Assembly: GCF_009650435.1 (NCBI RefSeq)
Contig: NZ_VVIP01000080.1
Location: 1 to 64,000 of the forward strand
Length of the DNA stretch: 64,000 nt
Reading direction: 5' to 3'
From: Foetidibacter luteolus
GTDB taxonomy: Bacteria > Bacteroidota > Bacteroidia > Chitinophagales > Chitinophagaceae
Of this stretch, positions 1-64,000 are shown piece by piece; within the stretch, counting starts at the first letter, position 1; every line of letters starts with the position of its first letter. The position numbers and the translations under genes were made by a program. The notes under the pieces were generated by a model. That model was not told where the DNA came from, made no database searches, and worked only from the letters and a program-made list of their open reading frames with translations.

Positions 1-60
1 AGCTTAACCATACAGCAACTGAGCATTATGTTCGAGGGGAGGATGGCCGCAATTTTCTAA
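1..60 (+). CDS. C-terminal end of an unidentified ORF running in from the left edge
   Basis: Frame 1 is open from the first base to a TAA at 58-60 and would encode the last 19 residues of a protein. It is followed 3 bp later by a strong palindrome that looks like a terminator, which is where the end of a real gene is expected. The stretch is too short to recognise a family, and an open frame of 19 codons can occur by chance, so it is only a likely gene end. Confidence 0.35.
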   Translation, partial: SLTIQQLSIMFEGRMAAIF

Positions 61-62
61 AA

Positions 63-114
63 ATTTTTCACGTTCCTTTTTCCGGCCATGGCCGGAAAAA
101 GGAACGTGAAAAAT
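63..114. terminator. Perfect 26-bp-arm palindrome, probable bidirectional terminator
   Basis: The two arms are perfectly complementary over 26 bp with no loop (centre between 88 and 89). The outer part is A/T (TTTTT on the left, AAAAA on the right) and the core is GC-rich (CCGGCCATGGCCGG). A GC stem flanked by T/A runs is the shape of an intrinsic terminator that works in both directions. It sits directly behind the ORF end at 58-60. Confidence 0.6.
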
Positions 115-695
115 AACCTTGACACAGTTTAAATTACACTCCCTTCCGTGCCCGTTTGGCAGTCTTCCGTATGCTTCCCTTTATCTTCCCTGTTAGCATT
201 TTTATCTTCCGCAGGTGTAAAGGCAGCTTTTCCCGGTTTCCGGCGGGCTGGCGTGAGCTGGAAAGCCAGTTTTGCCGATGGCGGGTGGGCCACCGGGGGG
301 GCTTCCCTTCATCCGCAAACCAGGGAATAGTATCTTTCGTTAGAGAAGAAGAATTATGGGCCGGACTGAAGAATAACTATGAGGCATCGTTGTGTCACTC
401 ACTTGTACGCCTTGTTCGCTATGGAGCTTTTATTAAAGCGTAGGGGGCCCGGCTAGTTCTTATGAGCATTTGGCTGCTGGAAACCAGACAAAGTCTGGCA
501 ATTATAAGCCCCCCAAAGAGCCGCAAGCTAACTCTTTAGATAGCGGGAGGACTACTGAAAATCGTTACGGCAACCCGTAACAACTATTGCAATATTTAAT
601 TTTTTTTCGCATATTGAAACGTGGCTGTTTTATCATACAACCCTGGAGCCCGCAATAATCTCTGTGAAATTGCTTCGAGAGGGGAAACAGGAAAA
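115..695. other. Gene-free stretch with repeat fragments
   Basis: Short open frames exist on both strands but none has a recognisable protein, a good start or codon use like its neighbours. The stretch holds a copy of the dispersed family-B repeat (388-431) and a perfect small hairpin CCAGAC-AAA-GTCTGG (484-498). The hairpin resembles in layout the stem-AAA-stem units at 11818-11844 and 43475-43600. Confidence 0.5.
388..431 (+). repeat. Dispersed intergenic repeat, family B (copy 1)
   Basis: The sequence reads GTTG(T/C)GTC.C(A)CTC.CTTGTACGCC TTGT.CGCTATG.AGCTTTT. Close copies are at 7600-7650, 22477-22516 (reverse), 32079-32140 (reverse) and 59884-59918. This copy has TGTGTCACTCACTTG where others have TGCGTCGCACTCTTG, and shares that variant with the copy at 32079-32140. 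Confidence 0.6.
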
Positions 696-815
696 TGAAA
701 ACCCAGTTTCATTGACGCAATACTGCTATACAAAAAACGCAATAGAATAGTACTGAGAATGAAGGGTTTATTTATATTTGAATGTGCGGCTAATGCGTCA
801 ATGCAAACGTTATGC
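696..815 (+). other. Candidate attC-like site (left end of cassette array)
   Basis: A 14-bp imperfect stem pairs 706-719 with 794-808. It includes the perfect 10-bp pair CATTGACGCA / TGCGTCAATG, and ends at GTTATGC (809-815). That last heptamer is the point where cassette 1 begins: ACGCATAAC at 2055-2063, the R'' box at the end of cassette 1, is the exact complement of GTTATGCGT at 809-817. The left R'' box of this site (TGAAAAC, 696-702) fits the consensus only in its AAC end, so this site is weaker than the two downstream ones. It could instead be an attI-like or degenerate site. Confidence 0.4.
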
Positions 816-880
816 GTCACCCTGCGACAGACCGCAGACAAGATGAAACCTTTTTTACAACTATAAAAATTAACTGATTA

Positions 881-1759
881 ATGTTTGCCAACGCATGTTC
901 ACTTGCAAGACAATTTACATTTCCTATTATTATCTCACACCGTTCCTATAACGGGCAGTGTGGTTCAGGAATTGGAACTTTTGTAATCATAAATGAGGAA
1001 GGATGGTTCGTAACTGCCTTTCATATTATTGAGCAACTAAATAAACTTGGGCTTGCAAATACTGAATATACAAATCTTGTATCTAAACGAAAAGATATAG
1101 AGGATAAAGAAGACTTAAAGAAGCATGTCAAAATGCAAATGCTCAACAACTGTAAAATTCAACCTTCATCTATAACAAACTTCTCAGTATGGTTAGGATG
1201 GGACGGTCTTTCAATTGATGGACAAATTCATGCAATACCGCAAGCAGATATAGCAGTCGGGAAGTTGAAGAATTTCAAAAAGGAAATGGTAAAAACTTAT
1301 CCTAAGTTTAAAAATCCGAATGACCCAATGGAGCAAGGGACAAGCCTATGTAAACTTGGATTCCCATTTCATTCTATTGAACCTACTTTCGATGACCATA
1401 AAGGTTTTGTTCTTCCACCTGGTTCTCTACCAATCCCTATTTTCCCAATAGACGGTATTTACACAAGAACTGTAAATATTCAAAGCAATGGAGCAAAGCC
1501 TTATCCATTGATGTTTATTGAAACCTCAACACCCGGACTTAGAGGACAAAGTGGAGGCCCTACATTCGATGTAAATGGTGCTATTTGGGCTATTCAGAGC
1601 CAAACTCATCATCTAAAACTTGGGTTTGGTGACAATCAGAAGAATTCAAAAGAAGTAGAACACCTTAAAAATCAATACTTAAATGTAGGCTGGGGAACTC
1701 ACTCTTTGACCGTTACTTCATTTTTGACAGAGAATAACATTCCTTTCCAAATTTTTTAA
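881..1759 (+). CDS. Trypsin-like serine protease (cassette-borne)
   Basis: This 292-aa protein has the three catalytic landmarks of a chymotrypsin/trypsin-fold protease: His48 in VTAFHI after a GSGIGTFVI strand, Asp123 in the ADIAV motif, and Ser224 in GQSGGP. The 63-residue gap between His and Asp holds a charged, helical insertion. No signal peptide or membrane segment is visible, so it is probably cytoplasmic, unlike DegP/HtrA proteases, and it has no PDZ domain. It is the first gene of cassette 1, which starts at 810, and its stop lies 16 bp before a small ORF that may be its partner. Codon use is AT-rich, unlike the chromosomal genes to the right. The protease fold is well supported; the substrate is unknown. 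Cytosolic trypsin-like proteases next to small proteins are known from bacterial defence systems, but that role is only inference here. Confidence 0.85.
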   Translation: MFANACSLARQFTFPIIISHRSYNGQCGSGIGTFVIINEEGWFVTAFHIIEQLNKLGLANTEYTNLVSKRKDIEDKEDLKKHVKMQMLNNCKIQPSSITNFSVWLGWDGLSIDGQIHAIPQADIAVGKLKNFKKEMVKTYPKFKNPNDPMEQGTSLCKLGFPFHSIEPTFDDHKGFVLPPGSLPIPIFPIDGIYTRTVNIQSNGAKPYPLMFIETSTPGLRGQSGGPTFDVNGAIWAIQSQTHHLKLGFGDNQKNSKEVEHLKNQYLNVGWGTHSLTVTSFLTENNIPFQIF

Positions 1760-1762
1760 TCA

Positions 1763-1770
1763 TAAATTTG
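1763..1770 (+). promoter_or_regulatory. Possible Bacteroidota -7 element (TAAATTTG)
   Basis: TAAATTTG matches the TAnnTTTG -7 consensus of Bacteroidota and lies 5 bp before the ATG at 1776. Transcription from it would start at or next to that ATG and give a nearly leaderless mRNA. No clear -33 TTG was found because the upstream DNA is the end of the protease gene. It may be a chance match in AT-rich sequence. Confidence 0.3.
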
Positions 1771-1775
1771 CATCT

Positions 1776-2024
1776 ATGACACAGGACGTACATTTCCAAA
1801 TCAACAACGGCAACTCAAATACTGTTGTTATTGAAGACGCATCAGCTTCAAGGACTTTTTGGAGCAACTACTTTACACAATCCTATGTTTCACAAAAAGA
1901 CCACTTCCAATTTCAAGGAAGTTTTGATTTAATGGGTAGACCTATTACATCAAAAAAGCCAACTCCCAAATTGACTACTCGTAAGTCATTTGGTAGAAAA
2001 CAGAGACGTTCCAAAATCAGTTAA
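1776..2024 (+). CDS. Small hypothetical protein (82 aa), second ORF of cassette 1
   Basis: No family is recognised. The protein begins with a polar, Asn-rich stretch (residues 1-20), has an aromatic middle part rich in Phe and Gln, and ends in a strongly basic tail of Lys/Arg from about residue 60. There is no signal peptide or membrane segment. It follows the protease gene after 16 bp in the same direction and ends 32 bp before the R'' box of attC1, so both genes would move as one cassette. A substrate, inhibitor or targeting partner of the protease are all possible. That it is a gene at all rests on position and open frame only. Confidence 0.5.
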   Translation: MTQDVHFQINNGNSNTVVIEDASASRTFWSNYFTQSYVSQKDHFQFQGSFDLMGRPITSKKPTPKLTTRKSFGRKQRRSKIS

Positions 2025-2056
2025 TTTCAAAGAGCTTTATTTTCAGAAGGGCGAAC

Positions 2057-2254
2057 GCATAACAGGGGGTTTGCCAAAATACGGGCTGACAGAAGTTATC
2101 TTCATCTGCGGCAATTCTATTGTGCTTCATATCCAGCTTGACGTTTACTATTTGGCTTTTAGTTATTATTTTCATCAACACATTTCCAATCAGCAGCGGT
2201 CATGGGCGGACGGAATACTAATTCCCGTACTTCGGCAAGCCCTGTTCGTTAGCC
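2057..2254 (+). other. attC-like recombination site 1 (end of cassette 1)
   Basis: R'' box GCATAAC (2057-2063) and R' box GTTAGCC (2248-2254) enclose an imperfect palindrome. The arm GGGTTTGCCAAAATACGGG (from about 2067) matches the reverse complement of the right arm, GGGCTTGCCGAAGTACGGG, at 16 of 19 positions. The predicted crossover is between G2248 and T2249. The right half, from TTCCAATCAGCAGCGG to the R' box, is nearly the same as in attC2, as expected for attC sites of one array. At about 198 bp it is long, but known attC sites also vary widely in their central part. The R'' box is complementary to the first bases of its own cassette at 810-817, the diagnostic relation for gene cassettes. 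Confidence 0.7.
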
Positions 2255-2275
2255 ACAATGCCATAACAGACCCCA

Positions 2276-3061
2276 ATGAGCATAACATTAAGACGAATTC
2301 AGAAATACAAGAAAGCAAAAAGTATTCTTGAAGAATTGCATGACAATCCTCAACATGTTTTAATCATTCACTATTCATGTGAAAGTTTCTATGACATCAA
2401 AGAAGGTCGGACACCAAGAATCACCTCAATAGCCATTCGCTACTTAAGAAGTGCTCAGACAAAAAGTTTTTCAATACATAAGGTTGCTGAAATACAAAAT
2501 TTAACATTAGCAGAAATAGAAGCACATTATAATACGCTTGAAAAACAGATGTTGACCGAATATTTTGACTTTTTAAAAGAACACAAAGATTATAAGTGGG
2601 TGCATTGGAACATGAGAGATATCAATTACGGTTTCGAGGCTTTGGAGAATAGATTTATTGTTTTGGGTGGGCAACCATTTCAATTAAATGACGACAATAA
2701 AATAGATATGGCGAGAGTGTTGATAGACAAATATGGGAATCAATACATAGGACATCCTCGACTAACTCAGCTCATTGAAAAAAACGACATCTCTGCAAAA
2801 AACCTTCTTTCAGGTGACGCAGAGGCAAAAGCTTTTGACAATAAAGAGTATGTAAAATTACACCAGTCGACACTTCGTAAAGTTGATGTTATGGACAGCA
2901 TTTTAAAACGGACTGCAGAAGGTGATTTAAAAACAAACGCTACAATGCGGCAAATTTATGGGTTGACACCACAAGGAATTTATGAACTAATTAAAGACCA
3001 TTGGCTTTGGAGTTTGATTATTTCAATAATAATGTTGTTTTTGGGTTGGTTACTTTCGTGA
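2276..3061 (+). CDS. Hypothetical protein with C-terminal membrane anchor (cassette 2)
   Basis: I do not recognise this 261-aa protein by family. An N-terminal soluble part has a beta strand followed by HYSCESFYD, and later WVHWNMRDINYGFEALENR. These loosely resemble the Exo I and Exo II regions of RNase H-like DEDD exonucleases, but the catalytic acids do not match clearly, so activity is not claimed. The last 20 residues (about 241-260, WSLIISIIMLFLGWLL) are one membrane helix, which would place the soluble domain in the cytoplasm as a tail-anchored protein. The gene is the only ORF of cassette 2. Its ATG lies 27 bp after the cassette start (2249) and its stop lies 9 bp before the R'' box of attC2, a tight fit typical of cassettes. 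Codon use is AT-rich. Confidence 0.7.
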   Translation: MSITLRRIQKYKKAKSILEELHDNPQHVLIIHYSCESFYDIKEGRTPRITSIAIRYLRSAQTKSFSIHKVAEIQNLTLAEIEAHYNTLEKQMLTEYFDFLKEHKDYKWVHWNMRDINYGFEALENRFIVLGGQPFQLNDDNKIDMARVLIDKYGNQYIGHPRLTQLIEKNDISAKNLLSGDAEAKAFDNKEYVKLHQSTLRKVDVMDSILKRTAEGDLKTNATMRQIYGLTPQGIYELIKDHWLWSLIISIIMLFLGWLLS

Positions 3062-3070
3062 AGGCACTGT

Positions 3071-3263
3071 GGCTAACATTGGGTTTTATGCAAGTTGGGC
3101 AAGACATTGTAACATCAGCTAATTGCATATCCATGCTGTGGTTCGGTCAGACGAATAACAATTAACTTTTGTACATAAATTCAACAACATTTTTTCAATC
3201 AGCAGCGGCTACGGGCAGACGGAATTCTAATTCCCAACCTGCATAAAGCCCTGTTCGTTAGCG
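3071..3263 (+). other. attC-like recombination site 2 (end of cassette 2)
   Basis: R'' box GGCTAAC (3071-3077) and R' box GTTAGCG (3257-3263) flank an imperfect palindrome. The left arm GGGTTTTATGCAAGTTGGG pairs with the right arm, whose reverse complement is GGGCTTTATGCAGGTTGGG. The predicted crossover is between G3257 and T3258. GTGGCTAAC at 3069-3077 is the exact complement of GTTAGCCAC at 2248-2256, the start of the same cassette. The block CAGCAGCGG...GGGC.GACGGAAT.CTAATTCCC is shared with attC1. Confidence 0.75.
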
Positions 3264-3283
3264 GCTATTTTAGACAACACCCT

Positions 3284-3296
3284 AATAATTTGCATA
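3284..3296 (+). promoter_or_regulatory. Possible weak promoter element of cassette 3
   Basis: AATAATTTGCATACC lies 12-25 bp before the ATG at 3309 and contains the TTTGCA part of a Bacteroidota -7 element without the exact TA spacing. A cassette needs its own promoter if no Pc promoter is near, which makes the position sensible, but the match is poor. Confidence 0.2.
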
Positions 3297-3308
3297 CCTT
3301 GTAATAAC

Positions 3309-4184
3309 ATGGACGAGATAAAGCCTTTCAATAAATTGCCAATCATTAAGTATTTCCAGCACGACTTGGAAAAAATTAAGATGGCTTATAGGCTCTCTGA
3401 CAGCATCAGAGGTGACTTAAAAAATATCCGTGCTGCTGGAGACCAAGTTGAGCTTGCGGTTAAGCAATTCTTTATTGACAAATTATTTCCTAAATATCAT
3501 GTTTGTGATGGACACATAGTTGACCGCAATCTAAAAGCTAGCCCACAATACGATATTATTATTTGCGAAAACTCTAAAAATCCAGTTTTATTCAATCTGG
3601 CTGATAAATCGGAAATTATTTTTTATGAAACAGTCTTTTGCTTCGGTGAGGTTAAAAAGTCATTCTATGACAAAGACCTTCTTACTGATTTTGCCGAAAA
3701 TATTAAACGAACCAAACATGAACTAGTAAGAGATGAAATTCCAAGTAATTTTATTGAGTGTGCAAATTCAGGCTTCCACGTTGAAGAAGCATTGACAACA
3801 CTTCCATATCGAAATCCATTATTAAGCTTTATGCTCTTTATAAATAGTTCTGGTGTGTCCTTTCCCAAACTATCAGAAATGTTGAACGATATTGAAAATA
3901 AAAACTGCCCGAATTTTATAACCTTCTTAGATGCTGGAATTATCATCAATGTTAATAAAGCAGATTTTGAAAAAGGAAAGATTACGATAAACCTCTATCC
4001 AGAGTTTGAAAAAGAAGAAAGTGTTTGGGTACTAATGGATTTGCAAGGTGAAAATAATGTACTGACTTACCATTACCTATTAATCGTAGAACATTTAAAC
4101 AATTCAATAGTATCAATTCCAAATCTTCGGGATTATACGAGGAATATATTTGATTTTTCATTTTCAAACTTTCATAAAATATGA
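3309..4184 (+). CDS. DUF6602-like protein with PD-(D/E)xK-type nuclease motifs
   Basis: This 291-aa soluble protein matches my memory of the DUF6602 family: an N-terminal helical part, a GDQVE helix (about 44-48), a strand run leading to SPQYDIII with Asp82, and GEVKK with Glu114 and Lys116. The order Asp, then Glu-x-Lys after a strand is the core of the PD-(D/E)xK nuclease fold. The family is found near restriction and phage-defence genes, so a nuclease role is plausible but not shown. It is the first gene of cassette 3 and its stop overlaps the start of the next gene (ATGA at 4181-4184), so the two are translated together. The region is AT-rich. The family assignment is from memory and would need a profile search. 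Confidence 0.65.
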   Translation: MDEIKPFNKLPIIKYFQHDLEKIKMAYRLSDSIRGDLKNIRAAGDQVELAVKQFFIDKLFPKYHVCDGHIVDRNLKASPQYDIIICENSKNPVLFNLADKSEIIFYETVFCFGEVKKSFYDKDLLTDFAENIKRTKHELVRDEIPSNFIECANSGFHVEEALTTLPYRNPLLSFMLFINSSGVSFPKLSEMLNDIENKNCPNFITFLDAGIIINVNKADFEKGKITINLYPEFEKEESVWVLMDLQGENNVLTYHYLLIVEHLNNSIVSIPNLRDYTRNIFDFSFSNFHKI

Positions 4185-5233
4185 ATTTCGCAACTCTTAA
4201 AATAGCAAGTATTGACAGAATAATTGCTCATGAAATACATGCTAAAACTGAAAAAAGTGATGCTTATGCAAAAATAAATAAGGCATTACTTAAATTTAAG
4301 CAAGCGGAAAAAGATATTTTAATTGTGCGCATTCTTGAAGCTCTTAGTAACAGCACAAAGACCTTTCAATTAGACTACGAAGATAAATCTGCGGACAGTG
4401 TATATAGCCTAATGACTAAAATTAAGAAGCTTGACGATAAAGAATTTATTACCTCATCCGCAACATTAGCAAGTAATTTAGCAGACGCACATTTTAGAAC
4501 AAAAATACCTGGCGGATATTGCTTGATAGGAAACGGGTTAACTACTAATAAAAAGTTTTTCTTTTTTGTAATTAAAGCGGAGTTACAGGAAGTTTTCAAT
4601 GTTCATAATAATGAACTAACATTAATAAAGGATGTATTCCTTTCACCAGCAAAAGACTTTTACAAAATTGGTTTTTTTATTGAAAGTGGGAGTTCATTCA
4701 TCCCCTATATGTATGACGACCAATTTTCCATGCAAAAGAAAGATTTAACTGAATACTTTTATAGTGCATTTCTAGGTTTGACAACTGATAAAAACGACAG
4801 GCTCAAAGCAAAAAATTTCTACGATGACACAAAAAACTTTATTGAAAGCAATGTAGATGAAATTCATGACAGACTTGGCTTGCTAAAAGCTTTGAATGTT
4901 TTATATCGGGAAGACGCTAGTGGTTTGATTTCAGCTAAGGAATTTTCTGACAATTATTTTGAGGGAGATTTAAAATCAAAATATGAAAAGAAGATTGTTG
5001 CAGAGAAATATCCTCTTTCATTTACTAAAGACATTTCACTTATTGAGCACAAGTTAGAAATGCAGAGAGTTTCAATTCCTCTTTCATATACAATGACAAT
5101 TGTGGGCAGTACAGCCGAACTTGAGGACTTAGATATTATTGACGACCCAAGTAGACAAACTTTAAGAGATTTAGAACCACAAATAAACAATGGACAAATT
5201 AGAAAGCTTGTGGTTTTAAAACAAGCAACTTAA
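4181..5233 (+). CDS. NdpA/NA37-like nucleoid-associated protein (cassette 3)
   Basis: This 350-aa protein has the features of the 37-kDa nucleoid-associated family (YejK/NdpA). The N terminus starts with IASIDRIIAHEI. A central strand region, FFFFVIKAELQEVFN (about residues 126-140), is followed by a DVFLSPAKDFYKIGFFIE segment (about 153-170), which is a hallmark of the family. Such proteins bind DNA or single-strand ends, and some phages carry inhibitors of them. Here the gene is translationally coupled by 4 bp to a DUF6602-like gene inside one mobile cassette, which suggests that the two work together. It ends 20 bp before the R'' box of the last attC. There is no signal peptide or membrane helix. 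The family call is by motif memory. Confidence 0.6.
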   Translation: MNFATLKIASIDRIIAHEIHAKTEKSDAYAKINKALLKFKQAEKDILIVRILEALSNSTKTFQLDYEDKSADSVYSLMTKIKKLDDKEFITSSATLASNLADAHFRTKIPGGYCLIGNGLTTNKKFFFFVIKAELQEVFNVHNNELTLIKDVFLSPAKDFYKIGFFIESGSSFIPYMYDDQFSMQKKDLTEYFYSAFLGLTTDKNDRLKAKNFYDDTKNFIESNVDEIHDRLGLLKALNVLYREDASGLISAKEFSDNYFEGDLKSKYEKKIVAEKYPLSFTKDISLIEHKLEMQRVSIPLSYTMTIVGSTAELEDLDIIDDPSRQTLRDLEPQINNGQIRKLVVLKQAT

Positions 5234-5253
5234 ACTTCGGAGAGGACAAAACA

Positions 5254-5441
5254 GCCTCTAACGAAAGTATTGCCAAAAGCGGGGCGGACGGAATATCAAT
5301 CATCAGCAAATCGCTATTGTGCATCAACCGGGCTTGACGGAATTCTCTTGCCCTCGTTGGTGTTCATGTGCCCGGAATGCCCATGCAGGTGTTGTCACCT
5401 GCATGTACAATGCTCATTCGAAGCTCTCATGCACAATAGCG
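5254..5441 (+). other. Truncated or remodelled attC-like site 3
   Basis: GCCTCTAAC (5254-5262) is the complement, with one mismatch, of GTTAGCGGC at 3257-3265, the start of cassette 3, so it should be the R'' box. The next segment resembles the left half of attC1 (TATTGTGC.TCA...GCTTGACG). No matching right arm or R' box follows. Instead there are nested perfect hairpins: CGCTATTGTGCAT (5312-5324) pairs with 5429-5441, and inside it CATGCAGGTG (5382-5391) pairs with 5396-5405 over a TTGT loop. The dispersed repeat at 5461 begins soon after and may have replaced the right arm. Confidence 0.5.
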
Positions 5442-5460
5442 AACTAAATCTTTTCTTCCC

Positions 5461-5640
5461 CGCAAAGTATCCACCCGAAGCCCTTCTCCGCAACAGTCTC
5501 CGGTACGGCACTTTGTGGCAGGGATGGGCAGAATGATACAATCACCCCCTACCCGGGCTGCAAAGCCGCCCAAAAAACCAACCGATGAAGTGCTTGCGAC
5601 GCAACGAAGATGCTACAGGGCTATGTCGCTGGTATCATGC
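5461..5640 (+). repeat. Long dispersed repeat, family A (copy 1, 179 bp)
   Basis: This is nearly the same over its full length as 11473-11651, in the same direction. Shared blocks include GGCAGGGATGGGCAG, CCTACCCGGGCTGCAAAGCC and CAACCGATGAAGTG. The repeat contains the near-palindrome TTGCG-A-CGCAA and ends with GGGCTATGTCGCTGGTA. Shorter relatives lie at 34964-35033, 40198-40272, 43284-43375 and 43622-43680. Confidence 0.8.
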
Positions 5641-5646
5641 AAAGGC

Positions 5647-5795
5647 AAGTGGGGAGTGGGAAATGGCGAGTGGGAAATAAGGAGCGGGAAGCGGAGCATC
5701 CATACAATCCGCCTTCAACCGCTTTTACCCCACCTTCGACAAACTCAGGCTGACAGCCTACTCACCATTCACCACTCACCATTCACCACTCACTA
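5647..5795 (+). repeat. Heptamer (7-bp period) repeat tracts
   Basis: The left part (5647-5693) is AAGTGGG, GAGTGGG, AAATGGC, GAGTGGG, AAATAAG, GAGCGGG. The right part (5759-5795) is CAYTCAC units. Both have a period of seven. Between them is CTTCGACAAACTCAGGCTGA, also present near 37388. No gene is seen between 5234 and 5798. Confidence 0.75.
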
Positions 5796-5798
5796 CCC

Positions 5799-7526
5799 CT
5801 AATTCCCATAGCCCGGGTTCTGCGGAAAGTCGGCCGGGTTGCTCATTCTTGTTAACTGGTCGCGGGGTATGGGGCGCAGCTTCATGTAGTCTTTAAACTT
5901 GGGCGCCACTACGGGGTTAATGTTGGGGTTGGTCATCTGTTCCATCAGTTTGCCGGTGCGCAGCAGGTCGTACCAGCGGAACATTTCGCCGCCCAGCTCA
6001 CGGGCCCTTTCATCCAGTATAAAGTTGATGCTTACCTGTTCCGGCGTTATATCCATGGCACCCTGGCTGCCTTCTTTGGCTGCCCTTTCCCGCACTTTGT
6101 TAATATAACCGGCAGCGGCGGAAGGATCGCCCAGCAAAAAAGCCGCTTCACCCGCCAGCAGGTAAGTATCTGCCAGGCGGAAAATAAAATAGTCGCGGGA
6201 GCCCTGCGTGGTATTTACATCAGGCCGCTCCTGGTCCTGAAACTTGATGAGGTTGGCAAACAGCTTTGGGTTCTGGAACCTGGTATTGGAAGGCCAGGGC
6301 CCGTTGGGCTGTATGTCCGTTTCCGGGTTAATCTCGTTGCGCATACTATCCGGCAAAAAAACGTACACCGGCCACAGGGCTTTTACCGAGTCTATGTCAA
6401 TAAGCGTTTTGGGTATAAACATGGCCCGCTGCCCCTTTTTCCAGGCAACGGTTTCGGCTGCATTGGTGTTGGGGTTGTACATATCGGTGGTGGTTTCATC
6501 TACCGTAATATTCCAGCTGGTGCGAAAATCGTCATCCCAGCGCTGGTCAATATCGCCATTAAACAGGTTTTGATAATACCAGCTCGGGCGCAGCCTGCTA
6601 TACGGGCGGCCATACTCCGTAACGCGTTGCACGCCGGGGTGCTCTTCGGAATAAGCGCAGGTAAAGAACAGGTGGCTTTCGTTGCCGTTGCCATTCAGCT
6701 CCGGCGTTTTACTGTACAGCACGCTAAAAAGCACTTCGCTGTTGCGCTCGTTAGACAGCCTGAACAGATCCGCATGAGAAGGCATGAGCGAATACCTGCC
6801 GGAGTTGATTACCTGGTCCGCAGCAGCCCTGGCTTTCTGCAGGTCGTTGTTATCCCGCTTTACAGTCAGGTACACCCGTGCCAGGTGATGCAGCGCCGCA
6901 TATTTTGTGGCGTGGCCATATTCTGCAGCATCGTACTGTTCGGGCAGGTTGGCAGCGGCAAACTCCAGTTCATCAATAACAAACTGCCATACCTGGGCGG
7001 CAGGTGTACGGGTAGCGGTAGTTTGCACACCTTCTGCCGGGGTGGTGGTAAAGTAAGGGTCGCCATACTGCTGCACCACATGATAATAAAAATGTGCCCT
7101 TATAAATCTTGCCTCGGCCAGGTAGCGGTTCTTCAGGCTGTCATCCAGGTTGGTTATCTCCACATTTTCCAGCGCATCAATTACGCTGTTGGCCTGGTTG
7201 ATGCTTTCGTAAGAACTGTTCCATAGCTGGCGTATATCATTGGTATTGGCATCTATGTTCCATTGCAGAAAAGCCGGCGCGGCGCCCACGCCTGCCAGCC
7301 ACAGGTCAGACGGGCCTTCGCACAGGTAAAACATATTCTCCGGCGCATAAATGGCCCTTAGCTTGGCATACAAACCGTTAATGCCATTGGTAATACCTTC
7401 TTTGGTATTGTACAGGTTACCCGGCGTTATACTGTTGTACGGTGTTTCTTCCAGGTATTTTTTGCAGGATGTAACCAGCATTGCCAGTGCCATACAGGCT
7501 AACGCCATGCGAAGATGTTTTTTCAT
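5799..7526 (-). CDS. SusD/RagB-family outer-membrane lipoprotein
   Basis: About 575 aa. The start was set at the MKKHLRMAL codon (7526) because it gives a clean lipoprotein signal, LAMLVTSC, with Cys about 20 residues in, followed by KKYLEETPYN, a typical SusD N terminus. The ORF is open for 10 more codons upstream. SusD proteins are surface lipoproteins that cap a SusC TonB-dependent channel and bind the imported glycan or peptide. The N-terminal SusD-like domain has TPR-like helices (about 90-260), and the C-terminal RagB part ends with FPQNPGY, the usual SusD ending. It is transcribed after the susC at 8102-11200, but a 575-bp gap full of repeats separates the two, whereas such pairs are usually tightly spaced. 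The substrate cannot be read from sequence. Confidence 0.93.
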   Translation of the reverse strand: MKKHLRMALACMALAMLVTSCKKYLEETPYNSITPGNLYNTKEGITNGINGLYAKLRAIYAPENMFYLCEGPSDLWLAGVGAAPAFLQWNIDANTNDIRQLWNSSYESINQANSVIDALENVEITNLDDSLKNRYLAEARFIRAHFYYHVVQQYGDPYFTTTPAEGVQTTATRTPAAQVWQFVIDELEFAAANLPEQYDAAEYGHATKYAALHHLARVYLTVKRDNNDLQKARAAADQVINSGRYSLMPSHADLFRLSNERNSEVLFSVLYSKTPELNGNGNESHLFFTCAYSEEHPGVQRVTEYGRPYSRLRPSWYYQNLFNGDIDQRWDDDFRTSWNITVDETTTDMYNPNTNAAETVAWKKGQRAMFIPKTLIDIDSVKALWPVYVFLPDSMRNEINPETDIQPNGPWPSNTRFQNPKLFANLIKFQDQERPDVNTTQGSRDYFIFRLADTYLLAGEAAFLLGDPSAAAGYINKVRERAAKEGSQGAMDITPEQVSINFILDERARELGGEMFRWYDLLRTGKLMEQMTNPNINPVVAPKFKDYMKLRPIPRDQLTRMSNPADFPQNPGYGN

Positions 7527-7599
7527 ACTCAATCTTTTTACCGCAATGCTTTGCATTGCATTAATTTTTTTATGAGCCAGACTTCAGGAACAACCATGA

Positions 7600-7691
7600 G
7601 GCCGCCGTTGCGTCGCACTCTTGTACGTTTTGTCCGCTATGCAGCTTTTCAGCCCGGTTATGTTGGTGCGTGGAGACACGCACCAGGGCGT
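7600..7691 (+). repeat. Dispersed repeat, family B (copy 2) with terminal hairpin
   Basis: GTTGCGTCGCACTCTTGTAC is followed by TTTTGTCCGCTATGCAGCTT, and the copy ends in a perfect hairpin, GGTGCGTG-GAGA-CACGCACC (7665-7684). It lies in the spacer between susC and susD. The ORFs crossing it are not genes. Confidence 0.75.
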
Positions 7692-7693
7692 AG

Positions 7694-8012
7694 GAATATC
7701 GAACAAGGAACAAGGAATAATGAATGAAGAATGAAAGCCCCCCATTCACCATTCACCATTCACGATAAGAATATCGAACAAGGAACAAGGAATAATGAAG
7801 GAAGAATGAAAGCCCCCCACTCACCATTCACCATTCACGATAAGAATATCGAACAAGGAACAAGGAATAATGAAGGAAGAATGAAAAGCCCCCCACTCAC
7901 CACTCACCATTCACCATTCACGATAAGAATATCGAACAAGGAACAAGGAATGCTGAAGGAAGAATGAAAGCCCCCCACTCACGATTCACCATTCACCATT
8001 CACCATTCACCA
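7694..8012. repeat. Four tandem copies of a 75-83 bp unit built from heptamers
   Basis: Copies start at 7694, 7769, 7844 and 7927 (spacing 75, 75, 83). Each begins GAATATC, then GAACAAG, GAACAAG, GAATAAT and GAA-rich units, and then CCCCCCA followed by a run of CAYTCAC heptamers. The 83-bp copy has one extra heptamer. Because seven is not a multiple of three, spurious ORFs run through the tract in several frames. Confidence 0.9.
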
Positions 8013-8065
8013 CCTCTCTCCCATCATCATCTTAAAGAACTTACAACCGCTTACCCATCATCAAA

Positions 8066-8097
8066 CCGGCAACCTGCAACTGGTAACCGGCAACCTT
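8066..8097. repeat. Heptamer tract (CCGGCAA type)
   Basis: CCGGCAA, CCTGCAA, CTGGTAA, CCGGCAA: four degenerate 7-bp units just before the stop of the susC gene. Reverse-complement relatives (GTTACCA, GGTTGCC) lie at 37088-37120 and 37280-37312. Confidence 0.6.
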
Positions 8098-8101
8098 CTT
8101 C

Positions 8102-11100
8102 CTAAAACTGCACATTCACGCCAAAGATGAACGTCGTCATCGGCGGATGTTCCGGGTAGCTGCGGCTGTTCTCCGGGTCCAGCACTTCCAGTTTATTCAT
8201 TGTCCAGAGGAAAGGGTTGTCCACCGTTACATAGGCACGCAGGCTTTTCAGGCCCACCCTTTCACTTAGTTTATTGGAAAAACGATAACCCAGGTTCAAC
8301 GTTTTCAGCCTTATAAAAGACAGGTCGCGAAAAGCATAGGTACTGCTGACGAGCAAATCCTGCGGGTTGGTTACCTGTGGTTTGGGGAAACTGTTGGACT
8401 GGTTTTCCGGCGTCCAGAAGTTTACGTTCAGGTGGCCGTACCGCGTAGAGCCGGCTTCATCCGTTAACAGGCCCAGCACTTCGCCATAACCCTGCCGGGT
8501 GTACATATAAAAATTGAAATCGAAATTTTTGTACCGTATCGTGCTGCTGAGGCCGCCCGTCCATTTAGGCACACGGTTAAGTATCATCAGGTCGCCCTGG
8601 TCGTAAGTGCCGTTGCCGTTAATGTCTTTTACCTTGGGGTTGCCCGGCTCACGGCCATATTTTTCAGCTTCGGCCCGGTCTTTTTCCTGCCATACACCAT
8701 CATACTGGTACAGCCAATCCACATTTATCGGCTGGCCGATGAACCATTTGTTACCGGGATCATCCTGCTTGTTGCCGTAGATATCAATAATCTCATTCTT
8801 GTTTTTGGCGAAGGTTAGGTTCAGGTTCCACTCAAAATCTTTGCTGCGTACGGGTGTCGTGTTCAACGATACCTCTATACCCTTGTTGCGTGTTTTACCG
8901 ATATTCTGTAAAGTACCTTCATAGCCTGACGTATAGGGTAGCAGGCGGAAAAAGATAAGGTCGTGGGTATTGCGTTCGTAAAAGTTTACCTCACCATTGA
9001 TGCGGCCATTGAGGAAGCCGAAATCAAAACCTACATTGTATTCTTCCAGGCGCTCCCATTTCAGGTCAGGATTGGGTATACTGGTAGGCAGGTAGCCGAT
9101 AGCGGATGCATCATCGCCAAAAATATACTGGTAGCGGCCCAGTTCCCCTAACGTTTGGTAAGGACTGGTAGCGGTGTTACCCGTATTACCCCAACTGATG
9201 CGCAGCTTTAAATCAGAGAACAACTTTTGATTCTTCATGAATGGTTCCTGTATAATGCGCCAGGCAAACGCCGCGGAAGGAAAGAAACCCCACTGGTTGC
9301 TGCGCGACAACCTTGAAGAACCATCGTACCGCCCCGTAAGCGTTAGCAGGTACCTGTCTTTAAATGCGTAATTAACACGCCCCATATAAGAAAGTAAACG
9401 CCAGCGGTAATAATCCGATGCTCTTGAAAAGTCTGTAGGCGCTTCATTTACATTGTACCATTTGCCGTAATAAGGCATATCCACACCGGTTAACTGCAAA
9501 TAAGTGCGGCTAAAGGTTTGTGCATCCTGCACGGCAGAAACGTCCAGGCGGTGGTCGCCGAATTCGTTTTTATAATTCAACTGGTTGGTAAACGTAATAG
9601 ATTTCTGGTCTTCCTTACTGTATGCTGCACGGCGCGGCGCTCCCTGCCTGTCCTGGCTTTGCGGCCCCCAGTATTCGCCCTGTTCTATAAACTGCAGGTC
9701 TGGCGTAACGGAAGATTTAAAGGAAAGCCCCTGCAGTATCTCCCAGTTAAGGTTGACGTTGATAAAGATGCGGTCACGGAAGTTTTTACGCTCCAGGTTA
9801 ATATCCTCCAGGTCAAACAACGGGTTGGAGTGCAGTACGGTAGCATACCAACCGTTGGGATAAAAGAGCGGGTTACCGTTATCGTCATACGCTTTGGTTA
9901 GCGGGTCAAGCACATTGCCGTATTTGAATGTGTTGTTATCGCCCAGGTCACGTATTGAGTGATTGTACATGGCTGTGTAGGCGATGGAGAACTTATCAGA
10001 CAGCCGTACATCGCCGTTAAAACGGGCCGTATATCTTTCAAATGACATGTTCTTTAAAATGCTGCCGATATTGGTATAGCCCAGGCTTATTTTGTGACTG
10101 GATTTTTCGCCGCTGATATCTACACTAACGTTATTATCCGTTTGAATGCCGCTGCCGCTGAACATTACATCCTGCCAGTCCGTGTACTGGTTATTGCGGA
10201 TGGCATTCAGGGCAATGGGGTCAAATATCTCCTGATCTGTGCGGCCAGGGTACGCGGCCCTTTTGTACTTGGCGTAGGTTGGGCCATCCATCATGTCCAG
10301 CCTTTTCAATACTTTGGAAATGCCAACATATCCGTCAAAAGAAACCGAAAACCTGTCTCCCTTAACACCACGCTTTGTTGTGATAATGATAACGCCATTA
10401 GAACCCCGTGAACCATAGATAGCGGAGGCGGATGCATCTTTCAGCACATCGAAGCTGGCTATGTCATGCACGTTGATATCACTTAAAGCGCCGGAGTAAG
10501 GGGCGCCATCTAATACGATTAGCGGGGTATTAGGCCCCGTAATTGAATTTAACCCGCGGATATTTACGGTGCCTGCATCCCCCGGTTTATTACCGATAAT
10601 GATGTCTGCGCCGGCTACCTTACCCTGCAGGCCCTGCAATGGGTCAACCAGGCCTGTCTGGTTTTTAACAGCGTCTGCCCCCACCCTCGTTACCGCACCG
10701 GTAAGGTCAGATTTCTTCACTGATCCGTAACCTATTGCTACCACTTCCGGCAGCACATTGGCCACATCTTGCTTCATAGACACGTTCACCGTTGCTTTAC
10801 CTGCAACGGGTTGCTCAGTGGTAGGATAGCCGGTTAAAGAAAACACCAATATGGCCCCGGCAGGATTGGGTACTGTTATCTTGTAACTCCCATCCGCTGC
10901 TGAGGTGGCAATGCGGCCGGCGTTCTTTACCATGATGGTTACATTTTCCAACGCCTTGCCGGAAAAGTCAGTTATTTTACCTGTAATAACAGCCGTGTCT
11001 TTAATACCTGCTGGTGTGGCGCTGTCCTTCACGGATACGGCAGAATCTCCTTTTATTGAAGTTGTATCGGCTTTTTTGCGTAACGTATCCGCCTGCGCAT

Positions 11101-11200
11101 TTACGGCGCCGGCAAAAAGGCAAAACGTACATAAACAGAGGCAGCAATGTTGAATACTTTTCAGGCAGCCGTTCCATAATGCGCATACAGTGTTAGTCAT
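8102..11200 (-). CDS. SusC/RagA-family TonB-linked outer-membrane channel
   Basis: This 1032-aa protein forms a TonB-dependent beta-barrel that takes up a ligand captured by SusD. The N-terminal signal peptide runs to about residue 36 (AVNAQ). A Thr/Asp/Lys-rich linker (37-68) is followed by a carboxypeptidase-regulatory-like domain (about 70-145, ITGKITDFSGKALENV) and a plug domain (about 160-275) with VLKDASASAIYGSRGSNGVI, the SusC signature. The rest is barrel, ending in the aromatic-terminated strand FGVNVQF. The length is normal. It is the first gene of a susC-susD pair read leftwards, and the whole pair lies between two direct copies of a 179-bp repeat. No anti-sigma or sigma factor gene is adjacent in the window. 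Confidence 0.95.
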   Translation of the reverse strand: MTNTVCALWNGCLKSIQHCCLCLCTFCLFAGAVNAQADTLRKKADTTSIKGDSAVSVKDSATPAGIKDTAVITGKITDFSGKALENVTIMVKNAGRIATSAADGSYKITVPNPAGAILVFSLTGYPTTEQPVAGKATVNVSMKQDVANVLPEVVAIGYGSVKKSDLTGAVTRVGADAVKNQTGLVDPLQGLQGKVAGADIIIGNKPGDAGTVNIRGLNSITGPNTPLIVLDGAPYSGALSDINVHDIASFDVLKDASASAIYGSRGSNGVIIITTKRGVKGDRFSVSFDGYVGISKVLKRLDMMDGPTYAKYKRAAYPGRTDQEIFDPIALNAIRNNQYTDWQDVMFSGSGIQTDNNVSVDISGEKSSHKISLGYTNIGSILKNMSFERYTARFNGDVRLSDKFSIAYTAMYNHSIRDLGDNNTFKYGNVLDPLTKAYDDNGNPLFYPNGWYATVLHSNPLFDLEDINLERKNFRDRIFINVNLNWEILQGLSFKSSVTPDLQFIEQGEYWGPQSQDRQGAPRRAAYSKEDQKSITFTNQLNYKNEFGDHRLDVSAVQDAQTFSRTYLQLTGVDMPYYGKWYNVNEAPTDFSRASDYYRWRLLSYMGRVNYAFKDRYLLTLTGRYDGSSRLSRSNQWGFFPSAAFAWRIIQEPFMKNQKLFSDLKLRISWGNTGNTATSPYQTLGELGRYQYIFGDDASAIGYLPTSIPNPDLKWERLEEYNVGFDFGFLNGRINGEVNFYERNTHDLIFFRLLPYTSGYEGTLQNIGKTRNKGIEVSLNTTPVRSKDFEWNLNLTFAKNKNEIIDIYGNKQDDPGNKWFIGQPINVDWLYQYDGVWQEKDRAEAEKYGREPGNPKVKDINGNGTYDQGDLMILNRVPKWTGGLSSTIRYKNFDFNFYMYTRQGYGEVLGLLTDEAGSTRYGHLNVNFWTPENQSNSFPKPQVTNPQDLLVSSTYAFRDLSFIRLKTLNLGYRFSNKLSERVGLKSLRAYVTVDNPFLWTMNKLEVLDPENSRSYPEHPPMTTFIFGVNVQF

Positions 11201-11403
11201 TTCTTTCTTTGTTTAAAAGAATGATGATGGTTGAAACTGAACAGGTGATTTGTTTGAAGCGCTACACTATGAAGGATGATTACAGCAGGCAATAAGGAGC
11301 CCGCCTAAGTGGCGTTACCGGCTTTCAATGAAATATTGGTTTTTATATAATTAAGGTTTAGTTCACACTTATTGTGCCAAGATTGGCAATTGAGGAAAAA
11401 GGT

Positions 11404-11428
11404 TGGCGGATGGTGACTGGTGAATAGT
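11404..11428. repeat. Short heptamer tract (reverse CAYTCAC type)
   Basis: GGTGACT, GGTGAAT, AGTGAGA units. Together with 11656-11708 they flank the 179-bp repeat at 11473-11651 on both sides. No gene is seen between 11201 and 11959. Confidence 0.5.
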
Positions 11429-11472
11429 GAGAAATAGAATTAAATAGAATTTACGTAGGCAGTGTTTCTTCG

Positions 11473-11651
11473 GCACAAAGTGTGCACCCGAAGCCCTCTC
11501 TGCAATAGTCTCTGGTACGGGACTTTGCGGCAGGGATGGGCAGCATGATGTAATCATTCCCTACCCGGGCTGCAAAGCCGCCCAAAGAACCAACCGATGA
11601 AGTGATTGCGACGCAACGAAGATGCCACAGGGCTATGTCGCTGGTACCATG
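11473..11651 (+). repeat. Long dispersed repeat, family A (copy 2, 179 bp)
   Basis: A direct copy of 5461-5640 with scattered substitutions and almost no length change. It includes the TTGCGACGCAA core and ends CTATGTCGCTGGTACC. The two copies bracket susC-susD. Confidence 0.8.
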
Positions 11652-11655
11652 ATCG

Positions 11656-11708
11656 TGAATGGTGAATCGTGAATGGTCAATGGTCAATTGTGAATGGTGA
11701 ATAGTGAT
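11656..11708. repeat. Heptamer tract (GTGAATG type)
   Basis: Eight 7-bp units: GTGAATG, GTGAATC, GTGAATG, GTCAATG, GTCAATT, GTGAATG, GTGAATA, GTGATTG. This is the reverse complement of the CAYTCAC type and sits immediately behind repeat A copy 2. Confidence 0.75.
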
Positions 11709-11817
11709 TGCGTTTTATGTCCGTGCTTTTTATGCAGCGCCTTCAATTCCGAAGTTTCGGAACCCAGGCTGACAGCATGATAACACACGGCGGCTGCGCC
11801 GGGGTGATATCGTGTAA

Positions 11818-11902
11818 GTTTCTGGCGCCAAAGGCGGCAGAAACGGGTCGCTTTGTTTCGGCGGAAACGGGTTGCTTTATTCCGGCAGAAACGGGCCTGC
11901 CT
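11818..11902. repeat. Stem-AAA-stem hairpin plus three 24-bp tandem units
   Basis: GTTTCTGGCGCC-AAA-GGCGGCAGAAAC (11818-11844) is a hairpin with one mismatch. CGGCAGAAACGGGTCGCTTT starts a 24-bp unit repeated at 11835, 11859 and 11883. The hairpin resembles those in the 104-bp tandem copies at 43422-43618. A further GC hairpin, GCAGGGCG / CGCCCTGC (11910-11937), lies downstream of the giant gene and may end its transcript, although it has no T run. Confidence 0.65.
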
Positions 11903-11959
11903 TAACGCAGCAGGGCGAGCCCTCCGGCCCGCCCTGCTTATGATAAAACCCAACTTCTC

Positions 11960-14900
11960 CTACTGTTTTACCAGTTTTACATTAAACACTTCGCCGTTGA
12001 TATGTACTTTAAGTACATACACGCCCTGGGGTAATACGGGCACATTGTTTAACGGCATGCGTACATTGCTGCGCCAGCCGGCTATTGTGTTGCGGTACAA
12101 CAACTTGCCATCCAGCGAGAATATTTCTGCCTTGTCTGTGGCCGCACTTGTGCCTGTGCCGTTGATGAGCAGCGACAGGGTGCTGGTGAACGGATTGGGC
12201 GAAGCGGACACATGCAACTGGCCACCGCCGCCATTCAAATCAATTGGCACTATGTTACTCAGCAACGGTTTGCCATCCCAGTCTTCCTGGCGCAGGCGGT
12301 AGAATATCCTGCCGGTGTTAAGCACAGCCGCGTCGCGGTCCGTAAACTGGTAGTAGCGGGTACTGCTGCTGTTGCCTGCGGCTTTAACCGTACCGATATC
12401 TGTGAAGTCGCGGCCATCTATGGAACGCTGTACCACAAACTGCTTGGTATTTATTTCTGTTGCAGTACCCCAGTTGAGCAACACATCTTTGTTTTTCTGC
12501 TGGCCGGTAAAGAACAACCAGCTTACCGGTAACGGAGAGCCATCCAGCTCAACACTTACATCGCAGGCATCTTTCAGGGCTTCGCGGTTGCCTACGTTAT
12601 CCGTGGCAATGGTAAAGAAGCAATACTTGCTGCCCGGTTTGCCGGCAAAGTTGAAAGTGTTGGTGCTGAACACGCTGTCGTAGCGCTGGAACTCACCATC
12701 ATTTTCGGAGTAGTACAGTTCGTAAGCGGATTTGAGGCCGCTGCCGCCTGCATCATCGGCAGCCTGTACAGACAAGGTGATAACCGAGTTCTGCTCAACT
12801 TCCAGCGAAGAAGCTATTACGGAAGATACCGGCGCCACGGCATCTACAATGTTTACATGCGTATTGGTTTCGATAGGCGCATTAATATCGAATACGATAC
12901 CTGCTTTAGCCACGATGCTGTCGCCCGTAACTGTGCTGGCCGATGGCCTTACAGAGTAGCTTACGAAGCCTTCGCCGCTGCCGATAGAATCGTTGATGGC
13001 CAGGTAGCCGGCATACGGGTCGGTAGGCGGCAGGCCGGTTGCAGGGTCAATTGACTGGAACACCCAGAATATTTCCCGGTTTACGATATCAAGACCGGCA
13101 GTAACCTGCACGTTGAAGCCCAGTGAATCGGCCAGGTTAAGCGTTGTGGTATAGCTTGACAACCCTGCAGGCACGTTAAACACATAGTTGCGGAAGCCGA
13201 AGCTGCCCAGCGTGATGCTGCCGGCGTTTACATGCTCATCCAACGGCTGGCGTATCCTAACCCTTTGTGCCGCTGTGGTAGCAAAATCCGGGTCATTTTC
13301 ATACAGTATGGTATAAGTAAGTGTTTCATTTTTAGCCACCATCTTGGTTGGGCCATAACCTGCGGGGCCCTGTATCTCATTCGGGTCGCAGGAGGCCACC
13401 ACCGGTTTACAGATAAGCCATTTGACCGCCTTGCCCGGCAGGGTAAGGTTACCGGACAAACAGGTGACCGCACCGGAACCGCAAACAAAGCCTGCTACGA
13501 AGGCGCCTGCTGCCGCACCGGCGCCGGCGCCAAAGAAGGCACCCACGCCAAAGGCTGCCGCGCCACCCACAGCACCGACGGCCGTACCGCCTGAAACAAA
13601 CAGGCTATAGCAACCGTAACCGGTTATGCCGCAACCCACCAGCCATGGAATACCCTGGCAGGTAAGGAAGTCTGGCTGAGGAGGCGTACAAGGCATGCCG
13701 GAGCCACCACCACCGGGACCGCCGCCCGGGCCACCACCAGGACCACCGGGGCCACCGGGACCGCCCGGAGAGCCAGGACCGCCTGGACTACCCGGAGAAC
13801 CAGGACCACCGGGGCCACCGCCGCCGGGGCCACCGGGACCGCCTGGGCCACCCGGACCGCCGCCCGGGCCACCAGGACCACCGGGACCGCCCGGACCACC
13901 AGGGCCACCCGGGCCGCTACCCGGACCACCAGGACCGCCGGGGCCACCCGGACCACCGGGGCCGCCTGGGCCACCAGGACCGCCAGTACCACCGGGGCCG
14001 CCATCACCACCATCACCACCGGGCTGGCCGGGGCCGCCTGGGCCGCCAGGACCACCAGGGCCGCCGGGACCGGGATCGTTCACACCATCGCCGGGGCCGC
14101 CTGGGCCACCAGGGCCACCGGGACCGGGAGGCGTTGTGCCATCGCCTGGGCCACCAGGGCCGCCAGGGCTACCCGGCTGGCCGGGATGGCCTGTACCACC
14201 GGGAACACCCGGCTGCCCAACACCCGGAACAAAGGCGGTGAAACATAACATAAGTGTATCCGTTCCCCTTAACGATATGGAGAATGAACCACCATAGAGG
14301 CTGTTGTGCGCTACAAAATCCGTAGCATCTATACTGAACTTGTTTACATTAAAATTGGTAAAGCCGCCATCTGCTATGGCTATTGGCCAGCAGGTATCCA
14401 CACCAGGGTACCAGCCGCCCAGGTAACCCGGGGTATTGGACAGTGAAAGCGATGCCAGTTGAACTACAAAACGGTTAGCCGGTGTAGCGGAAACATCTAT
14501 TGTGCCTGCGGCATGTATAAGGTCCCAACCGGGATCCTGCCCGGCAGCGCCGCTGTAGCTGTTGATTTCCCAGCGGTAAGACAGGCCCGGGCCAAAGGTA
14601 GCCGATGCCACATTCAGCAGGCCGGGGCTGTTGCCGGGGTTAAAGGTCGCCGTATTCGTTCCGTCGCTGTCCGGCGCACCGCAGGCGGCACACTCGCCAT
14701 CCACACCGATGGTATCGGCAGGGGTAAGCAGGCCCATCTTGAAGTACTCAGCCAGCAGCACATTCCTGAACGGCACTTTGTTTTTAGCCAATGCTGTAAA
14801 TTCAGGGCTGTTGGCAAACTTGCCTGGGTTATTCAGCTCTACCGTACGCATCTGTTCGATGGTACCGTATTGCTTCTGCACAAATTCTTTCACAGAATAA

Positions 14901-17900
14901 CCTTCGGCCCCCGCACCCACCGAGTAAGTACCGGAAGTAAACTTATCCAGCAGCAGGGTTACACTGTATTGTTCACCACTCAGCAGGTTACGGGTAAAGA
15001 ACGGTATCAGCTTGAATTTGCCCAGCACCGCGTAATCTTCAAACTTCAGGGTGTCGCCATACGGGTTCATCTGCTGGCGTGTCTTCACATTGCCCTCTGT
15101 GGATATTTTTGCAACATTAGACGCTGCCGGGATAACCACCTGCGACTGCACGAACGGAATATCCACATTGCCCGTGTTGCGGAAGTTGATGGTATAGAAC
15201 GCGTTCCTGCCGATGCGCAGCACTTCAGGCGCTGCTACATAATAATCAATGCGGTAACCTGTTGATTTCTGTACATTAACCGCGGCGGCCAGCTTGGCCT
15301 CTTTGGCATCAGGGTTAACCGCTACAAGGTCGTAAGTGCCTATGGCAACGGAAGTTAAATCCCATACAACCTTGGCCTGCATGCTGTTGATAAGTGTAAG
15401 GCCAACCACCTGGGCCCCTGCCACAACAGTTGCGCCTTTCATCAGTTTAAACTGTACACCCGGCCTCAGGCCCGCGCCTTCCACGTTGGTAGTGACCACA
15501 CCCTGCCCTACATTTTTAGGAGTGGATGAGGTAAGCGAGAAGCTTAATGCCCTTGCCAGCAAGGTGGCTTCCTGCGAGCCTGCATCGTAAGTGGATGTTA
15601 CCAGCAGGTAATAGCTGCCGTTTTGCGTTTCGGGCACTATCAGCCTTTGCGCAGCCTGCTGCGGCAGGTTGCCTTTGGCGTCGTAATCATTAGGCGTAGG
15701 TATGCGGTTGTACGCTATGTAGAACTCGTTGTGCGCCGCTGTTTTGTTGCTGGTAAGGTCAACCACCATATCCAGCCCGGCCCCTACCTGTATTTTGTAG
15801 TACCTGTTGGCGCCGGTACGCAGGATGGTTTTGGATGGGGTATTGAGTACCAGTTCACGAATGCCTACCCCTATCTGTGCATCAGTGGCCTTAGTATTGT
15901 TGGTAAGATCCACTTCCGGCACTGTACCGAGGATATTGGTACGTCCGATACCATAATAATCACCAGGGAAGACTGATTCTACGCTGTTGACGATAGAGAA
16001 GGAACTGTCTTTGCCAGGCTCCAGCAGGATGTTCTTCTGAGCAGTACCAAACAACGTTGATTGCAACGCGTTAAACGAAGTGTTCTTTGAGAAGTACACC
16101 GCATCACTTAGCGAACCTACGGCCGGTCTTGAGCCAATATTCCTGATGGTATAAGAAGCGGTAATAGTATCGCCCAATTGTGTTGTACCCGGCATGTTGA
16201 TGTTGCTTACAATAAGGTCTGCCGGTTCTGCAAGCACAATTTCTGTAACAGCATTCTTAGCGTTGTTGTTCTCCTTGTCGTTCTCAAATATGCCGTTACT
16301 GGCATCGGCCACCACCACTATGTAATAATTACCGGAAAGGTTTGGCGGAATGGTTGCCAGTATGCTGTCTTTATAGCCTGCACCCGCGGCCAAAGGCCCT
16401 TTCTTAGCGGTGCTGCCCAACAATACACTGCCGCTGCCGCCTGATGGAGATGAGCTTACATACACCGCATCGTTCCAGCTCTGCACATCCCTGATGTTAC
16501 CGGGGCCCAGGTTGGTTACCGCATACGGTATTTTAACCTGCTGGCCTGCATACAATTTAGCCGGTGCGCTTACACTGTTAACGATCAAATCAGGCGGAGG
16601 CGTAAGCTTAATAGTGATACTTCTGTAGAAGAAGTTATTGCCACGTATGGTATCCAGCGCGGCATTGTTACCATCTGCAGCCAGCACCAGGAAGTATTTA
16701 CCTGATACGCCGTTCGGGATAGGCAGGGTGATGCTCTGCGTATAGGTTTGACCTGCACTGGCGCCGGATTTGGATACGGATGCAAGGAACTTATCGTTTA
16801 CATCCAGCAGGCTGTCCTGGCTTAGGAATACCTGGTCGTACCAGTTGGCGGTGGTTGCCTTACTAGTATTGTTCTTCACCCTTATCTGCACGGTTTTTTG
16901 ATCGCCGGAGTTGAAATCGCCGGTGAAGCTGATATCCTGCGCCTGTAGATCAATGTAGTTCTTCTCAACAATTGGTATGGTAGTCACAGGCGGCTCGCCA
17001 ATTACCGGCGGCTTACCGCTTGCCGATGAAGCACGGACGTTATTGGCTTCGGATTTTTCAAAAACATTATCCCCATAATCTGTTACCACAAAGAAGGTAA
17101 CAGAATCCGGCGCGGTTGCAGGCAGTGTTACCACCGCTGTTCCGGCGCTGGATGCGCCTTTGTCTATATTAACAACATGGCTGTATGAACCCAGTTGTTT
17201 AGCCGTGCCGGGGTCGAAGGTTTTGCTGGCTGACCAGAACACCCAATCATTAAACGAAACCGGCCCGGTGGCTTTATCGCCTGTATTGGTTACAGACCAT
17301 GTGATAACGAATGGTTTGGTACGTGTGATGGAATCCGGCAACTTAATGCTGGCCACCACCAGGTCCGGCCTGTCGCCCACTACGATATTAACCGGGTTAG
17401 CACTGCGCTTAACATTGTTGCTGTCTTTATTGAATTCAAACACATTGCCCAACGCGTCTGTATAAACATACACATAGTAATTGCCGCTGAATGTTCTTGG
17501 TATGGCAAAGGAGCCTGTTTCGGTGTATTCCTCTCCATTAAGCAGCGGGTTAGACAGGTTATGGTTATAAGCCCTGCTGCCTAACAAAATAGCCTGCGCA
17601 TCAAAAGTGCTGCTCTTTGAAAGGTAAACCCTGTCTGTCCATTGTGATTCACGTGGCGGGTTAGCACCCTCGTTGGCAACCGTCCAGGTAACCTGCATGT
17701 TCTCGTTGGCATTGGCAGTTGCCGGCGCGGTAACGATGGATGGAACAAGGTCGGCTGGCGGTGTAAGAAGCACTACCAGGGAATCGCTGCGGTAATAGTT
17801 GTTTTGGGTAAAGGCTTCAAAGAACCCTTTCATGTTGGCTACCACATAAATGTAGTAAGTACCCTGGTACTCGTAAGGTATCTTCACCTTAACCGCGTGG

Positions 17901-20900
17901 CGGTAAGTACTGTCAACCTTTAACGTATCGCCGGTAACGGTGCAACCGCCACCCAGCGTGCCCAGGCGGATATCTGTTTCTGTTAGCAGCCTTGCAGTAG
18001 CATAGCTGAACTCAGGTTCTTTAGAGATGTAAATGTTGTCTTTCCAGTAATGCTCTTTGGCAGTACCTGACGGTGTGCAGCTACGGTTGTAGGTTAACTC
18101 ACCCACGGCAGGTGCTACGCCAATATTGCGTGCCTGGTATTGAACAGTGATACTGTCGCCTGAGAATACATCGGTAGGTACACCCAGCGACTCAACAGAA
18201 AGATCAGGCAATGGCGGCAGTGTGAGCGTAACCGGTTTGTAAATAAAGTTGTTCTGGTCATCAGACTCACGGAAAGATATGGAGTGGTGCCCCCTGCTGG
18301 TGGCGCACACATCCCCTATCAACTGCCAGCAATAAGCATCGTTGGCATTGGTGATGATGAATATGTAGTAAGTACCCGTAATGCCCTGCGGCAGTTGTAT
18401 CTGTTTTGTCTGCAGGTAGCTCTGCCCGGGGTTCAGGTAAGACTGGTTATCAAATTCACCCAGCAATATATCGTCGGCCACCCTTAAATCCAGGTCTTGC
18501 GACAACCAGATATAGTCCTTCCACTTTTTATCTTTGGTTCCACCTTCGCCGATGTTTTTGGTTTCCCAGCTAACGGTTATTTTACCATTGGCCACCGCGT
18601 TATCCGGCATTTCGTAGCTGTTCACAATCAAATCCGGCAATGAACCTGTAGAGAAAGTCTGCACAGGCCCATCGGTTGAGAAACAGGTATTTTGGGCTAT
18701 TACCTGCCAGTTGTAGCTGTTACCCAATTGAGCGGATGGATATTGATAACTGATATCCTCAATGTTGTTGGCTGACGGGGACGAAGGCCTTGCTTCTCCT
18801 GCAACCCAAACATACACATCGTAGAAAGCCGCATTGGCAGACGGCGCCCATGACAGGCGTACCGGCGGGTCAAGGTTAAGGGTACTGTCAATCGGCAGCA
18901 TGTTGGTTACAATGGCTGGCGCTACCGCGGCGTTAACGCTTACAGCAATGCTGTCGCTATAGCTGCAGCCGTTGCCATAAGTACCGGTAACATAGTACAC
19001 CGTATTAACGGTTGGGTGCGCCCTGGCCGTATCTTTATTGCTGCCATTGCTCCAGTTAAATGTTTTGGCGCCTGTTACAGACAATGTTATGGTATCGCCA
19101 AGGCAAAGCGAAGCGGCAGGTGCGGCCTTAACAACAGGAAGGCCCGATATTTTCACTTCAAACAGGGCCGACTGGGCTATACAGCCATTGCTGTTGGCAT
19201 AGCGCACAAAATAACTGCCTGCTACAGATGCCGTATAAGTAACCGCTGAATCAAGCTTGATGGCGTCGTTGCCTTCCAGCCTGAACCATTGCACTTTGCC
19301 GGTGAGATTGGTTTTAAGCGAAACGGTTTCAGCACTACACACATCATTCTTCACTGCGCTGATAACCGGGGTGGTTAGGGCCGGCAGCACATTAACTTTA
19401 ACGGAAGCCGTTGATGAACAACCGTTGGCATCTGTTATCTCCACGGTATAAGTAGTGGTATCTGTAGGCGATACCTGTATTACAGCCGTGGTGGCACCCG
19501 TGTTCCATTGATAATTTACACCACCGTAAGCGCTGAGGTTAACCTGCGTGCCGCTGCATATAGTAACACCGGCTGATGCGCCTTTTGCTGTTGGTGTATA
19601 ATGTGTAACTGCTGTTCTGATGGTATCGTTGATACGGCGCTCATCACCAGCAAGAGAAGCATACACTTCAAATTGGTAAGCCCTGTATGCGGAAAGGTCA
19701 ACAGTGGTATTGAAGGTGTAATCCGCAGTAGCGCCGGGCTGTATGGTAGCTGTGTATTTGCGGGTAACTTTTGTACCGCCATCCACAGCGTACACCACAT
19801 CAAAATTAGCGGCAGCATCAGTACCGGCATTGAACAGCCTTACTTTTACAACACTGGCAGCAGAAAGGCCGCAGCCATTTTCGGGGTTTACCAGTTGTGT
19901 TACCTGTATGTCTTTGGCTACAGGCGATTTTACTTCAAAGCTTTGCGAAGTGCTGGCCGGGCTATAGTTCTGGTTACCTGCCTGCCTGGCCGTAACGGTT
20001 ACCTGCCCTACACCGGTAAGTGTAATAATATTACCGCTGATGGTGGCTACACCAGTTGCCGGCACTGTACCAATGCTGTAAGTAACGGGCAGCCCTGAAG
20101 AAGCGGAAGCAGTTACCCCAAAGGATGGGTCGCCGGCGGTTTTATCCGGTATGGCTTCCATGGTAACCGTTTGGCTTATACGCGTAATAGTAAACGTATC
20201 CTTGGCCGTGCCGCCATAGTTGCTGTTACTGATGGTGGCAATTACTTCGTACTTGCCGGCATTAACAGGCGGCTGGCTGCTGCCATTGTAGGTAAGCGTA
20301 TAAGAAAGCCCACCCGGGTTGGTGGTTACTGTTGGCGCTTTCTGTGTACCCGTGTAAGCCTGCTGCAGGTTGCTGAACGTAACGGTAGCAGCGGCTTTAC
20401 CCACTTCAATATAAGATACCGCAGATGCTTCATAAAATTCTTCATTACCTGCCTGGAACGCACGTACTGCTATTATACCCGCACCATTGATAAACACAGT
20501 ATCATCCTTTACTGTGCCGGGGCCATACCACAGACTGTAAGTAACAGGCAGCGATGATGAAGCTGTTGCCTTAAGCAAATAGTACGCATCCCCATAAGTA
20601 AGCGCTGGCTGTGCGGGGAAGGTAATGGTCTGGTTCTTTCTGAAGCTGTAATTGTACGCGGCTGATTTAGGCCCGGTACCACAGGGCGTGGTATAGCTTA
20701 CCGTGTAATTGCCGTAGTTGGTACCCGGGTAATAGTAGCTGTTGGTAGCGCCTGAAATGGCGCTGCCATCCTTATACCACTGGTAGGCAGCCACAGCTTC
20801 TGAGCCGGAAGGCGCAGACGCGTAGAGATAAGAGCCGCTTTCTGTAATAACCGGAATTTGCGTAGGCGTATTGTTGTACACCCTAACCTGGATGGAGTTC

Positions 20901-22525
20901 TCGTAGCCGGTGCCACAACCGTTAGACGCGGTGGCCTTCAGGTTAAAGACGCCGGTGGTTGTCCAGGTAACTTTCGCGGTGGTTGAACCACCTGCGGTAT
21001 CCTGCAGGTTGCCGCCGCCGCTGAGCAGCCAGGTGTATTTAGCACCCGGGCCGGCTGAACCGGTAACCGTGTATTCTTCTGTAGAAGTACACACGGCACT
21101 CTTGCCGGATATATAGAAATATTGTTCTGGTTTTCTGGTAATGGTAATGTTGGCACTGTTGGCCGCGCTGGTATCGAACGGAGAGCTGGCTACAATGCGT
21201 ATGCGGTAACCTGTACCCGCCGCTGTATTAGCTGGTATGGTGGCGCTGATGGTGCTGTCTTCATTGGCATTAAGGGTGCCGATGTTAACAGGGTTATTAA
21301 AGCTGCCGCTGCTGTTAGATAGCTGGGCGGTAAACACATTATTGGTGCCGAACGGCGCCGTTACAGTAAACGGAACTGATACCGGTGCACCGGCGCAGAA
21401 GCTGGCGCCAACGGTACCGATAACCACACGTACATCAGTAGGCGCATCTATCTTAAAGCTGCCCACATTGGTAATGCTCCAGTTGCCCCTTTCATCTTTT
21501 GCACGCACAAACACCTGGTGGTTGCCAATGGATATCTTGCTCATATCCAGTTGAAACACCAGGTTAGTGATATCTGTAGAAGGCGTGATGTTTACTTTAG
21601 TGCCTTTGCCAAAGCCGGGGTCTGTATCTACAAAATATTCCAATGCAGATACTTTTGCCAACGGCGATTCCGCAGATATGGAATCCCTGTAAAAAGCACG
21701 GGTGCTGGTAAGGCCCCAGTTGCCATTCGCATCACGGTAACGGCTGAACAATTGGTGGAAGCCGGTTGAAAGAGACGTTACATTAACGGAGAATGCAATA
21801 TTGGTTAAATCCGCGCCGGCAGTAAGCGGTATGTTGGTGGCTTTACCAAAACCGGGGTCTTTGTCCACAAAATACTCGCCCTTTACAATATTGGGCGGGT
21901 TCCCTAAATCCACAGGTACGCCCTCTTTATAAAATGTTCGTTTTTGAGAAAGGCTCCACTTGCCATCCGCATCCCTGAAGCGCACAAAAATGTTGTGGAA
22001 GCCGTTAGCGAGGGAATTGATGTTAACAGAGAATGCAACGTTGGTTACATCTTTTGCCTGCGTAAACGAAATGTTGGTTGCCTTTCCAAAGCCGGGGTCT
22101 TCATCAACAAAGTATTCGCCTTTAACTATGTTTGGAAGGTTGGGCACATCGGTTGGAAAGGTTTCTTTAAAGAAAGTCCTCCGCTGCACCAGCGACCAAC
22201 CGCCCCTTGCTTCCGCGCCGGTACCGGTAGGCGGCACAAAGGCCCTTACATACAACTGGTGAAAACCGGTTGTATAAGCGTTTAGGTTAAACTGGAAGGT
22301 GGCAGTTACATCTGTACCCGGTGTAATGCTGATAGCGGTGGCATTGCCAATACCGGGGTCAGCGTCAATAAAATACTCGGCCCGTGTTACATTCTGCGCA
22401 TGGGCCAGCGGCGGGGCCAGCAATGATGCCATAACGCACAGGGCGTATACATAAACCAGGGAAGTACGCGATGCTGCCCAATAGCGGACAAGGCGTACAA
22501 GAGTGCGACGCAACGGAAGCTTCAT
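11960..22525 (-). CDS. Giant multi-domain T9SS-secreted surface protein with CARDB and collagen-like repeats
   Basis: About 3,520 aa. The start was placed at the MKLPLRRTL codon because a signal peptide follows (hydrophobic core to PPLAHAQ); the frame is open to 22690. Four repeats of about 78 aa come first, each with EYFVD.DPGFGK and a F.R.D..G.WS motif. Next are Ig/PKD-like domains and MBG-like domains (LTYGD; SNYGG), then about seven CARDB-like repeats beginning DLIV/DLVV/DLSV (about DNA 18640-15900). A collagen-like G-P-G tract follows (13690-14220), then a Gly/Ala-rich hydrophobic stretch, a CDPNEI.GP DUF11-like region with YTI.YEND, an Ig-like domain, and a C-terminal T9SS sorting domain (ASPNPF...GVYVLKV...VKLVKQ). 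It is probably anchored at the cell surface as an adhesin or matrix protein. It lies behind the beta-helix gene at 22713 in the same direction, probably in one operon. Confidence 0.9.
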   Translation of the reverse strand: MKLPLRRTLVRLVRYWAASRTSLVYVYALCVMASLLAPPLAHAQNVTRAEYFIDADPGIGNATAISITPGTDVTATFQFNLNAYTTGFHQLYVRAFVPPTGTGAEARGGWSLVQRRTFFKETFPTDVPNLPNIVKGEYFVDEDPGFGKATNISFTQAKDVTNVAFSVNINSLANGFHNIFVRFRDADGKWSLSQKRTFYKEGVPVDLGNPPNIVKGEYFVDKDPGFGKATNIPLTAGADLTNIAFSVNVTSLSTGFHQLFSRYRDANGNWGLTSTRAFYRDSISAESPLAKVSALEYFVDTDPGFGKGTKVNITPSTDITNLVFQLDMSKISIGNHQVFVRAKDERGNWSITNVGSFKIDAPTDVRVVIGTVGASFCAGAPVSVPFTVTAPFGTNNVFTAQLSNSSGSFNNPVNIGTLNANEDSTISATIPANTAAGTGYRIRIVASSPFDTSAANSANITITRKPEQYFYISGKSAVCTSTEEYTVTGSAGPGAKYTWLLSGGGNLQDTAGGSTTAKVTWTTTGVFNLKATASNGCGTGYENSIQVRVYNNTPTQIPVITESGSYLYASAPSGSEAVAAYQWYKDGSAISGATNSYYYPGTNYGNYTVSYTTPCGTGPKSAAYNYSFRKNQTITFPAQPALTYGDAYYLLKATASSSLPVTYSLWYGPGTVKDDTVFINGAGIIAVRAFQAGNEEFYEASAVSYIEVGKAAATVTFSNLQQAYTGTQKAPTVTTNPGGLSYTLTYNGSSQPPVNAGKYEVIATISNSNYGGTAKDTFTITRISQTVTMEAIPDKTAGDPSFGVTASASSGLPVTYSIGTVPATGVATISGNIITLTGVGQVTVTARQAGNQNYSPASTSQSFEVKSPVAKDIQVTQLVNPENGCGLSAASVVKVRLFNAGTDAAANFDVVYAVDGGTKVTRKYTATIQPGATADYTFNTTVDLSAYRAYQFEVYASLAGDERRINDTIRTAVTHYTPTAKGASAGVTICSGTQVNLSAYGGVNYQWNTGATTAVIQVSPTDTTTYTVEITDANGCSSTASVKVNVLPALTTPVISAVKNDVCSAETVSLKTNLTGKVQWFRLEGNDAIKLDSAVTYTASVAGSYFVRYANSNGCIAQSALFEVKISGLPVVKAAPAASLCLGDTITLSVTGAKTFNWSNGSNKDTARAHPTVNTVYYVTGTYGNGCSYSDSIAVSVNAAVAPAIVTNMLPIDSTLNLDPPVRLSWAPSANAAFYDVYVWVAGEARPSSPSANNIEDISYQYPSAQLGNSYNWQVIAQNTCFSTDGPVQTFSTGSLPDLIVNSYEMPDNAVANGKITVSWETKNIGEGGTKDKKWKDYIWLSQDLDLRVADDILLGEFDNQSYLNPGQSYLQTKQIQLPQGITGTYYIFIITNANDAYCWQLIGDVCATSRGHHSISFRESDDQNNFIYKPVTLTLPPLPDLSVESLGVPTDVFSGDSITVQYQARNIGVAPAVGELTYNRSCTPSGTAKEHYWKDNIYISKEPEFSYATARLLTETDIRLGTLGGGCTVTGDTLKVDSTYRHAVKVKIPYEYQGTYYIYVVANMKGFFEAFTQNNYYRSDSLVVLLTPPADLVPSIVTAPATANANENMQVTWTVANEGANPPRESQWTDRVYLSKSSTFDAQAILLGSRAYNHNLSNPLLNGEEYTETGSFAIPRTFSGNYYVYVYTDALGNVFEFNKDSNNVKRSANPVNIVVGDRPDLVVASIKLPDSITRTKPFVITWSVTNTGDKATGPVSFNDWVFWSASKTFDPGTAKQLGSYSHVVNIDKGASSAGTAVVTLPATAPDSVTFFVVTDYGDNVFEKSEANNVRASSASGKPPVIGEPPVTTIPIVEKNYIDLQAQDISFTGDFNSGDQKTVQIRVKNNTSKATTANWYDQVFLSQDSLLDVNDKFLASVSKSGASAGQTYTQSITLPIPNGVSGKYFLVLAADGNNAALDTIRGNNFFYRSITIKLTPPPDLIVNSVSAPAKLYAGQQVKIPYAVTNLGPGNIRDVQSWNDAVYVSSSPSGGSGSVLLGSTAKKGPLAAGAGYKDSILATIPPNLSGNYYIVVVADASNGIFENDKENNNAKNAVTEIVLAEPADLIVSNINMPGTTQLGDTITASYTIRNIGSRPAVGSLSDAVYFSKNTSFNALQSTLFGTAQKNILLEPGKDSSFSIVNSVESVFPGDYYGIGRTNILGTVPEVDLTNNTKATDAQIGVGIRELVLNTPSKTILRTGANRYYKIQVGAGLDMVVDLTSNKTAAHNEFYIAYNRIPTPNDYDAKGNLPQQAAQRLIVPETQNGSYYLLVTSTYDAGSQEATLLARALSFSLTSSTPKNVGQGVVTTNVEGAGLRPGVQFKLMKGATVVAGAQVVGLTLINSMQAKVVWDLTSVAIGTYDLVAVNPDAKEAKLAAAVNVQKSTGYRIDYYVAAPEVLRIGRNAFYTINFRNTGNVDIPFVQSQVVIPAASNVAKISTEGNVKTRQQMNPYGDTLKFEDYAVLGKFKLIPFFTRNLLSGEQYSVTLLLDKFTSGTYSVGAGAEGYSVKEFVQKQYGTIEQMRTVELNNPGKFANSPEFTALAKNKVPFRNVLLAEYFKMGLLTPADTIGVDGECAACGAPDSDGTNTATFNPGNSPGLLNVASATFGPGLSYRWEINSYSGAAGQDPGWDLIHAAGTIDVSATPANRFVVQLASLSLSNTPGYLGGWYPGVDTCWPIAIADGGFTNFNVNKFSIDATDFVAHNSLYGGSFSISLRGTDTLMLCFTAFVPGVGQPGVPGGTGHPGQPGSPGGPGGPGDGTTPPGPGGPGGPGGPGDGVNDPGPGGPGGPGGPGGPGQPGGDGGDGGPGGTGGPGGPGGPGGPGGPGGPGGPGSGPGGPGGPGGPGGPGGPGGGPGGPGGPGGPGGGGPGGPGSPGSPGGPGSPGGPGGPGGPGGGPGGGPGGGGSGMPCTPPQPDFLTCQGIPWLVGCGITGYGCYSLFVSGGTAVGAVGGAAAFGVGAFFGAGAGAAAGAFVAGFVCGSGAVTCLSGNLTLPGKAVKWLICKPVVASCDPNEIQGPAGYGPTKMVAKNETLTYTILYENDPDFATTAAQRVRIRQPLDEHVNAGSITLGSFGFRNYVFNVPAGLSSYTTTLNLADSLGFNVQVTAGLDIVNREIFWVFQSIDPATGLPPTDPYAGYLAINDSIGSGEGFVSYSVRPSASTVTGDSIVAKAGIVFDINAPIETNTHVNIVDAVAPVSSVIASSLEVEQNSVITLSVQAADDAGGSGLKSAYELYYSENDGEFQRYDSVFSTNTFNFAGKPGSKYCFFTIATDNVGNREALKDACDVSVELDGSPLPVSWLFFTGQQKNKDVLLNWGTATEINTKQFVVQRSIDGRDFTDIGTVKAAGNSSSTRYYQFTDRDAAVLNTGRIFYRLRQEDWDGKPLLSNIVPIDLNGGGGQLHVSASPNPFTSTLSLLINGTGTSAATDKAEIFSLDGKLLYRNTIAGWRSNVRMPLNNVPVLPQGVYVLKVHINGEVFNVKLVKQ
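13690..14220 (-). repeat. Collagen-like low-complexity tract inside the giant gene
   Basis: About 530 bp of GC-rich DNA encode mainly Gly-Pro-Gly-Gly and Gly-Pro-Gly units, with a few breaks (GDG, GQPGG, GVND, GTTPPG). The opposite strand carries a long Pro-Pro-Gly ORF (13695-14297), which is a shadow of the repeat. Tracts of this kind change length easily by replication slippage. Confidence 0.9.
22477..22516 (-). repeat. Family-B repeat inside the signal-peptide coding end of the giant gene
   Basis: The minus strand reads GTTGCGTCGCACTCTTGTAC, then GCCTTGTCCGCTATTGGGCA. In frame this gives LRRTLVRLVRYWA, the basic n-region of the predicted signal peptide. The same sequence is intergenic elsewhere (388, 7600, 32079, 59884). 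Confidence 0.7.
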
Positions 22526-22712
22526 CAAGGCTTCGCCAGCCGGGCCCATAAACATACTACCCGGTGAGAAAAGGCCCGATCCTGCTTTACCCGTTGCAGT
22601 ACCCGGAGGTTTTTGAAAGCGTAAAAATTGCAGCATAAAAGGGATATGAGCGGAAACCGGCGCAGCACAACACACCACGTGGCTGTGCAAGACTGGCGGT
22701 TACCGGGGTAAA

Positions 22713-23774
22713 TTAATTGTTTGACTTAACCTTGATGGTTACCGAAATGGGGTCGGTATTGCTGCCTATTGGTTTGTTTTCAAAAAAGTAAATGGCAGGT
22801 ACAGGAGGCATGCCCGAAAGCACATAAGGTGTTTGGCCGCTGTAAATACCTGTATCAACGGGCTTTTGCGGCGTACTGCCATAACCCGCGCCTATGGCCG
22901 GGGAACCCGCTGCCAGTTTCCACTGACCATCTGATGAAACGCCGGTGCCGGTACCCAGGAAAACGGTGCCCATATCTATGTTGGCCTTGTTACCGTCTGT
23001 TGTACCAAACTGTGTTGCGTTGGCAAGGTTATGAGATACCAGGTTACCCGTGCCTTCAAAAGTACCATTCACCATAATATTGTTGGTAATGTTGCTGTTG
23101 TACACAGAAACTTTTCCGCGGCGGATGATGTTGTTCTGAATAATAACTATGGCATCTGTATGTACCCTTAACACATCGCCAGTAGTGGCATCGCCGGCAT
23201 AGCTGTAATAAGAAATGTAGTTGTTGCTGATGAGTACACCTGTTGAAGGATAATTTACCGATACCCTGCAACCATAGTTTTGCGAAATGATTACGTTGCG
23301 GGCAGGTGTATTATCGCCCTGGTAGTTGTAATAAAGGTTAACTGCACCTGTATAGTAGTCTGAGGAATTATTTGTTGCAGTAGCGAATTTATTGCGGCGT
23401 ATTACCACATCGTTGGCATATACGTTGCAATCATTACTGGTAAAATCAAGGCCCATGATAACAGAACCTGAAGCACCCGAATACAGCGTAATAGAATTAA
23501 CGAGCGATGACTGCTTAATGGCCTGCGTATTGGGGTTTTCGTTAAGATAATAACCCGTGCCTATAATTACCAGCCTTTTCGTTAACGTAATGCTGCCATA
23601 ATTGGTGGCAGATGGCTCTATATGCAGGGTATCTCCCGCAGATGCGCCCTCCTGTGCAGCGGCAAGGGTTGTAAAATCCGCAGCAATGCCTGCATTGTTG
23701 TTAACACGCCATATTTTGGCATAAGTACAGTTGATTACTAAAACTGCCAGCAAAGTAGAAACAAGGGCTTTCAT
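22713..23774 (-). CDS. Secreted right-handed parallel beta-helix protein
   Basis: About 353 aa from the start MKALVSTLL (23774), chosen because it begins a typical signal peptide ending CTYA; the frame is open 22 codons further. The body is rich in short strands with repeated N-N and V-I-I patterns (VIMGLDF, VVIRRNKF, NVIISQN, VLISNNYIS, IVIIQNNIIRR, NITNNIM), as in pectate-lyase-like or NosD-like beta-helices. An early AGDTLHIEPS segment fits the usual N-terminal cap, and WKLAAGSPAIGAG is the common end motif of such proteins in Bacteroidota. A catalytic site is not obvious, so binding or cell-surface structure is as likely as lyase activity. The T9SS cargo gene at 11960-22525 follows in the same direction after 187 bp. 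No T9SS tail is visible here. Confidence 0.8.
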   Translation of the reverse strand: MKALVSTLLAVLVINCTYAKIWRVNNNAGIAADFTTLAAAQEGASAGDTLHIEPSATNYGSITLTKRLVIIGTGYYLNENPNTQAIKQSSLVNSITLYSGASGSVIMGLDFTSNDCNVYANDVVIRRNKFATATNNSSDYYTGAVNLYYNYQGDNTPARNVIISQNYGCRVSVNYPSTGVLISNNYISYYSYAGDATTGDVLRVHTDAIVIIQNNIIRRGKVSVYNSNITNNIMVNGTFEGTGNLVSHNLANATQFGTTDGNKANIDMGTVFLGTGTGVSSDGQWKLAAGSPAIGAGYGSTPQKPVDTGIYSGQTPYVLSGMPPVPAIYFFENKPIGSNTDPISVTIKVKSNN

Positions 23775-23840
23775 TTGTTTATGGTTTATATAGTTAAGGT
23801 ATTTTGATCCTGCTTTTTTATTTAACAGCACTAACCGCAC

Positions 23841-24512
23841 TTGCGCATAGTATGCACAGGTGCAGCATTACCGCAATGCTGCCACGGTTATCATTCATGC
23901 CATTTTCAATGTTTCCCCGAAGGGTTAGCCACAGGCCGGCTGCATTAACTTGCTGTACAAAGGGACAGCATAATACAAATGCATTACCTGGTTACATTTT
24001 TACAAACTGGAGTTATACGTTGCTGCGATTAAAGAGTAAAGCGATACAAGCAGGTTTTAGCTGCGGATACAGGATAAGTTTTCTATTGGTATGATGTGAG
24101 TTATATATCTGACGCCGTGAATGCTTAGTTCTTTTCTCTCTACACGTCTTATGATAAGCAATTACTAAGGGCGGGCTAAAAGTAGAGCGATTTTTTTGGA
24201 TATGCAAATAATATGTGAAAAGATTTTTTGAATAATTGTACGTTGCGGTTTAATAATTCATTTTATACCAATGAATTCTGACAACAAATAATTGGGGCTT
24301 TCAACGGCAGGACGGACAGCCCGGCCCGGGTTCCGGCTGTGCGCTGCAACTCCGCCGCATGAGCCGCCCCGCAAGGCTTCAGCGGGGTTTACGCTTCCAT
24401 CCGGCAGCCCTTCAGCGGCAGGATATATCCCGGCTTTTCCCGCAGGATAGAAAATAGTTTATACCATTATGTTGATATAACATCACTATTTATCAGCATT
24501 ACAACACCATAG
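23841..24512. other. Gene-free stretch with a GC-rich repeat-like block
   Basis: No convincing ORF. 24305-24436 is a GC-rich block with partial palindromes. Its GCAAGGCTTCAGCGGGGTTT resembles the core GCAAAGGCCTCAGCGGGGTA of the family-D repeat at 47492-47577. The rest is AT-rich and probably holds the promoter for the beta-helix gene, but no clean TAnnTTTG was found. Confidence 0.5.
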
Positions 24513-25973
24513 CTAAAAGTTTATTATCCGAAAGCCCTGGCACAGGAAGTTTTTGATACCATCAATTACCGCAGAAGGAAAAATACCTGCGCCAAGCAGT
24601 AATATCAGCAGAACCAGCAAAGCGCCATAAGTACCTGCCACAAATAAGGGGTGCAAGGACTTTTCTTTTGGAAATATTACCTGTGTTTCTGCGAAAAGCG
24701 TACTAATGATGCGCAGGTAATAGTACAATCCTATAACGCTTGTAATTACCAATACAATAACAGGCAACCATAACTGCTGCTGTACACCAGCGTTCAGCAC
24801 AGCGAACTTGCCTATGAAACCTGCAGTAAGCGGTATGCCTGCCAATGACAGCAAAGCAACAGTAAGTATCGCCCCCATCAATGGGTTACGCCAGTAAAGG
24901 CCACGATACGCCTCAAGCTGGTCTGCATCGGCCTGCCGGCCGGAAAGCATGGTAACAATACCAAAGGCAGCAAGCAAGGTGATGGAATAAGCAAACAAGT
25001 AAAACATACCGGCTTCTATGCCTGCCGCATTACCCGGTAAAAATGCCACTAGCAAATAGCCGAGATGCGCTATAGACGAATAGGCCAGCAGGCGCTTGAT
25101 ATTTTGCTGCTTAATGGCCAGCAGGTTACCGCCAACCATAGAAACAATGGCCACAAACGAAATGATGATAACGGCGAAATGGTATGATTGCAACTGAACT
25201 GCCTGTGCAAAACGCACCAGCACTGCAAACACGCCAATCTTGGAGACGGTAGCAATGAAATTGGTTACGGGTACAGGCGCCCCCTGGTATACATCCGCCG
25301 CCCACAAATGAAAGGGGACTAATGCCAGCTTGAAACAAACAGCCACCATCATTAGGCCGATACCTGTTACAAAAAGCGCCGGCGAATGGCCTTGCGTTTG
25401 TAATTGCTTTGCAATGCCGTCAAAATCCATGCTGCCGGTATCCATATAAATAAGCGCCATACCGAATAAAAGGAAAGCAGACGACATAGCAGCAAGCACC
25501 AGGTACTTCATACCGGCTTCAACGGCGTTATTACGGTTACGCAGATAAGCAATCAATGCATAGAGGCTTATACTTAACAACTCCAGCCCGATGAACACTG
25601 AAATAAAATGCCTGCTGATGGTTAAAACCGCTGCACCAAGCGTGCCAAGAAAGATGAGAATATAATATTCTTTGGGGTTTTCTTCCCGCTCTTCGAAGTA
25701 GATGAAAGAGAATAACCCAATGATCAATACACAGAAAACAATAAGCCCCGTAAATACTGCTGCCATGCCATCTACTACCAGCAAAGGCATAATGGCCCTG
25801 GGCAGTACATCACGTACATACCACATTGCTAATACTACCAGGCACATCATGAGGAAACCGGTTATTTGAATTACAGTATGGCTTTGCCTTGCGGCAATAA
25901 GCAATATGATGACCACTGACGCGGATGCCAGCACGATGAATGGAAGCAGCGCTTGTAATTGCAGACTATCCAT
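24513..25973 (-). CDS. nuoN: NADH-quinone oxidoreductase subunit N
   Basis: 486 aa, almost entirely membrane helices (about 14). This is the antiporter-like subunit N of complex I, which sits in the inner-membrane arm and takes part in proton pumping. Typical features are the LELLSISLYALIA region (about 130), with the conserved Glu, and a lysine-bearing helix around KLALVPFHLWAADVYQGAP (about 217). The position as last gene of nuoA-N fits. A 26027-26059 heptamer tract separates it from nuoM. Confidence 0.96.
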   Translation of the reverse strand: MDSLQLQALLPFIVLASASVVIILLIAARQSHTVIQITGFLMMCLVVLAMWYVRDVLPRAIMPLLVVDGMAAVFTGLIVFCVLIIGLFSFIYFEEREENPKEYYILIFLGTLGAAVLTISRHFISVFIGLELLSISLYALIAYLRNRNNAVEAGMKYLVLAAMSSAFLLFGMALIYMDTGSMDFDGIAKQLQTQGHSPALFVTGIGLMMVAVCFKLALVPFHLWAADVYQGAPVPVTNFIATVSKIGVFAVLVRFAQAVQLQSYHFAVIIISFVAIVSMVGGNLLAIKQQNIKRLLAYSSIAHLGYLLVAFLPGNAAGIEAGMFYLFAYSITLLAAFGIVTMLSGRQADADQLEAYRGLYWRNPLMGAILTVALLSLAGIPLTAGFIGKFAVLNAGVQQQLWLPVIVLVITSVIGLYYYLRIISTLFAETQVIFPKEKSLHPLFVAGTYGALLVLLILLLGAGIFPSAVIDGIKNFLCQGFRIINF

Positions 25974-26026
25974 GATGAATTTGAATTTTAGTCGGAATAT
26001 TCAACATTTATACTCACGTGCTGTAC

Positions 26027-26059
26027 CCACTCACCACTCACTATGCACCATTCACTATT
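26027..26059. repeat. Heptamer tract between nuoM and nuoN
   Basis: CAYTCAC-type 7-bp units fill most of the spacer and run into the nuoM stop region. Confidence 0.65.
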
Positions 26060-27515
26060 TCGTTACTACCGCCTGAACTGCATGTTGCACCATATCCAAT
26101 ACAGGTTGCGGGTATACGCCAAGCCATACAATTGCGATACTTAATGCAGCCATCATTACAAATTCCCTGGCACTGAAATCGGGCAAAGGTTTTTGGAAAG
26201 TGGATGGCCCCAGGAAAACCTTTTGCACAAACCGCAATGAATAGATGGCTGAGAACACTAACCCAAAAGTGGCAATAACGGTTAGAGGAACATTTGCTGT
26301 AAATGCGCCCATTAAGACCAGGAACTCTGCTATAAAATTACCCAGCATCGGTAAGCCCAATGAAGCCATGGTAAATAACATACCAACCGCACCCATAGCA
26401 GGCAAGGAAGACCAAAGGCCACCCATGCTTTCAATGTCCCTGGTGTGCAATCTTTCTTTCAACATGCCTGCCAGCACAAACAAAGCACCTGTGCTGATGC
26501 CGTGTGTGATCATTTGCATAACCACGCCCTGCATTGCCACTGCGTTGAAAGAAAATATACCCAGCAATACAAAACCCATGTGGCTAACGGAAGTATAGGC
26601 TATCAGCCGCTTAATATCTGTTTGTGCAAAGGCAAGCATGGCACCATATACAATACCAATTACTGCCAACAACATGGCCCACCAGGCAATCGCTTCAGCA
26701 GCCTGTGGAAACAAAGGCAATACAAAACGCATGATACCATAAGCACCTGTTTTGAGTAACAACCCTGCCAGTATTAAACTGCCCGCAGTGGGCGCTTCGC
26801 TATGCGCATCGGGCAGCCAGTTATGTAACGGCACCATTGGTAACTTAATAACAAATGCAACGAGAAAGCCCATCATGATCCACCTTGCCGCAGATGGCTG
26901 AAGTGTGGTATTTAAGAGGTCAAAATAATCATAGCTGTAAACACCACTTTGAGCAGCATGAATAAAATACAGTGAAAGAATGGCAATAAGCATTAACAAG
27001 CCACCGGCCTGTGTAAAGATGAAAAATTTATACGCGGCATAACGCCTGTTGGTATCGCCCCATATAGCAATAAGAAAATACATGGGCACCAGCATTACCT
27101 CCCAAAAGAAATAAAACAGGAAGAGGTCCATTGCAACAAACACACCAGCTATACCTGCAAGCGTACAAAGCAGGTTGAAATAATAAAAACCTGTCCGCTG
27201 TTTAATCTCATTCCATGAACACAATACAGCCAGTGTGCCGAGAAAAAAAGTAAGCAACAGCATCACCATACTTAAGCCATCCATGGCCAGGTGAAAGCCA
27301 ATGCCGTAAGCGGGTATCCACTGTGTTTTAATATCAACAATCCAGGTATTTATTGATGAAACCCGCTGTGTAAAACATACGCCGCATATCAATGCAGCAT
27401 CTATCAACATAGTTACCAACGCAACCCATTTTGCGGCATGCTCATTTGCACGTGCTGTCAGCCAGCAAAGCAGGCCGCCGATGAGTAAGATTACTATCAT
27501 CCATACCAGTATCAT
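26055..27515 (-). CDS. nuoM: NADH-quinone oxidoreductase subunit M
   Basis: 486 aa from the ATG at 27515, which overlaps the nuoL stop as ATGA. The frame stays open for 42 codons into nuoL, but this start gives the normal first membrane helix (MILVWMIVILLIGGLL). It is the antiporter-like pumping subunit of complex I, with motifs FFWEVMLVPMYFLIAIWG (conserved Glu) and KLPMVPLHNWLPDAHSEAP, both hallmarks of NuoM. The 4-bp overlap implies translational coupling with nuoL. Confidence 0.96.
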   Translation of the reverse strand: MILVWMIVILLIGGLLCWLTARANEHAAKWVALVTMLIDAALICGVCFTQRVSSINTWIVDIKTQWIPAYGIGFHLAMDGLSMVMLLLTFFLGTLAVLCSWNEIKQRTGFYYFNLLCTLAGIAGVFVAMDLFLFYFFWEVMLVPMYFLIAIWGDTNRRYAAYKFFIFTQAGGLLMLIAILSLYFIHAAQSGVYSYDYFDLLNTTLQPSAARWIMMGFLVAFVIKLPMVPLHNWLPDAHSEAPTAGSLILAGLLLKTGAYGIMRFVLPLFPQAAEAIAWWAMLLAVIGIVYGAMLAFAQTDIKRLIAYTSVSHMGFVLLGIFSFNAVAMQGVVMQMITHGISTGALFVLAGMLKERLHTRDIESMGGLWSSLPAMGAVGMLFTMASLGLPMLGNFIAEFLVLMGAFTANVPLTVIATFGLVFSAIYSLRFVQKVFLGPSTFQKPLPDFSAREFVMMAALSIAIVWLGVYPQPVLDMVQHAVQAVVTK

Positions 27516-29380
27516 AAAAAAAATTGAAGTGCCAATATGAAAATAATGCCCACCAGCATGCTGCCTATATACCAGCGCAACGAACCATTCTGCGATAATG
27601 ATAACCAGCCATTCAAACGACTGCATGCAGTAACAAGCCACTGGTGAATTTTATCGAACACATCTGCCTTGTTAGAGCGGGTGATAAACAGAAACGGTTT
27701 TACAAATAGTGTTTGATACAACTCATCAAAGCGCCACCCTTTTACAAAGAATTCGCGTAGATTAAGGTTGGGTTCCGCAGTCTTCCATTGCTCAATAATG
27801 TGCGGCGACTTATAATACAGCAGGTAACCGGTATAAGCACCACCAAGTGTTACCACTGCAGCTATTAACTGCAACAACAGTTCCGGAGGAATGCCTTGTT
27901 TCAAAACGGTTGCAGGCAATACTTTTTCAACCAGGTCTGCAAACAAAGTAACATGCAACAAATTATGCGGCCATTGCACAAAACCTGCAATAATGCTGAG
28001 GATTGCCAGTGTAACCAAGGGCATCGTCATCAGCTTACCGGGCTGTTGTGCAATAGGTGTTTTCATATCACCCCAAAACACAACAATAACCAGCCTTGCA
28101 GAATACAAAGCGGTAATAAAGGCGCCTGTTAGTGCTACCGCCCAAAGCATAACATTACCATTTCCTGCACTCCACGAATACCATAGTATCGCATCTTTGC
28201 TGTAGAAGCCGGCGCTGATGAAAGGCAATGCAGCCAATGCCGAGGCGCCTGCAAGAAAAGTATAATACAGCAGGGGCATTTTATTTTTCAGTCCGCCCAT
28301 TTTAAAAATATTGTGCTCATGGTGCAACGATTCAATCACCACACCAGCGGCAAGAAAGAGCAACGCTTTAAAAAAGGCATGCGTAAAAAAATGGAAGATT
28401 GCAGCAGACCATGCGCCACAGCCCAGCGCTAAAAACATATACCCTACCTGGCTAATGGTTGAGTATGCGAGTATGCGTTTGATATCTGTTTGCACCAATG
28501 CACTGCAGCCTGCAACAAATAAAGTAATTGCACCCACAACCGCTACCACGTTCATGGCAGCAGGCGATAACAAAAACAGCACATTCATTCTTGCAACCAG
28601 GTACACACCGGCTGTAACCATGGTAGCTGCATGTATTAAGGCGCTTACCGGCGAAGGGCCCGCCATAGCATCGGGCAACCATGTTTGCAGCGGCACCTGT
28701 GCAGATTTACCCATGCCCCCCATTAATAACAGCAAGGCAATCGTGGTAACATTGGGTATAGTGGCGGCTTGTTGTTGTATATCAGCAATGTTTAATGTAC
28801 CCAAAGTTTTAAACAGCATAAACAAACCAATGGCCATAGCGGTATCGCCGATCCTGGTAATAAAAAAAGCTTTGTTGGCAGCGGCACAATTGGCCGGCAC
28901 TTTATACCAAAAACCAATCAGTAAATAACTGCAAAGCCCTACACCTTCCCAACCGAGGTATAGCAGCACAAGGTTGTCTGCAAGCACCAGTACCAACATA
29001 GAAAACACAAAGAGGTTCATGCTTGCAAAGAAGCGGGCATAGTCTTCATCCTGCCGCATGAATGCAATGGAGTAAATATGTATCAGTGCCCCGACGAAAC
29101 TAATGATGAAAACAAACACAAGTGATAAGGCATCCAATCTCAGGCTGATATCGCATGAAAAATTTCCAACCCTCATCCATTGCCACAATGTTTGCGTATT
29201 GGCGCTGCTGCCCGATTGCAGGAAAGTAATTCCAATTACAATAGTCAGCAATGCAGCTATACATACAGAACCTGCGCCAACAAAAGCAATCATGCTCTTT
29301 GACATTCTTCTGCCGGTAAAAAACAGTAGCAGAAATCCGGCTAAAGGCAATGCAGGAATATAGGCAATGAGGTTGGTCAT
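27512..29380 (-). CDS. nuoL: NADH-quinone oxidoreductase subunit L
   Basis: 622 aa, the largest antiporter-like subunit, at the far end of the membrane arm. It shows the GWEGVGLCSYLLIGFWY helix with the essential Glu, KSAQVPLQTWLPDAMAGPSP with the essential Lys, and HAATMVTAGVYLVAR, all diagnostic. The C-terminal part carries the long lateral helix and final membrane segment (ILALQFFL). It is preceded by nuoK with 15 bp between. Confidence 0.97.
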   Translation of the reverse strand: MTNLIAYIPALPLAGFLLLFFTGRRMSKSMIAFVGAGSVCIAALLTIVIGITFLQSGSSANTQTLWQWMRVGNFSCDISLRLDALSLVFVFIISFVGALIHIYSIAFMRQDEDYARFFASMNLFVFSMLVLVLADNLVLLYLGWEGVGLCSYLLIGFWYKVPANCAAANKAFFITRIGDTAMAIGLFMLFKTLGTLNIADIQQQAATIPNVTTIALLLLMGGMGKSAQVPLQTWLPDAMAGPSPVSALIHAATMVTAGVYLVARMNVLFLLSPAAMNVVAVVGAITLFVAGCSALVQTDIKRILAYSTISQVGYMFLALGCGAWSAAIFHFFTHAFFKALLFLAAGVVIESLHHEHNIFKMGGLKNKMPLLYYTFLAGASALAALPFISAGFYSKDAILWYSWSAGNGNVMLWAVALTGAFITALYSARLVIVVFWGDMKTPIAQQPGKLMTMPLVTLAILSIIAGFVQWPHNLLHVTLFADLVEKVLPATVLKQGIPPELLLQLIAAVVTLGGAYTGYLLYYKSPHIIEQWKTAEPNLNLREFFVKGWRFDELYQTLFVKPFLFITRSNKADVFDKIHQWLVTACSRLNGWLSLSQNGSLRWYIGSMLVGIIFILALQFFL

Positions 29381-29395
29381 GATTCAGTTTTTAAT

Positions 29396-29734
29396 CTATC
29401 CAAATCCTGGTTCAGTACCGTCTTTTAATGCATTCAATTCTTCTACATCCAGCGTTTTGTGCTGATGGTAAGCCTGCATTACCAGCGCCAGCGCCACCGA
29501 TATTTCAGAAGCGGCCATCGCCAGTATAAACAGGAACATCACCTGGCCATCCGGCTGCCCCCATCTTGCACCGGCAGCTACAAATGCGAGGCCGGCTGCA
29601 TTAAGCATTATCTCTACAGAGATTAGCATAAAGATGATATTTCTTCTAACCAGCACGCCGGTTAAACCCAAAGCGAATAAAATGGCTGCAACTATTAAAA
29701 CAGGCTGTGTTTGAAAGGATGGCATATCAATCAT
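29396..29734 (-). CDS. nuoK: NADH-quinone oxidoreductase subunit K
   Basis: 112 aa with three membrane helices. The helix-2 Glu is in MLISVEIMLNAAGLAF, and a second Glu in AMAASEISVALALV is also conserved in this family. It takes part in proton transfer between the quinone site and the antiporter subunits. The start lies 1 bp after the nuoJ stop. The C-terminal tail (TLDVEELNALKDG) is the normal NuoK end with a short extension. Confidence 0.96.
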   Translation of the reverse strand: MIDMPSFQTQPVLIVAAILFALGLTGVLVRRNIIFMLISVEIMLNAAGLAFVAAGARWGQPDGQVMFLFILAMAASEISVALALVMQAYHQHKTLDVEELNALKDGTEPGFG

Positions 29735-29735
29735 T

Positions 29736-30338
29736 TTAATTGTGGATCATTTCTTCTTTCAGCAATTCGCCAGGCTTAACTTCTTTATTGTTCTCATTGT
29801 TATCAGCATGTCCGTTTTCTTTTCCATTCTGCAAAAAGCGGTGTGGATGTTTTTTCTTGTGCTTACCAATATGCGCAGCGCCAACAATGCCAGCCATCAG
29901 CAGAAAGCCGACCAGCTCAACCGCAATCACATATTCTTTAAACAACACAAGCGATATCCGCTTCATATCAACAGCAGGCTGTATGGCAGCGGATTCGCCA
30001 CGCAGTAACAATATTGACATTTCAAGCAGCAACACTGCCACCAGTATGGAAGGCCCAACCCACACTTTAGGTTGCAGCCATTGCTTCTCCTGCAGCGCTG
30101 CTTCCTGCCCAAGGTTCAGCATCATTACCACGAAAATGAGCAACACAATGATGGCTCCTGCGTATAATATCACTTCTAACACCGCAACGAACGGCGCACC
30201 CAGTGAAAGGAAAATCATAGACACGGCCAGGAAAGAAACCACCAGGTATAACAAAGCATGTATCGGCCTGTGGCAGGTTATCACCAGCAGGGTGGCCACT
30301 ATAGCCACAACAGATGATATGTAGAACAGCAAACTCAT
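29736..30338 (-). CDS. nuoJ: NADH-quinone oxidoreductase subunit J
   Basis: 200 aa. Five membrane helices (to about residue 157) include the conserved EVILYAGAIIVLLIFVVMML segment with a pi-bulge-type helix and Tyr. A hydrophilic, His/Lys/Asn-rich tail of about 45 residues follows; its start KHKKKHPHRF is unusually basic. It is a membrane-arm subunit that links quinone chemistry to pumping. It overlaps nothing, but nuoK follows at once. Confidence 0.95.
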   Translation of the reverse strand: MSLLFYISSVVAIVATLLVITCHRPIHALLYLVVSFLAVSMIFLSLGAPFVAVLEVILYAGAIIVLLIFVVMMLNLGQEAALQEKQWLQPKVWVGPSILVAVLLLEMSILLLRGESAAIQPAVDMKRISLVLFKEYVIAVELVGFLLMAGIVGAAHIGKHKKKHPHRFLQNGKENGHADNNENNKEVKPGELLKEEMIHN

Positions 30339-30353
30339 TTTGGTATTAGCTTT

Positions 30354-30420
30354 GAGTTATGAGTTACGAGCTGTGAGTTATGAGCTGTGAGCTACGAGGA
30401 AATCCCACTCACTACTCACT
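30354..30420. repeat. Heptamer tracts between nuoI and nuoJ
   Basis: GAGTTAT, GAGTTAC, GAGCTGT, GAGTTAT, GAGCTGT, GAGCTAC (30354-30395) and then CACTCAC/TACTCAC units (30406-30420). These are two different flavours side by side with the same period of seven. Confidence 0.75.
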
Positions 30421-30472
30421 TGATCCACCGCCTTACAGTGACTTCCTGACTTACTGTCTTAATGACTTTTTT

Positions 30473-30988
30473 CTACGGCAATAAACTAAACACATCCACC
30501 GGTTCTTCTTCCTCTTCACCTTTGCCCTTTTCTTTTACACCTGCATTCATGCCGGCTACCTTGTAAAAATTGTATCCGGGGTATTTGCCTTCACTATTAA
30601 TGAGTAAATCTTCCTTTTCAAAAACGAGGTTCTGTCGTTTGTATTCAGCCATTTCAAAATCAGGTATCAGTTGTATGGCATAGGTAGGACATGCTTCTTC
30701 ACAAAAGCCGCAGAAGATGCATCTTGAGAAATTGATGCGGAAGAATTCCGGGTATCTTCTTCCATTCTCATCTTCAGTTGCCTGTAAGGCAATACAGTCC
30801 ACCGGGCACGCTGCAGCGCAGAGATAGCACCCTACACATCTTTCTCCACCATCCGGATCTTTGGTCAATACGATGCGGCCGCGCCAACGAGGATGCAACT
30901 TTACTTTTTCGTCCGGGTATTCTATCGTCACCTTTTTGTGAAAGAGGTGCAGAAAGGTTAACCAGATTGTGCGGATATGACTAAACAT
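30473..30988 (-). CDS. nuoI: NADH-quinone oxidoreductase subunit I (2x[4Fe-4S])
   Basis: 171 aa. Two ferredoxin-type motifs bind clusters N6a and N6b: Cys51, 54, 57, 61 ([12 protein letters not shown]) and Cys90, 93, 96, 100 ([12 protein letters not shown]). The N-terminal amphipathic helix ([20 protein letters not shown]) attaches it to the membrane arm. It passes electrons from NuoG to NuoB. The Glu-rich C-terminal end ([12 protein letters not shown]) is an extension seen in some relatives. Confidence 0.97.
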
Positions 30989-31048
30989 AATTTATTGTTT
31001 TATTGTTTGGCTGTTCCATATTACATGTTCACGAGCAGACTTAAACTT

Positions 31049-31076
31049 TTGAACCTTGAACTGAGAACTTTAAACT
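31049..31076. repeat. Heptamer tract before nuoI (TTGAACC type)
   Basis: TTGAACC, TTGAACT, GAGAACT, TTAAACT: four units of seven, touching the nuoH stop. The same flavour occurs at 34890-34960 and 35039-35070. Confidence 0.6.
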
Positions 31077-32022
31077 ATCCCTTTAAATACAACAATACCG
31101 CTCCTGTTACCAGTATGTTTACCAGCACCAACGGTAGCAACACCTTCCAGCCTGATTCCATCAACTGGTCGTAGCGCGGCCTTGGCAGCGATGCACGGAG
31201 CAGTATAAAGAACAGGATGAAAGCGAATGTTTTAATAAAGAACCAGGCCCAGCCCGGCAAAAATTCAGGCCCCATCCAACCGCCAAAGAACATGGTTACT
31301 GTCATGGCTGAAATAAGCGTAACTCCTAAGTATTCACCGATAAAGAACATCCCGAACTTCATTCCCGAATATTCAGAGTGGAAGCCCGCTATCAGTTCAC
31401 TTTCAGATTCGGGTATATCAAATGGCAGGCGGTGTGTTTCCGCAATGCCCGCTATAAAGAACAGTATCAAACCAAGAGGTTGTGTAAAACAAAACCATAC
31501 ACTTCGCTGGGCTTCTACAATATCTGTTAACCTGAAAGAGCCGGTCATCATTACCACACCCATCAGGCTTAGGCCCATAAATACTTCATAAGCTATCATT
31601 TGCGAAGCGCCGCGCATAGCCCCTAATAATGAATATTTGTTATTGGAAGCCCAGCCACCCAGTACGATGCTGTAGACACCTAATGAAGACATGGCGAGGA
31701 AGAACAGTACGCCTATATTTAAATCAGCTACTACAATGCCCGGCGCAAAGGGTATCACTACAAAACTCATCAACACGCTTGCCACTACAATAGCAGGTGC
31801 AATTACAAATATTTTCTTATCGGCAAAAGAAGGAATCCAGTCTTCTTTAAAAAACAGCTTGAGTGTATCGGCCAATACAATCAGCAAGCCCAATGGCCCG
31901 GCACGATTGGGCCCCAGCCTGTCCTGCCACATAGCAAGCATACGGCGCTCTACCCATATAAGGCCTGCCGCTACATTAAGCAGTACAAACAAAACACCGA
32001 GTACAATCCAAACATGTTGCAT
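31075..32022 (-). CDS. nuoH: NADH-quinone oxidoreductase subunit H
   Basis: About 315 aa from MQHVWIVLG (32022); an ATG 14 codons upstream (32064) is also possible. This is the multi-pass subunit that forms the quinone tunnel with NuoB and NuoD. It has the conserved WVERRMLAMWQDRLGPNRAGP loop region and the acidic loop AETHRLPFDIPESESELIAG, with PE and the Glu cluster typical of the family. Eight membrane helices are expected. The upstream spacer contains a family-B repeat (32079-32140). Confidence 0.96.
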   Translation of the reverse strand: MQHVWIVLGVLFVLLNVAAGLIWVERRMLAMWQDRLGPNRAGPLGLLIVLADTLKLFFKEDWIPSFADKKIFVIAPAIVVASVLMSFVVIPFAPGIVVADLNIGVLFFLAMSSLGVYSIVLGGWASNNKYSLLGAMRGASQMIAYEVFMGLSLMGVVMMTGSFRLTDIVEAQRSVWFCFTQPLGLILFFIAGIAETHRLPFDIPESESELIAGFHSEYSGMKFGMFFIGEYLGVTLISAMTVTMFFGGWMGPEFLPGWAWFFIKTFAFILFFILLRASLPRPRYDQLMESGWKVLLPLVLVNILVTGAVLLYLKG

Positions 32023-32078
32023 ACCGCTGATTTGAATGATTAAAATGAAGCATGATCCAACCAAACCTGTTGCTCATT

Positions 32079-32140
32079 CTAAAGCTGCTACACCATGCTG
32101 CATAAAGAACAAAGCGTACAAGTGAGTGACACAACAGGCG
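32079..32140 (-). repeat. Dispersed repeat, family B (copy 4) between nuoG and nuoH
   Basis: The minus strand reads GTTGTGTCACTCACTTGTAC, then GCTTTGTTC, a short tract and TATGCAGC. It is closest to the copy at 388-431, with which it shares the TGTGTCACTCACTTG variant. Confidence 0.65.
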
Positions 32141-32174
32141 ATGATAGTAGCAACTCAGTTCGTCCCACCATCTT

Positions 32175-34871
32175 CTATTCTTTTTCTATTTTCACCCAGT
32201 CACCCCAGTTATACACTTCTGTTCCCGGCAGCCCGGCGCTGATTAATACAACCCCATTGGCCAGTGACAGATGCACTTTAACAGGCAACGCAGTTGTGCC
32301 CGGATGCACCCTGATTTTGTCGCCGTCCCGCACACCAAGCAACGCCGCATCCGTTTCAGACAAAACCACACAAGCTTCAGGCAGCAAAGAGGCAAGCGCT
32401 TTTGTATAGCTGCTCAACTCACCAGATGCCAGCACATGGTACTGCGGCAGCACCAGCCATTTTTGCTTCCTTGCTACAAATGCCTCCGGTATATCTTTAA
32501 AAAACACCGGAGCCTTATCCACTTTATCATGAAACAGTTGAACAGCAGGTATATGACCTTTGAATGCACCACCAGGCTCCTGCTGGTATTTAGTTACTGA
32601 TTGACCTGAGTTCCACCCCGGCGACCAAAAGAAAGGCGCTGCGTCTGCAGGTGGTTGCCCTTTGAAGCCTTCCATGGTAAAACCAAAAGCAGACTCACCT
32701 TCTTCCTGCAAAGGTTTTTGCTCACTTACATTAAGGTTGGCATACATAGCAGTGCGGCCACTGTAACGGTGCGGCTCCCTGGGTATATGCTCGCCATGTA
32801 TAGAGTAATGTGGCGACAACATTGCATCATGCACACCTTCAAATACAGGCATTTCGATTTCTGCTTCATGCAATAATTCATCCAGCGACAAGCCGTGCCC
32901 GTTACTCCGGTTATTCTTTGCAATACGCATGCTGTTAAGCCAATGAAAACTTTCTTTGATATGGCCTTCTTTTGGGATGAACACTTTGTAATAATGCTGT
33001 GTACGCCCTTCATAGTTCACCATGCTTCCATCAGCTTCAGCAAAGGTTGCAGCAGGTATTAACACCTGCGCTTTTTCCGTTGTATTGTTGTGTATTGAAT
33101 CAAGCGCAATAACGTTGCTGCAACGGCTGAAGAAGGCGTCTGCAGTGGCTTGCGGCAGGTAACGGTATAAATCATTCTCCAGTATCAAAGCCGTCATATC
33201 GTTAGCGTTGCTGCTATCAAAAATCCTTTCTGCCGAAGGCGCCTGCATTAAAGCAAGCCCCATGCTGTTGCATTCAGGCAATACATAAGCAACAGATGCT
33301 TTCCAGTGTGTATTATTAAGTGCTGCAGCTATATCAAACGCGGCCCTTATTACTGCACTGTTTACACAGCTTAAGCCGCTTACTATTACAGGATGTTTTG
33401 ACTGTTGCAATGCAGCAGCTATCTGCCTGGCAGTTTGCAGCAACTTTTCATCAGCATTAGCTAATGCGGGCAAAGTGTTACTTAACTCATGGGCAACAGC
33501 AAAGCCAAGTCTTGCTATATCATCAGGAACGGCATGTACAGTAACCTGTGCAATGTTATCTATTGGAGAGCCTGCCACCGTTATGTTTGCAAGAAAACCT
33601 TTATCAGTTTGCACCAACTCTTTAATAGCGGCATCATGCCAGGCAGGCAAAGAGAGTTGTGCTGCTGCATTGTTTGCCGCCGTTTTCATTGCAGCCTGTC
33701 TTACTGCCAACGCCATCATGGGTGCGGTATTCCAAACATCCTCACCCAACACAATCACCGCATCTGCCTGCTCTATATCTTTTAGCGAAGCGCTATGCAA
33801 GGTACCCTCCTGCATTACCTGTACTATCAATCTTGTTAAGTATGCCTCTGTTTCACTGATACCTGCATAAAAATTGCCGGCGCCAACCAGTTGCCGCAAT
33901 GCAAAGTTGCTTTCAAGCGATGCCCTTGCCGACCCAATGCCCACCAGCTTTTGCTGAGACAACAATACCGATAGTTCATGCATAAGCTCTTCCTCGCTTA
34001 CTGCTTCACTCATGCGGCCGCGTATCAACGGTTGCGTAACCCTGTTCTCGCTGTTTACAAACTCGTAACCAAAGCGCCCTCTGTCACACAGGAAATAACC
34101 ATTCACTTCCTCATTATAACGGTTCACCACGCATCGCAGTTTGCCGTAACGCTCACCGGCCGTAATGTTGCACCCAACACTACAATGCGTACACACAGAG
34201 GGCGCCATTGTTAAATCCCACTTACGTGTATAATGTTCTTTCAACGTTTTATCAGTAAATACACCTGTTGGACAAACTTCTGCCAGGTTACCACTGAACG
34301 GACTTTGCAACACACCATCCTTATCCCGGCCAAAATAAACGTGATTATGTGCCGCGAAAACATTCAGGTCGTCGCCACCGGCATAGTCATGATAATAGCG
34401 CACACAACGGTAACACTGTATGCAGCGGTTCATCTCATGATTAATCAGCGGCCCGAGATATTGATTTTTATACGTCCGCTTTTTATAATGGTAACGCCGG
34501 TAATCATGGCCCGTCATCACGGTCATATCCTGTAAGTGACAACTGCCTCCTTCATCACATACCGGGCAATCATGCGGGTGATTGGTCATCATCCATTCAA
34601 TCACCTGTTCACGAAAAGCCTTTGCCGTTGCCTCTTCCACACCAATCCGCACACCATCACGAACTCCTTCCATACAGCTCATCACCAGCCTGCCCTGTGT
34701 ATCTTTTTCATCTTTAAACACCTTTACTGCGCATTGCCTGCATGCGCCTACACTGCCCAGCGAAGGATGCCAGCAGAAGTACGGCAGGTTAATGCCCGCC
34801 GCAAGGCAAGCCTCCAGCAGGTTCTTGCCGGCCTTCGCTTCGTATGGTTTGTTATCAATGTAGATGGTCAT
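32175..34871 (-). CDS. nuoG: NADH-quinone oxidoreductase subunit G
   Basis: 898 aa. The N-terminal [2Fe-2S] domain has Cys33, 44, 47 and 66. A His-Cys domain follows (HPHDCPVCDEGGSCHLQD), then a [4Fe-4S] segment (CIQCYRCVRYYHDYAGG). CTHCSVGCN plus a later CDRGRF are the ligands of the extra cluster N7, found in only some bacterial NuoG. The C-terminal half is a molybdopterin-oxidoreductase-like domain without evidence of a cofactor, and it ends in a MoCo-binding-like barrel (GDKIRVHPGTTALPV). It is a peripheral-arm subunit that carries electrons from NuoF to NuoI. The heptamer-rich spacer to nuoF lies at 34890-35186. Confidence 0.96.
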   Translation of the reverse strand: MTIYIDNKPYEAKAGKNLLEACLAAGINLPYFCWHPSLGSVGACRQCAVKVFKDEKDTQGRLVMSCMEGVRDGVRIGVEEATAKAFREQVIEWMMTNHPHDCPVCDEGGSCHLQDMTVMTGHDYRRYHYKKRTYKNQYLGPLINHEMNRCIQCYRCVRYYHDYAGGDDLNVFAAHNHVYFGRDKDGVLQSPFSGNLAEVCPTGVFTDKTLKEHYTRKWDLTMAPSVCTHCSVGCNITAGERYGKLRCVVNRYNEEVNGYFLCDRGRFGYEFVNSENRVTQPLIRGRMSEAVSEEELMHELSVLLSQQKLVGIGSARASLESNFALRQLVGAGNFYAGISETEAYLTRLIVQVMQEGTLHSASLKDIEQADAVIVLGEDVWNTAPMMALAVRQAAMKTAANNAAAQLSLPAWHDAAIKELVQTDKGFLANITVAGSPIDNIAQVTVHAVPDDIARLGFAVAHELSNTLPALANADEKLLQTARQIAAALQQSKHPVIVSGLSCVNSAVIRAAFDIAAALNNTHWKASVAYVLPECNSMGLALMQAPSAERIFDSSNANDMTALILENDLYRYLPQATADAFFSRCSNVIALDSIHNNTTEKAQVLIPAATFAEADGSMVNYEGRTQHYYKVFIPKEGHIKESFHWLNSMRIAKNNRSNGHGLSLDELLHEAEIEMPVFEGVHDAMLSPHYSIHGEHIPREPHRYSGRTAMYANLNVSEQKPLQEEGESAFGFTMEGFKGQPPADAAPFFWSPGWNSGQSVTKYQQEPGGAFKGHIPAVQLFHDKVDKAPVFFKDIPEAFVARKQKWLVLPQYHVLASGELSSYTKALASLLPEACVVLSETDAALLGVRDGDKIRVHPGTTALPVKVHLSLANGVVLISAGLPGTEVYNWGDWVKIEKE

Positions 34872-34887
34872 GATGTATTGTTTGGTT

Positions 34888-35186
34888 GTTCAAGGTTTAA
34901 TGTTCAAGATTAGCTACATACTAACATTGAACTTTCAACAATTCAACTTTGAACTTTTTTAATACCAGCGACATATTTTCATAGCATCATCGTTGCGTCG
35001 CAATCCTTTCATCGTTCGGTTCAATGGGCGACAGACAGGTTCAAAGTTCCGTGTTCAAAGTTCAAGGTTGTTTAAGGCACCTATTGTCTATTGTCCATAT
35101 CTATGGTCTCCCACTCACTATTCACCATTCACTATTCACCACTCCCTACTCCCTACTCACCACTCACCACTCACCATTCACTACTC
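34888..35186. repeat. Composite repeat spacer between nuoF and nuoG
   Basis: TTGAACT/TTCAAG heptamers (34888-34960) are followed by a family-A relative on the minus strand (34964-35033, with CGTTGCGTCGCAATCC). Next come GTTCAAA, GTTCCGT, GTTCAAA, GTTCAAG (35039-35068) and a long CAYTCAC tract (35101-35186) that runs into the 3' end of nuoF. Confidence 0.8.
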
Positions 35187-36478
35187 GCCACCGCTTCATG
35201 CACATACGGACAACCCTTCTCATGCGCATGCCTCTCAAAATCTTCCATGAAATATTTCAACGCACTTTGCAATGGTTCCATCGCACCGGGTGCCAATGCA
35301 CAGAAAGTATTACCTGGCCCAAGCAGTTGTGTGTGCATCTGCAGCATATCAATATCCGCTTGTGTGCCTTCGCCATGTTCTAGCGACAACAATATTTTTT
35401 CTACCCATGGCAACCCTTCCCGGCAAGGGGTACACCAGCCGCAGCTCTCCTGTGCAAAAAAGTGTTGCAGGTTGTGTACAAAACCAACCGGGCAGGTAGC
35501 ATCATCCATCACGATCATAGTGCCTGTGCCTAAACGGCTTCCTGCTATGGCTACGGACTGGTAATCGAGCCTGGTATCCAGATGGGCCGGCGTTAAGAAA
35601 TCGGTAGATGCGCCACCGGGCAACACACCCCGCATCATCAAACCATTACGCATACCGCCTGCATGCTCTTCCAGCAGTTCACGCATAGTTGTGCCCATCG
35701 GAAGCTCCCACACGCCTGGCCGTTTTACCTTGCCGCTAACACCATACAGTTTAGTACCCGCATCTTCAGTAAAACTTAGCTTCTTAAACCAGTCTGCACC
35801 ATTGTTGATGATATGCGGTATACAGCAAAGTGTTTCTACGTTATTTACGATACTTGGCTTGCCAAACAAGCCGCTTACCTGCGGAAAAGGCGGCTTAGCC
35901 CTGGGTGTTGCACGCTTGCCTTCCAAGGCATTCAGCAAGGCTGTTTCCTCGCCACACATATAACGGCCGACGCCGGTATGCAAATGCATATCCAAACTCC
36001 AGCCGCTGTTTAAAATATTCTGTCCCAGGTAGCCGGCGGCATATGCTTCGGCGATACTCTGCTTTATTAATGCTGCTGCTTTTTTATATGCCCACCGAAG
36101 GAATACGTAAGAAATATCGGCCTGTATGGCATAAGCTGCCAGTATCATTCCTTCCAGCAATTGGTGCGGGTTACCTTCCAGCAGCAACCTGTCTTTAAAA
36201 GTGCCCGGCTCCATTTCATCCGCATTGCAAATAAGGTATTTGGGATGCGGTGCATCACTGCCCATTGGCACGAAACTCCATTTAATGCCTGTATTAAAAC
36301 CGGCGCCACCCCGGCCTTTCAGGTTGCTATCCTGCACCGCTTTCTGCACTTCCTGTGGCGTCATTTCTTTCACTGCTTTGCGAACAGCCGCATAACCACC
36401 CTTTGCCTCATACTCCTTTAAATTGAGTGGCTGGCGGTTGATGTGGATGTGCTGTGTTAATGGGCGTTCGTAAATCAT
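35171..36478 (-). CDS. nuoF: NADH-quinone oxidoreductase subunit F
   Basis: 435 aa from MIYERPLTQ (36478). The frame is open to 36577, but the extra codons are repeat-derived. It binds NADH, FMN and cluster N3. Signatures are GRGGAGFNTGIKWSF (FMN/NADH glycine-rich loop), CNADEMEPGTFKDR, GAYICGEE-like YMCGEETALLNALEG, and the C-terminal SCGWCTPCREG motif with a later Cys (NTFCALAPGA) for the [4Fe-4S] cluster. The last residues (HEAVASSEW) are coded inside the heptamer tract, so the C terminus may have been remodelled by the repeat. Confidence 0.97.
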   Translation of the reverse strand: MIYERPLTQHIHINRQPLNLKEYEAKGGYAAVRKAVKEMTPQEVQKAVQDSNLKGRGGAGFNTGIKWSFVPMGSDAPHPKYLICNADEMEPGTFKDRLLLEGNPHQLLEGMILAAYAIQADISYVFLRWAYKKAAALIKQSIAEAYAAGYLGQNILNSGWSLDMHLHTGVGRYMCGEETALLNALEGKRATPRAKPPFPQVSGLFGKPSIVNNVETLCCIPHIINNGADWFKKLSFTEDAGTKLYGVSGKVKRPGVWELPMGTTMRELLEEHAGGMRNGLMMRGVLPGGASTDFLTPAHLDTRLDYQSVAIAGSRLGTGTMIVMDDATCPVGFVHNLQHFFAQESCGWCTPCREGLPWVEKILLSLEHGEGTQADIDMLQMHTQLLGPGNTFCALAPGAMEPLQSALKYFMEDFERHAHEKGCPYVHEAVASSEW

Positions 36479-36507
36479 GTAAAATCTTGTTATGTGTACC
36501 GTTTGTT

Positions 36508-36576
36508 TTCGTGAAACGTGAGAGGTGAACCGTGAGATGAGCGAAACACTTTTCACGTTTACCGTTTCACTTTTCA
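36508..36576. repeat. Heptamer/inverted spacer between nuoE and nuoF
   Basis: Loose 7-bp units (GTGAAAC, GTGAGAG, GTGAACC, GTGAGAT on one side; TTTCACG, TTTACCG, TTTCACT, TTTCACG on the other) face each other as an inverted pair. The single-stranded form could fold into a long hairpin. It overlaps the nuoE stop. Confidence 0.6.
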
Positions 36577-37077
36577 CGTATAAGTTTCCAAAATATTCCT
36601 AACGTCTTCTGCTTCTATATCCCTGTATAAATCTTCATCAATCATTAATGCCGGCGCATGATCGCAGCAGCCGAGGCATGCATTAGGCAACAGCGTAAAC
36701 TTTTTATCTTTTGTTGTCTCGCCGAATTTTATTTTCAGTTCGTGTTGTATGGCTTCATATAATTTTTGATAGCCCATCACATAGCAGGAGATACTGTCAC
36801 ACAAGAGAATAATATGCCTGCCCACAGGCTTACGGAAGATGAGGTTATAAAACGTTGCTACGCTATCTACTTCCGCGGTACTCATATCGAGGTATGCAGC
36901 AATAGCAGCAACGGCGTCATCACTTACCCAACGGCGGTGCTGCTGCACAATCTTCAATGCTTCTATCACTGCTGCTTTCTTGTAGGGCAGTAAGCTTACT
37001 TCATGATTGATGGCATCCTTCTCTTGTTGTGTAAGGAAGCTTTTTGCTGTTGTTTGTATGTGTGGTTCTGCTACCAT
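36574..37077 (-). CDS. nuoE: NADH-quinone oxidoreductase subunit E
   Basis: 167 aa, thioredoxin-like [2Fe-2S] subunit (cluster N1a). Ligands are Cys93 and Cys98 (CDSISC) and Cys134 and Cys138 (CLGCC). The N-terminal helical domain has the conserved TFYNLIFRKPVGRH segment. It works beside NuoF in the NADH-oxidising head. Confidence 0.96.
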   Translation of the reverse strand: MVAEPHIQTTAKSFLTQQEKDAINHEVSLLPYKKAAVIEALKIVQQHRRWVSDDAVAAIAAYLDMSTAEVDSVATFYNLIFRKPVGRHIILLCDSISCYVMGYQKLYEAIQHELKIKFGETTKDKKFTLLPNACLGCCDHAPALMIDEDLYRDIEAEDVRNILETYT

Positions 37078-37080
37078 TTG

Positions 37081-37550
37081 CTGATTTTAGTTACCAGTTT
37101 CCGGATACCGGTTACCAGTTTGTTGGGTGCGTAAATACTTTTATTGTACTTGGCCCGTCTCCGCTTAACTGCTGCGCATAGTTCCTACCGTACAAGTGTT
37201 TCCAATTTTGCTGCTTTGCCACGCAAAATTGCGCAAGGAACGATCAATAGCAGTACTGTCGCCGGGACCATAAAAAATTTACCGGTTACCCGTTGCTGGT
37301 TGCCAGTTTATCCGAAGCGAAAATTTGTTTCGCACCTATAAGCCATGCATAGCTGACTATCAATTTTCGTATCAAGCCGACCCCCCTTCGACAAGCTCAG
37401 GCTGACAACCTCATTATCAGTAACAGCTCAAACCCTAATCACTATTCACCACTCACCATTCACCACTCACCATTCACCACTCACCATTCACCACTCACTA
37501 TTCACTATTCACCATTCACCATTCACTATTCACCATTCACCATTCACCTA
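37081..37550. repeat. 470-bp repeat-filled spacer between nuoCD and nuoE
   Basis: Heptamer tracts of three flavours occur: GTTACCA/GTTTCCG/GATACCG (37088-37120), CCGGTTA/CCCGTTG/CTGGTTG (37280-37312) and CAYTCAC (37438-37550, about 15 units). CTTCGACAAGCTCAGGCTGA at about 37388 is shared with 5731. No gene or clear promoter is seen. Confidence 0.8.
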
Positions 37551-39292
37551 TCAATGTCCGCCAACACAAAATCAACACTACCCAATATTGAAAGCAAATC
37601 TGCAACTGTATAACCTTTGCTGATATATGGTACCATTTGCATGTGCGGAAATGATGGGGTGCGGATACGGACACGGTAGGGTGATGTGTTGCCGTCGCTG
37701 GTGAGGTAATAACTGTTGGCGCCCTTGGTTGCTTCAATACAACTCATGGCTTCACCTGCAGGTATTACCGGGCCCCAGCTTACATTTAAGAAATGCGTGA
37801 TCAGCGTTTCTATATCTTTCATTGTATGCTTCTTAATGGGGGGCGTGGTGAGCGGATGGTCTGCCTTGTAGCTGCCTTCGGGCATGTTGTTGAGGCATTG
37901 CTCTACAATGCGTAGGCTTTGGCGCATCTCTTCCACACGCACAATGGCGCGATCGTAGCAATCACCATTCTGCGCAATGGGAATATCGAAGTCGAACATT
38001 TCGTAACCAGAGTAAGGCCGCTTCTTACGGAAATCCCATTCAAAGCCACAGGCCCTTAACCCTGCGCCAGTAACACCCCACTCAATAGCCTCTTCAAGCG
38101 TGTAGATACCGATACCTTTGGTGCGGCCTTTAAACAGGCTGTTGCGCAACACCATGTTGGTATATTCACGAATGCGTTTGGGAAAATAGTTTACAAAATG
38201 ACGAACTAAGCCATCCCAGCCGTTGGGTAAATCCTGCGCTACACCACCAATACGGAACCAGTTGGGATGCATGCGCCCACCGCAGACTGCTTCAATGATG
38301 TCGAATACTTTTTCGCGGTCGGTGAACATGTAGAAGACAGGAGATAACTGGCCAACATCCTGCGCAAAAGTGCCGAACCAAACAAGATGACTGGAGATGC
38401 GGAACAATTCACAAAGCATTACACGTATAACCTTTACCCTGTCGGGAACCTCAATGCCAGCAAGCTTTTCAACAGCCAGCAGGTAAGCAAGGTTGTTCAT
38501 TACACCGCCGAGATAATCTACCCTGTCTGTATAAGGAATATATGTATGCCAGCTCTGGCGTTCACCCATTTTTTCCGCACCGCGGTGATGGAACCCAATC
38601 TCAGGAACTGCATCTACAATGTCTTCACCATCCAGTTGCAGCACGATGCGCAGTACGCCATGTGTGCCCGGGTGTTGCGGGCCGATGTTGAGGAACATAA
38701 AGTCCGCATCATCTGTTTGACGTTGCATACCCCATTCCTCCGGCTTAAATTCCAGTGCATTTTGTTCACGGTCTTCATACTCTGTAAACAAACGGAATGG
38801 GCCGCTTTCTGTAGCCCTTGCCGGGTGCTCTTTACGTAGCGGATGGCCCGGCCAGGTGAGCGGCATTAAGATGCGTTGCAAATGCGGGTGACCCTCAAAG
38901 CGAATGCCGAACATGTCATACACTTCACGCTCGTACCAGTTGGCATTTTTATATAAAGAGGTAATAGATGGTAATGAAGGATATTCCCCTTCCAGTGCTA
39001 CCTTAAGGCATATAAAATCATTACGTTCAAAAGAAAAAAGATGATAGACAACAGTGAAGTCTTTTAAAGGCAGGTAGCCGTTGCCCATACGGTCGCGTTC
39101 ATCAATGCCACAAACATCATAAAGCAACTTATAAGGTTTATCCACTGCTGCTTTAAGCCATTGTGTAACGGGTATAAGTTGCTCCTTCGGCAGCCAGACG
39201 GTGAGTATATCATCTTTTCTTTGCTGCTGTTGCAAACCAGTATCGCCGAAGCGTTGCTGCAACTGTTTTAATATGTCATCAGCATCCTGCAT
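37544..39292 (-). CDS. nuoCD: Fused NADH-quinone oxidoreductase subunit C/D
   Basis: 582 aa. The N-terminal third (about 1-185) is NuoC, with [21 protein letters not shown] and GHPLRKEHP. The remainder is NuoD (about 190-582), with [54 protein letters not shown] and the quinone-site His and Tyr regions. C and D are separate genes in many bacteria but fused in others, such as E. coli. The last codons lie inside the heptamer tract (37438-37550), so the end ADIDR may be repeat-adapted. Confidence 0.97.
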
Positions 39293-39339
39293 TGATATGA
39301 GTTGAATTGTTGCTCACTCATTTCCAAGGCTGTTGCTTC

Positions 39340-39390
39340 CTGGTTTTGCGCCTCACCCCAACCCCTCTCCGCACGGAGAGGGGCTTAAGA
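39340..39390. repeat. GC-rich palindromic unit between nuoB and nuoCD
   Basis: CCCCTCTCCG-CAC-GGAGAGGGG forms a strong hairpin, preceded by CCTCACCCCAACC. It resembles the palindrome at the end of yidD (45866-45898). Confidence 0.65.
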
Positions 39391-39398
39391 AAAACGCA

Positions 39399-40037
39399 CT
39401 ATATTTCATCGATGGTTTTAAAGTCAACCATCGCCATTCTTTCTTTTCTTTTTTGCTCTTTCATGGGTGTCATCTGCGGTTTAATAACGCCCTGCTCGCC
39501 AATCATCCAGCTTAAAGGCCTTCGTTCTTTACCTACAGCATCCGCTAACAGTACAAGCCCCTGCATAAACGCATCTGGCCTGGGCGGACAGCCGGGTACA
39601 TATACATCTACCGGTAAAAATTTATCAACGCCCTGCACTACACTATAGATGTCATACATACCGCCGCTGTTGGCGCAGCTACCCATAGATATTACCCAGC
39701 GTGGCTCCATCATCTGCTCATGCAGCCGCTTGATGATGGGTACCATTTTGATGAACACTGTCCCTGCAATCACCATCACATCTGCTTCACGTGGTGTGCC
39801 CCGTATTACTTCCGCACCAAAACGGGCCACGTCATATTTACTTGTTATGCTGGTAGCCATTTCTACAAAGCAACAGCTTAAACCGAAATGAAAAGGCCAC
39901 ATGGAATTCTTTCTGCCCCATGCCAGCAAATCCTGCACGGTGGTAAGCATAATGCTTTTACTTACGGCCTCTTCCATGCTGCCGTTACCGGCGGCGTTGC
40001 CGTTTACACCATTCGCTTTATGTAGCCACCATTTCAT
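39399..40037 (-). CDS. nuoB: NADH-quinone oxidoreductase subunit B
   Basis: 212 aa. It carries cluster N2, the last Fe-S cluster before quinone: Cys55, Cys56 (GLSCCFVEM), Cys121 (GSCANSGG) and Cys150 ([10 protein letters not shown]). The N-terminal 25 residues and the C-terminal Lys-rich tail ([14 protein letters not shown]) lie outside the core. It contacts NuoD, NuoH and NuoI. Confidence 0.97.
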
Positions 40038-40368
40038 AATTCGTGAATCTTAGTTGTGAATGCAAGTGGTTAGTAGTAAATGGCGAGTGGGGTGCCTTAA
40101 ATCAAAGACTCTTTTCCTGAAAAAACTCAAAAAACTGCCTTTGTTGTTTTACCCAATGATGCCAAATACTTCAAGTACTGTCTGCACCGAAACCTTAGGC
40201 CGCCCAATGTTCCGAACGATGAAGTGATTGCGACGCAACAGCCGATGCCATGAAATACCATTGCTGGTATCTAAAAAATAATCTGCAGCGCTGCATTGTT
40301 CATTTCATGAAACGCAAGAGAGAATTGTTTCGTGCTTCCTATCCGCATTATAACATGTACCACATTTA
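40038..40368. other. 330-bp spacer between nuoA and nuoB
   Basis: No gene. The spacer contains a family-A relative (40198-40272: CCGAACGATGAAGTGATTGC, then GACGCAAC, ending TGCTGGTATCT) and a weak heptamer stretch at 40073-40092. The gap is long for an operon that is otherwise compact in coding content. Confidence 0.6.
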
Positions 40369-40794
40369 CTACATTTCCATCTTCATCTTCTTTTTGTAGG
40401 CCTTCAGTATCTTCAATCCATCAGGCCCAAAATCCAGTGCACCAATACCCCATTCATATACCAATACAACAATCAGTTGAAATATAAAAATGCATATGGC
40501 AATATAACCAGCCCAGCCAAGCTCATAAAACCCCAAAGCCCAAAGCATAATAAACACAGCTTCCACGTCGAAAATCACAAACAACATAGCAACAAGATAA
40601 AACTGAGAGGAGAAGCGTATCCTGGCGGACCCTGTTTGCTGAATACCACCTTCGTAAGGCAAGTGTGTTGCCCGTTCTTTATGGTGCTGTCCCAATATAT
40701 AGGAGAGCGTAAGTATAGCAGCAAGCAATACCAGTACCAGTGCGCCGTAGAGGATAAATGGCCATAACAAAGTATCGTTGTTATTACCAGGCAT
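40369..40794 (-). CDS. nuoA: NADH-quinone oxidoreductase subunit A
   Basis: 141 aa with three membrane helices. The conserved loop HLPYEGGIQQTG and the LFVIFDVEAVFIMLWA helix with acidic residues are diagnostic. It is the first gene of the nuo operon, read leftwards. Upstream (40795-40830) the minus strand holds ATATTGTTTGCC, a near match to TAnnTTTG with one extra base, as a possible promoter. Confidence 0.96.
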   Translation of the reverse strand: MPGNNNDTLLWPFILYGALVLVLLAAILTLSYILGQHHKERATHLPYEGGIQQTGSARIRFSSQFYLVAMLFVIFDVEAVFIMLWALGFYELGWAGYIAICIFIFQLIVVLVYEWGIGALDFGPDGLKILKAYKKKMKMEM

Positions 40795-40892
40795 ATCTTT
40801 TCAATTTGGCAAACAATATCATAGTACCCGCAGGTTTATGAACCCGCGGCGTGACAAAGCAATCGTGAAATAAAGGCAACAGCCGTTCTGCC

Positions 40893-41321
40893 TCAGCCCA
40901 TAATGTAATGCTCAAGGTTCTCGATAATGAAATCTTTTTCATGGATGATATAGCCAACTATATCACCAATGGAAATAACACCAATCAATTCATCATTTTC
41001 CAATACAGGCAGATGACGGATATGTTTTACTGTCATCAGTTGCATACAATCTTCAATGGTGTTGTCTGGACGAACGAAAATGGGAGCATTTGACATAATC
41101 TCCCTAACGAGGGTTTCTTTTGAGGACCTACCCTTGAGAATTACTTTGCGGGCATAATCGCGTTCTGTGAAGACGCCGACTAATTTTCCTTTTTCTGTTA
41201 CAACCAAAGAGCCAAGATTCTTATCTTCCAATTCTTCCAAAGCATCATACACAGAACTGTCTGGACTTATGCTGAAAACCGCACTGCCTTTAGTTTGCAG
41301 TATGTTTTTAACAGTGCCCAT
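40893..41321 (-). CDS. CBS-domain pair protein
   Basis: 142 aa, made up of two CBS motifs (about 10-65 and 75-135) with little else. The signatures are SPDSSVYDALEELEDKNLGS, GVFTERDYARKV and the second IRHLPVLENDELIGVISIGD. Pairs of this kind form a Bateman module that binds adenosine nucleotides and senses energy state. It stands alone as a single gene between nuoA and a divergent secreted-protein gene. The partner is unknown. Confidence 0.92.
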   Translation of the reverse strand: MGTVKNILQTKGSAVFSISPDSSVYDALEELEDKNLGSLVVTEKGKLVGVFTERDYARKVILKGRSSKETLVREIMSNAPIFVRPDNTIEDCMQLMTVKHIRHLPVLENDELIGVISIGDIVGYIIHEKDFIIENLEHYIMG

Positions 41322-41695
41322 AAAACGGAATTTTACAGTTACTGAATGCGACTATTAAGTTATAACTAATTTTTTGAAATAAACAACGAAATGATTTTTT
41401 TTAATAGCGTTACCTTCTTTCAAACTATTCTTTGTTGTTGTCTTGGAATAGCGGCCAACACTTAATTTTATTTTCCTGCAACGTTTACCTGCCTATGGTG
41501 ATTGTGGAAAAAATGCAACAAAAAACTTTTATTACAAAGAAAAATTTAGCGCCGCACATTTCTTAAATGCCTTTGTGTAATGGGGAAAGCTTGATTTATT
41601 TACATAAAAAGCGATTACATACTCCAAAACCCCTCGTGGTTAAAACTTTGGATAAGTTTTTGATTTTAACATTTCATCACCTTAAAATTATAATC

Positions 41696-42022
41696 ATGAG
41701 AAACAAATTCCTGTCAGCAGCTATTCTATTCCTTCTTCTTACTTCAGTTGCACAAGCGTCCTCATTAGATAAAGAAGCCTTACAAGCCAAAGTGGCCGGC
41801 ATGAGCGAAGAACAAAAAAATGCCAGGGCAGAAGAAATAAAAACAAGGGTTGCTGAAATTAAAGCAATGGATAAATCTGCCCTTACCCGTGAGGAAAGAA
41901 AAGAACTGCGTAAAGAAATGAAGGAAATGAAAAAAGAGGCCAAAGCTATTGGCAGCGGGGGTATTTACATATCGCTGGCAGGTATTTTAATTATTATACT
42001 GTTGCTGATTATTTTACTGTAA
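41696..42022 (+). CDS. Small secreted helical protein with C-terminal membrane segment
   Basis: 108 aa, started at the ATG 41696 because it opens a clear signal peptide (MRNKFLSAAILFLLLTSVAQA) and upstream codons do not look coding. The middle (about 25-82) is strongly charged with many Glu/Lys/Arg and no Pro, so it is predicted to be a long alpha helix. The last 23 residues (YISLAGILIIILLLIIL) are one membrane helix. I recognise the layout from small Bacteroidota proteins of unknown function. No partner gene is evident; a sugar dehydrogenase follows in the same direction. Confidence 0.8.
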   Translation: MRNKFLSAAILFLLLTSVAQASSLDKEALQAKVAGMSEEQKNARAEEIKTRVAEIKAMDKSALTREERKELRKEMKEMKKEAKAIGSGGIYISLAGILIIILLLIILL

Positions 42023-42121
42023 CAAGTTTACGGCACGGCGCATCAGCATTTCGTCAAAGTACAGGCAGCATAGTTAAAACCCCGGCTATCTTTATACTAC
42101 CTGCTAAAAACAAACGTTTTT

Positions 42122-43240
42122 ATGTTTATGAAGTATAAGTATATGGCTATGGCTTTGTTTGCTGCATGGTTTATGATGTCTTGCTCAGCCTGCAAAAAAA
42201 GCACAACTGATACCGGAAATAACCTGCCTGTTGATTCCACAAGAATCGTTAAAAGCGGGCTTAGCCACCCATGGGAGATTACCTGGGGGCCTGACAACTT
42301 TATATGGATAACAGAACGCAGCGGCAGGGTGCAGCGCATTGACCCGGCTACCGGCAACAGCAGTTTCTCCTTTACAATAAGTGAAGTGGAAGCTAATGGG
42401 GAAGGTGGCTTGCTGGGCATGGCGCTGCACCCTGATTTTATGAATAATGGCTACCTGTATGTTGTGTACAATTACGATAATAGTGGCAGCTACCGCGAAA
42501 AACTTGTGCGCTATACCTATTCCGGCAATACCCTTACCAGCGCCGTTACCATTCTCGATGGTATTACCGCGGCAGGTATTCACAATGGCGCCAGGATATG
42601 GATAACCAACGATGCCGAACCCAAACTTTTTCTTACCACCGGCGATGCAGCCAACCAGCCTTCGGCACAACAAACCGCTTCGCTTAACGGCAAAGTGCTA
42701 AGGCTAAACCCTGATGGCACCATACCTCCAGACAATCCTATAGCCGGCAACCCATTATGGAGCTATGGCCACCGCAATGCGCAAGGGCTTGTTATGGCCA
42801 ACAATATCATGTATGCCTCTGAGCACGGGCCATCTGAAGAAGATGAAGTGAACATTATTGAAAAAGGGCGCAACTATGGCTGGCCAGATGTTAAAGGCCC
42901 ATGCAATGGTGGCGAATTAAGCTTTTGCACCACTAATAATGTTAAAGAACCTATCTGGAGCAGTGGCGGCAGCACCATAGCGGTTTGCGGGCTTGATTAT
43001 TATGACCACGACAGAATTCCACAATGGAAAAACAGCCTGTTGATGACAACGCTTAAGAACAGCAGCCTGCGCCAGTTAAAACTTAGCGCCGACGGCCAAA
43101 GCGTTACAGAAACTGCCATTTTTTTAAAGGATGAATATGGCCGCCTGCGGGATGTATGTATTTCGCCGGAGGGCCGTGTATATGTATGCACCAGCAATGG
43201 CAGCGATGATAAGATTATCGAAATAAGCAGCCTGCCATAA
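42122..43240 (+). CDS. PQQ-dependent sugar dehydrogenase-like lipoprotein
   Basis: 372 aa. A signal with MMSCSACKK (lipobox Cys, about residue 21) makes it a lipoprotein in the cell envelope. The body is a beta-propeller of the glucose/sorbosone dehydrogenase type: GLSHPWEITWGPD, WITERSGRVQRIDP, EGGLLGMALHPDF, LFLTTGDAANQPSAQ, NPLWSYGHRNAQGLV, EHGPSEEDEVNII and RNYGWPDV. The His of SYGHRN and the Arg/Asn loops fit PQQ and Ca binding in the family. The natural substrate cannot be read. A near-consensus TATCTTTA -7 element lies at 42087-42094. Confidence 0.9.
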   Translation: MFMKYKYMAMALFAAWFMMSCSACKKSTTDTGNNLPVDSTRIVKSGLSHPWEITWGPDNFIWITERSGRVQRIDPATGNSSFSFTISEVEANGEGGLLGMALHPDFMNNGYLYVVYNYDNSGSYREKLVRYTYSGNTLTSAVTILDGITAAGIHNGARIWITNDAEPKLFLTTGDAANQPSAQQTASLNGKVLRLNPDGTIPPDNPIAGNPLWSYGHRNAQGLVMANNIMYASEHGPSEEDEVNIIEKGRNYGWPDVKGPCNGGELSFCTTNNVKEPIWSSGGSTIAVCGLDYYDHDRIPQWKNSLLMTTLKNSSLRQLKLSADGQSVTETAIFLKDEYGRLRDVCISPEGRVYVCTSNGSDDKIIEISSLP

Positions 43241-43283
43241 CATTTTTCCACTCACGCTTTATCATTTACCATTGTTCTTTTTA

Positions 43284-43690
43284 TGGTACCGGCGACATAT
43301 CCCTGTGGCGGCATCGTTGCGTCGCAATCCGTTCATCGCCTGATTTTTCATGGCATCTTTTCAGACCTGGGCAGGTTGTCTGAACCAGGATTTTAAGCTG
43401 ATATTACTGATTGCCCCGTCTCTGCCACGATAGTGCCAGAGACTTTATCCGCAGACGCCCTACCCAAAAATGCTTCTGGCAGCAAAGCTGGCAGAAGCGG
43501 GTGCAACAGGCTGATGGCCCTGTTTCTGCCACAATAGTGTCAGAAACTTTATCAGCATTCACCTTCTGCAAAAATGCTTCTGGCAGCAAAGCTGGCAGAA
43601 GCGGGTCAGCTATACGGGTCTGAAAAGCCGCCCAATGAACCGAACGATGAAAGTAGTGCGACGCAACGATGCTCAATTGAAAAACCAGAC
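43284..43690. repeat. Composite repeat block (family A pair around a tandem 104-bp duplication)
   Basis: 43284-43375 is a family-A relative on the minus strand. 43422-43618 holds two tandem copies with a period of 104 bp, each with CTTCTGGCAGC-AAA-GCTGGCAGAAG (one-mismatch hairpin). 43622-43680 is a family-A relative on the plus strand. The two A relatives point at each other. No gene lies between 43241 and 43731. Confidence 0.75.
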
Positions 43691-43731
43691 CCCTGCCACC
43701 AAAGAATAGAAACTATTTCAATAATTAAAAA

Positions 43732-44844
43732 TCAGTTTAGCGTAGCTATTTTGCCATACATGGCCCTGAAGCATGCCCAGGGCGTATTGTCGCCGCCTTT
43801 GTTGTCTTTTTTATTGCCATAGAACCCGCTTAAAAAAGAGCCGGCATCAGACCATACCGTTTGCATCATCCCTTGAAAATTCCCTTTCATTTCTTTGGTT
43901 GACTGCTGCCTGAAGTTAACCATGTCTTCAGTTTGCGTTACAGCCAGGTTGGGCACCCGCCAGGGGCAGGTTATCACATTAAGGCCCTTCATGGCAAAGT
44001 AAACAGGCGTTTTATCGGCACGCTCATAATGCCAGTCGCAAATCATCACCTCTTTGGGTATAAGGTCTACGGCCCGGTGGGTATTGTTAAAGCTGGCTTC
44101 CCACATGCCCAGCCCGGTGGTTTTACCATCCAGCAGGCGGTCGCCCCATATCCACAACCGGCGGCCGTTTTGGGCCAGGTGGTATTGCAGGGTACGCACT
44201 TCGCCGGCAAACAGCTCTGCCTTATCCCTGCCGCCGCAACGGGGGCATTTGTCATCTCCTATGTAAAAAACCTCATCCATACCGGCATGAAAGGCTTTGG
44301 CTTCAAAAGCGTCGCAAATCTCATCCATCAGTTCAAATACCAGCTTATGCACTTCCGGGTGTAAAGGGCAATAACTTTTGCAATACAGGCCATCGGCGTT
44401 AGGCCATTCATATTTTTCCGGCATTTTTACATGTGGCGTTTCATCAAACTGGGGATACACCTTTAACAGGTTATTGGTTTTACTTGCCCAGGACTGGTGG
44501 CCCAGCAGGTTTATTTGCGGGATAATGGCAACCTGGTGGCTTTGGCAGGCAGTTACCAGCTTTTTTACATCCGCGCTGCTAAGGGCAATGCTGTCCCTAA
44601 GCTCAGGATGGCGCTGAAACTGGTAGTTAAAATCAACACGCAGTACCAATGTATTTACCTTGCGGGGGGCCAGTTCTTCATTAATAAATTTTACAAAAGC
44701 ATCCACATCTTTTGGCAAAGGGGCGGCTATACAAAAGCCCCTTACCGGCAGCAGGCTATCTAATGTGGATTGGGTTTTGCCTTGTAAACAACTGAGTAAC
44801 AACACTGCCAATGCCGGCAGAAATACACGGAGGCCGTTTTTCAT
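43732..44844 (-). CDS. GH20-like glycoside hydrolase lipoprotein
   Basis: 370 aa. Signal with lipobox LLLSC (Cys19). The single domain is a TIM barrel of the beta-hexosaminidase-like type. It has RVDFNYQF early, QINLLGHQSWA (strand with catalytic-site loop), YCPLHPEVHKLV, and HAGMDEVFYIG with the Asp190-Glu191 pair that acts in GH20 enzymes. CPRCGG suggests a small metal or structural loop. There is no N-terminal GH20b domain, so the enzyme is shorter than classic hexosaminidases and the substrate (GlcNAc-type glycans in the family) is uncertain. Confidence 0.85.
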   Translation of the reverse strand: MKNGLRVFLPALAVLLLSCLQGKTQSTLDSLLPVRGFCIAAPLPKDVDAFVKFINEELAPRKVNTLVLRVDFNYQFQRHPELRDSIALSSADVKKLVTACQSHQVAIIPQINLLGHQSWASKTNNLLKVYPQFDETPHVKMPEKYEWPNADGLYCKSYCPLHPEVHKLVFELMDEICDAFEAKAFHAGMDEVFYIGDDKCPRCGGRDKAELFAGEVRTLQYHLAQNGRRLWIWGDRLLDGKTTGLGMWEASFNNTHRAVDLIPKEVMICDWHYERADKTPVYFAMKGLNVITCPWRVPNLAVTQTEDMVNFRQQSTKEMKGNFQGMMQTVWSDAGSFLSGFYGNKKDNKGGDNTPWACFRAMYGKIATLN

Positions 44845-44946
44845 ATGCAGAAATGTTTAGATTTGACGTTAGCGCTAATATACGGCAGTAAAGACTTTGC
44901 CTAAAAAAATACTGCGGCGCAGGCCTGCTGTTTAAAATTTTTACCC

Positions 44947-44954
44947 TACTTTTG
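44947..44954 (+). promoter_or_regulatory. -7 promoter element (TACTTTTG) for rpmH
   Basis: An exact TAnnTTTG match 82 bp before the rpmH ATG, in the correct direction. The -33 part is not a clean TTG at the right spacing. The 5' leader of about 75 nt would contain a short G-rich segment (CACCGGGGGGCAG). Confidence 0.45.
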
Positions 44955-45036
44955 CCGTCCTTTCACCGGGGGGCAGTGATGGTGACTGTAACCTGTAAGT
45001 TGAAAAATAAATTTAGGTTAGTAAAAAAGCAATACA

Positions 45037-45192
45037 ATGAAACGTACATTTCAGCCACATAATCGCCGCCGCAAAAGCGTTCACGGTTTCCGCAAACGCA
45101 TGGAGACTGCCAATGGCCGCAAAGTTTTAGCCAGCCGCAGGGCGAAAGGCCGTCACAAGCTTACCGTTTCTGACGAAAGAAAATTAAAATAA
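45037..45192 (+). CDS. rpmH: 50S ribosomal protein L34
   Basis: 51 aa, the full normal length. It starts [20 protein letters not shown] and ends TVSDERKLK, and is very basic throughout, as in all L34. It forms the usual cluster rpmH-rnpA-yidD with the genes to the right. Confidence 0.98.
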
Positions 45193-45225
45193 TACTCCGG
45201 CTAATGCCGCAGGAGAAATAATAGC

Positions 45226-45250
45226 AAAGCCCCAAATATTGGGGCTTTTT
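45226..45250 (+). terminator. Intrinsic terminator between rpmH and rnpA
   Basis: AAAGCCCC-AAATATT-GGGGCTTTTT: an 8-bp stem with a 7-base loop and a T run, 34 bp behind the rpmH stop. It may let rpmH be made at a higher level than rnpA. It also shows that the ATG at 45239, which lies inside the hairpin, is not the rnpA start. Confidence 0.8.
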
Positions 45251-45265
45251 AGTTTTGGAAATACA

Positions 45266-45670
45266 ATGAAAGCAAATGCTTACCCAAAGGAAGAAAAATT
45301 AAAGGGCCGCAAGCTGGTACAACAGGTATTTGGCAGCGGAAAAAGTTTTGTAGTTTTTCCTTTGAAAGTTTTTTATACCGTTGCCCAACAGCCGCTGGGT
45401 TATGCTGTTAAAGCGGGGGTAGGCGCTTCATCCCGCAGCTTTAAAAAAGCCGTAGAGCGCAACCGCATCAAGCGGTTGCTGCGGGAGGTATACCGCCTTA
45501 ACAAGCAGCCTTTGCACCAGGTGCAGGCTGGTAATAACCTGCAATTGGCTTTTTTTATTTTGTATATTGATAAGGTTATGCCACAACAGGCGCTGCTGCA
45601 AAGCAAAATGCAACTGGTTATTCAACGCTTAATAAAAGAACTGCATGAAGTGGCTGCTGAAAATACTTAG
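45266..45670 (+). CDS. rnpA: Ribonuclease P protein component
   Basis: 134 aa from the ATG 45266 ([16 protein letters not shown]). It is the protein subunit of RNase P, which processes tRNA 5' ends. The family signature [18 protein letters not shown] (with RNR) is present at about 73-90. It overlaps yidD by 26 bp, the usual arrangement. Confidence 0.95.
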
Positions 45671-45902
45671 TTATCCTTTTTTACTGCTGATACGCATTTA
45701 CCAGTTGATTGTATCCCCGGTATTGGGCCCTAAGTGCCGGTTTACGCCCACCTGCTCACATTATGCCGCCGAGGCTTTAAAAAAGCATGGCCTTTTAAAA
45801 GGCGGCTGGCTGGCTGTTAAACGCATCAGCCGTTGCCGGCCGGGCGGCGGCAGCGGGTACGACCCGGTGCCCCCTCCCAACCTCCCCACAGGGGAGGGAT
45901 AG
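45645..45902 (+). CDS. yidD: Membrane protein insertion efficiency factor YidD
   Basis: 85 aa. It begins with an amphipathic hydrophobic stretch ([22 protein letters not shown]) and has the family core [19 protein letters not shown]...[13 protein letters not shown]. It assists YidC in membrane insertion. The last residues ([10 protein letters not shown]) and the stop fall in a GC-rich palindromic repeat, CCTCCCC-ACA-GGGGAGG, so the natural end was probably extended or replaced by repeat sequence. Confidence 0.95.
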
Positions 45903-45908
45903 AAAAAC

Positions 45909-46529
45909 TTACTTCTTCTTTTCTTCTTCCGCTTTTTTAGCCCCTGTCAGCGCCTCAGCTTTTTCAATTTTTTCACGCACCTCTTTAATACTGTAAAAGC
46001 GGTACACTTCAGGCGTTTTTCCCTCTTCTTTAGCCAGGGAAGTCATTTGGTGATAGGGCCCTACCACAAATGCATCTAAATTATCTGTAATCTTTACACC
46101 GGTATTGGGCAGCAGGTAAAAATTGCGTTTAGCCGTGCTTACATTTTGGTTGGCTACAAACTGCTTCAGCGAGTCAAGTTGCTGCTTAACATCTTCCTGG
46201 GTAAACGATGTTTTGCGGCCTTCCACAGAGCCGTAGTTCTGGTAGCTGCCCAGGGTGGTATCAGCCTTCAGGTTAATTACATAAAAACCATTCTCAGGTA
46301 TTTCTATAGTGGCTTCTCCTGCCTGGGATTTTACCTTGAGGCTAACTTTTTCGGCCGTATTAAACTCTATGGTTTGTTCTTCATGGCCGGTACTGGCATC
46401 TACATTAATGGTCTTCTCTTCCAGGTCAACGGTAGCTTTACCCCTTGAGAGTATCAAAACTTTCTTGATATTAGTGCTGCACGAGGCAAGCATAATAACA
46501 CAGGTAACAGAGAAAATAATTCTTTTCAT
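45909..46529 (-). CDS. Lipoprotein of unknown function
   Basis: 206 aa with lipobox IMLASC (Cys17). The central part is beta-rich (EEQTIEFNTAEKVSLKVKSQAGEATIEIPENGFYVINLK). The C terminus is charged and ends KKAEEEKKK. I do not recognise a family. It is the convergent neighbour of yidD and lies behind the terminator of sodB, so it has its own transcript. Confidence 0.8.
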   Translation of the reverse strand: MKRIIFSVTCVIMLASCSTNIKKVLILSRGKATVDLEEKTINVDASTGHEEQTIEFNTAEKVSLKVKSQAGEATIEIPENGFYVINLKADTTLGSYQNYGSVEGRKTSFTQEDVKQQLDSLKQFVANQNVSTAKRNFYLLPNTGVKITDNLDAFVVGPYHQMTSLAKEEGKTPEVYRFYSIKEVREKIEKAEALTGAKKAEEEKKK

Positions 46530-46540
46530 ATTGCTGGTTT

Positions 46541-46579
46541 AAAAAATGAAATCCCGCCCTCTTTATAAAGGGGCGGGAT
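46541..46579 (-). terminator. Intrinsic terminator behind sodB
   Basis: ATCCCGCCC / GGGCGGGAT, 9-bp perfect stem with an 11-base loop, followed on the minus strand by TTTCATTTTTT. It lies 64 bp past the sodB stop. Confidence 0.8.
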
Positions 46580-46642
46580 TGAAGGTAAAATATCATTACT
46601 GAAAAACCGCACTGAAATTTTTGCCTCAGCCGGTTATGGCAA

Positions 46643-47248
46643 CTATTTAGCAGCAGCGTACAATTCAGCAACTTTTGCCCAGTTAATTACATTCCAGATG
46701 GCGGCCAGGTAATCAGGCCTTTTGTTCTGGTACTTCAGGTAGTAAGCATGTTCCCAAACATCCACCCCCAGTATGGGTGTGCCTTTTACTTCAGCAACAT
46801 CCATCAGCGGGTTATCCTGGTTGGGGGTTGAAGTAACTTCCAGCTTACCGTCTTTTACAATCAGCCATGCCCAGCCACTGCCGAAACGCGTAGTGCCTGC
46901 CGCATTGAATTTTGTTTTAAACTCATCAAAAGAGCCAAAAGCGCTGTTGATGGCTTCAGCCAGTTCGCCTGTTGGGGCGCCGCCTGCGCCAGGGCCAATT
47001 ATTTCCCAAAAAAAGGAATGGTTCCAGTGGCCACCGCCATTGTTACGCACGGCCGGGGAAATTTTGCCCGCACTGGCAACCAATTCTTCCAGGCTTTTGC
47101 CTTCGTTATCGGTACCTGCAATAGCTTTATTCAAATTGTCAACATACGCCTGGTGGTGTTTTCCGTGGTGAATTTGCATGGTCTGCGCGTCTATGTAAGG
47201 CTCAAGCGCCTCGTGGGCATAAGGCAGCGCCGGTAGTGTAAATGCCAT
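46643..47248 (-). CDS. sodB: Superoxide dismutase (Fe/Mn type)
   Basis: 201 aa, standard length. It converts superoxide to oxygen and hydrogen peroxide in the cytoplasm. Metal ligands are His27 ([10 protein letters not shown]), the His of [11 protein letters not shown], and the Asp and His of [27 protein letters not shown] and the EHAYY end fit the Fe/Mn family; the exact metal cannot be fixed by eye. It has its own promoter and terminator. Confidence 0.97.
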
Positions 47249-47289
47249 AGTTGTAAGTTTAAATTGTTTGTATTAGTTCCGAAAGGTCA

Positions 47290-47324
47290 CAAATTTATTG
47301 CCATAACGCTAATAGTGCCAACAA
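47290..47324 (-). promoter_or_regulatory. Promoter of sodB
   Basis: On the minus strand TAAATTTG (47297-47290) matches the -7 consensus TAnnTTTG. A TTG (47321-47319) lies 21 bp upstream as the -33 part. The -7 element sits 42 bp before the ATG, leaving a leader of about 36 nt. Confidence 0.6.
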
Positions 47325-47410
47325 GTCTGTATGATTTGTTTCCTAAATCGAAAGAATTTGTGTTTGCGGGGGTACAGCTTATTGATTAGAAGAAAATAAG
47401 AAAACAATTC

Positions 47411-47577
47411 AGGGTGCCTGCCAAAGGCAAAGGGCAGAACTACGTTCGCAACCTTCGTCAAAGCAACATTTAGTTGCTTTTTCTCGGTTTTGCTATTACT
47501 CCGCCACAAAGCCCCGGCTGCAAAGGCCTCAGCGGGGTATCCGCTTCAATCCCTGGCGCGGGGGTGACGCAACGTAG
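47411..47577 (+). repeat. GC-rich dispersed repeat, family D (copy 1)
   Basis: The core GCTATTACTCCGCCACAAAG is followed by CCCCGGCTGCAAAGGCCTCA and GCGGGGTATCCGCTTC, then CCCTGGCGCG. The reverse complement of the same sequence is at 49481-49605. A small hairpin, AAAGCAAC / GTTGCTTT (47460-47480), lies inside this copy only. No gene is seen in 47325-47704. Confidence 0.75.
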
Positions 47578-47704
47578 TTATTTATACGCAGGCTGAGGTG
47601 CATCGCAACCATACCCCAACCGTCCTGAAAGATTGGAAACAAGTTCTCCAAAAGAGGGGCACAAAAATGTTCTCCAAAAAAACTTCCGTGTTGCTGTGGC
47701 AACA

Positions 47705-48151
47705 CTACCTGCGCAGCCTGAAAAACTCCTTCATTAACGCGGCGCATTCATCTGCCATTACGCCGCCTGACAATTCTGTTTTGGGATGAAATGGCCAGTT
47801 TTCTTTGGTGATGTGGCGGTAGCCGTTCTTTTCATCCGGTGCGCCATACACAATGCGGCCAATCTTGCTCCAGTACAATGCCCCGCAGCACATAAGGCAT
47901 GGCTCCACGGTAACATACAAGGTAGCATCGGGCAGGTACTTGGCGCCCAGGTGGTTAAATGCGGAAGTAAGTGCGATGATTTCGGCATGCGCGGTACTAT
48001 CGTTAAGCCTTTCTACCTGGTTATGGCCACGGGCAATTAGTTTGTTGTTGATGACTACCACGGCGCCAATGGGCACTTCTTCTTCTTCGAAAGCATAACG
48101 GGCCTCCTTTAAAGCCTGCTGCATAAAATATTCATCGCTGTATGGTAACAT
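47705..48151 (-). CDS. tRNA-adenosine / nucleoside deaminase (TadA-like)
   Basis: 148 aa. A zinc-dependent cytidine-deaminase fold: HAE (His55, Glu57) and PCLMC (Cys85, Cys88) bind zinc and activate water. VPIGAVVV and ARGHNQVE are typical of TadA, which makes inosine at tRNA position 34. It could equally be a guanine or other base deaminase, since the same motifs occur there; the C-terminal FFRLRR fits TadA better. Confidence 0.88.
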   Translation of the reverse strand: MLPYSDEYFMQQALKEARYAFEEEEVPIGAVVVINNKLIARGHNQVERLNDSTAHAEIIALTSAFNHLGAKYLPDATLYVTVEPCLMCCGALYWSKIGRIVYGAPDEKNGYRHITKENWPFHPKTELSGGVMADECAALMKEFFRLRR

Positions 48152-48192
48152 GGGGCTAAGATAGTTGGTGTGGGGGAAGGGGCAAATAGGTG

Positions 48193-48672
48193 CTATAATA
48201 AAGAATCAGCCTGTGGGTGCATACCAACCGGCCTAATTGAGTATATGTTTTTTAGTTCTGCTTCGTAGTAATTCAAATGGCCTTTTCCAGTTGTGTCAAA
48301 GAATCCTTTAACTTCAACCAACCTGTTTCGCAAACTGTCTAACCCGGCAGAAGAAAGGGAAATACGATAATTGAACCTAACCCAGAGTTCAGGCCGGGCC
48401 TTCACTTCAATTATCGTGTCACCCAATTTCACCTGATGGTTGTAGTAAAGTGCAGACCGTTCAAAGCAGGATTCAAAATAACCTTCCGTTTGTATGTATT
48501 GCCCATGATAAAGGGCTTTGTTTTCCAGCAACTCACCCAGTGGAAGCTTAATTACCTTTAATTCATTTAATTCATCCAATGTAAGTTCTTTACTCCCTTT
48601 AGGCGCCAGGCAGGCGAAAGGAATGAAGCTTAATAAAAACAGCAGTTTAAAAATCTGATACCTCTTCATCAT
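48193..48672 (-). CDS. Probable lipoprotein of unknown function
   Basis: 159 aa with a signal and lipobox-like IPFACLAP (Cys21). The body (about 60-150) has a strand-rich layout with GQYIQTEGYFES and LVEVKGFFDTTGKGHL, which looks like an OB-fold-like small domain, but no family is known to me. It follows tadA on the same strand with its stop 41 bp away, yet probably has its own start signal. Confidence 0.7.
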   Translation of the reverse strand: MMKRYQIFKLLFLLSFIPFACLAPKGSKELTLDELNELKVIKLPLGELLENKALYHGQYIQTEGYFESCFERSALYYNHQVKLGDTIIEVKARPELWVRFNYRISLSSAGLDSLRNRLVEVKGFFDTTGKGHLNYYEAELKNIYSIRPVGMHPQADSLL

Positions 48673-48711
48673 TACATTTTTTTGACAGTCTTACATCTTG
48701 TAGTTATTCCA

Positions 48712-48789
48712 TTATTTCTTTACTGCATCAACGGTTTTAGCATCTGCCATAAACTCTTTAAAAGATAAGGCGGCTGTGTAGCTTATACT
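48712..48789 (-). pseudogene. HepT-like fragment (second copy, decayed)
   Basis: The minus strand reads ISYTAALSFKEFMADAKTVD, then AVKK and a stop. It aligns with the HepT segment kIlsYTdGLSFneF and its following kTVDAV. The expected continuation RNLEII is missing in frame; a one-base shift gives a degraded version. It is separated from the first copy by a hairpin-rich repeat. Confidence 0.6.
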
Positions 48790-48822
48790 GCAAGCAGGAT
48801 AAAAAGAGGCAAAAGCATTGTT

Positions 48823-48903
48823 CAACCCCTTCAGGGTTGGAGCTATCATCAAATGCTAACCCCGGATTTTATCCGGGGCTATTCACATTTAGCCCTTTGG
48901 GCT
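48823..48903. repeat. Three-hairpin dispersed repeat inserted in hepT remnants
   Basis: Perfect hairpins CAACCC-CTTCA-GGGTTG (48823-48839), CCCCGG-ATTTTAT-CCGGGG (48860-48878) and AGCCC-TTT-GGGCT (48891-48903), one after another, within 81 bp. It lies between the two hepT fragments. Confidence 0.75.
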
Positions 48904-48914
48904 ATTGCACAATT

Positions 48915-49040
48915 TTACACTGTAAATGTTATACTATTTTCTATAAACTCGTTGAACGATAAGCCGTCTGTATAGCTCAATATTTTATTGCCACTTTCGA
49001 CTATATCTTCAACAAGAAGGCGAGGTTGTCTTTTAGACAT
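48915..49040 (-). pseudogene. hepT: Truncated HepT-family toxin gene
   Basis: 41 codons from ATG 49040, overlapping the end of mntA by 8 bp. The N-terminal MSKRQPRLLVEDIVESGNKI and LSYTDGLSFNEFIENS are the start of a HepT (DUF86) HEPN RNase. The catalytic R-x4-6-H of HepT lies further down and is lost: the frame ends in SITFTV at 48915 just before the three-hairpin repeat. It is too short for the ORF list but clear in sequence. Confidence 0.7.
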
Positions 49041-49326
49041 AAATGATTTCCGGTTCTATTTGAGCCAGGTATTTTGCTTTTATCCCTTTTCGTGATACAA
49101 GATCAACTTTTTTGTTAAGCGCTTTTTCAATATAATCGGCCAGGTCTATAAATTCTATTCCAATAGGTTTTGAAAAATCAACTACAATATCTACATCGCT
49201 TGAAGCAGGTGAATAGTCGTCGCGTACCACAGATCCAAACAAGCCAATTGAGTTGATATGGTACTTGCTTACCAGGAAAGGCTTAATCTTTTTTAAAGCG
49301 TCTTTGATATGTGTGGCCTGAGACAT
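49033..49326 (-). CDS. mntA: MntA-like minimal nucleotidyltransferase (antitoxin)
   Basis: 97 aa. The minimal nucleotidyltransferase domain has the signature GLFGSVVRDDYSPASSDVDI with GS and D-x-D for metal and nucleotide binding, and a third acid in KKVDLVS. MntA proteins block HepT by adding AMP groups to it. Here the antitoxin ORF is complete while its hepT partner is broken, so it may have no target from this locus. The intact antitoxin and damaged toxin fit the order in which such pairs decay. Confidence 0.85.
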   Translation of the reverse strand: MSQATHIKDALKKIKPFLVSKYHINSIGLFGSVVRDDYSPASSDVDIVVDFSKPIGIEFIDLADYIEKALNKKVDLVSRKGIKAKYLAQIEPEIIYV

Positions 49327-49480
49327 AATACAAATATAAAAGATAGCTGCAATATGCAGCTACCTGGGCGTTTACATAGCCAATAGGATAAATGTGTAAC
49401 ATATTGTTATGCTGATGCCATTAAAGCATTGCCGGAGCCGGTTTTGCATCCTGTTACTGCCATACAGGAAAATTGAAGGA

Positions 49481-49605
49481 AAACTACGCTGCTGCACCAT
49501 CGCGCCAGGGATAGAAGCGGTTACCCCGCTGAGGCCTTGGCAGCCGGGGCTTTGTGGCGGAGTAATAGCGGATAGCCCGGTGCCTTCGGCAGGCGCCCTG
49601 CTTAT
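49481..49605 (-). repeat. GC-rich dispersed repeat, family D (copy 2, inverted)
   Basis: The reverse complement of the unit at 47411-47577, with TTACTCCGCCACAAAGCCCC and GGCCTCAGCGGGGTAACCGC. It ends with GGTGCC-TTC-GGCAGGCGCC (imperfect hairpin). The ORF at 49409-49615 across it is not a gene. 49327-49714 is otherwise empty. Confidence 0.75.
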
Positions 49606-49714
49606 ATACCACTAATCAATTAATAACCGCGGCTGGTACATTTATTAATTTTATAAGATTTTTATTAAGTAATATGCGCGGCTATAGCCAATTATAAGAA
49701 ATCAAAAAAAGTTT

Positions 49715-51580
49715 ATGCTTAAGAAAACATGTATGGCCCTCTTGGCGGTTTTTGCTTTACTGTGCCAGGTACAAGCCCGTACAGCAAACAAACAGAAACC
49801 TTACAGGTTTACTATTAACTTAACCAACGTAAAGGATGACAAAGTTTTTGTGGAACTGCTTACGCCATCAATTACCACAGCCAACATTACTTACCACCTG
49901 CCTAAAATAATACCCGGCACTTACTCTGAAGACGACTATGGCCGTTACATTGAACAGTTTAAGGCTTTTGATAAAAAAGGCAAGGAACTGGCCGTGAACA
50001 AAAGCGATGTTAATAGCTGGACGATAAGCAACGCTAACCAACTGTATAAACTTAGCTATTTTGTAAACGACTCTTTTGATGACAGCGTTACCAAACAGGT
50101 GATTTTTGAACCGGCGGGCAGCAACATTCAGAAAGACACCAACTATGTAATAAACAACCATTGCTTTTTGGGTTATTTTGACGATATGAAACAGGTGCCT
50201 TATGAAGTAACTGTTTTGCACCCCGCCAACATATATGGCAGCACGGCGCTTACCGATGTTGACAACAGCCCTGTGAGCGACAGGTTTGTTACCGAAACTT
50301 ATAACAGGATTGTTGACAACCCGGTGATGTACAGCATACCGGACACCACTGTTATTAAAGTGGCTAATACGGATGTACTGATATCGGTGTACTCGCCGAA
50401 TAAAAAACTGAATTCTAAATTTCTTGCACAAAAGCTGGACACGCTGCTACAGGCACAGGGTAAATATTTTGGAGGCAAACTTCCGGTTGACAAATATGCC
50501 TTTATTATGTACTTTGACGATAAACCGGGTTACTCCGGCGGCCAGGGTGCACTGGAACACTCCTACTCTTCTCTTTACTATTTTGTTGAAGCCGAGCCAG
50601 AAAAAGTACTGCCATTTTTTAAAGACGCTTCGGCCCATGAATTTTTTCATATCATAACACCTTTGACCATACACTCTGACGAGATTCAATACTTTGATTT
50701 TAATGCACCCAAAATGAGTGAGCACCTGTGGTTTTATGAGGGCTCTACAGAATACCATGCCCAAATGGTGCAGGGTAAGTATGGCATTTTTTCGCATGAA
50801 GACCTGCTGAACTCATTCAGCAAAAAAATAACCAATTCCCGCAAGGCTTATAACGATACACTGCCTTTTACAGTTATGAGCAGCGAGGTACTGGGCAAAC
50901 ACAAGCGGCAGTTTGGCAACGTATACCAAAAAGGGGCACTGATTAACCTTTGCCTGGATATTAAACTGCTGCAATTGTCGCAAGGCAAGTACGGCATTAT
51001 GAACCTTGTGCGAGACCTGTCCGGCAAATACGGCATTAACAAGGGCTTTAAAGACAGTGCTTTTTTCGATGATATTGAAAAGTTTACTTATCCTGAAATA
51101 AGGCAGTTCCTGGATACCTATGTGGCCGGCAATAGGCCTTTGCCGCTACAGGAGGTGCTGCAACTGGTTGGTGTAGATTACAAAGCTGAAATGGAAACCA
51201 AAGACAGCGCCTTTAGCATGGGCAATGTGGGTATGGGCTTTAACCCTGCTACGGCCAGGCTGAAGATACAGGACACTACCGGGATGAATATTGTGGGCAG
51301 AACGCTTGGCTACCACCCAAATGATGAAATTGTTGCACTGAATGGTAAAGAGGCTGGATTTTCGACCTTTGGCAACACAGTGCAGCAACTATACGCCACA
51401 GCCAAAGCCGGTGATGAACTGGCTATTACCGTTGTCCGCAAGAATGGCGATAAAGAAGAACAGGTTATACTTAAAGCGCCAATGACCAAAGTGCCTGTAA
51501 TTAAGCAAAATGTATTAACGTTTACGCCGAACCCTACCGCCGAACAGTTACTGGTTAGGAACGCCTGGCTAAAAATGTAG
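49715..51580 (+). CDS. M61-family metallopeptidase with PDZ domain
   Basis: 621 aa. Signal peptide to about residue 21 (CQVQA). The catalytic zinc motif HEFFH (His308, Glu309, His312) is followed by Glu342 in WFYEGSTEYHA as the third ligand, the M61 (glycyl aminopeptidase) pattern. An N-terminal beta-domain (about 30-230) precedes the catalytic part. The C-terminal part contains a PDZ-like domain (about 510-600; GRTLGYHPNDEIVALNGKEA). It is periplasmic or outer-membrane associated and probably trims peptides. A terminator follows at 51598. Confidence 0.92.
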   Translation: MLKKTCMALLAVFALLCQVQARTANKQKPYRFTINLTNVKDDKVFVELLTPSITTANITYHLPKIIPGTYSEDDYGRYIEQFKAFDKKGKELAVNKSDVNSWTISNANQLYKLSYFVNDSFDDSVTKQVIFEPAGSNIQKDTNYVINNHCFLGYFDDMKQVPYEVTVLHPANIYGSTALTDVDNSPVSDRFVTETYNRIVDNPVMYSIPDTTVIKVANTDVLISVYSPNKKLNSKFLAQKLDTLLQAQGKYFGGKLPVDKYAFIMYFDDKPGYSGGQGALEHSYSSLYYFVEAEPEKVLPFFKDASAHEFFHIITPLTIHSDEIQYFDFNAPKMSEHLWFYEGSTEYHAQMVQGKYGIFSHEDLLNSFSKKITNSRKAYNDTLPFTVMSSEVLGKHKRQFGNVYQKGALINLCLDIKLLQLSQGKYGIMNLVRDLSGKYGINKGFKDSAFFDDIEKFTYPEIRQFLDTYVAGNRPLPLQEVLQLVGVDYKAEMETKDSAFSMGNVGMGFNPATARLKIQDTTGMNIVGRTLGYHPNDEIVALNGKEAGFSTFGNTVQQLYATAKAGDELAITVVRKNGDKEEQVILKAPMTKVPVIKQNVLTFTPNPTAEQLLVRNAWLKM

Positions 51581-51597
51581 GTTTTTGTTTAAGGATT

Positions 51598-51636
51598 AAA
51601 AAGCTGTGTTTGGCTGCGGCCTCCACGGCTTTTTTG
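51598..51636 (+). terminator. Intrinsic terminator behind the M61 peptidase gene
   Basis: AAAAAGCTGTG pairs with CACGGCTTTTTT (one G-T pair) and ends in a T run, 18 bp after the stop. Confidence 0.7.
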
Positions 51637-51754
51637 TTTTGGTTACGTCTGTTGCACGATTTCCACACAAATACAACCGAAAGTCTGTTGTTATTACCGG
51701 TACGGGGTTTGGCATTTTTTTGGGATGATTTTGATATACCTAACAGTATATTTT

Positions 51755-51901
51755 ATGAAGACAATTGTGAAAAAACTGGGCGACACTTACGATACCCACC
51801 AGGAGAACTTTAGTAAGAAAAGGGCTATAACAGTTGGCATTTTATTACTGGGTTTTGTATTTACCACCTTTTACCTGATGGTGAGGTGCCTTGACCAATA
51901 A
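51755..51901 (+). CDS. Small single-pass membrane protein (48 aa)
   Basis: The ATG at 51755 opens a 48-codon frame. A charged N terminus (MKTIVKKLGDTYDTHQENFS) is followed by KKRAITVGILLLGFVFTTFY and LMVRCLDQ, which is one membrane helix. It has no known family but good codon pattern and follows a terminator, so it would have its own promoter or low read-through. It is too short for standard ORF lists. The coding call is tentative. Confidence 0.5.
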   Translation: MKTIVKKLGDTYDTHQENFSKKRAITVGILLLGFVFTTFYLMVRCLDQ

Positions 51902-51991
51902 GGGTTACCTTAAAATCTCTTAAGATTTGCAGCCACTCATTTTTTTATGCCTTAATATCTGCAAATTTGCCTGCTTATAATTAATGGCTAT

Positions 51992-52930
51992 ATGAAGAAA
52001 TGGATTGCAGGAATATTGGGGGTGGGGGTGATTGCGGTAGTGGTGTGTGTGTACGTTTTTATTCCGTCAGAAATTTTAGTTGTTGAAGCACGCAACATTA
52101 AATGCAGTGCCCCGGCAGTATTCAGGCATATTAGCGAAACCAAAGTATGGCAAGAATGGTTGCCAGGTTCTTCACTAGTGTATAACAATTGTATAACCCA
52201 TGGGAATTATACCTACAATGTTTCGGGAAAACTCTACAATGCTGCCCCGGTAATTATTAGTACAGGATCCGTGAAATATTCATCGTCTATTAACATTCTT
52301 CCATTACCTGACCATACTATTAAACTTCAATGGAAGTGCTCGGTAAAAGGTAGCAATAACCCTTTTAAAAGATGGTCTCAATTTAACGAAGCAAAAAAGT
52401 TGAAGAAAGAGTTTAGTAAAGTGTTTCTGAGTTTGCAAGTATTTACGGAGAATACAAAAAACGTTTATGGTTATACGATCGAATACACTACCCTGAAAGA
52501 TTCAACCCTTGCAGCAACAAAAAAGATAACAACTAATTATCCTGATACAAAAACTATCTATGGAATGATAAGCCTTTTAGAAACCTATGCTAAAGCGAAT
52601 GATGCACAGATTACCAATCATCCTATGATGAATGTAAGAAGCAGCAAACAAGGATATGAAACAATTGTTGCTATCCCATTAAACAAAGAATTGCCAGGTA
52701 ATGCTACAATATTTCCAAGTAGATTGGCAAACATAAAGGACAAGACACTTATTCTTGAGGTAAAAGGTGGTCAGAACGAAATTCAGAAAGCTTATAAACA
52801 ATTGAGCATTTTTATGCAGGACTACCAATTAACCCAGCCTGTTATACCGTTTGAATCACTTGAAACAAACAGGAGCCTGCAACCTGATTCTTCAAAATGG
52901 ATCACCCGCATTTATGCGCCGATTGTATAA
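51992..52930 (+). CDS. SRPBCC/GyrI-like effector-binding domain protein
   Basis: 312 aa. An N-terminal membrane helix (about 5-26) anchors the protein. The first soluble part (about 33-160) looks like an SRPBCC (START-like) domain, with the usual ARNIKCSAPAVFRHISETKVWQEW start. The second part (about 165-310) resembles a GyrI-like effector-binding domain. The combination is common in Bacteroidota as proteins that bind small hydrophobic ligands. No ligand is known. It is read toward the convergent FG-GAP gene. Confidence 0.7.
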   Translation: MKKWIAGILGVGVIAVVVCVYVFIPSEILVVEARNIKCSAPAVFRHISETKVWQEWLPGSSLVYNNCITHGNYTYNVSGKLYNAAPVIISTGSVKYSSSINILPLPDHTIKLQWKCSVKGSNNPFKRWSQFNEAKKLKKEFSKVFLSLQVFTENTKNVYGYTIEYTTLKDSTLAATKKITTNYPDTKTIYGMISLLETYAKANDAQITNHPMMNVRSSKQGYETIVAIPLNKELPGNATIFPSRLANIKDKTLILEVKGGQNEIQKAYKQLSIFMQDYQLTQPVIPFESLETNRSLQPDSSKWITRIYAPIV

Positions 52931-52950
52931 TGGAGATACTATGCCAATGG

Positions 52951-55900
52951 CTATTTTTTACCTTTATCGTGCAACTGAATTACCATTGCACTATCATTAT
53001 TCCTTGCAATAATAAAAGATTGTTTACCAGCGATATCAATTGTCCGAATATGCCTTGACTGGCCTTTTATTACAAGACCATTAAGTGATTCCGCATCAAA
53101 TCTTCCACCACCTTTGTTCACAAGTATAGTTCCAAAGTCAGCATCGTACCTGCCCATTTGTATGTTATTTTCATAAAAGTTCCCAACAAGAAATACATCC
53201 GGAAGTGAGTCACCATTCGCGTTTACGATAGCAGCATCCCTGAATGGTGAAAGCTGGGCCTGCCAAGGCATAGGAACGGCCGAAAATTTGAGATTTCCGT
53301 GGTTAATAAATACGGTGTTGGAAAAGTAATCTGCGGAAAAAACAGATGCGGCCTTTAATTTTTCTTCAGGAAAAATGTCGTAAAGAGTTGCTTTTGCAAA
53401 ATCCTCAGCATATAAAAACTTTTTCTTTAGCCCAGGCATTCTTTTTTGCAACTCGTCCTTATTGGCAAATGGAATTTCCCGGTCATTAAGATAATAAGTA
53501 AGTACCTGTTCCTTTATACCATTGTTGTCAAAATCATTGTAATACATCCTCAAAGGCTTTTCAGGAGAAACCTTGAAACGGTTATTCAGGCCAAGGTTAC
53601 CAGCAATAAGGTCAACATCTCCGTCATTATCAATATCATAAGGTAGAACAAAATTCCACCACCCTTTTTTATCTGTAAGATACTGTTTAACAAACTGTCC
53701 CCCATGATTCACAAAAGCACAAATACCATCCCATTCAAGTGCCAGTAAGAGGTCTTTATCACCATCCCTATCAATATCGTACCAAAGGCTGTTGCTTACA
53801 AATCCTGGTTTTTGCAAATCTTTAGAATACTGTGCAGTAACATCTTTAAACTTCCCTGTGCCATCGTTTTGCAATAAGTACGAACGTGGCATGGCCCCAT
53901 AGTTGAAAGGTACGGCCCTAGAACCTATAAATAAGTCTATGTATCCATCGCCATTGAAGTCGTACGGAGATACACTTGCCGCCGTAAGAAAAATATTATC
54001 AAACGCATTAGGAAGACGTGTAAGCAGGCCGTTGGCATTATTCAGGTAAACACGAGGCTGCATGTTGATATCCCGACCGTAATACTCATTACCGCCACTT
54101 GCTACAATCAAGTCCGTAAAACCGTCATTATTTACATCTGCCCAGGCAGCATCTACATCTTCATACAAACTGTCTTTATCCAAATCAGGTTGTGAAGATT
54201 TTTGAAACTGCCCGCTAACAGTTTGCATGAATACAGCCGGTTTTAATCTTTTGGCTGCACCAAAAAACACGTCTTCCCTACCATCCCCATTCATGTCTCC
54301 GGTAGCAACTGCAGGCCCCTCCCTGGACACCATATGAGGAATAAGAGGTTCCCTATCAAACTCTACAAAAGGATTTTCTTCATGCCTATACAGCAAGTTT
54401 ACCTGGTTGGTAACATCTACGACTGGTTTTAACCCTGTTTTAATTTTTTTTGTAACAACGGAATAATCAAATGCAGGAAAGCCAGCCTTGTATGCCATTT
54501 TCGTTATCGAACCAGTATCTTTTTGCCAGTTAATATGTTCATAAGTATTATCAGGCCAAACCAAAAGCATCGAATCAACTTTGGTATTACCTAATCCGAT
54601 ATGCAGAGGGGTTTCCATACTGGACAAGAAACCATGAACCGGAAATTTTTCATATGTGCGTATTGTACTATCGGCAGCAAACACAATTACTTTCGCCCCA
54701 ATAGCATTAATATTGGAAGTATCCCCTTGCAGCTTTACCTCTATAAAAGAATAATCTTTTTTTACAGCGGACTTATTTTCGTAGAGTACGGCCGGATCAT
54801 CTATATTATTTGTAACTATATCAAGGTCTCCATCATTATCAAAATCCGCATATACAGCTCCATTAGAATAGGTAGGTTGTATGCCGCTAATCTTTTTATC
54901 TGCATCATTAAAAATCATGTTCCCGCTATTTTTAAAAAACTGGTCGGGAATTTTTATTTGTGGAAACTTATCAATCAAAGCCATGTCCTTCTTATCCAGG
55001 TTATTAGCTTTGATTTTATCCTGCATTTCATTGCTGGAAATATAGTTAATATAATCAATGTCATTTAATCGCTTGGGAATACCATTAGAAATGAACAGGT
55101 CTTTTAGTCCATCGTTATCAAAATCAAACCAAAGGGCGGCCCAACTCCAGTCTGTTGCTGATATACCCGAATACAAACCTGTTTCACTAAACATTCCATT
55201 CCTCCGGTTTAGCTGCAGATTATTCTTTGTGTATTGAAAACCGTATCCATTCTGAATTTTATAATAGTAAATATCATACTGGTCATCACCCTCAGATCTT
55301 TTCAAAATGTAAGGGTCACGGGGTAGCATATCCATGGTAATCACTTCAGGAAATGCGTCATTATTTACATCGGCAATATCCACGCCCATAGAGTACATGC
55401 TTGTATGCATGGTAAGGGTATTGAGCTCTTCCTTAAAAGTTCCGTTGCGTTGGTTAATGTAGAGGTAATCGTTCTCATGGAAATCGTTGCCAATATATAT
55501 GTCCGGATAACCATCAAGATTTATGTCAGAAACAGCAATACCCAATCCATAGCCAATCACAGAGCTGTTAATACCTGTTTGAACGGTTGCATCAGTAAAC
55601 TTGCCATTATCATTTCTATATATACGATCTCCGGATAACGGGTTGGTTTTTTTAATTAATGTCTGCCGCGGACCGAAAGTTCCGTTTTGATGTATGGAAT
55701 GATTCAGTAAGTACATATCCAGGTCCCCATCCATATCGTAATCAAAAAAAGCTGCCTGGGTACTAAACCCTGAAAAATCAAGGCCATACGCTTTTGCAGA
55801 ATCCTGATAGTAAGGAATGCCATCTTTACCGATCCCTTTACAGATTAAAAACTGGTTATTACTTTTTAAAACTTCATAGTTACCAACCCGGCAAATGTAT

Positions 55901-56301
55901 ATGTCCAGAAGACCATCATTATTAATATCCACGACTGAAACGCCCGTGCTCCATCCCCCATCATTAGGAATTTTAGCCTGCTTTGTTACATCCTTAAAAT
56001 GCAACTCCCCGGTATTCAAAAACAATTTGTTCTCTTGTTGGCTTGAAGCAAAAAACAAATCAATCAAGCCGTCATTGTTAAAGTCTCCTGCAGCTACCCC
56101 AGCCCCGTTGTAGAAGTACATGTAGTGAAAAACGTTAAAACTATCAGTAGGAGATAACTTATTGGTGAAGTTTAAGCCACTTTGTTCACTATTTACTACC
56201 TGAAACAATGGAGGCCCCTGCACATCAGATTTGCATCCAACCAGGAGCCATCCAAGGAGCAAATAAGTTATACATATCCTTTGGCTTTTAACATGCCTCA
56301 T
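52951..56301 (-). CDS. FG-GAP/VCBS repeat lipoprotein with ASPIC/UnbV domain (second paralogue)
   Basis: About 1,116 aa from MRHVKSQRI (56301), which gives a lipoprotein signal with LLVGCKSD. There are many FG-GAP/VCBS repeats with Ca-binding D-x-N/D-x-D-G loops (DFNNDGLIDLFFAS, DINLDGYPDIYIGN). A UnbV/ASPIC module is present about residue 575-640 (IGLGNTKVDSMLLVWPDNTY). Such proteins fold as beta-propellers on the cell surface. The gene lies 55 bp behind its close paralogue, which shares the same order of parts, so the pair arose by duplication. It is the last gene of the susC-susD locus. Confidence 0.9.
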   Translation of the reverse strand: MRHVKSQRICITYLLLGWLLVGCKSDVQGPPLFQVVNSEQSGLNFTNKLSPTDSFNVFHYMYFYNGAGVAAGDFNNDGLIDLFFASSQQENKLFLNTGELHFKDVTKQAKIPNDGGWSTGVSVVDINNDGLLDIYICRVGNYEVLKSNNQFLICKGIGKDGIPYYQDSAKAYGLDFSGFSTQAAFFDYDMDGDLDMYLLNHSIHQNGTFGPRQTLIKKTNPLSGDRIYRNDNGKFTDATVQTGINSSVIGYGLGIAVSDINLDGYPDIYIGNDFHENDYLYINQRNGTFKEELNTLTMHTSMYSMGVDIADVNNDAFPEVITMDMLPRDPYILKRSEGDDQYDIYYYKIQNGYGFQYTKNNLQLNRRNGMFSETGLYSGISATDWSWAALWFDFDNDGLKDLFISNGIPKRLNDIDYINYISSNEMQDKIKANNLDKKDMALIDKFPQIKIPDQFFKNSGNMIFNDADKKISGIQPTYSNGAVYADFDNDGDLDIVTNNIDDPAVLYENKSAVKKDYSFIEVKLQGDTSNINAIGAKVIVFAADSTIRTYEKFPVHGFLSSMETPLHIGLGNTKVDSMLLVWPDNTYEHINWQKDTGSITKMAYKAGFPAFDYSVVTKKIKTGLKPVVDVTNQVNLLYRHEENPFVEFDREPLIPHMVSREGPAVATGDMNGDGREDVFFGAAKRLKPAVFMQTVSGQFQKSSQPDLDKDSLYEDVDAAWADVNNDGFTDLIVASGGNEYYGRDINMQPRVYLNNANGLLTRLPNAFDNIFLTAASVSPYDFNGDGYIDLFIGSRAVPFNYGAMPRSYLLQNDGTGKFKDVTAQYSKDLQKPGFVSNSLWYDIDRDGDKDLLLALEWDGICAFVNHGGQFVKQYLTDKKGWWNFVLPYDIDNDGDVDLIAGNLGLNNRFKVSPEKPLRMYYNDFDNNGIKEQVLTYYLNDREIPFANKDELQKRMPGLKKKFLYAEDFAKATLYDIFPEEKLKAASVFSADYFSNTVFINHGNLKFSAVPMPWQAQLSPFRDAAIVNANGDSLPDVFLVGNFYENNIQMGRYDADFGTILVNKGGGRFDAESLNGLVIKGQSRHIRTIDIAGKQSFIIARNNDSAMVIQLHDKGKK

Positions 56302-56355
56302 GTTGCATCCGGAAACAGCAGCTACGATTGAAACAATACCGCTCATAACTGCAAA

Positions 56356-59300
56356 TTATTTATTTGTTTTTTGTACAAAAGAACTCAACTGGAAAAAAAC
56401 CGGATAATCATTGTTGCGGAGAAACAGCAGGTAATTTTTGTTCTTCGTTTTTATTTCGGCTATATCCCTTACTTCCCCGCTAATTTGAAGACCGGACTTT
56501 GCAAAATCCTGGTAATAAAAATTACCTTTTCCATCATTCAAAAAAACCTGGCCATATCCCGCATCAACCCTGCAAAACTGTGGTAAGAACCCAAAATCGT
56601 TACCTGCAAGGATTATATCAACGAAGCCATCCTCATTTAAATCTTTACAAACAACAGCGTTAATTGAAGAAAGCTGGGCCATATCGGGCAGTCTCTTTAC
56701 AGTAAATTCTCCCTTTCCATTATTAATAGCAATACATGAGCTTGAATAATTCCATTTTTTCACTATGCTTTTATCCACATGCTCTTTTGGAAACAAGTCC
56801 CCAATTGCTTTTTTGGCGAATTCCGCATTTCTCAGGTTTTCTTTTTTCAAAGACGGTAACTGTTCGGTAAGTTCCCGTTTTAAAAACACCGATACATCTT
56901 TTCCCTTTAGTGTTTGAGTCAACACAAGATCTTTGGTGCCATTATTATCAAAATCATTAATCCATAGTTTAACAGGTGTGGTCTCACCTGCATGCAAGTA
57001 AAAATTTTCACCAATATTTCCAAGCACCAAATCCAGGTCTCCGTCGCCATCAAAATCTGCAGTTTTTAACACACTCCACCAGCCAAACATATTACTAAGT
57101 GTAGACGCCACCTGCTTAAACTGCCCGTTTTTATAAGTATAAATCTTAGGGGGCATCCAGTCTCCAACCACCAATAAATCCAACTGCCCATCGCCGGTTA
57201 TATCAGCCCATTCTGCATCTCTAACCATACCTACATAATCTATACCATCCAAAAGTTTAGACGGCATATCACTAAAGTGGCCAAAGCCGTCGTTTATATA
57301 TATATGGCTTTTAGGATTAATACCATACTGCTGGGGAACATTTCTTGCACCCACAAATAAATCAAGGTCGCCATCGTTATCAAAGTCCCAAGCCTTTATT
57401 ACGGCGACATTGTCATTATTTTGCGGAAAAGCTTTCGTATCCAGGTCAAAATTTCCCTTACCATCATTTTTATATAACCTGTGTTGCAATTGCATGCTGC
57501 CGATAGCTACATTGTTACCGCCAGATCCAATTAAAAGATCCTTATCCCCGTCTTTATCCGCATCAAAAAACAAAAGAGCTACATCTTCAAAAGAAGCAAA
57601 CCTGTCAAAAACCGACTGGCTATTTTTCAAAAATTCCCCTTGTGCAGTTTGTAGGTACAGCACCCCTCCAAACCCTGCAGCCCCGCCAATGTAAATGTCA
57701 TCAAGGCTATCTCCGTTTACATCACCCACCGCAGCATGAGGGCCTTCACGAGAAAGCAATTTTGGCAAATTACGCTCATAGTAAAAATCAACATATTCAT
57801 CCTCCTCATGCTTGCCAAAAGGAGAAGCAATTTCTTCCAGCATAGCATTACCTGAAACATAATTGTTCTTTGGAAGAATGGCGGCGCCATTCGCCCCCTG
57901 GCTTATAACGTGTAGTGTATCGGTCTGCGGTTTAAGATATACGGTTCTATTTCTATCTGGCCAAATAATTACCATTGAATCTATTCCAGTCAAGCTGCCC
58001 AAGCCTATTACAGACTGATAATCCATAGACGATTCAAAACCCCGCGCCGGCACAATCTCCCTGTTGATTATGTTATCCTTTGCATACAACATAATCTTAC
58101 TGCCGATTGCATAGGTATTTTTATCCTTGCCTTTTAAATGTAAACTAATGTAATGGTTGCTATTTATCTCCCTGCTGTTATTTTTGTAGATAAATGCCGG
58201 CTCGTTTACATTATTAGTTATTAAGTCAAGGTCCCCATCATTATCAAGGTCTCCATATGCGGCGCCGCTACTGAATGAAGGCTGGATTAATCCCATTTCA
58301 ATGCCCGCATCGTCAAATTTCAGCTTTCCTGTATTTCTGAAAAACTTGTTTAATACAGGTGTACTCGGCATCCTTTTCACAATTGAGTCAACCTCATCCT
58401 TCTTCCCGGTAAATGCCATACGCTGAATAACATTGTTCGCGAAAAAATCCATAAAGTCCAGGTCTGTAACATCATGGTAAATTCCATTACAAACAAAAAT
58501 ATCATTAAGCCCGTCATTATCTCCATCAAACATTAACCCTCCCCAACTCCAGTCAGACGCTACAACGCCGCTATAATGCGCTACTTCCATGAATTTGTTA
58601 TATCGAGTATTTAACTGGAGGGTGTTTTGCATATACTGGTGATAAAAGCCAGATTTTTCCTTTAAATTGTTTACATCATAATTATCGAAAGTTGAAGTGG
58701 TTTTTAATCTGTAATCATCATCTGGCAGCATGTCCGTAGTAAAAATATCAGGGTAGCCATCATTATTAACATCGCCAATATCCGCCCCCATCGAGGAAAG
58801 ACTTGTATGCTGCACCCAGCTTTCCAGCTCATCTTTAAATGTTCCATCACCTTGGTTAATGTACAGATAATCCCGTTCGAAAAAATCGTTAGAGACATAG
58901 ATGTCAGGATAGGCATCGCCATTAACATCTGCCACTGTAGCGCCAAGTCCCAAACTAATCAATGTTCCATGAATACCCGCCTGTAGCGTTATTTCGTTAA
59001 ATTTCCCATCATCGTTCCTGAACAAGTGATCTCCGCCTCCCTTCAAAAACTGTGGCACTGGCCATTGCTCTGCCGGTAAGCTGCGCATATTGGCATAATT
59101 AAGCGTATTAACAGGTATTGGTGTATTATTTATCAGAAAACAATCAAGGTCTCCATCCAGGTCATAATCAAAAAAAGTGGCATGCGTGCTGTAACCTGAA
59201 TCCGCAAGACCATACTTTTCAGCCTCCTCACTAAACCCAAGATTATGGTTGTTTATATAAAGTTGGTTCTTCCTTAAAGCAGCATTGTTCAAATTTCCTG

Positions 59301-59691
59301 AGTTGCACACATAAATATCCAGCCAGCCATCATTATTTATATCCACCATCACAACACCGGTGCTCCATTCCTTTTTATCTTTAAAACCAGCTTTTACAGA
59401 TATGTCTTCAAATTTTAAATCACCTTTATTCAAAAACAGCTTGTTGCTTCCTGTGTTGGCGGTAAAAAAAACATCGGCAAGCCCATCATTATTAATATCC
59501 CCTATCCCAACACCTGCACCATTGTAAAAATTACGGTCATTAAAAACATTTATATCCTTTGATTCAACAATGTTATTAGCAAAAACTATCCCTGTATCAT
59601 CAAGTTTTTCAAATACAGTTTTCTGTTTCGTATTGCACGATAAGGCTAAAGCAATTAATAACAAACCAGGGAATAATTTTTTTATCCGCAT
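56356..59691 (-). CDS. FG-GAP/VCBS repeat lipoprotein with ASPIC/UnbV domain (first paralogue)
   Basis: About 1,111 aa from MRIKKLFPG (59691), with lipobox ALALSC (Cys19). The frame is open 28 codons further, but they lack a signal. Repeats of the type DINNDGLADVFFTAN and DVNGDAYPDIYVSNDF recur across the whole length. The UnbV/ASPIC domain lies at about 560-640 (MDYQSVIGLGSLTGIDSMVIIWPDR). It follows susD after a spacer with a terminator and a family-B repeat. This set (SusC, SusD, two UnbV proteins) is common in Bacteroidota and points to uptake of a polymer or its fragments. Confidence 0.9.
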   Translation of the reverse strand: MRIKKLFPGLLLIALALSCNTKQKTVFEKLDDTGIVFANNIVESKDINVFNDRNFYNGAGVGIGDINNDGLADVFFTANTGSNKLFLNKGDLKFEDISVKAGFKDKKEWSTGVVMVDINNDGWLDIYVCNSGNLNNAALRKNQLYINNHNLGFSEEAEKYGLADSGYSTHATFFDYDLDGDLDCFLINNTPIPVNTLNYANMRSLPAEQWPVPQFLKGGGDHLFRNDDGKFNEITLQAGIHGTLISLGLGATVADVNGDAYPDIYVSNDFFERDYLYINQGDGTFKDELESWVQHTSLSSMGADIGDVNNDGYPDIFTTDMLPDDDYRLKTTSTFDNYDVNNLKEKSGFYHQYMQNTLQLNTRYNKFMEVAHYSGVVASDWSWGGLMFDGDNDGLNDIFVCNGIYHDVTDLDFMDFFANNVIQRMAFTGKKDEVDSIVKRMPSTPVLNKFFRNTGKLKFDDAGIEMGLIQPSFSSGAAYGDLDNDGDLDLITNNVNEPAFIYKNNSREINSNHYISLHLKGKDKNTYAIGSKIMLYAKDNIINREIVPARGFESSMDYQSVIGLGSLTGIDSMVIIWPDRNRTVYLKPQTDTLHVISQGANGAAILPKNNYVSGNAMLEEIASPFGKHEEDEYVDFYYERNLPKLLSREGPHAAVGDVNGDSLDDIYIGGAAGFGGVLYLQTAQGEFLKNSQSVFDRFASFEDVALLFFDADKDGDKDLLIGSGGNNVAIGSMQLQHRLYKNDGKGNFDLDTKAFPQNNDNVAVIKAWDFDNDGDLDLFVGARNVPQQYGINPKSHIYINDGFGHFSDMPSKLLDGIDYVGMVRDAEWADITGDGQLDLLVVGDWMPPKIYTYKNGQFKQVASTLSNMFGWWSVLKTADFDGDGDLDLVLGNIGENFYLHAGETTPVKLWINDFDNNGTKDLVLTQTLKGKDVSVFLKRELTEQLPSLKKENLRNAEFAKKAIGDLFPKEHVDKSIVKKWNYSSSCIAINNGKGEFTVKRLPDMAQLSSINAVVCKDLNEDGFVDIILAGNDFGFLPQFCRVDAGYGQVFLNDGKGNFYYQDFAKSGLQISGEVRDIAEIKTKNKNYLLFLRNNDYPVFFQLSSFVQKTNK

Positions 59692-59883
59692 ATTTTGATA
59701 ATGGCAAAAATCTTTTGAGAGATGATCAATCTTTTCTTCACGCAATATTAAGGAGCAGTGGTTAAATAAATTCATATGAGCCGTTAATACATTTTGTATC
59801 CATACAACAATTTACAAATAGGTTGATTGAGATTTTTTAAGCCCAGGAACTTTTGGTACCCAGCAGATGACCCTATGCGAAAC

Positions 59884-59918
59884 TGCCGTTGCGTCGCACT
59901 CTTGTACGCCTTTTTTTC
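59884..59918 (+). repeat. Dispersed repeat, family B (copy 5)
   Basis: GTTGCGTCGCACTCTTGTAC, then GCCTTTTT: a short copy between the terminator and the first UnbV gene. Confidence 0.7.
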
Positions 59919-59970
59919 TATTCGCCTATTTACCACATTATCGTAAAAAATACTTGCCCTATGATTACAA

Positions 59971-60003
59971 ACAAAAAGGCCGGATTTTACTCGGCCTTTT
60001 TGT
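59971..60003. terminator. Intrinsic terminator behind susD (bidirectional shape)
   Basis: AAAAAGGCCG-loop-CGGCCTTTTT, a 10-bp perfect stem with a 9-base loop and A/T tails on both sides. It lies 19 bp past the susD stop and would reduce transcription into the UnbV genes. Confidence 0.75.
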
Positions 60004-60021
60004 TGTTTAAAACGGTTATTA

Positions 60022-61569
60022 TCAGTAGCCCGGATTCTGAGTCAGGTTGGGGTTTACCGCCAACGCAGAGTTTGGAATCGGGAACCATAGGTACTTAGGA
60101 TCATCTGTTGGCTTTAAAGCCCATGGCTGTAAATAAACTCCAAAACGAACCAAATCCTGCCTTCTCCAGCCATCCCAGTAAAATTCTCTCTGCCTTTCAT
60201 CAAGCAATACTGGCAATGTAACAGTAGCTAAAGCGCTGGCATCACGTATGGTTCTAACCTGGTTTACTAAAGAAGTAGCAGAAGCTGCATCAGGAGATGC
60301 TTTACGCAATAAAGCCTCTGCCTTCATTAACAGTACATCCGCATACCTGAATATAACATAGTCATTACCTGCATTATCTATACCGGCGCCACTTGCATTA
60401 TAGTGAATGGGATATTTAATAACCCTTATACCTGTTCTTTCCAGTGTATTAGGATCTGTTTCCTGCAACTTTACATCATCCAGGAAAACAAGTGGATTCC
60501 CTTTCCTGTCCTTTAGGGCAGTACCTTTTTCGTCATACTGTTGTCCACGCAAAAACCCTGTAGTCACACCATGAATGTTTGAAGAGCCAATAATGCTGTC
60601 TTTACGTCTTTTGTCCGTAGCCTCAAATTTGTTATACACATCAACCAGTGTAGAAAACCCATTCCATCCGCCCGGTGGTTGGCTATAATGCAATGTCATA
60701 AACCAGCGTGAACGAACGTTATTTCCGTTGCCTACTCCAACATCATTCTTCAAAACAAAGATATTTTCTGTTGTTTTTGTTGTATTGTCTGGGCCATAAT
60801 TATCAAAAAAGTTAGCAGCAAGAGAATACCCTGTTACTGCATCTGCCAAACTGATTACTTTTTGCATATCGGCATCATCAAAAGTAGGGTTCTGCCTTGC
60901 ATCGCCATAAGAGGACTTATTTAAATACAGTTTCATTAAAAGCACCCTTGCAGCATTCTTATTTGCTTTTCCTGCTGTAGCAGGGGATCCGTCAGGCAAT
61001 GCGCTTAACACTGATTCTAATTCGGCAATTATAAAATCTGCCGCTTCTTCGCCCTTGAATACCTTCGGTGCGTTCAACAGGTTCTCTCCTACCTCACGAT
61101 AAGGTACCTGGCCATACAAATCCAGCACCGTATACATGGCAAAGGCTCTGATAAACTTCGCTTCAGCAGCCTGTGCTGCACTCGGATTAAATGCCAGTAC
61201 GTTTGTTGCATCAAAAACAGCTTTGAGCAGGCTGTTGAAGTTAGCTGTAATCTGATTATGATCTGCATTCCAGTTATGGCTATGTATCACACGCCACGCT
61301 CCATTATCATCCCAGTCACTGCCGCGTGTAGGTACCAAACATTCGTCTGAAGAATTCTCTTCCAATGAAAAGGGGCCATCCTGATTTTGAAATACGTTCA
61401 AATCAGTATAAGCGGCTTGAAGCAATACTGACACATCAGTACTTTGGTTCAAAACATCCTGGGCCTGGTCGCCGGTTAATGTGGAGTTCAATTTTTCCTT
61501 CAGAGTACATGCGGAAAATAACCCTACCGATAGCAAACAGGCACCTACCAATTTTTTATTAAGAGTCAT
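60022..61569 (-). CDS. SusD/RagB-family outer-membrane lipoprotein (second locus)
   Basis: 515 aa. Lipobox GLFSACTLKEKL (Cys21), then TPR-like helical regions in the N-terminal SusD domain. The C-terminal RagB-like half ends NLTQNPGY, with the usual motif DERQREFYWDGWRRQDLVRFG. It partners with the SusC to its right, 19 bp away, as a tight pair, unlike the first susCD pair. It caps the channel and binds the ligand. Confidence 0.94.
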   Translation of the reverse strand: MTLNKKLVGACLLSVGLFSACTLKEKLNSTLTGDQAQDVLNQSTDVSVLLQAAYTDLNVFQNQDGPFSLEENSSDECLVPTRGSDWDDNGAWRVIHSHNWNADHNQITANFNSLLKAVFDATNVLAFNPSAAQAAEAKFIRAFAMYTVLDLYGQVPYREVGENLLNAPKVFKGEEAADFIIAELESVLSALPDGSPATAGKANKNAARVLLMKLYLNKSSYGDARQNPTFDDADMQKVISLADAVTGYSLAANFFDNYGPDNTTKTTENIFVLKNDVGVGNGNNVRSRWFMTLHYSQPPGGWNGFSTLVDVYNKFEATDKRRKDSIIGSSNIHGVTTGFLRGQQYDEKGTALKDRKGNPLVFLDDVKLQETDPNTLERTGIRVIKYPIHYNASGAGIDNAGNDYVIFRYADVLLMKAEALLRKASPDAASATSLVNQVRTIRDASALATVTLPVLLDERQREFYWDGWRRQDLVRFGVYLQPWALKPTDDPKYLWFPIPNSALAVNPNLTQNPGY

Positions 61570-61588
61570 ATTATTAATTTTTTACAGG

Positions 61589-64000
61589 TTAAAGTGAAAA
61601 ATTCAAACCAAGCATAAAAGTTCTGGCTGTAGGATAAGGAATATACTCCATTCCATAGGAAAGAACACCATCGCTTGACTTATCAGTATTTACTTCCGGG
61701 CTAAAGCCTGTAAAGCCTGTTATGTACAGTAAGTTCTGTCCTGTAAGAGATATGTTCAGATTCTTAATTACATTTCCAACATTACCAAGCCTGTAGCGCA
61801 CAGTCAGGTTCGAAATTTTCAGGTAATCACCTTTCTCAAGAAACCTGCTGGAAGGAGCTAATGCGTTTGCCAGGCTTTCGTCAGTGTTAACTAAAGATTT
61901 CGCAATGTTACGTGTGCCAAGATTACTTATGTTAAGTACAGAGTTAAGGGTGTTATTGTAAATAACATGTCCCATGGCGCTGTTTATGTTAAGCCCGAAA
62001 GAAAACTTTTTGTAATCTACTGTTGTGCTAAAGCCTCCCAAAAATTTAGGATTAGGATTTCCTACAAAATAAAGCGTGTTGCCGCCATCTTCATAAGTAC
62101 TGAAACCATCCTTGTCAAACCCTGTAAACTTCCTGGTGTAGAAAGCATTTAAAGGCTGGTCGGAGGCAAGCTTCTGAACAAAAGCGCCTGATACTCCCTG
62201 GCCGCTAACCGCACCTGTTAATACAGTAGGGCCATTATAATCTTTTACAACATTTTTGAGGAATGCGCCGTTGATGCTTACAGTCCATGTGGTATTCTTA
62301 TTTCGCACAAGGTCGCTTGATAATGCAATTTCGAAGCCGTTGTTCAGAATGCGGCCCGGAAGGTTTGTCCAGTATTTTGTAGCTGGTGCCGGTTGTATTG
62401 CATCAAAGTTAAACAGCAGATTGCTTGTTCTTTTATTGAAATAATCTAGCGTACCCCTCAGCTTGCCTTTGCCAACAACAAAGTCAAGGCCCACATTCCA
62501 CTGCTTTGTTTCTTCCCATTTCAAGTCTGGGTTAGCAACGTTTGCCTGCGCAATGGATCCCTGACCGTAGGAATATTGCGTAACTGCAGCACCAGCCGGG
62601 AATTCCTGGTTACCGGTTATACCCCAGCTACCTCTTAGTTTTAGCTCATCAAATACTCCGTTGTCTTTAAGAAACGATTCATTATTAATATTCCACGCAA
62701 GGGCAAATGAAGGAAAAGTGCCGTATTTATTGTTAGAACCAAATTTGCTTGAACCATCTGCACGCAAGGTGGCTGTTAATACATATCTGTCCTGGAAGCT
62801 TACGATCGCCCTTCCAAAATAAGATTGCAAATATGCTTTGGGGTCATTGTAGCTGCCTACGGTAATATTACCAGAAGTAACGTTTTGCAGGATATCTGTG
62901 TAATCAACTAATGGTGAGGTGGAAAAACCTAAACCGGTAATACTGCTACCCCTCCAGGTAAAGCTTTGATATTCATAACCAAGAATGGCATTCAATCGTA
63001 TTGAGCTGCTCAGGTCTTTATCAAAGTTTAGAGTATTGGTAATTACCTGTGTACTTAAAACCGCATTGTTTACATAAGCAATGCCTTTCCCAATTATCTC
63101 CGGGAAATTTAGTGAATCACTGGCCATAGCTTTGCGTTCGCCATTCTGATGGTTTACACTGTATTGGGATTTAAACTCCAGCCAATCAGTAAATTTATAT
63201 CCAACCTGTGCGTAGGCCAGCACACTGGAAACATTCACCCTGTCTTTATAATATTCAAGAAGAGTAACCGGGCTCGGATTTGTTGCACCTGTGGGGTTAT
63301 CCTGAGACCAAAGTGTTCCATTTGCCCTTCTTAAAGACAGCGTTGGGTTCCATTGCAGTGCAGCGCTGATTAAGTTACCACTCGCACCTGCATTATTAGA
63401 AATAGCCGGTATAGTTTCCCTGTTTTGAGAAACCAAAACATTAAAGTTTAATGATAGCTTTTTGCTTGGAAGAAACTTGAACTGCCCGTTTAAATTAGCA
63501 GTATATCGTTTTAAATTGGAAGTCTTTACAATACCATCCTGGTCAAAATAGCCTAATGAAGCCCGGTATTTTCCATTTTCGTTTCCGCCGCTCATTGCCA
63601 CGTTGTAGTTCTGCGTTAATGCATTCCTAAGTATTGCATCCAAAGCATCCACGTTACCACCATAATCTCCGGAAGTAACGTTCTTGGCTTTCAATGCAGC
63701 CCTGTATTCATTACCATCAAGCACTTCATACCGCTTCATAATTGAACTTAAGCCCCAGCTTGTACTAATATCAAGTTTGGGTTCGCCCGAAGCAGCTTTT
63801 TTTGTTTCAATCAGCACAACACCGTTAGCAGCCCTTGAACCATAGATTGCTGTTGCAGAAGCATCCTTTAAAATAGAAATGTTATTGATATCGTTGCTGT
63901 TAAACATGTACAACGGATCTGTTGCCGGGCTTACACCCAATCCGGATACATTCACTCCCGGCCGCGCAATACGACCATCTAAAGGAATTCCATCAACAAC
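61589..64000 (-). CDS. SusC/RagA-family TonB-linked channel, 5' end outside the window
   Basis: At least 804 residues are visible and the frame remains open to the right edge, so the true start is beyond 64000. The plug domain remains (VVDGIPLDGRIA near the edge, then ISILKDASATAIYGSRAANG, the SusC signature), followed by the whole barrel, ending FMLGLNFSL. The signal peptide, the regulatory-like domain and the TonB box region are missing from view. Transcription is leftwards into susD. Confidence 0.94.
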   Translation of the reverse strand, partial: VVDGIPLDGRIARPGVNVSGLGVSPATDPLYMFNSNDINNISILKDASATAIYGSRAANGVVLIETKKAASGEPKLDISTSWGLSSIMKRYEVLDGNEYRAALKAKNVTSGDYGGNVDALDAILRNALTQNYNVAMSGGNENGKYRASLGYFDQDGIVKTSNLKRYTANLNGQFKFLPSKKLSLNFNVLVSQNRETIPAISNNAGASGNLISAALQWNPTLSLRRANGTLWSQDNPTGATNPSPVTLLEYYKDRVNVSSVLAYAQVGYKFTDWLEFKSQYSVNHQNGERKAMASDSLNFPEIIGKGIAYVNNAVLSTQVITNTLNFDKDLSSSIRLNAILGYEYQSFTWRGSSITGLGFSTSPLVDYTDILQNVTSGNITVGSYNDPKAYLQSYFGRAIVSFQDRYVLTATLRADGSSKFGSNNKYGTFPSFALAWNINNESFLKDNGVFDELKLRGSWGITGNQEFPAGAAVTQYSYGQGSIAQANVANPDLKWEETKQWNVGLDFVVGKGKLRGTLDYFNKRTSNLLFNFDAIQPAPATKYWTNLPGRILNNGFEIALSSDLVRNKNTTWTVSINGAFLKNVVKDYNGPTVLTGAVSGQGVSGAFVQKLASDQPLNAFYTRKFTGFDKDGFSTYEDGGNTLYFVGNPNPKFLGGFSTTVDYKKFSFGLNINSAMGHVIYNNTLNSVLNISNLGTRNIAKSLVNTDESLANALAPSSRFLEKGDYLKISNLTVRYRLGNVGNVIKNLNISLTGQNLLYITGFTGFSPEVNTDKSSDGVLSYGMEYIPYPTARTFMLGLNFSL

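Follow-up and report, generated by a model that had tools for sequence, protein, structure and literature searches.

The window analyzed here, a stretch of 64,000 nt from Foetidibacter luteolus, very likely carries an orphan array of gene cassettes from an integron-like system that would move its cassettes by recombination and whose linked recombinase is not IntI. The genome contains attC-like sites, gene cassettes and attI-like left ends, and in relatives a tyrosine recombinase is linked to such arrays. By analogy, we infer for this recombinase a role like that of an integron integrase, with attC sites in folded single-stranded form as its substrates. A sequence-only reading of the window had proposed an integron-type cassette array, and both the covariation of the stems and signs of cassette exchange support that proposal.

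The array comprises three cassettes in the same orientation (Table 1). Its left flank derives from a transposase: window positions 1-814 are 84% identical to L044 1123-1987, where the ORF is Transposase_mut (PF00872, 1.7e-103). Directly after the transposase end, at 63-114, lies a perfect 26-bp palindrome without a spacer. The sequence-only reading had run the array from 690; the first cassette does start where it had been placed, but the segment ahead of it is a repeated, attI-like element and not an ordinary cassette site. That each cassette start is complementary to the cassette's own end, the decisive sign for that reading, is borne out at all three boundary pairs, i.e., GTTATGCGTc/GTTATGCGTt for cassette 1 (809 against 2054-2063 reverse-complemented), GTTAGCCACA/GTTAGCCACA for cassette 2 (2248 against 3068-3077) and GTTAGCGGCT/GTTAGAGGCT for cassette 3 (3257 against 5253-5262). 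The first 8 kb of the window contain 4466 GTT/AAC pairs at spacings of 0.4-2.5 kb; in only two of them are the 6 nt adjoining the triplet perfectly complementary as well, and these are the ends of cassettes 1 and 2. The two palindromic sites that had been noticed are recovered by the covariance model, each complete site being ~200 nt long. At the third, expected near 5254, the boundary pair is present but the site has decayed, with its left half alone matching (11 bits, E 0.036, in the covariance model; 21 bits over 5256-5345 in a separate search). A perfect 14-bp inverted repeat, TCGCTATTGTGCAT/ATGCACAATAGCGA, occupies 5311-5324/5429-5442 at this right edge. In PADLOC, the first gene of cassette 3 matches PD_DExK (1.7e-17) and NucC (1.2e-6). 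Elsewhere in the window are tandem repeats of 75-83 bp (...AAGAATATCGAACAAGGAACAAGGAATAATGAAGGAAGAATGAAAGCCCCCCA..., 7667-7999) and, at 11960-22690 on the minus strand, a gene for a 3576-aa protein that includes an extended Gly/Pro-rich segment (GGPGGPG), with a local GC content of 0.64.

Table 1. Features of the cassette array and its left flank, in window coordinates.
Feature	Position	Strand	Remarks
IS256/Mutator-type transposase, C-terminal end	2..60	+	flank, outside the system
attI-like left end of array	707..808	+	inverted repeat CATTGACGCA...TGCGTCAATG, then CAAAC, then first GTT
Gene cassette 1	809..2063	+	R' GTTATGCGTC at start, R'' AACGCATAAC at end; ends complementary
Cassette 1 gene, trypsin-like peptidase domain protein, 292 aa	881..1759	+	Pfam Trypsin_2, E 1.1e-6
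Cassette 1 second ORF, 82 aa, without known family	1776..2024	+	
attC-like site 1	2054..2257	+	covariance model 163 bits, E 1.6e-43
Gene cassette 2	2248..3077	+	R' GTTAGCCACA, R'' TGTGGCTAAC; ends complementary 10/10
Cassette 2 gene, 261 aa, without confident family, hydrophobic C-terminal stretch	2276..3061	+	
attC-like site 2	3068..3266	+	covariance model 180 bits, E 6.2e-48
Gene cassette 3	3257..5262	+	R' GTTAGCGGCT, R'' AGCCTCTAAC; one mismatch
Cassette 3 gene, DUF6602, PD-(D/E)XK/NucC-like, 291 aa	3309..4184	+	Pfam DUF6602 2.5e-17
Cassette 3 second gene, 350 aa, without known family	4181..5233	+	
Decayed third attC-like site and right edge of array	5253..5442	+	left half alone recognizable

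The attC-like sites are palindromic, span 130-205 nt and lie at the cassette end. Across 40 aligned sites, 15 of the 19 predicted pairs show two-sided compensatory change; 94.4% of cells are paired, and there are 211 compensatory cells, compared with 77 after shuffling and at most 36 when the partners are slid. The spacer between the R and L boxes typically measures 3 nt on one side and 5 nt on the other, with an invariant A opposite C. In 49 of 61 sites, the bottom-strand stem is the more stable, and energy folding gives an L stem without a bulged base in 48 of 61. In bottom-strand folds of the window sites, which the sequence-only reading had proposed as a check, the R and L boxes come together, but single-sequence folds are only moderately better than shuffles (z-scores of -1.4 and -2.4). 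The strong structural evidence is the covariation over 40 sites, rather than these single-sequence folds. An Rfam search found no relevant family, and phage records contained no match to the site. An exact 17-mer of the attC L'' arm, TTTTATGCAAGTTGGGC, occurs in five viral contigs (IMG/VR, L291-L295).

Sites of this kind are numerous in the genome. Part of site 2, used as a query against the assembly (7,284,804 bases in 95 contigs), matched 42 times, with the matches spread over about 20 contigs. In 148 kb of array stretches, a profile built from sites that had been detected by structure scored 101 hits, of which 78 cover nearly the full site length. The complementarity of cassette ends is general: with a cassette's first ten bases set against the reverse complement of its last ten, 60 consecutive site pairs agree at a mean of 6.2 of 7 variable positions (41 perfectly), whereas shuffled cassette ends agree at a mean of 3.3, with 3.8 the largest of 2000 shuffles. 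The box consensus is GTTRNNNGCA for R' and TGCNNNYAAC for R'', such that the first and last ~10 nt of cassettes are complementary. Cassettes carry one, sometimes two, forward genes. The longest ORF is forward in all 52 cassettes checked, starts at a median of 29 nt past GTT and usually stops 10-30 nt ahead of the cassette end. Most cassette genes have no known function; single members match ThsB (Thoeris), HamB (Hachiman), RraB and several DUFs.

Tracing each array's first cassette leftwards led to a recurrent left-end element. The copy in the window has six further copies in the genome, on contigs C40, C15, C55, C41, C47 and C8, making seven in total. The alignment of six attI-like copies stops at GTT. 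The arrays also bear marks of exchange. Those on C46 and C88 have one common cassette, 99% identical, followed by different cassettes, and the switch falls exactly at GTT; a cassette on C20 has an 82%-identical counterpart in another genus, with similarity beginning inside the R' box and the upstream sequence differing. Bottom-strand folds without the two-box stem, and an identical gene order in all relatives with no sign of exchange, had been named as findings that would speak against a cassette array; stems supported by covariation and signs of exchange were found instead.

A search for a tyrosine recombinase (intI) had also been proposed. The wider group has a linked recombinase that is not IntI, represented in this genome by fragments alone: contig C39 opens with an in-frame C-terminal part (C39:2-202) and continues into the start of a cassette, and C47 retains an N-terminal piece (C47:4863-5084) 98 nt ahead of an attI-like copy. 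There is no intact copy in the 7.3-Mb assembly, and since fragments alone were found, the genome may lack one or may have one that was left out of the assembly. The window array is accordingly regarded as an orphan platform. All TIGR02249 matches in the genome fall below the cut-off, which removes canonical IntI as a candidate. Another candidate, a recombinase adjoining sites on C76 and C39 (L043 and L090), was set aside as part of a mobile element: judged by reading of its ORFs, a tyrosine recombinase and an IS91-type transposase, the element appears to be IS91-like. Its end, GGTTTAGTTCAAC, directly adjoins the AAC with which attC R'' boxes close (L043:7712, L090:4857, L039:4390 and 5834, and L076 in G007), as if the R'' box were the target of the element.

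In relatives, the recombinase gene was first seen on the same strand as the left-end element, ending about 100 nt ahead of it. A scan of named genomes yielded 80 relatives, the majority from Chitinophagaceae and other Bacteroidota. Linkage to arrays was sought de novo, from complementary ends and palindromic arms alone. An attI-like element and first cassette lie downstream of 32 of 105 recombinases and, in divergent orientation, upstream of a further 7, compared with 0 in shuffled flanks. Three of the 32 (L237, L241 and L242) are canonical IntIs that belong to other classes of the phylum. In the first arrangement (type 1), the attI-like element lies on the same strand, mostly 55-310 nt past the stop codon of the recombinase gene; in the second (type 2), it is upstream of a divergent recombinase. 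The attI consensus reads TTTCGTATATTTATGA and leads straight into GTT. Profile-detectable sites are downstream of the recombinase, and upstream in one locus only. Some family members have no visible array alongside, some of these being on contigs broken just there. Plasmids, too, have elements of the system: an Emticicia plasmid has a site, and a Chryseobacterium plasmid has a recombinase with cassettes. On the latter (L289:7122-11698), copies of a 148-nt palindrome, GGCCAGCTCGGCTT...AAGCCGAGCTGGCC, lie between the cassettes near the recombinase.

The recombinase is a tyrosine-type protein of ~385 aa with SAM-like and catalytic domains; the catalytic residues R241, K269, H330, R333, H356 and Y365 are invariant in 30 sequences. 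In the literature, IntI is described as a subfamily set apart by an extra domain that it needs for activity (PMC3053210, PMC8138268, PMC2426708). Against VchIntIA (2a3v), the recombinase aligns in two stretches that skip chain residues 183-245, and comparison with an IntI of the phylum (L235) identifies the skipped part as the IntI insertion. The insertion is thus absent from the recombinase in comparisons with VchIntIA, phylum IntIs and L235, and the protein is therefore not filed as IntI. In a quick tree, eight IntI rows form their own clade with a support of 100, with type 1 and type 2 recombinases outside it; several long branches make the finer placement unsure. The structure model of one representative, P0001, has a mean pLDDT of 85 and includes a confident N-terminal domain of ~80 aa, for which a Pfam search gave nothing above the cut-off. 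A structure search with the full P0001 model matched XerA and IntI structures. A HARP-like identity for the N-terminal domain was considered and dropped, as nothing in Pfam was above the cut-off and the structural matches fell on the recombinase core.

Three other accounts of these arrays can be weighed against an integron-like system with its own recombinase. The arrays could be CALINs produced by a canonical IntI that has been lost or is plasmid-borne, the neighboring recombinase being incidental. Canonical IntI does occur elsewhere in the phylum, in 93 of 345 sampled genomes, and is common outside Bacteroidia; among the Bacteroidia of this phylum sample, it was found in one genome only, of the same order, while site matches occur both inside and outside the class. 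Within the family Chitinophagaceae, a single genome of 246 has an IntI above the cut-off, a pseudogene (G173), whereas the site covariance model matches 177 of 246 genomes and 85 of 103 genera. The new recombinase (E<=1e-70) is present in 94 of the 246, and 88 of these 94 also have sites (Fisher p 3e-10), although 89 of the 177 site-bearing genomes have no recombinase match at this threshold. Together with the recombinase at the attI end in 39 of 105 loci, these counts make an origin from canonical IntI quite unlikely. That the palindromes are instead dispersed repeats of the MITE/REP type, spread by a transposase and only incidentally spaced by genes, is scarcely credible: sites are indeed numerous, scattered and alike in sequence, and IS91-like ends abut some of them, but complementary ends specific to each cassette are not expected of repeats and in the main refute this account, as do the forward ORFs that fill 52 of 52 intervals, the conserved left-end element and the switches exactly at GTT.

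The remaining alternative concerns chemistry rather than origin, and holds that type 1 and type 2 recombinases act in the manner of dif/Xer on double-stranded sites rather than on folded single strands. The catalytic core resembles the XerA type at least as much as IntI; the best NCBIfam model for P0001 is NF040815 (218.7 bits, cut-off 220), ahead of TIGR02249 (189.1 bits, below its cut-off). The lack of the IntI-specific insertion points the same way. However, the L stem conserves pairing rather than sequence, a trait of attC sites that work as single strands, and one strand gives the more stable stem, so that we consider double-strand action unlikely.

Under the preferred reading of an integron-like system, the recombinase would bind the attC of a circular cassette in its folded single-stranded form, probably as the bottom strand. 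This attC would then recombine with a double-stranded attI at G/TT of the R' box, and the cassette's own R' would thereby become its left end. Because the recombinase lacks the IntI domain and most sites appear to lack an L-stem bulge, this chemistry is assumed by analogy. The window array was presumably filled earlier or is served in trans by an unassembled recombinase copy, given that the remaining recombinase fragments stand alone beside attI-like copies. The system thus appears to work like an integron, yet its recombinase fails an IntI-defining feature. On balance, we favor the idea of a second kind of integron integrase, one that lies outside the IntI clade, lacks the extra domain, reads long folded attC sites in another way (perhaps through its N-terminal domain), serves several attI platforms per genome in both orientations on chromosomes and plasmids, and sustains a cassette economy across Bacteroidia.

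Integrons have been described as scarce in Bacteroidetes, with one complete integron, in Salinibacter (PMC9024848). By contrast, sites of the present kind occur in about 70% of sampled family genomes, and the linked recombinase family (E<=1e-80) in about half of sampled Bacteroidia (189 of 395 genomes, not all of which need be array-linked). Among the journal papers searched for integrons in Chitinophagaceae and Bacteroidota, we found no description of this system. These observations point to an overlooked, widespread gene-capture system in Bacteroidota. If this is confirmed, a large stock of cassette genes, the majority without a known function and some of them defense genes, would have gone unnoticed, and the origin of single-strand site recognition would become testable with a second, structurally different integrase.

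Among known arrangements, the sequence-only reading had likened the array to a CALIN, i.e., a cluster of attC sites without an integrase (PMC9024848). The likeness holds in that no integrase lies beside the window array, but it is incomplete, because the array keeps its own attI-like end and relatives in the wider group have a linked recombinase that is not canonical IntI. XerA, XerC, XerD and the "site-specific tyrosine recombinase/integron integrase" family NF040815 share the catalytic core; the recombinase described here differs from them in having the extra ~80-aa N-terminal domain and in adjoining cassette arrays. In Treponema integrons, intI is transcribed toward attI (PMC3607928). They resemble the present system in that the recombinase is co-directional with the cassettes, attI lies past the stop codon and some attC sites are long (115 and 132 bp), but they rely on a canonical intI, and their attC has a protruding G. 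The canonical IntI genes at L237, L241 and L242 also follow the Treponema direction, with an attI-like GTT and a cassette 150-170 nt past the stop codon. The closest parallels are with sedentary chromosomal integrons, in which cassettes of forward genes likewise have an attC-like site with complementary R''/R' boxes (AAC/GTT), structure is conserved while sequence varies, and many-cassette arrays start at an attI-like element and exchange at GTT. The extrahelical bases of canonical attC matter for recognition by IntI (PMC3053210), and known IntIs read them (PMC3053210, PMC8138268). The present system differs from sedentary chromosomal integrons in that its L stems mostly appear to lack extrahelical bases, its recombinase has no IntI insertion and an additional N-terminal domain, its R boxes extend over ~10 nt (GTTRNNNGCA), and its attI-like element is present in several copies per genome.
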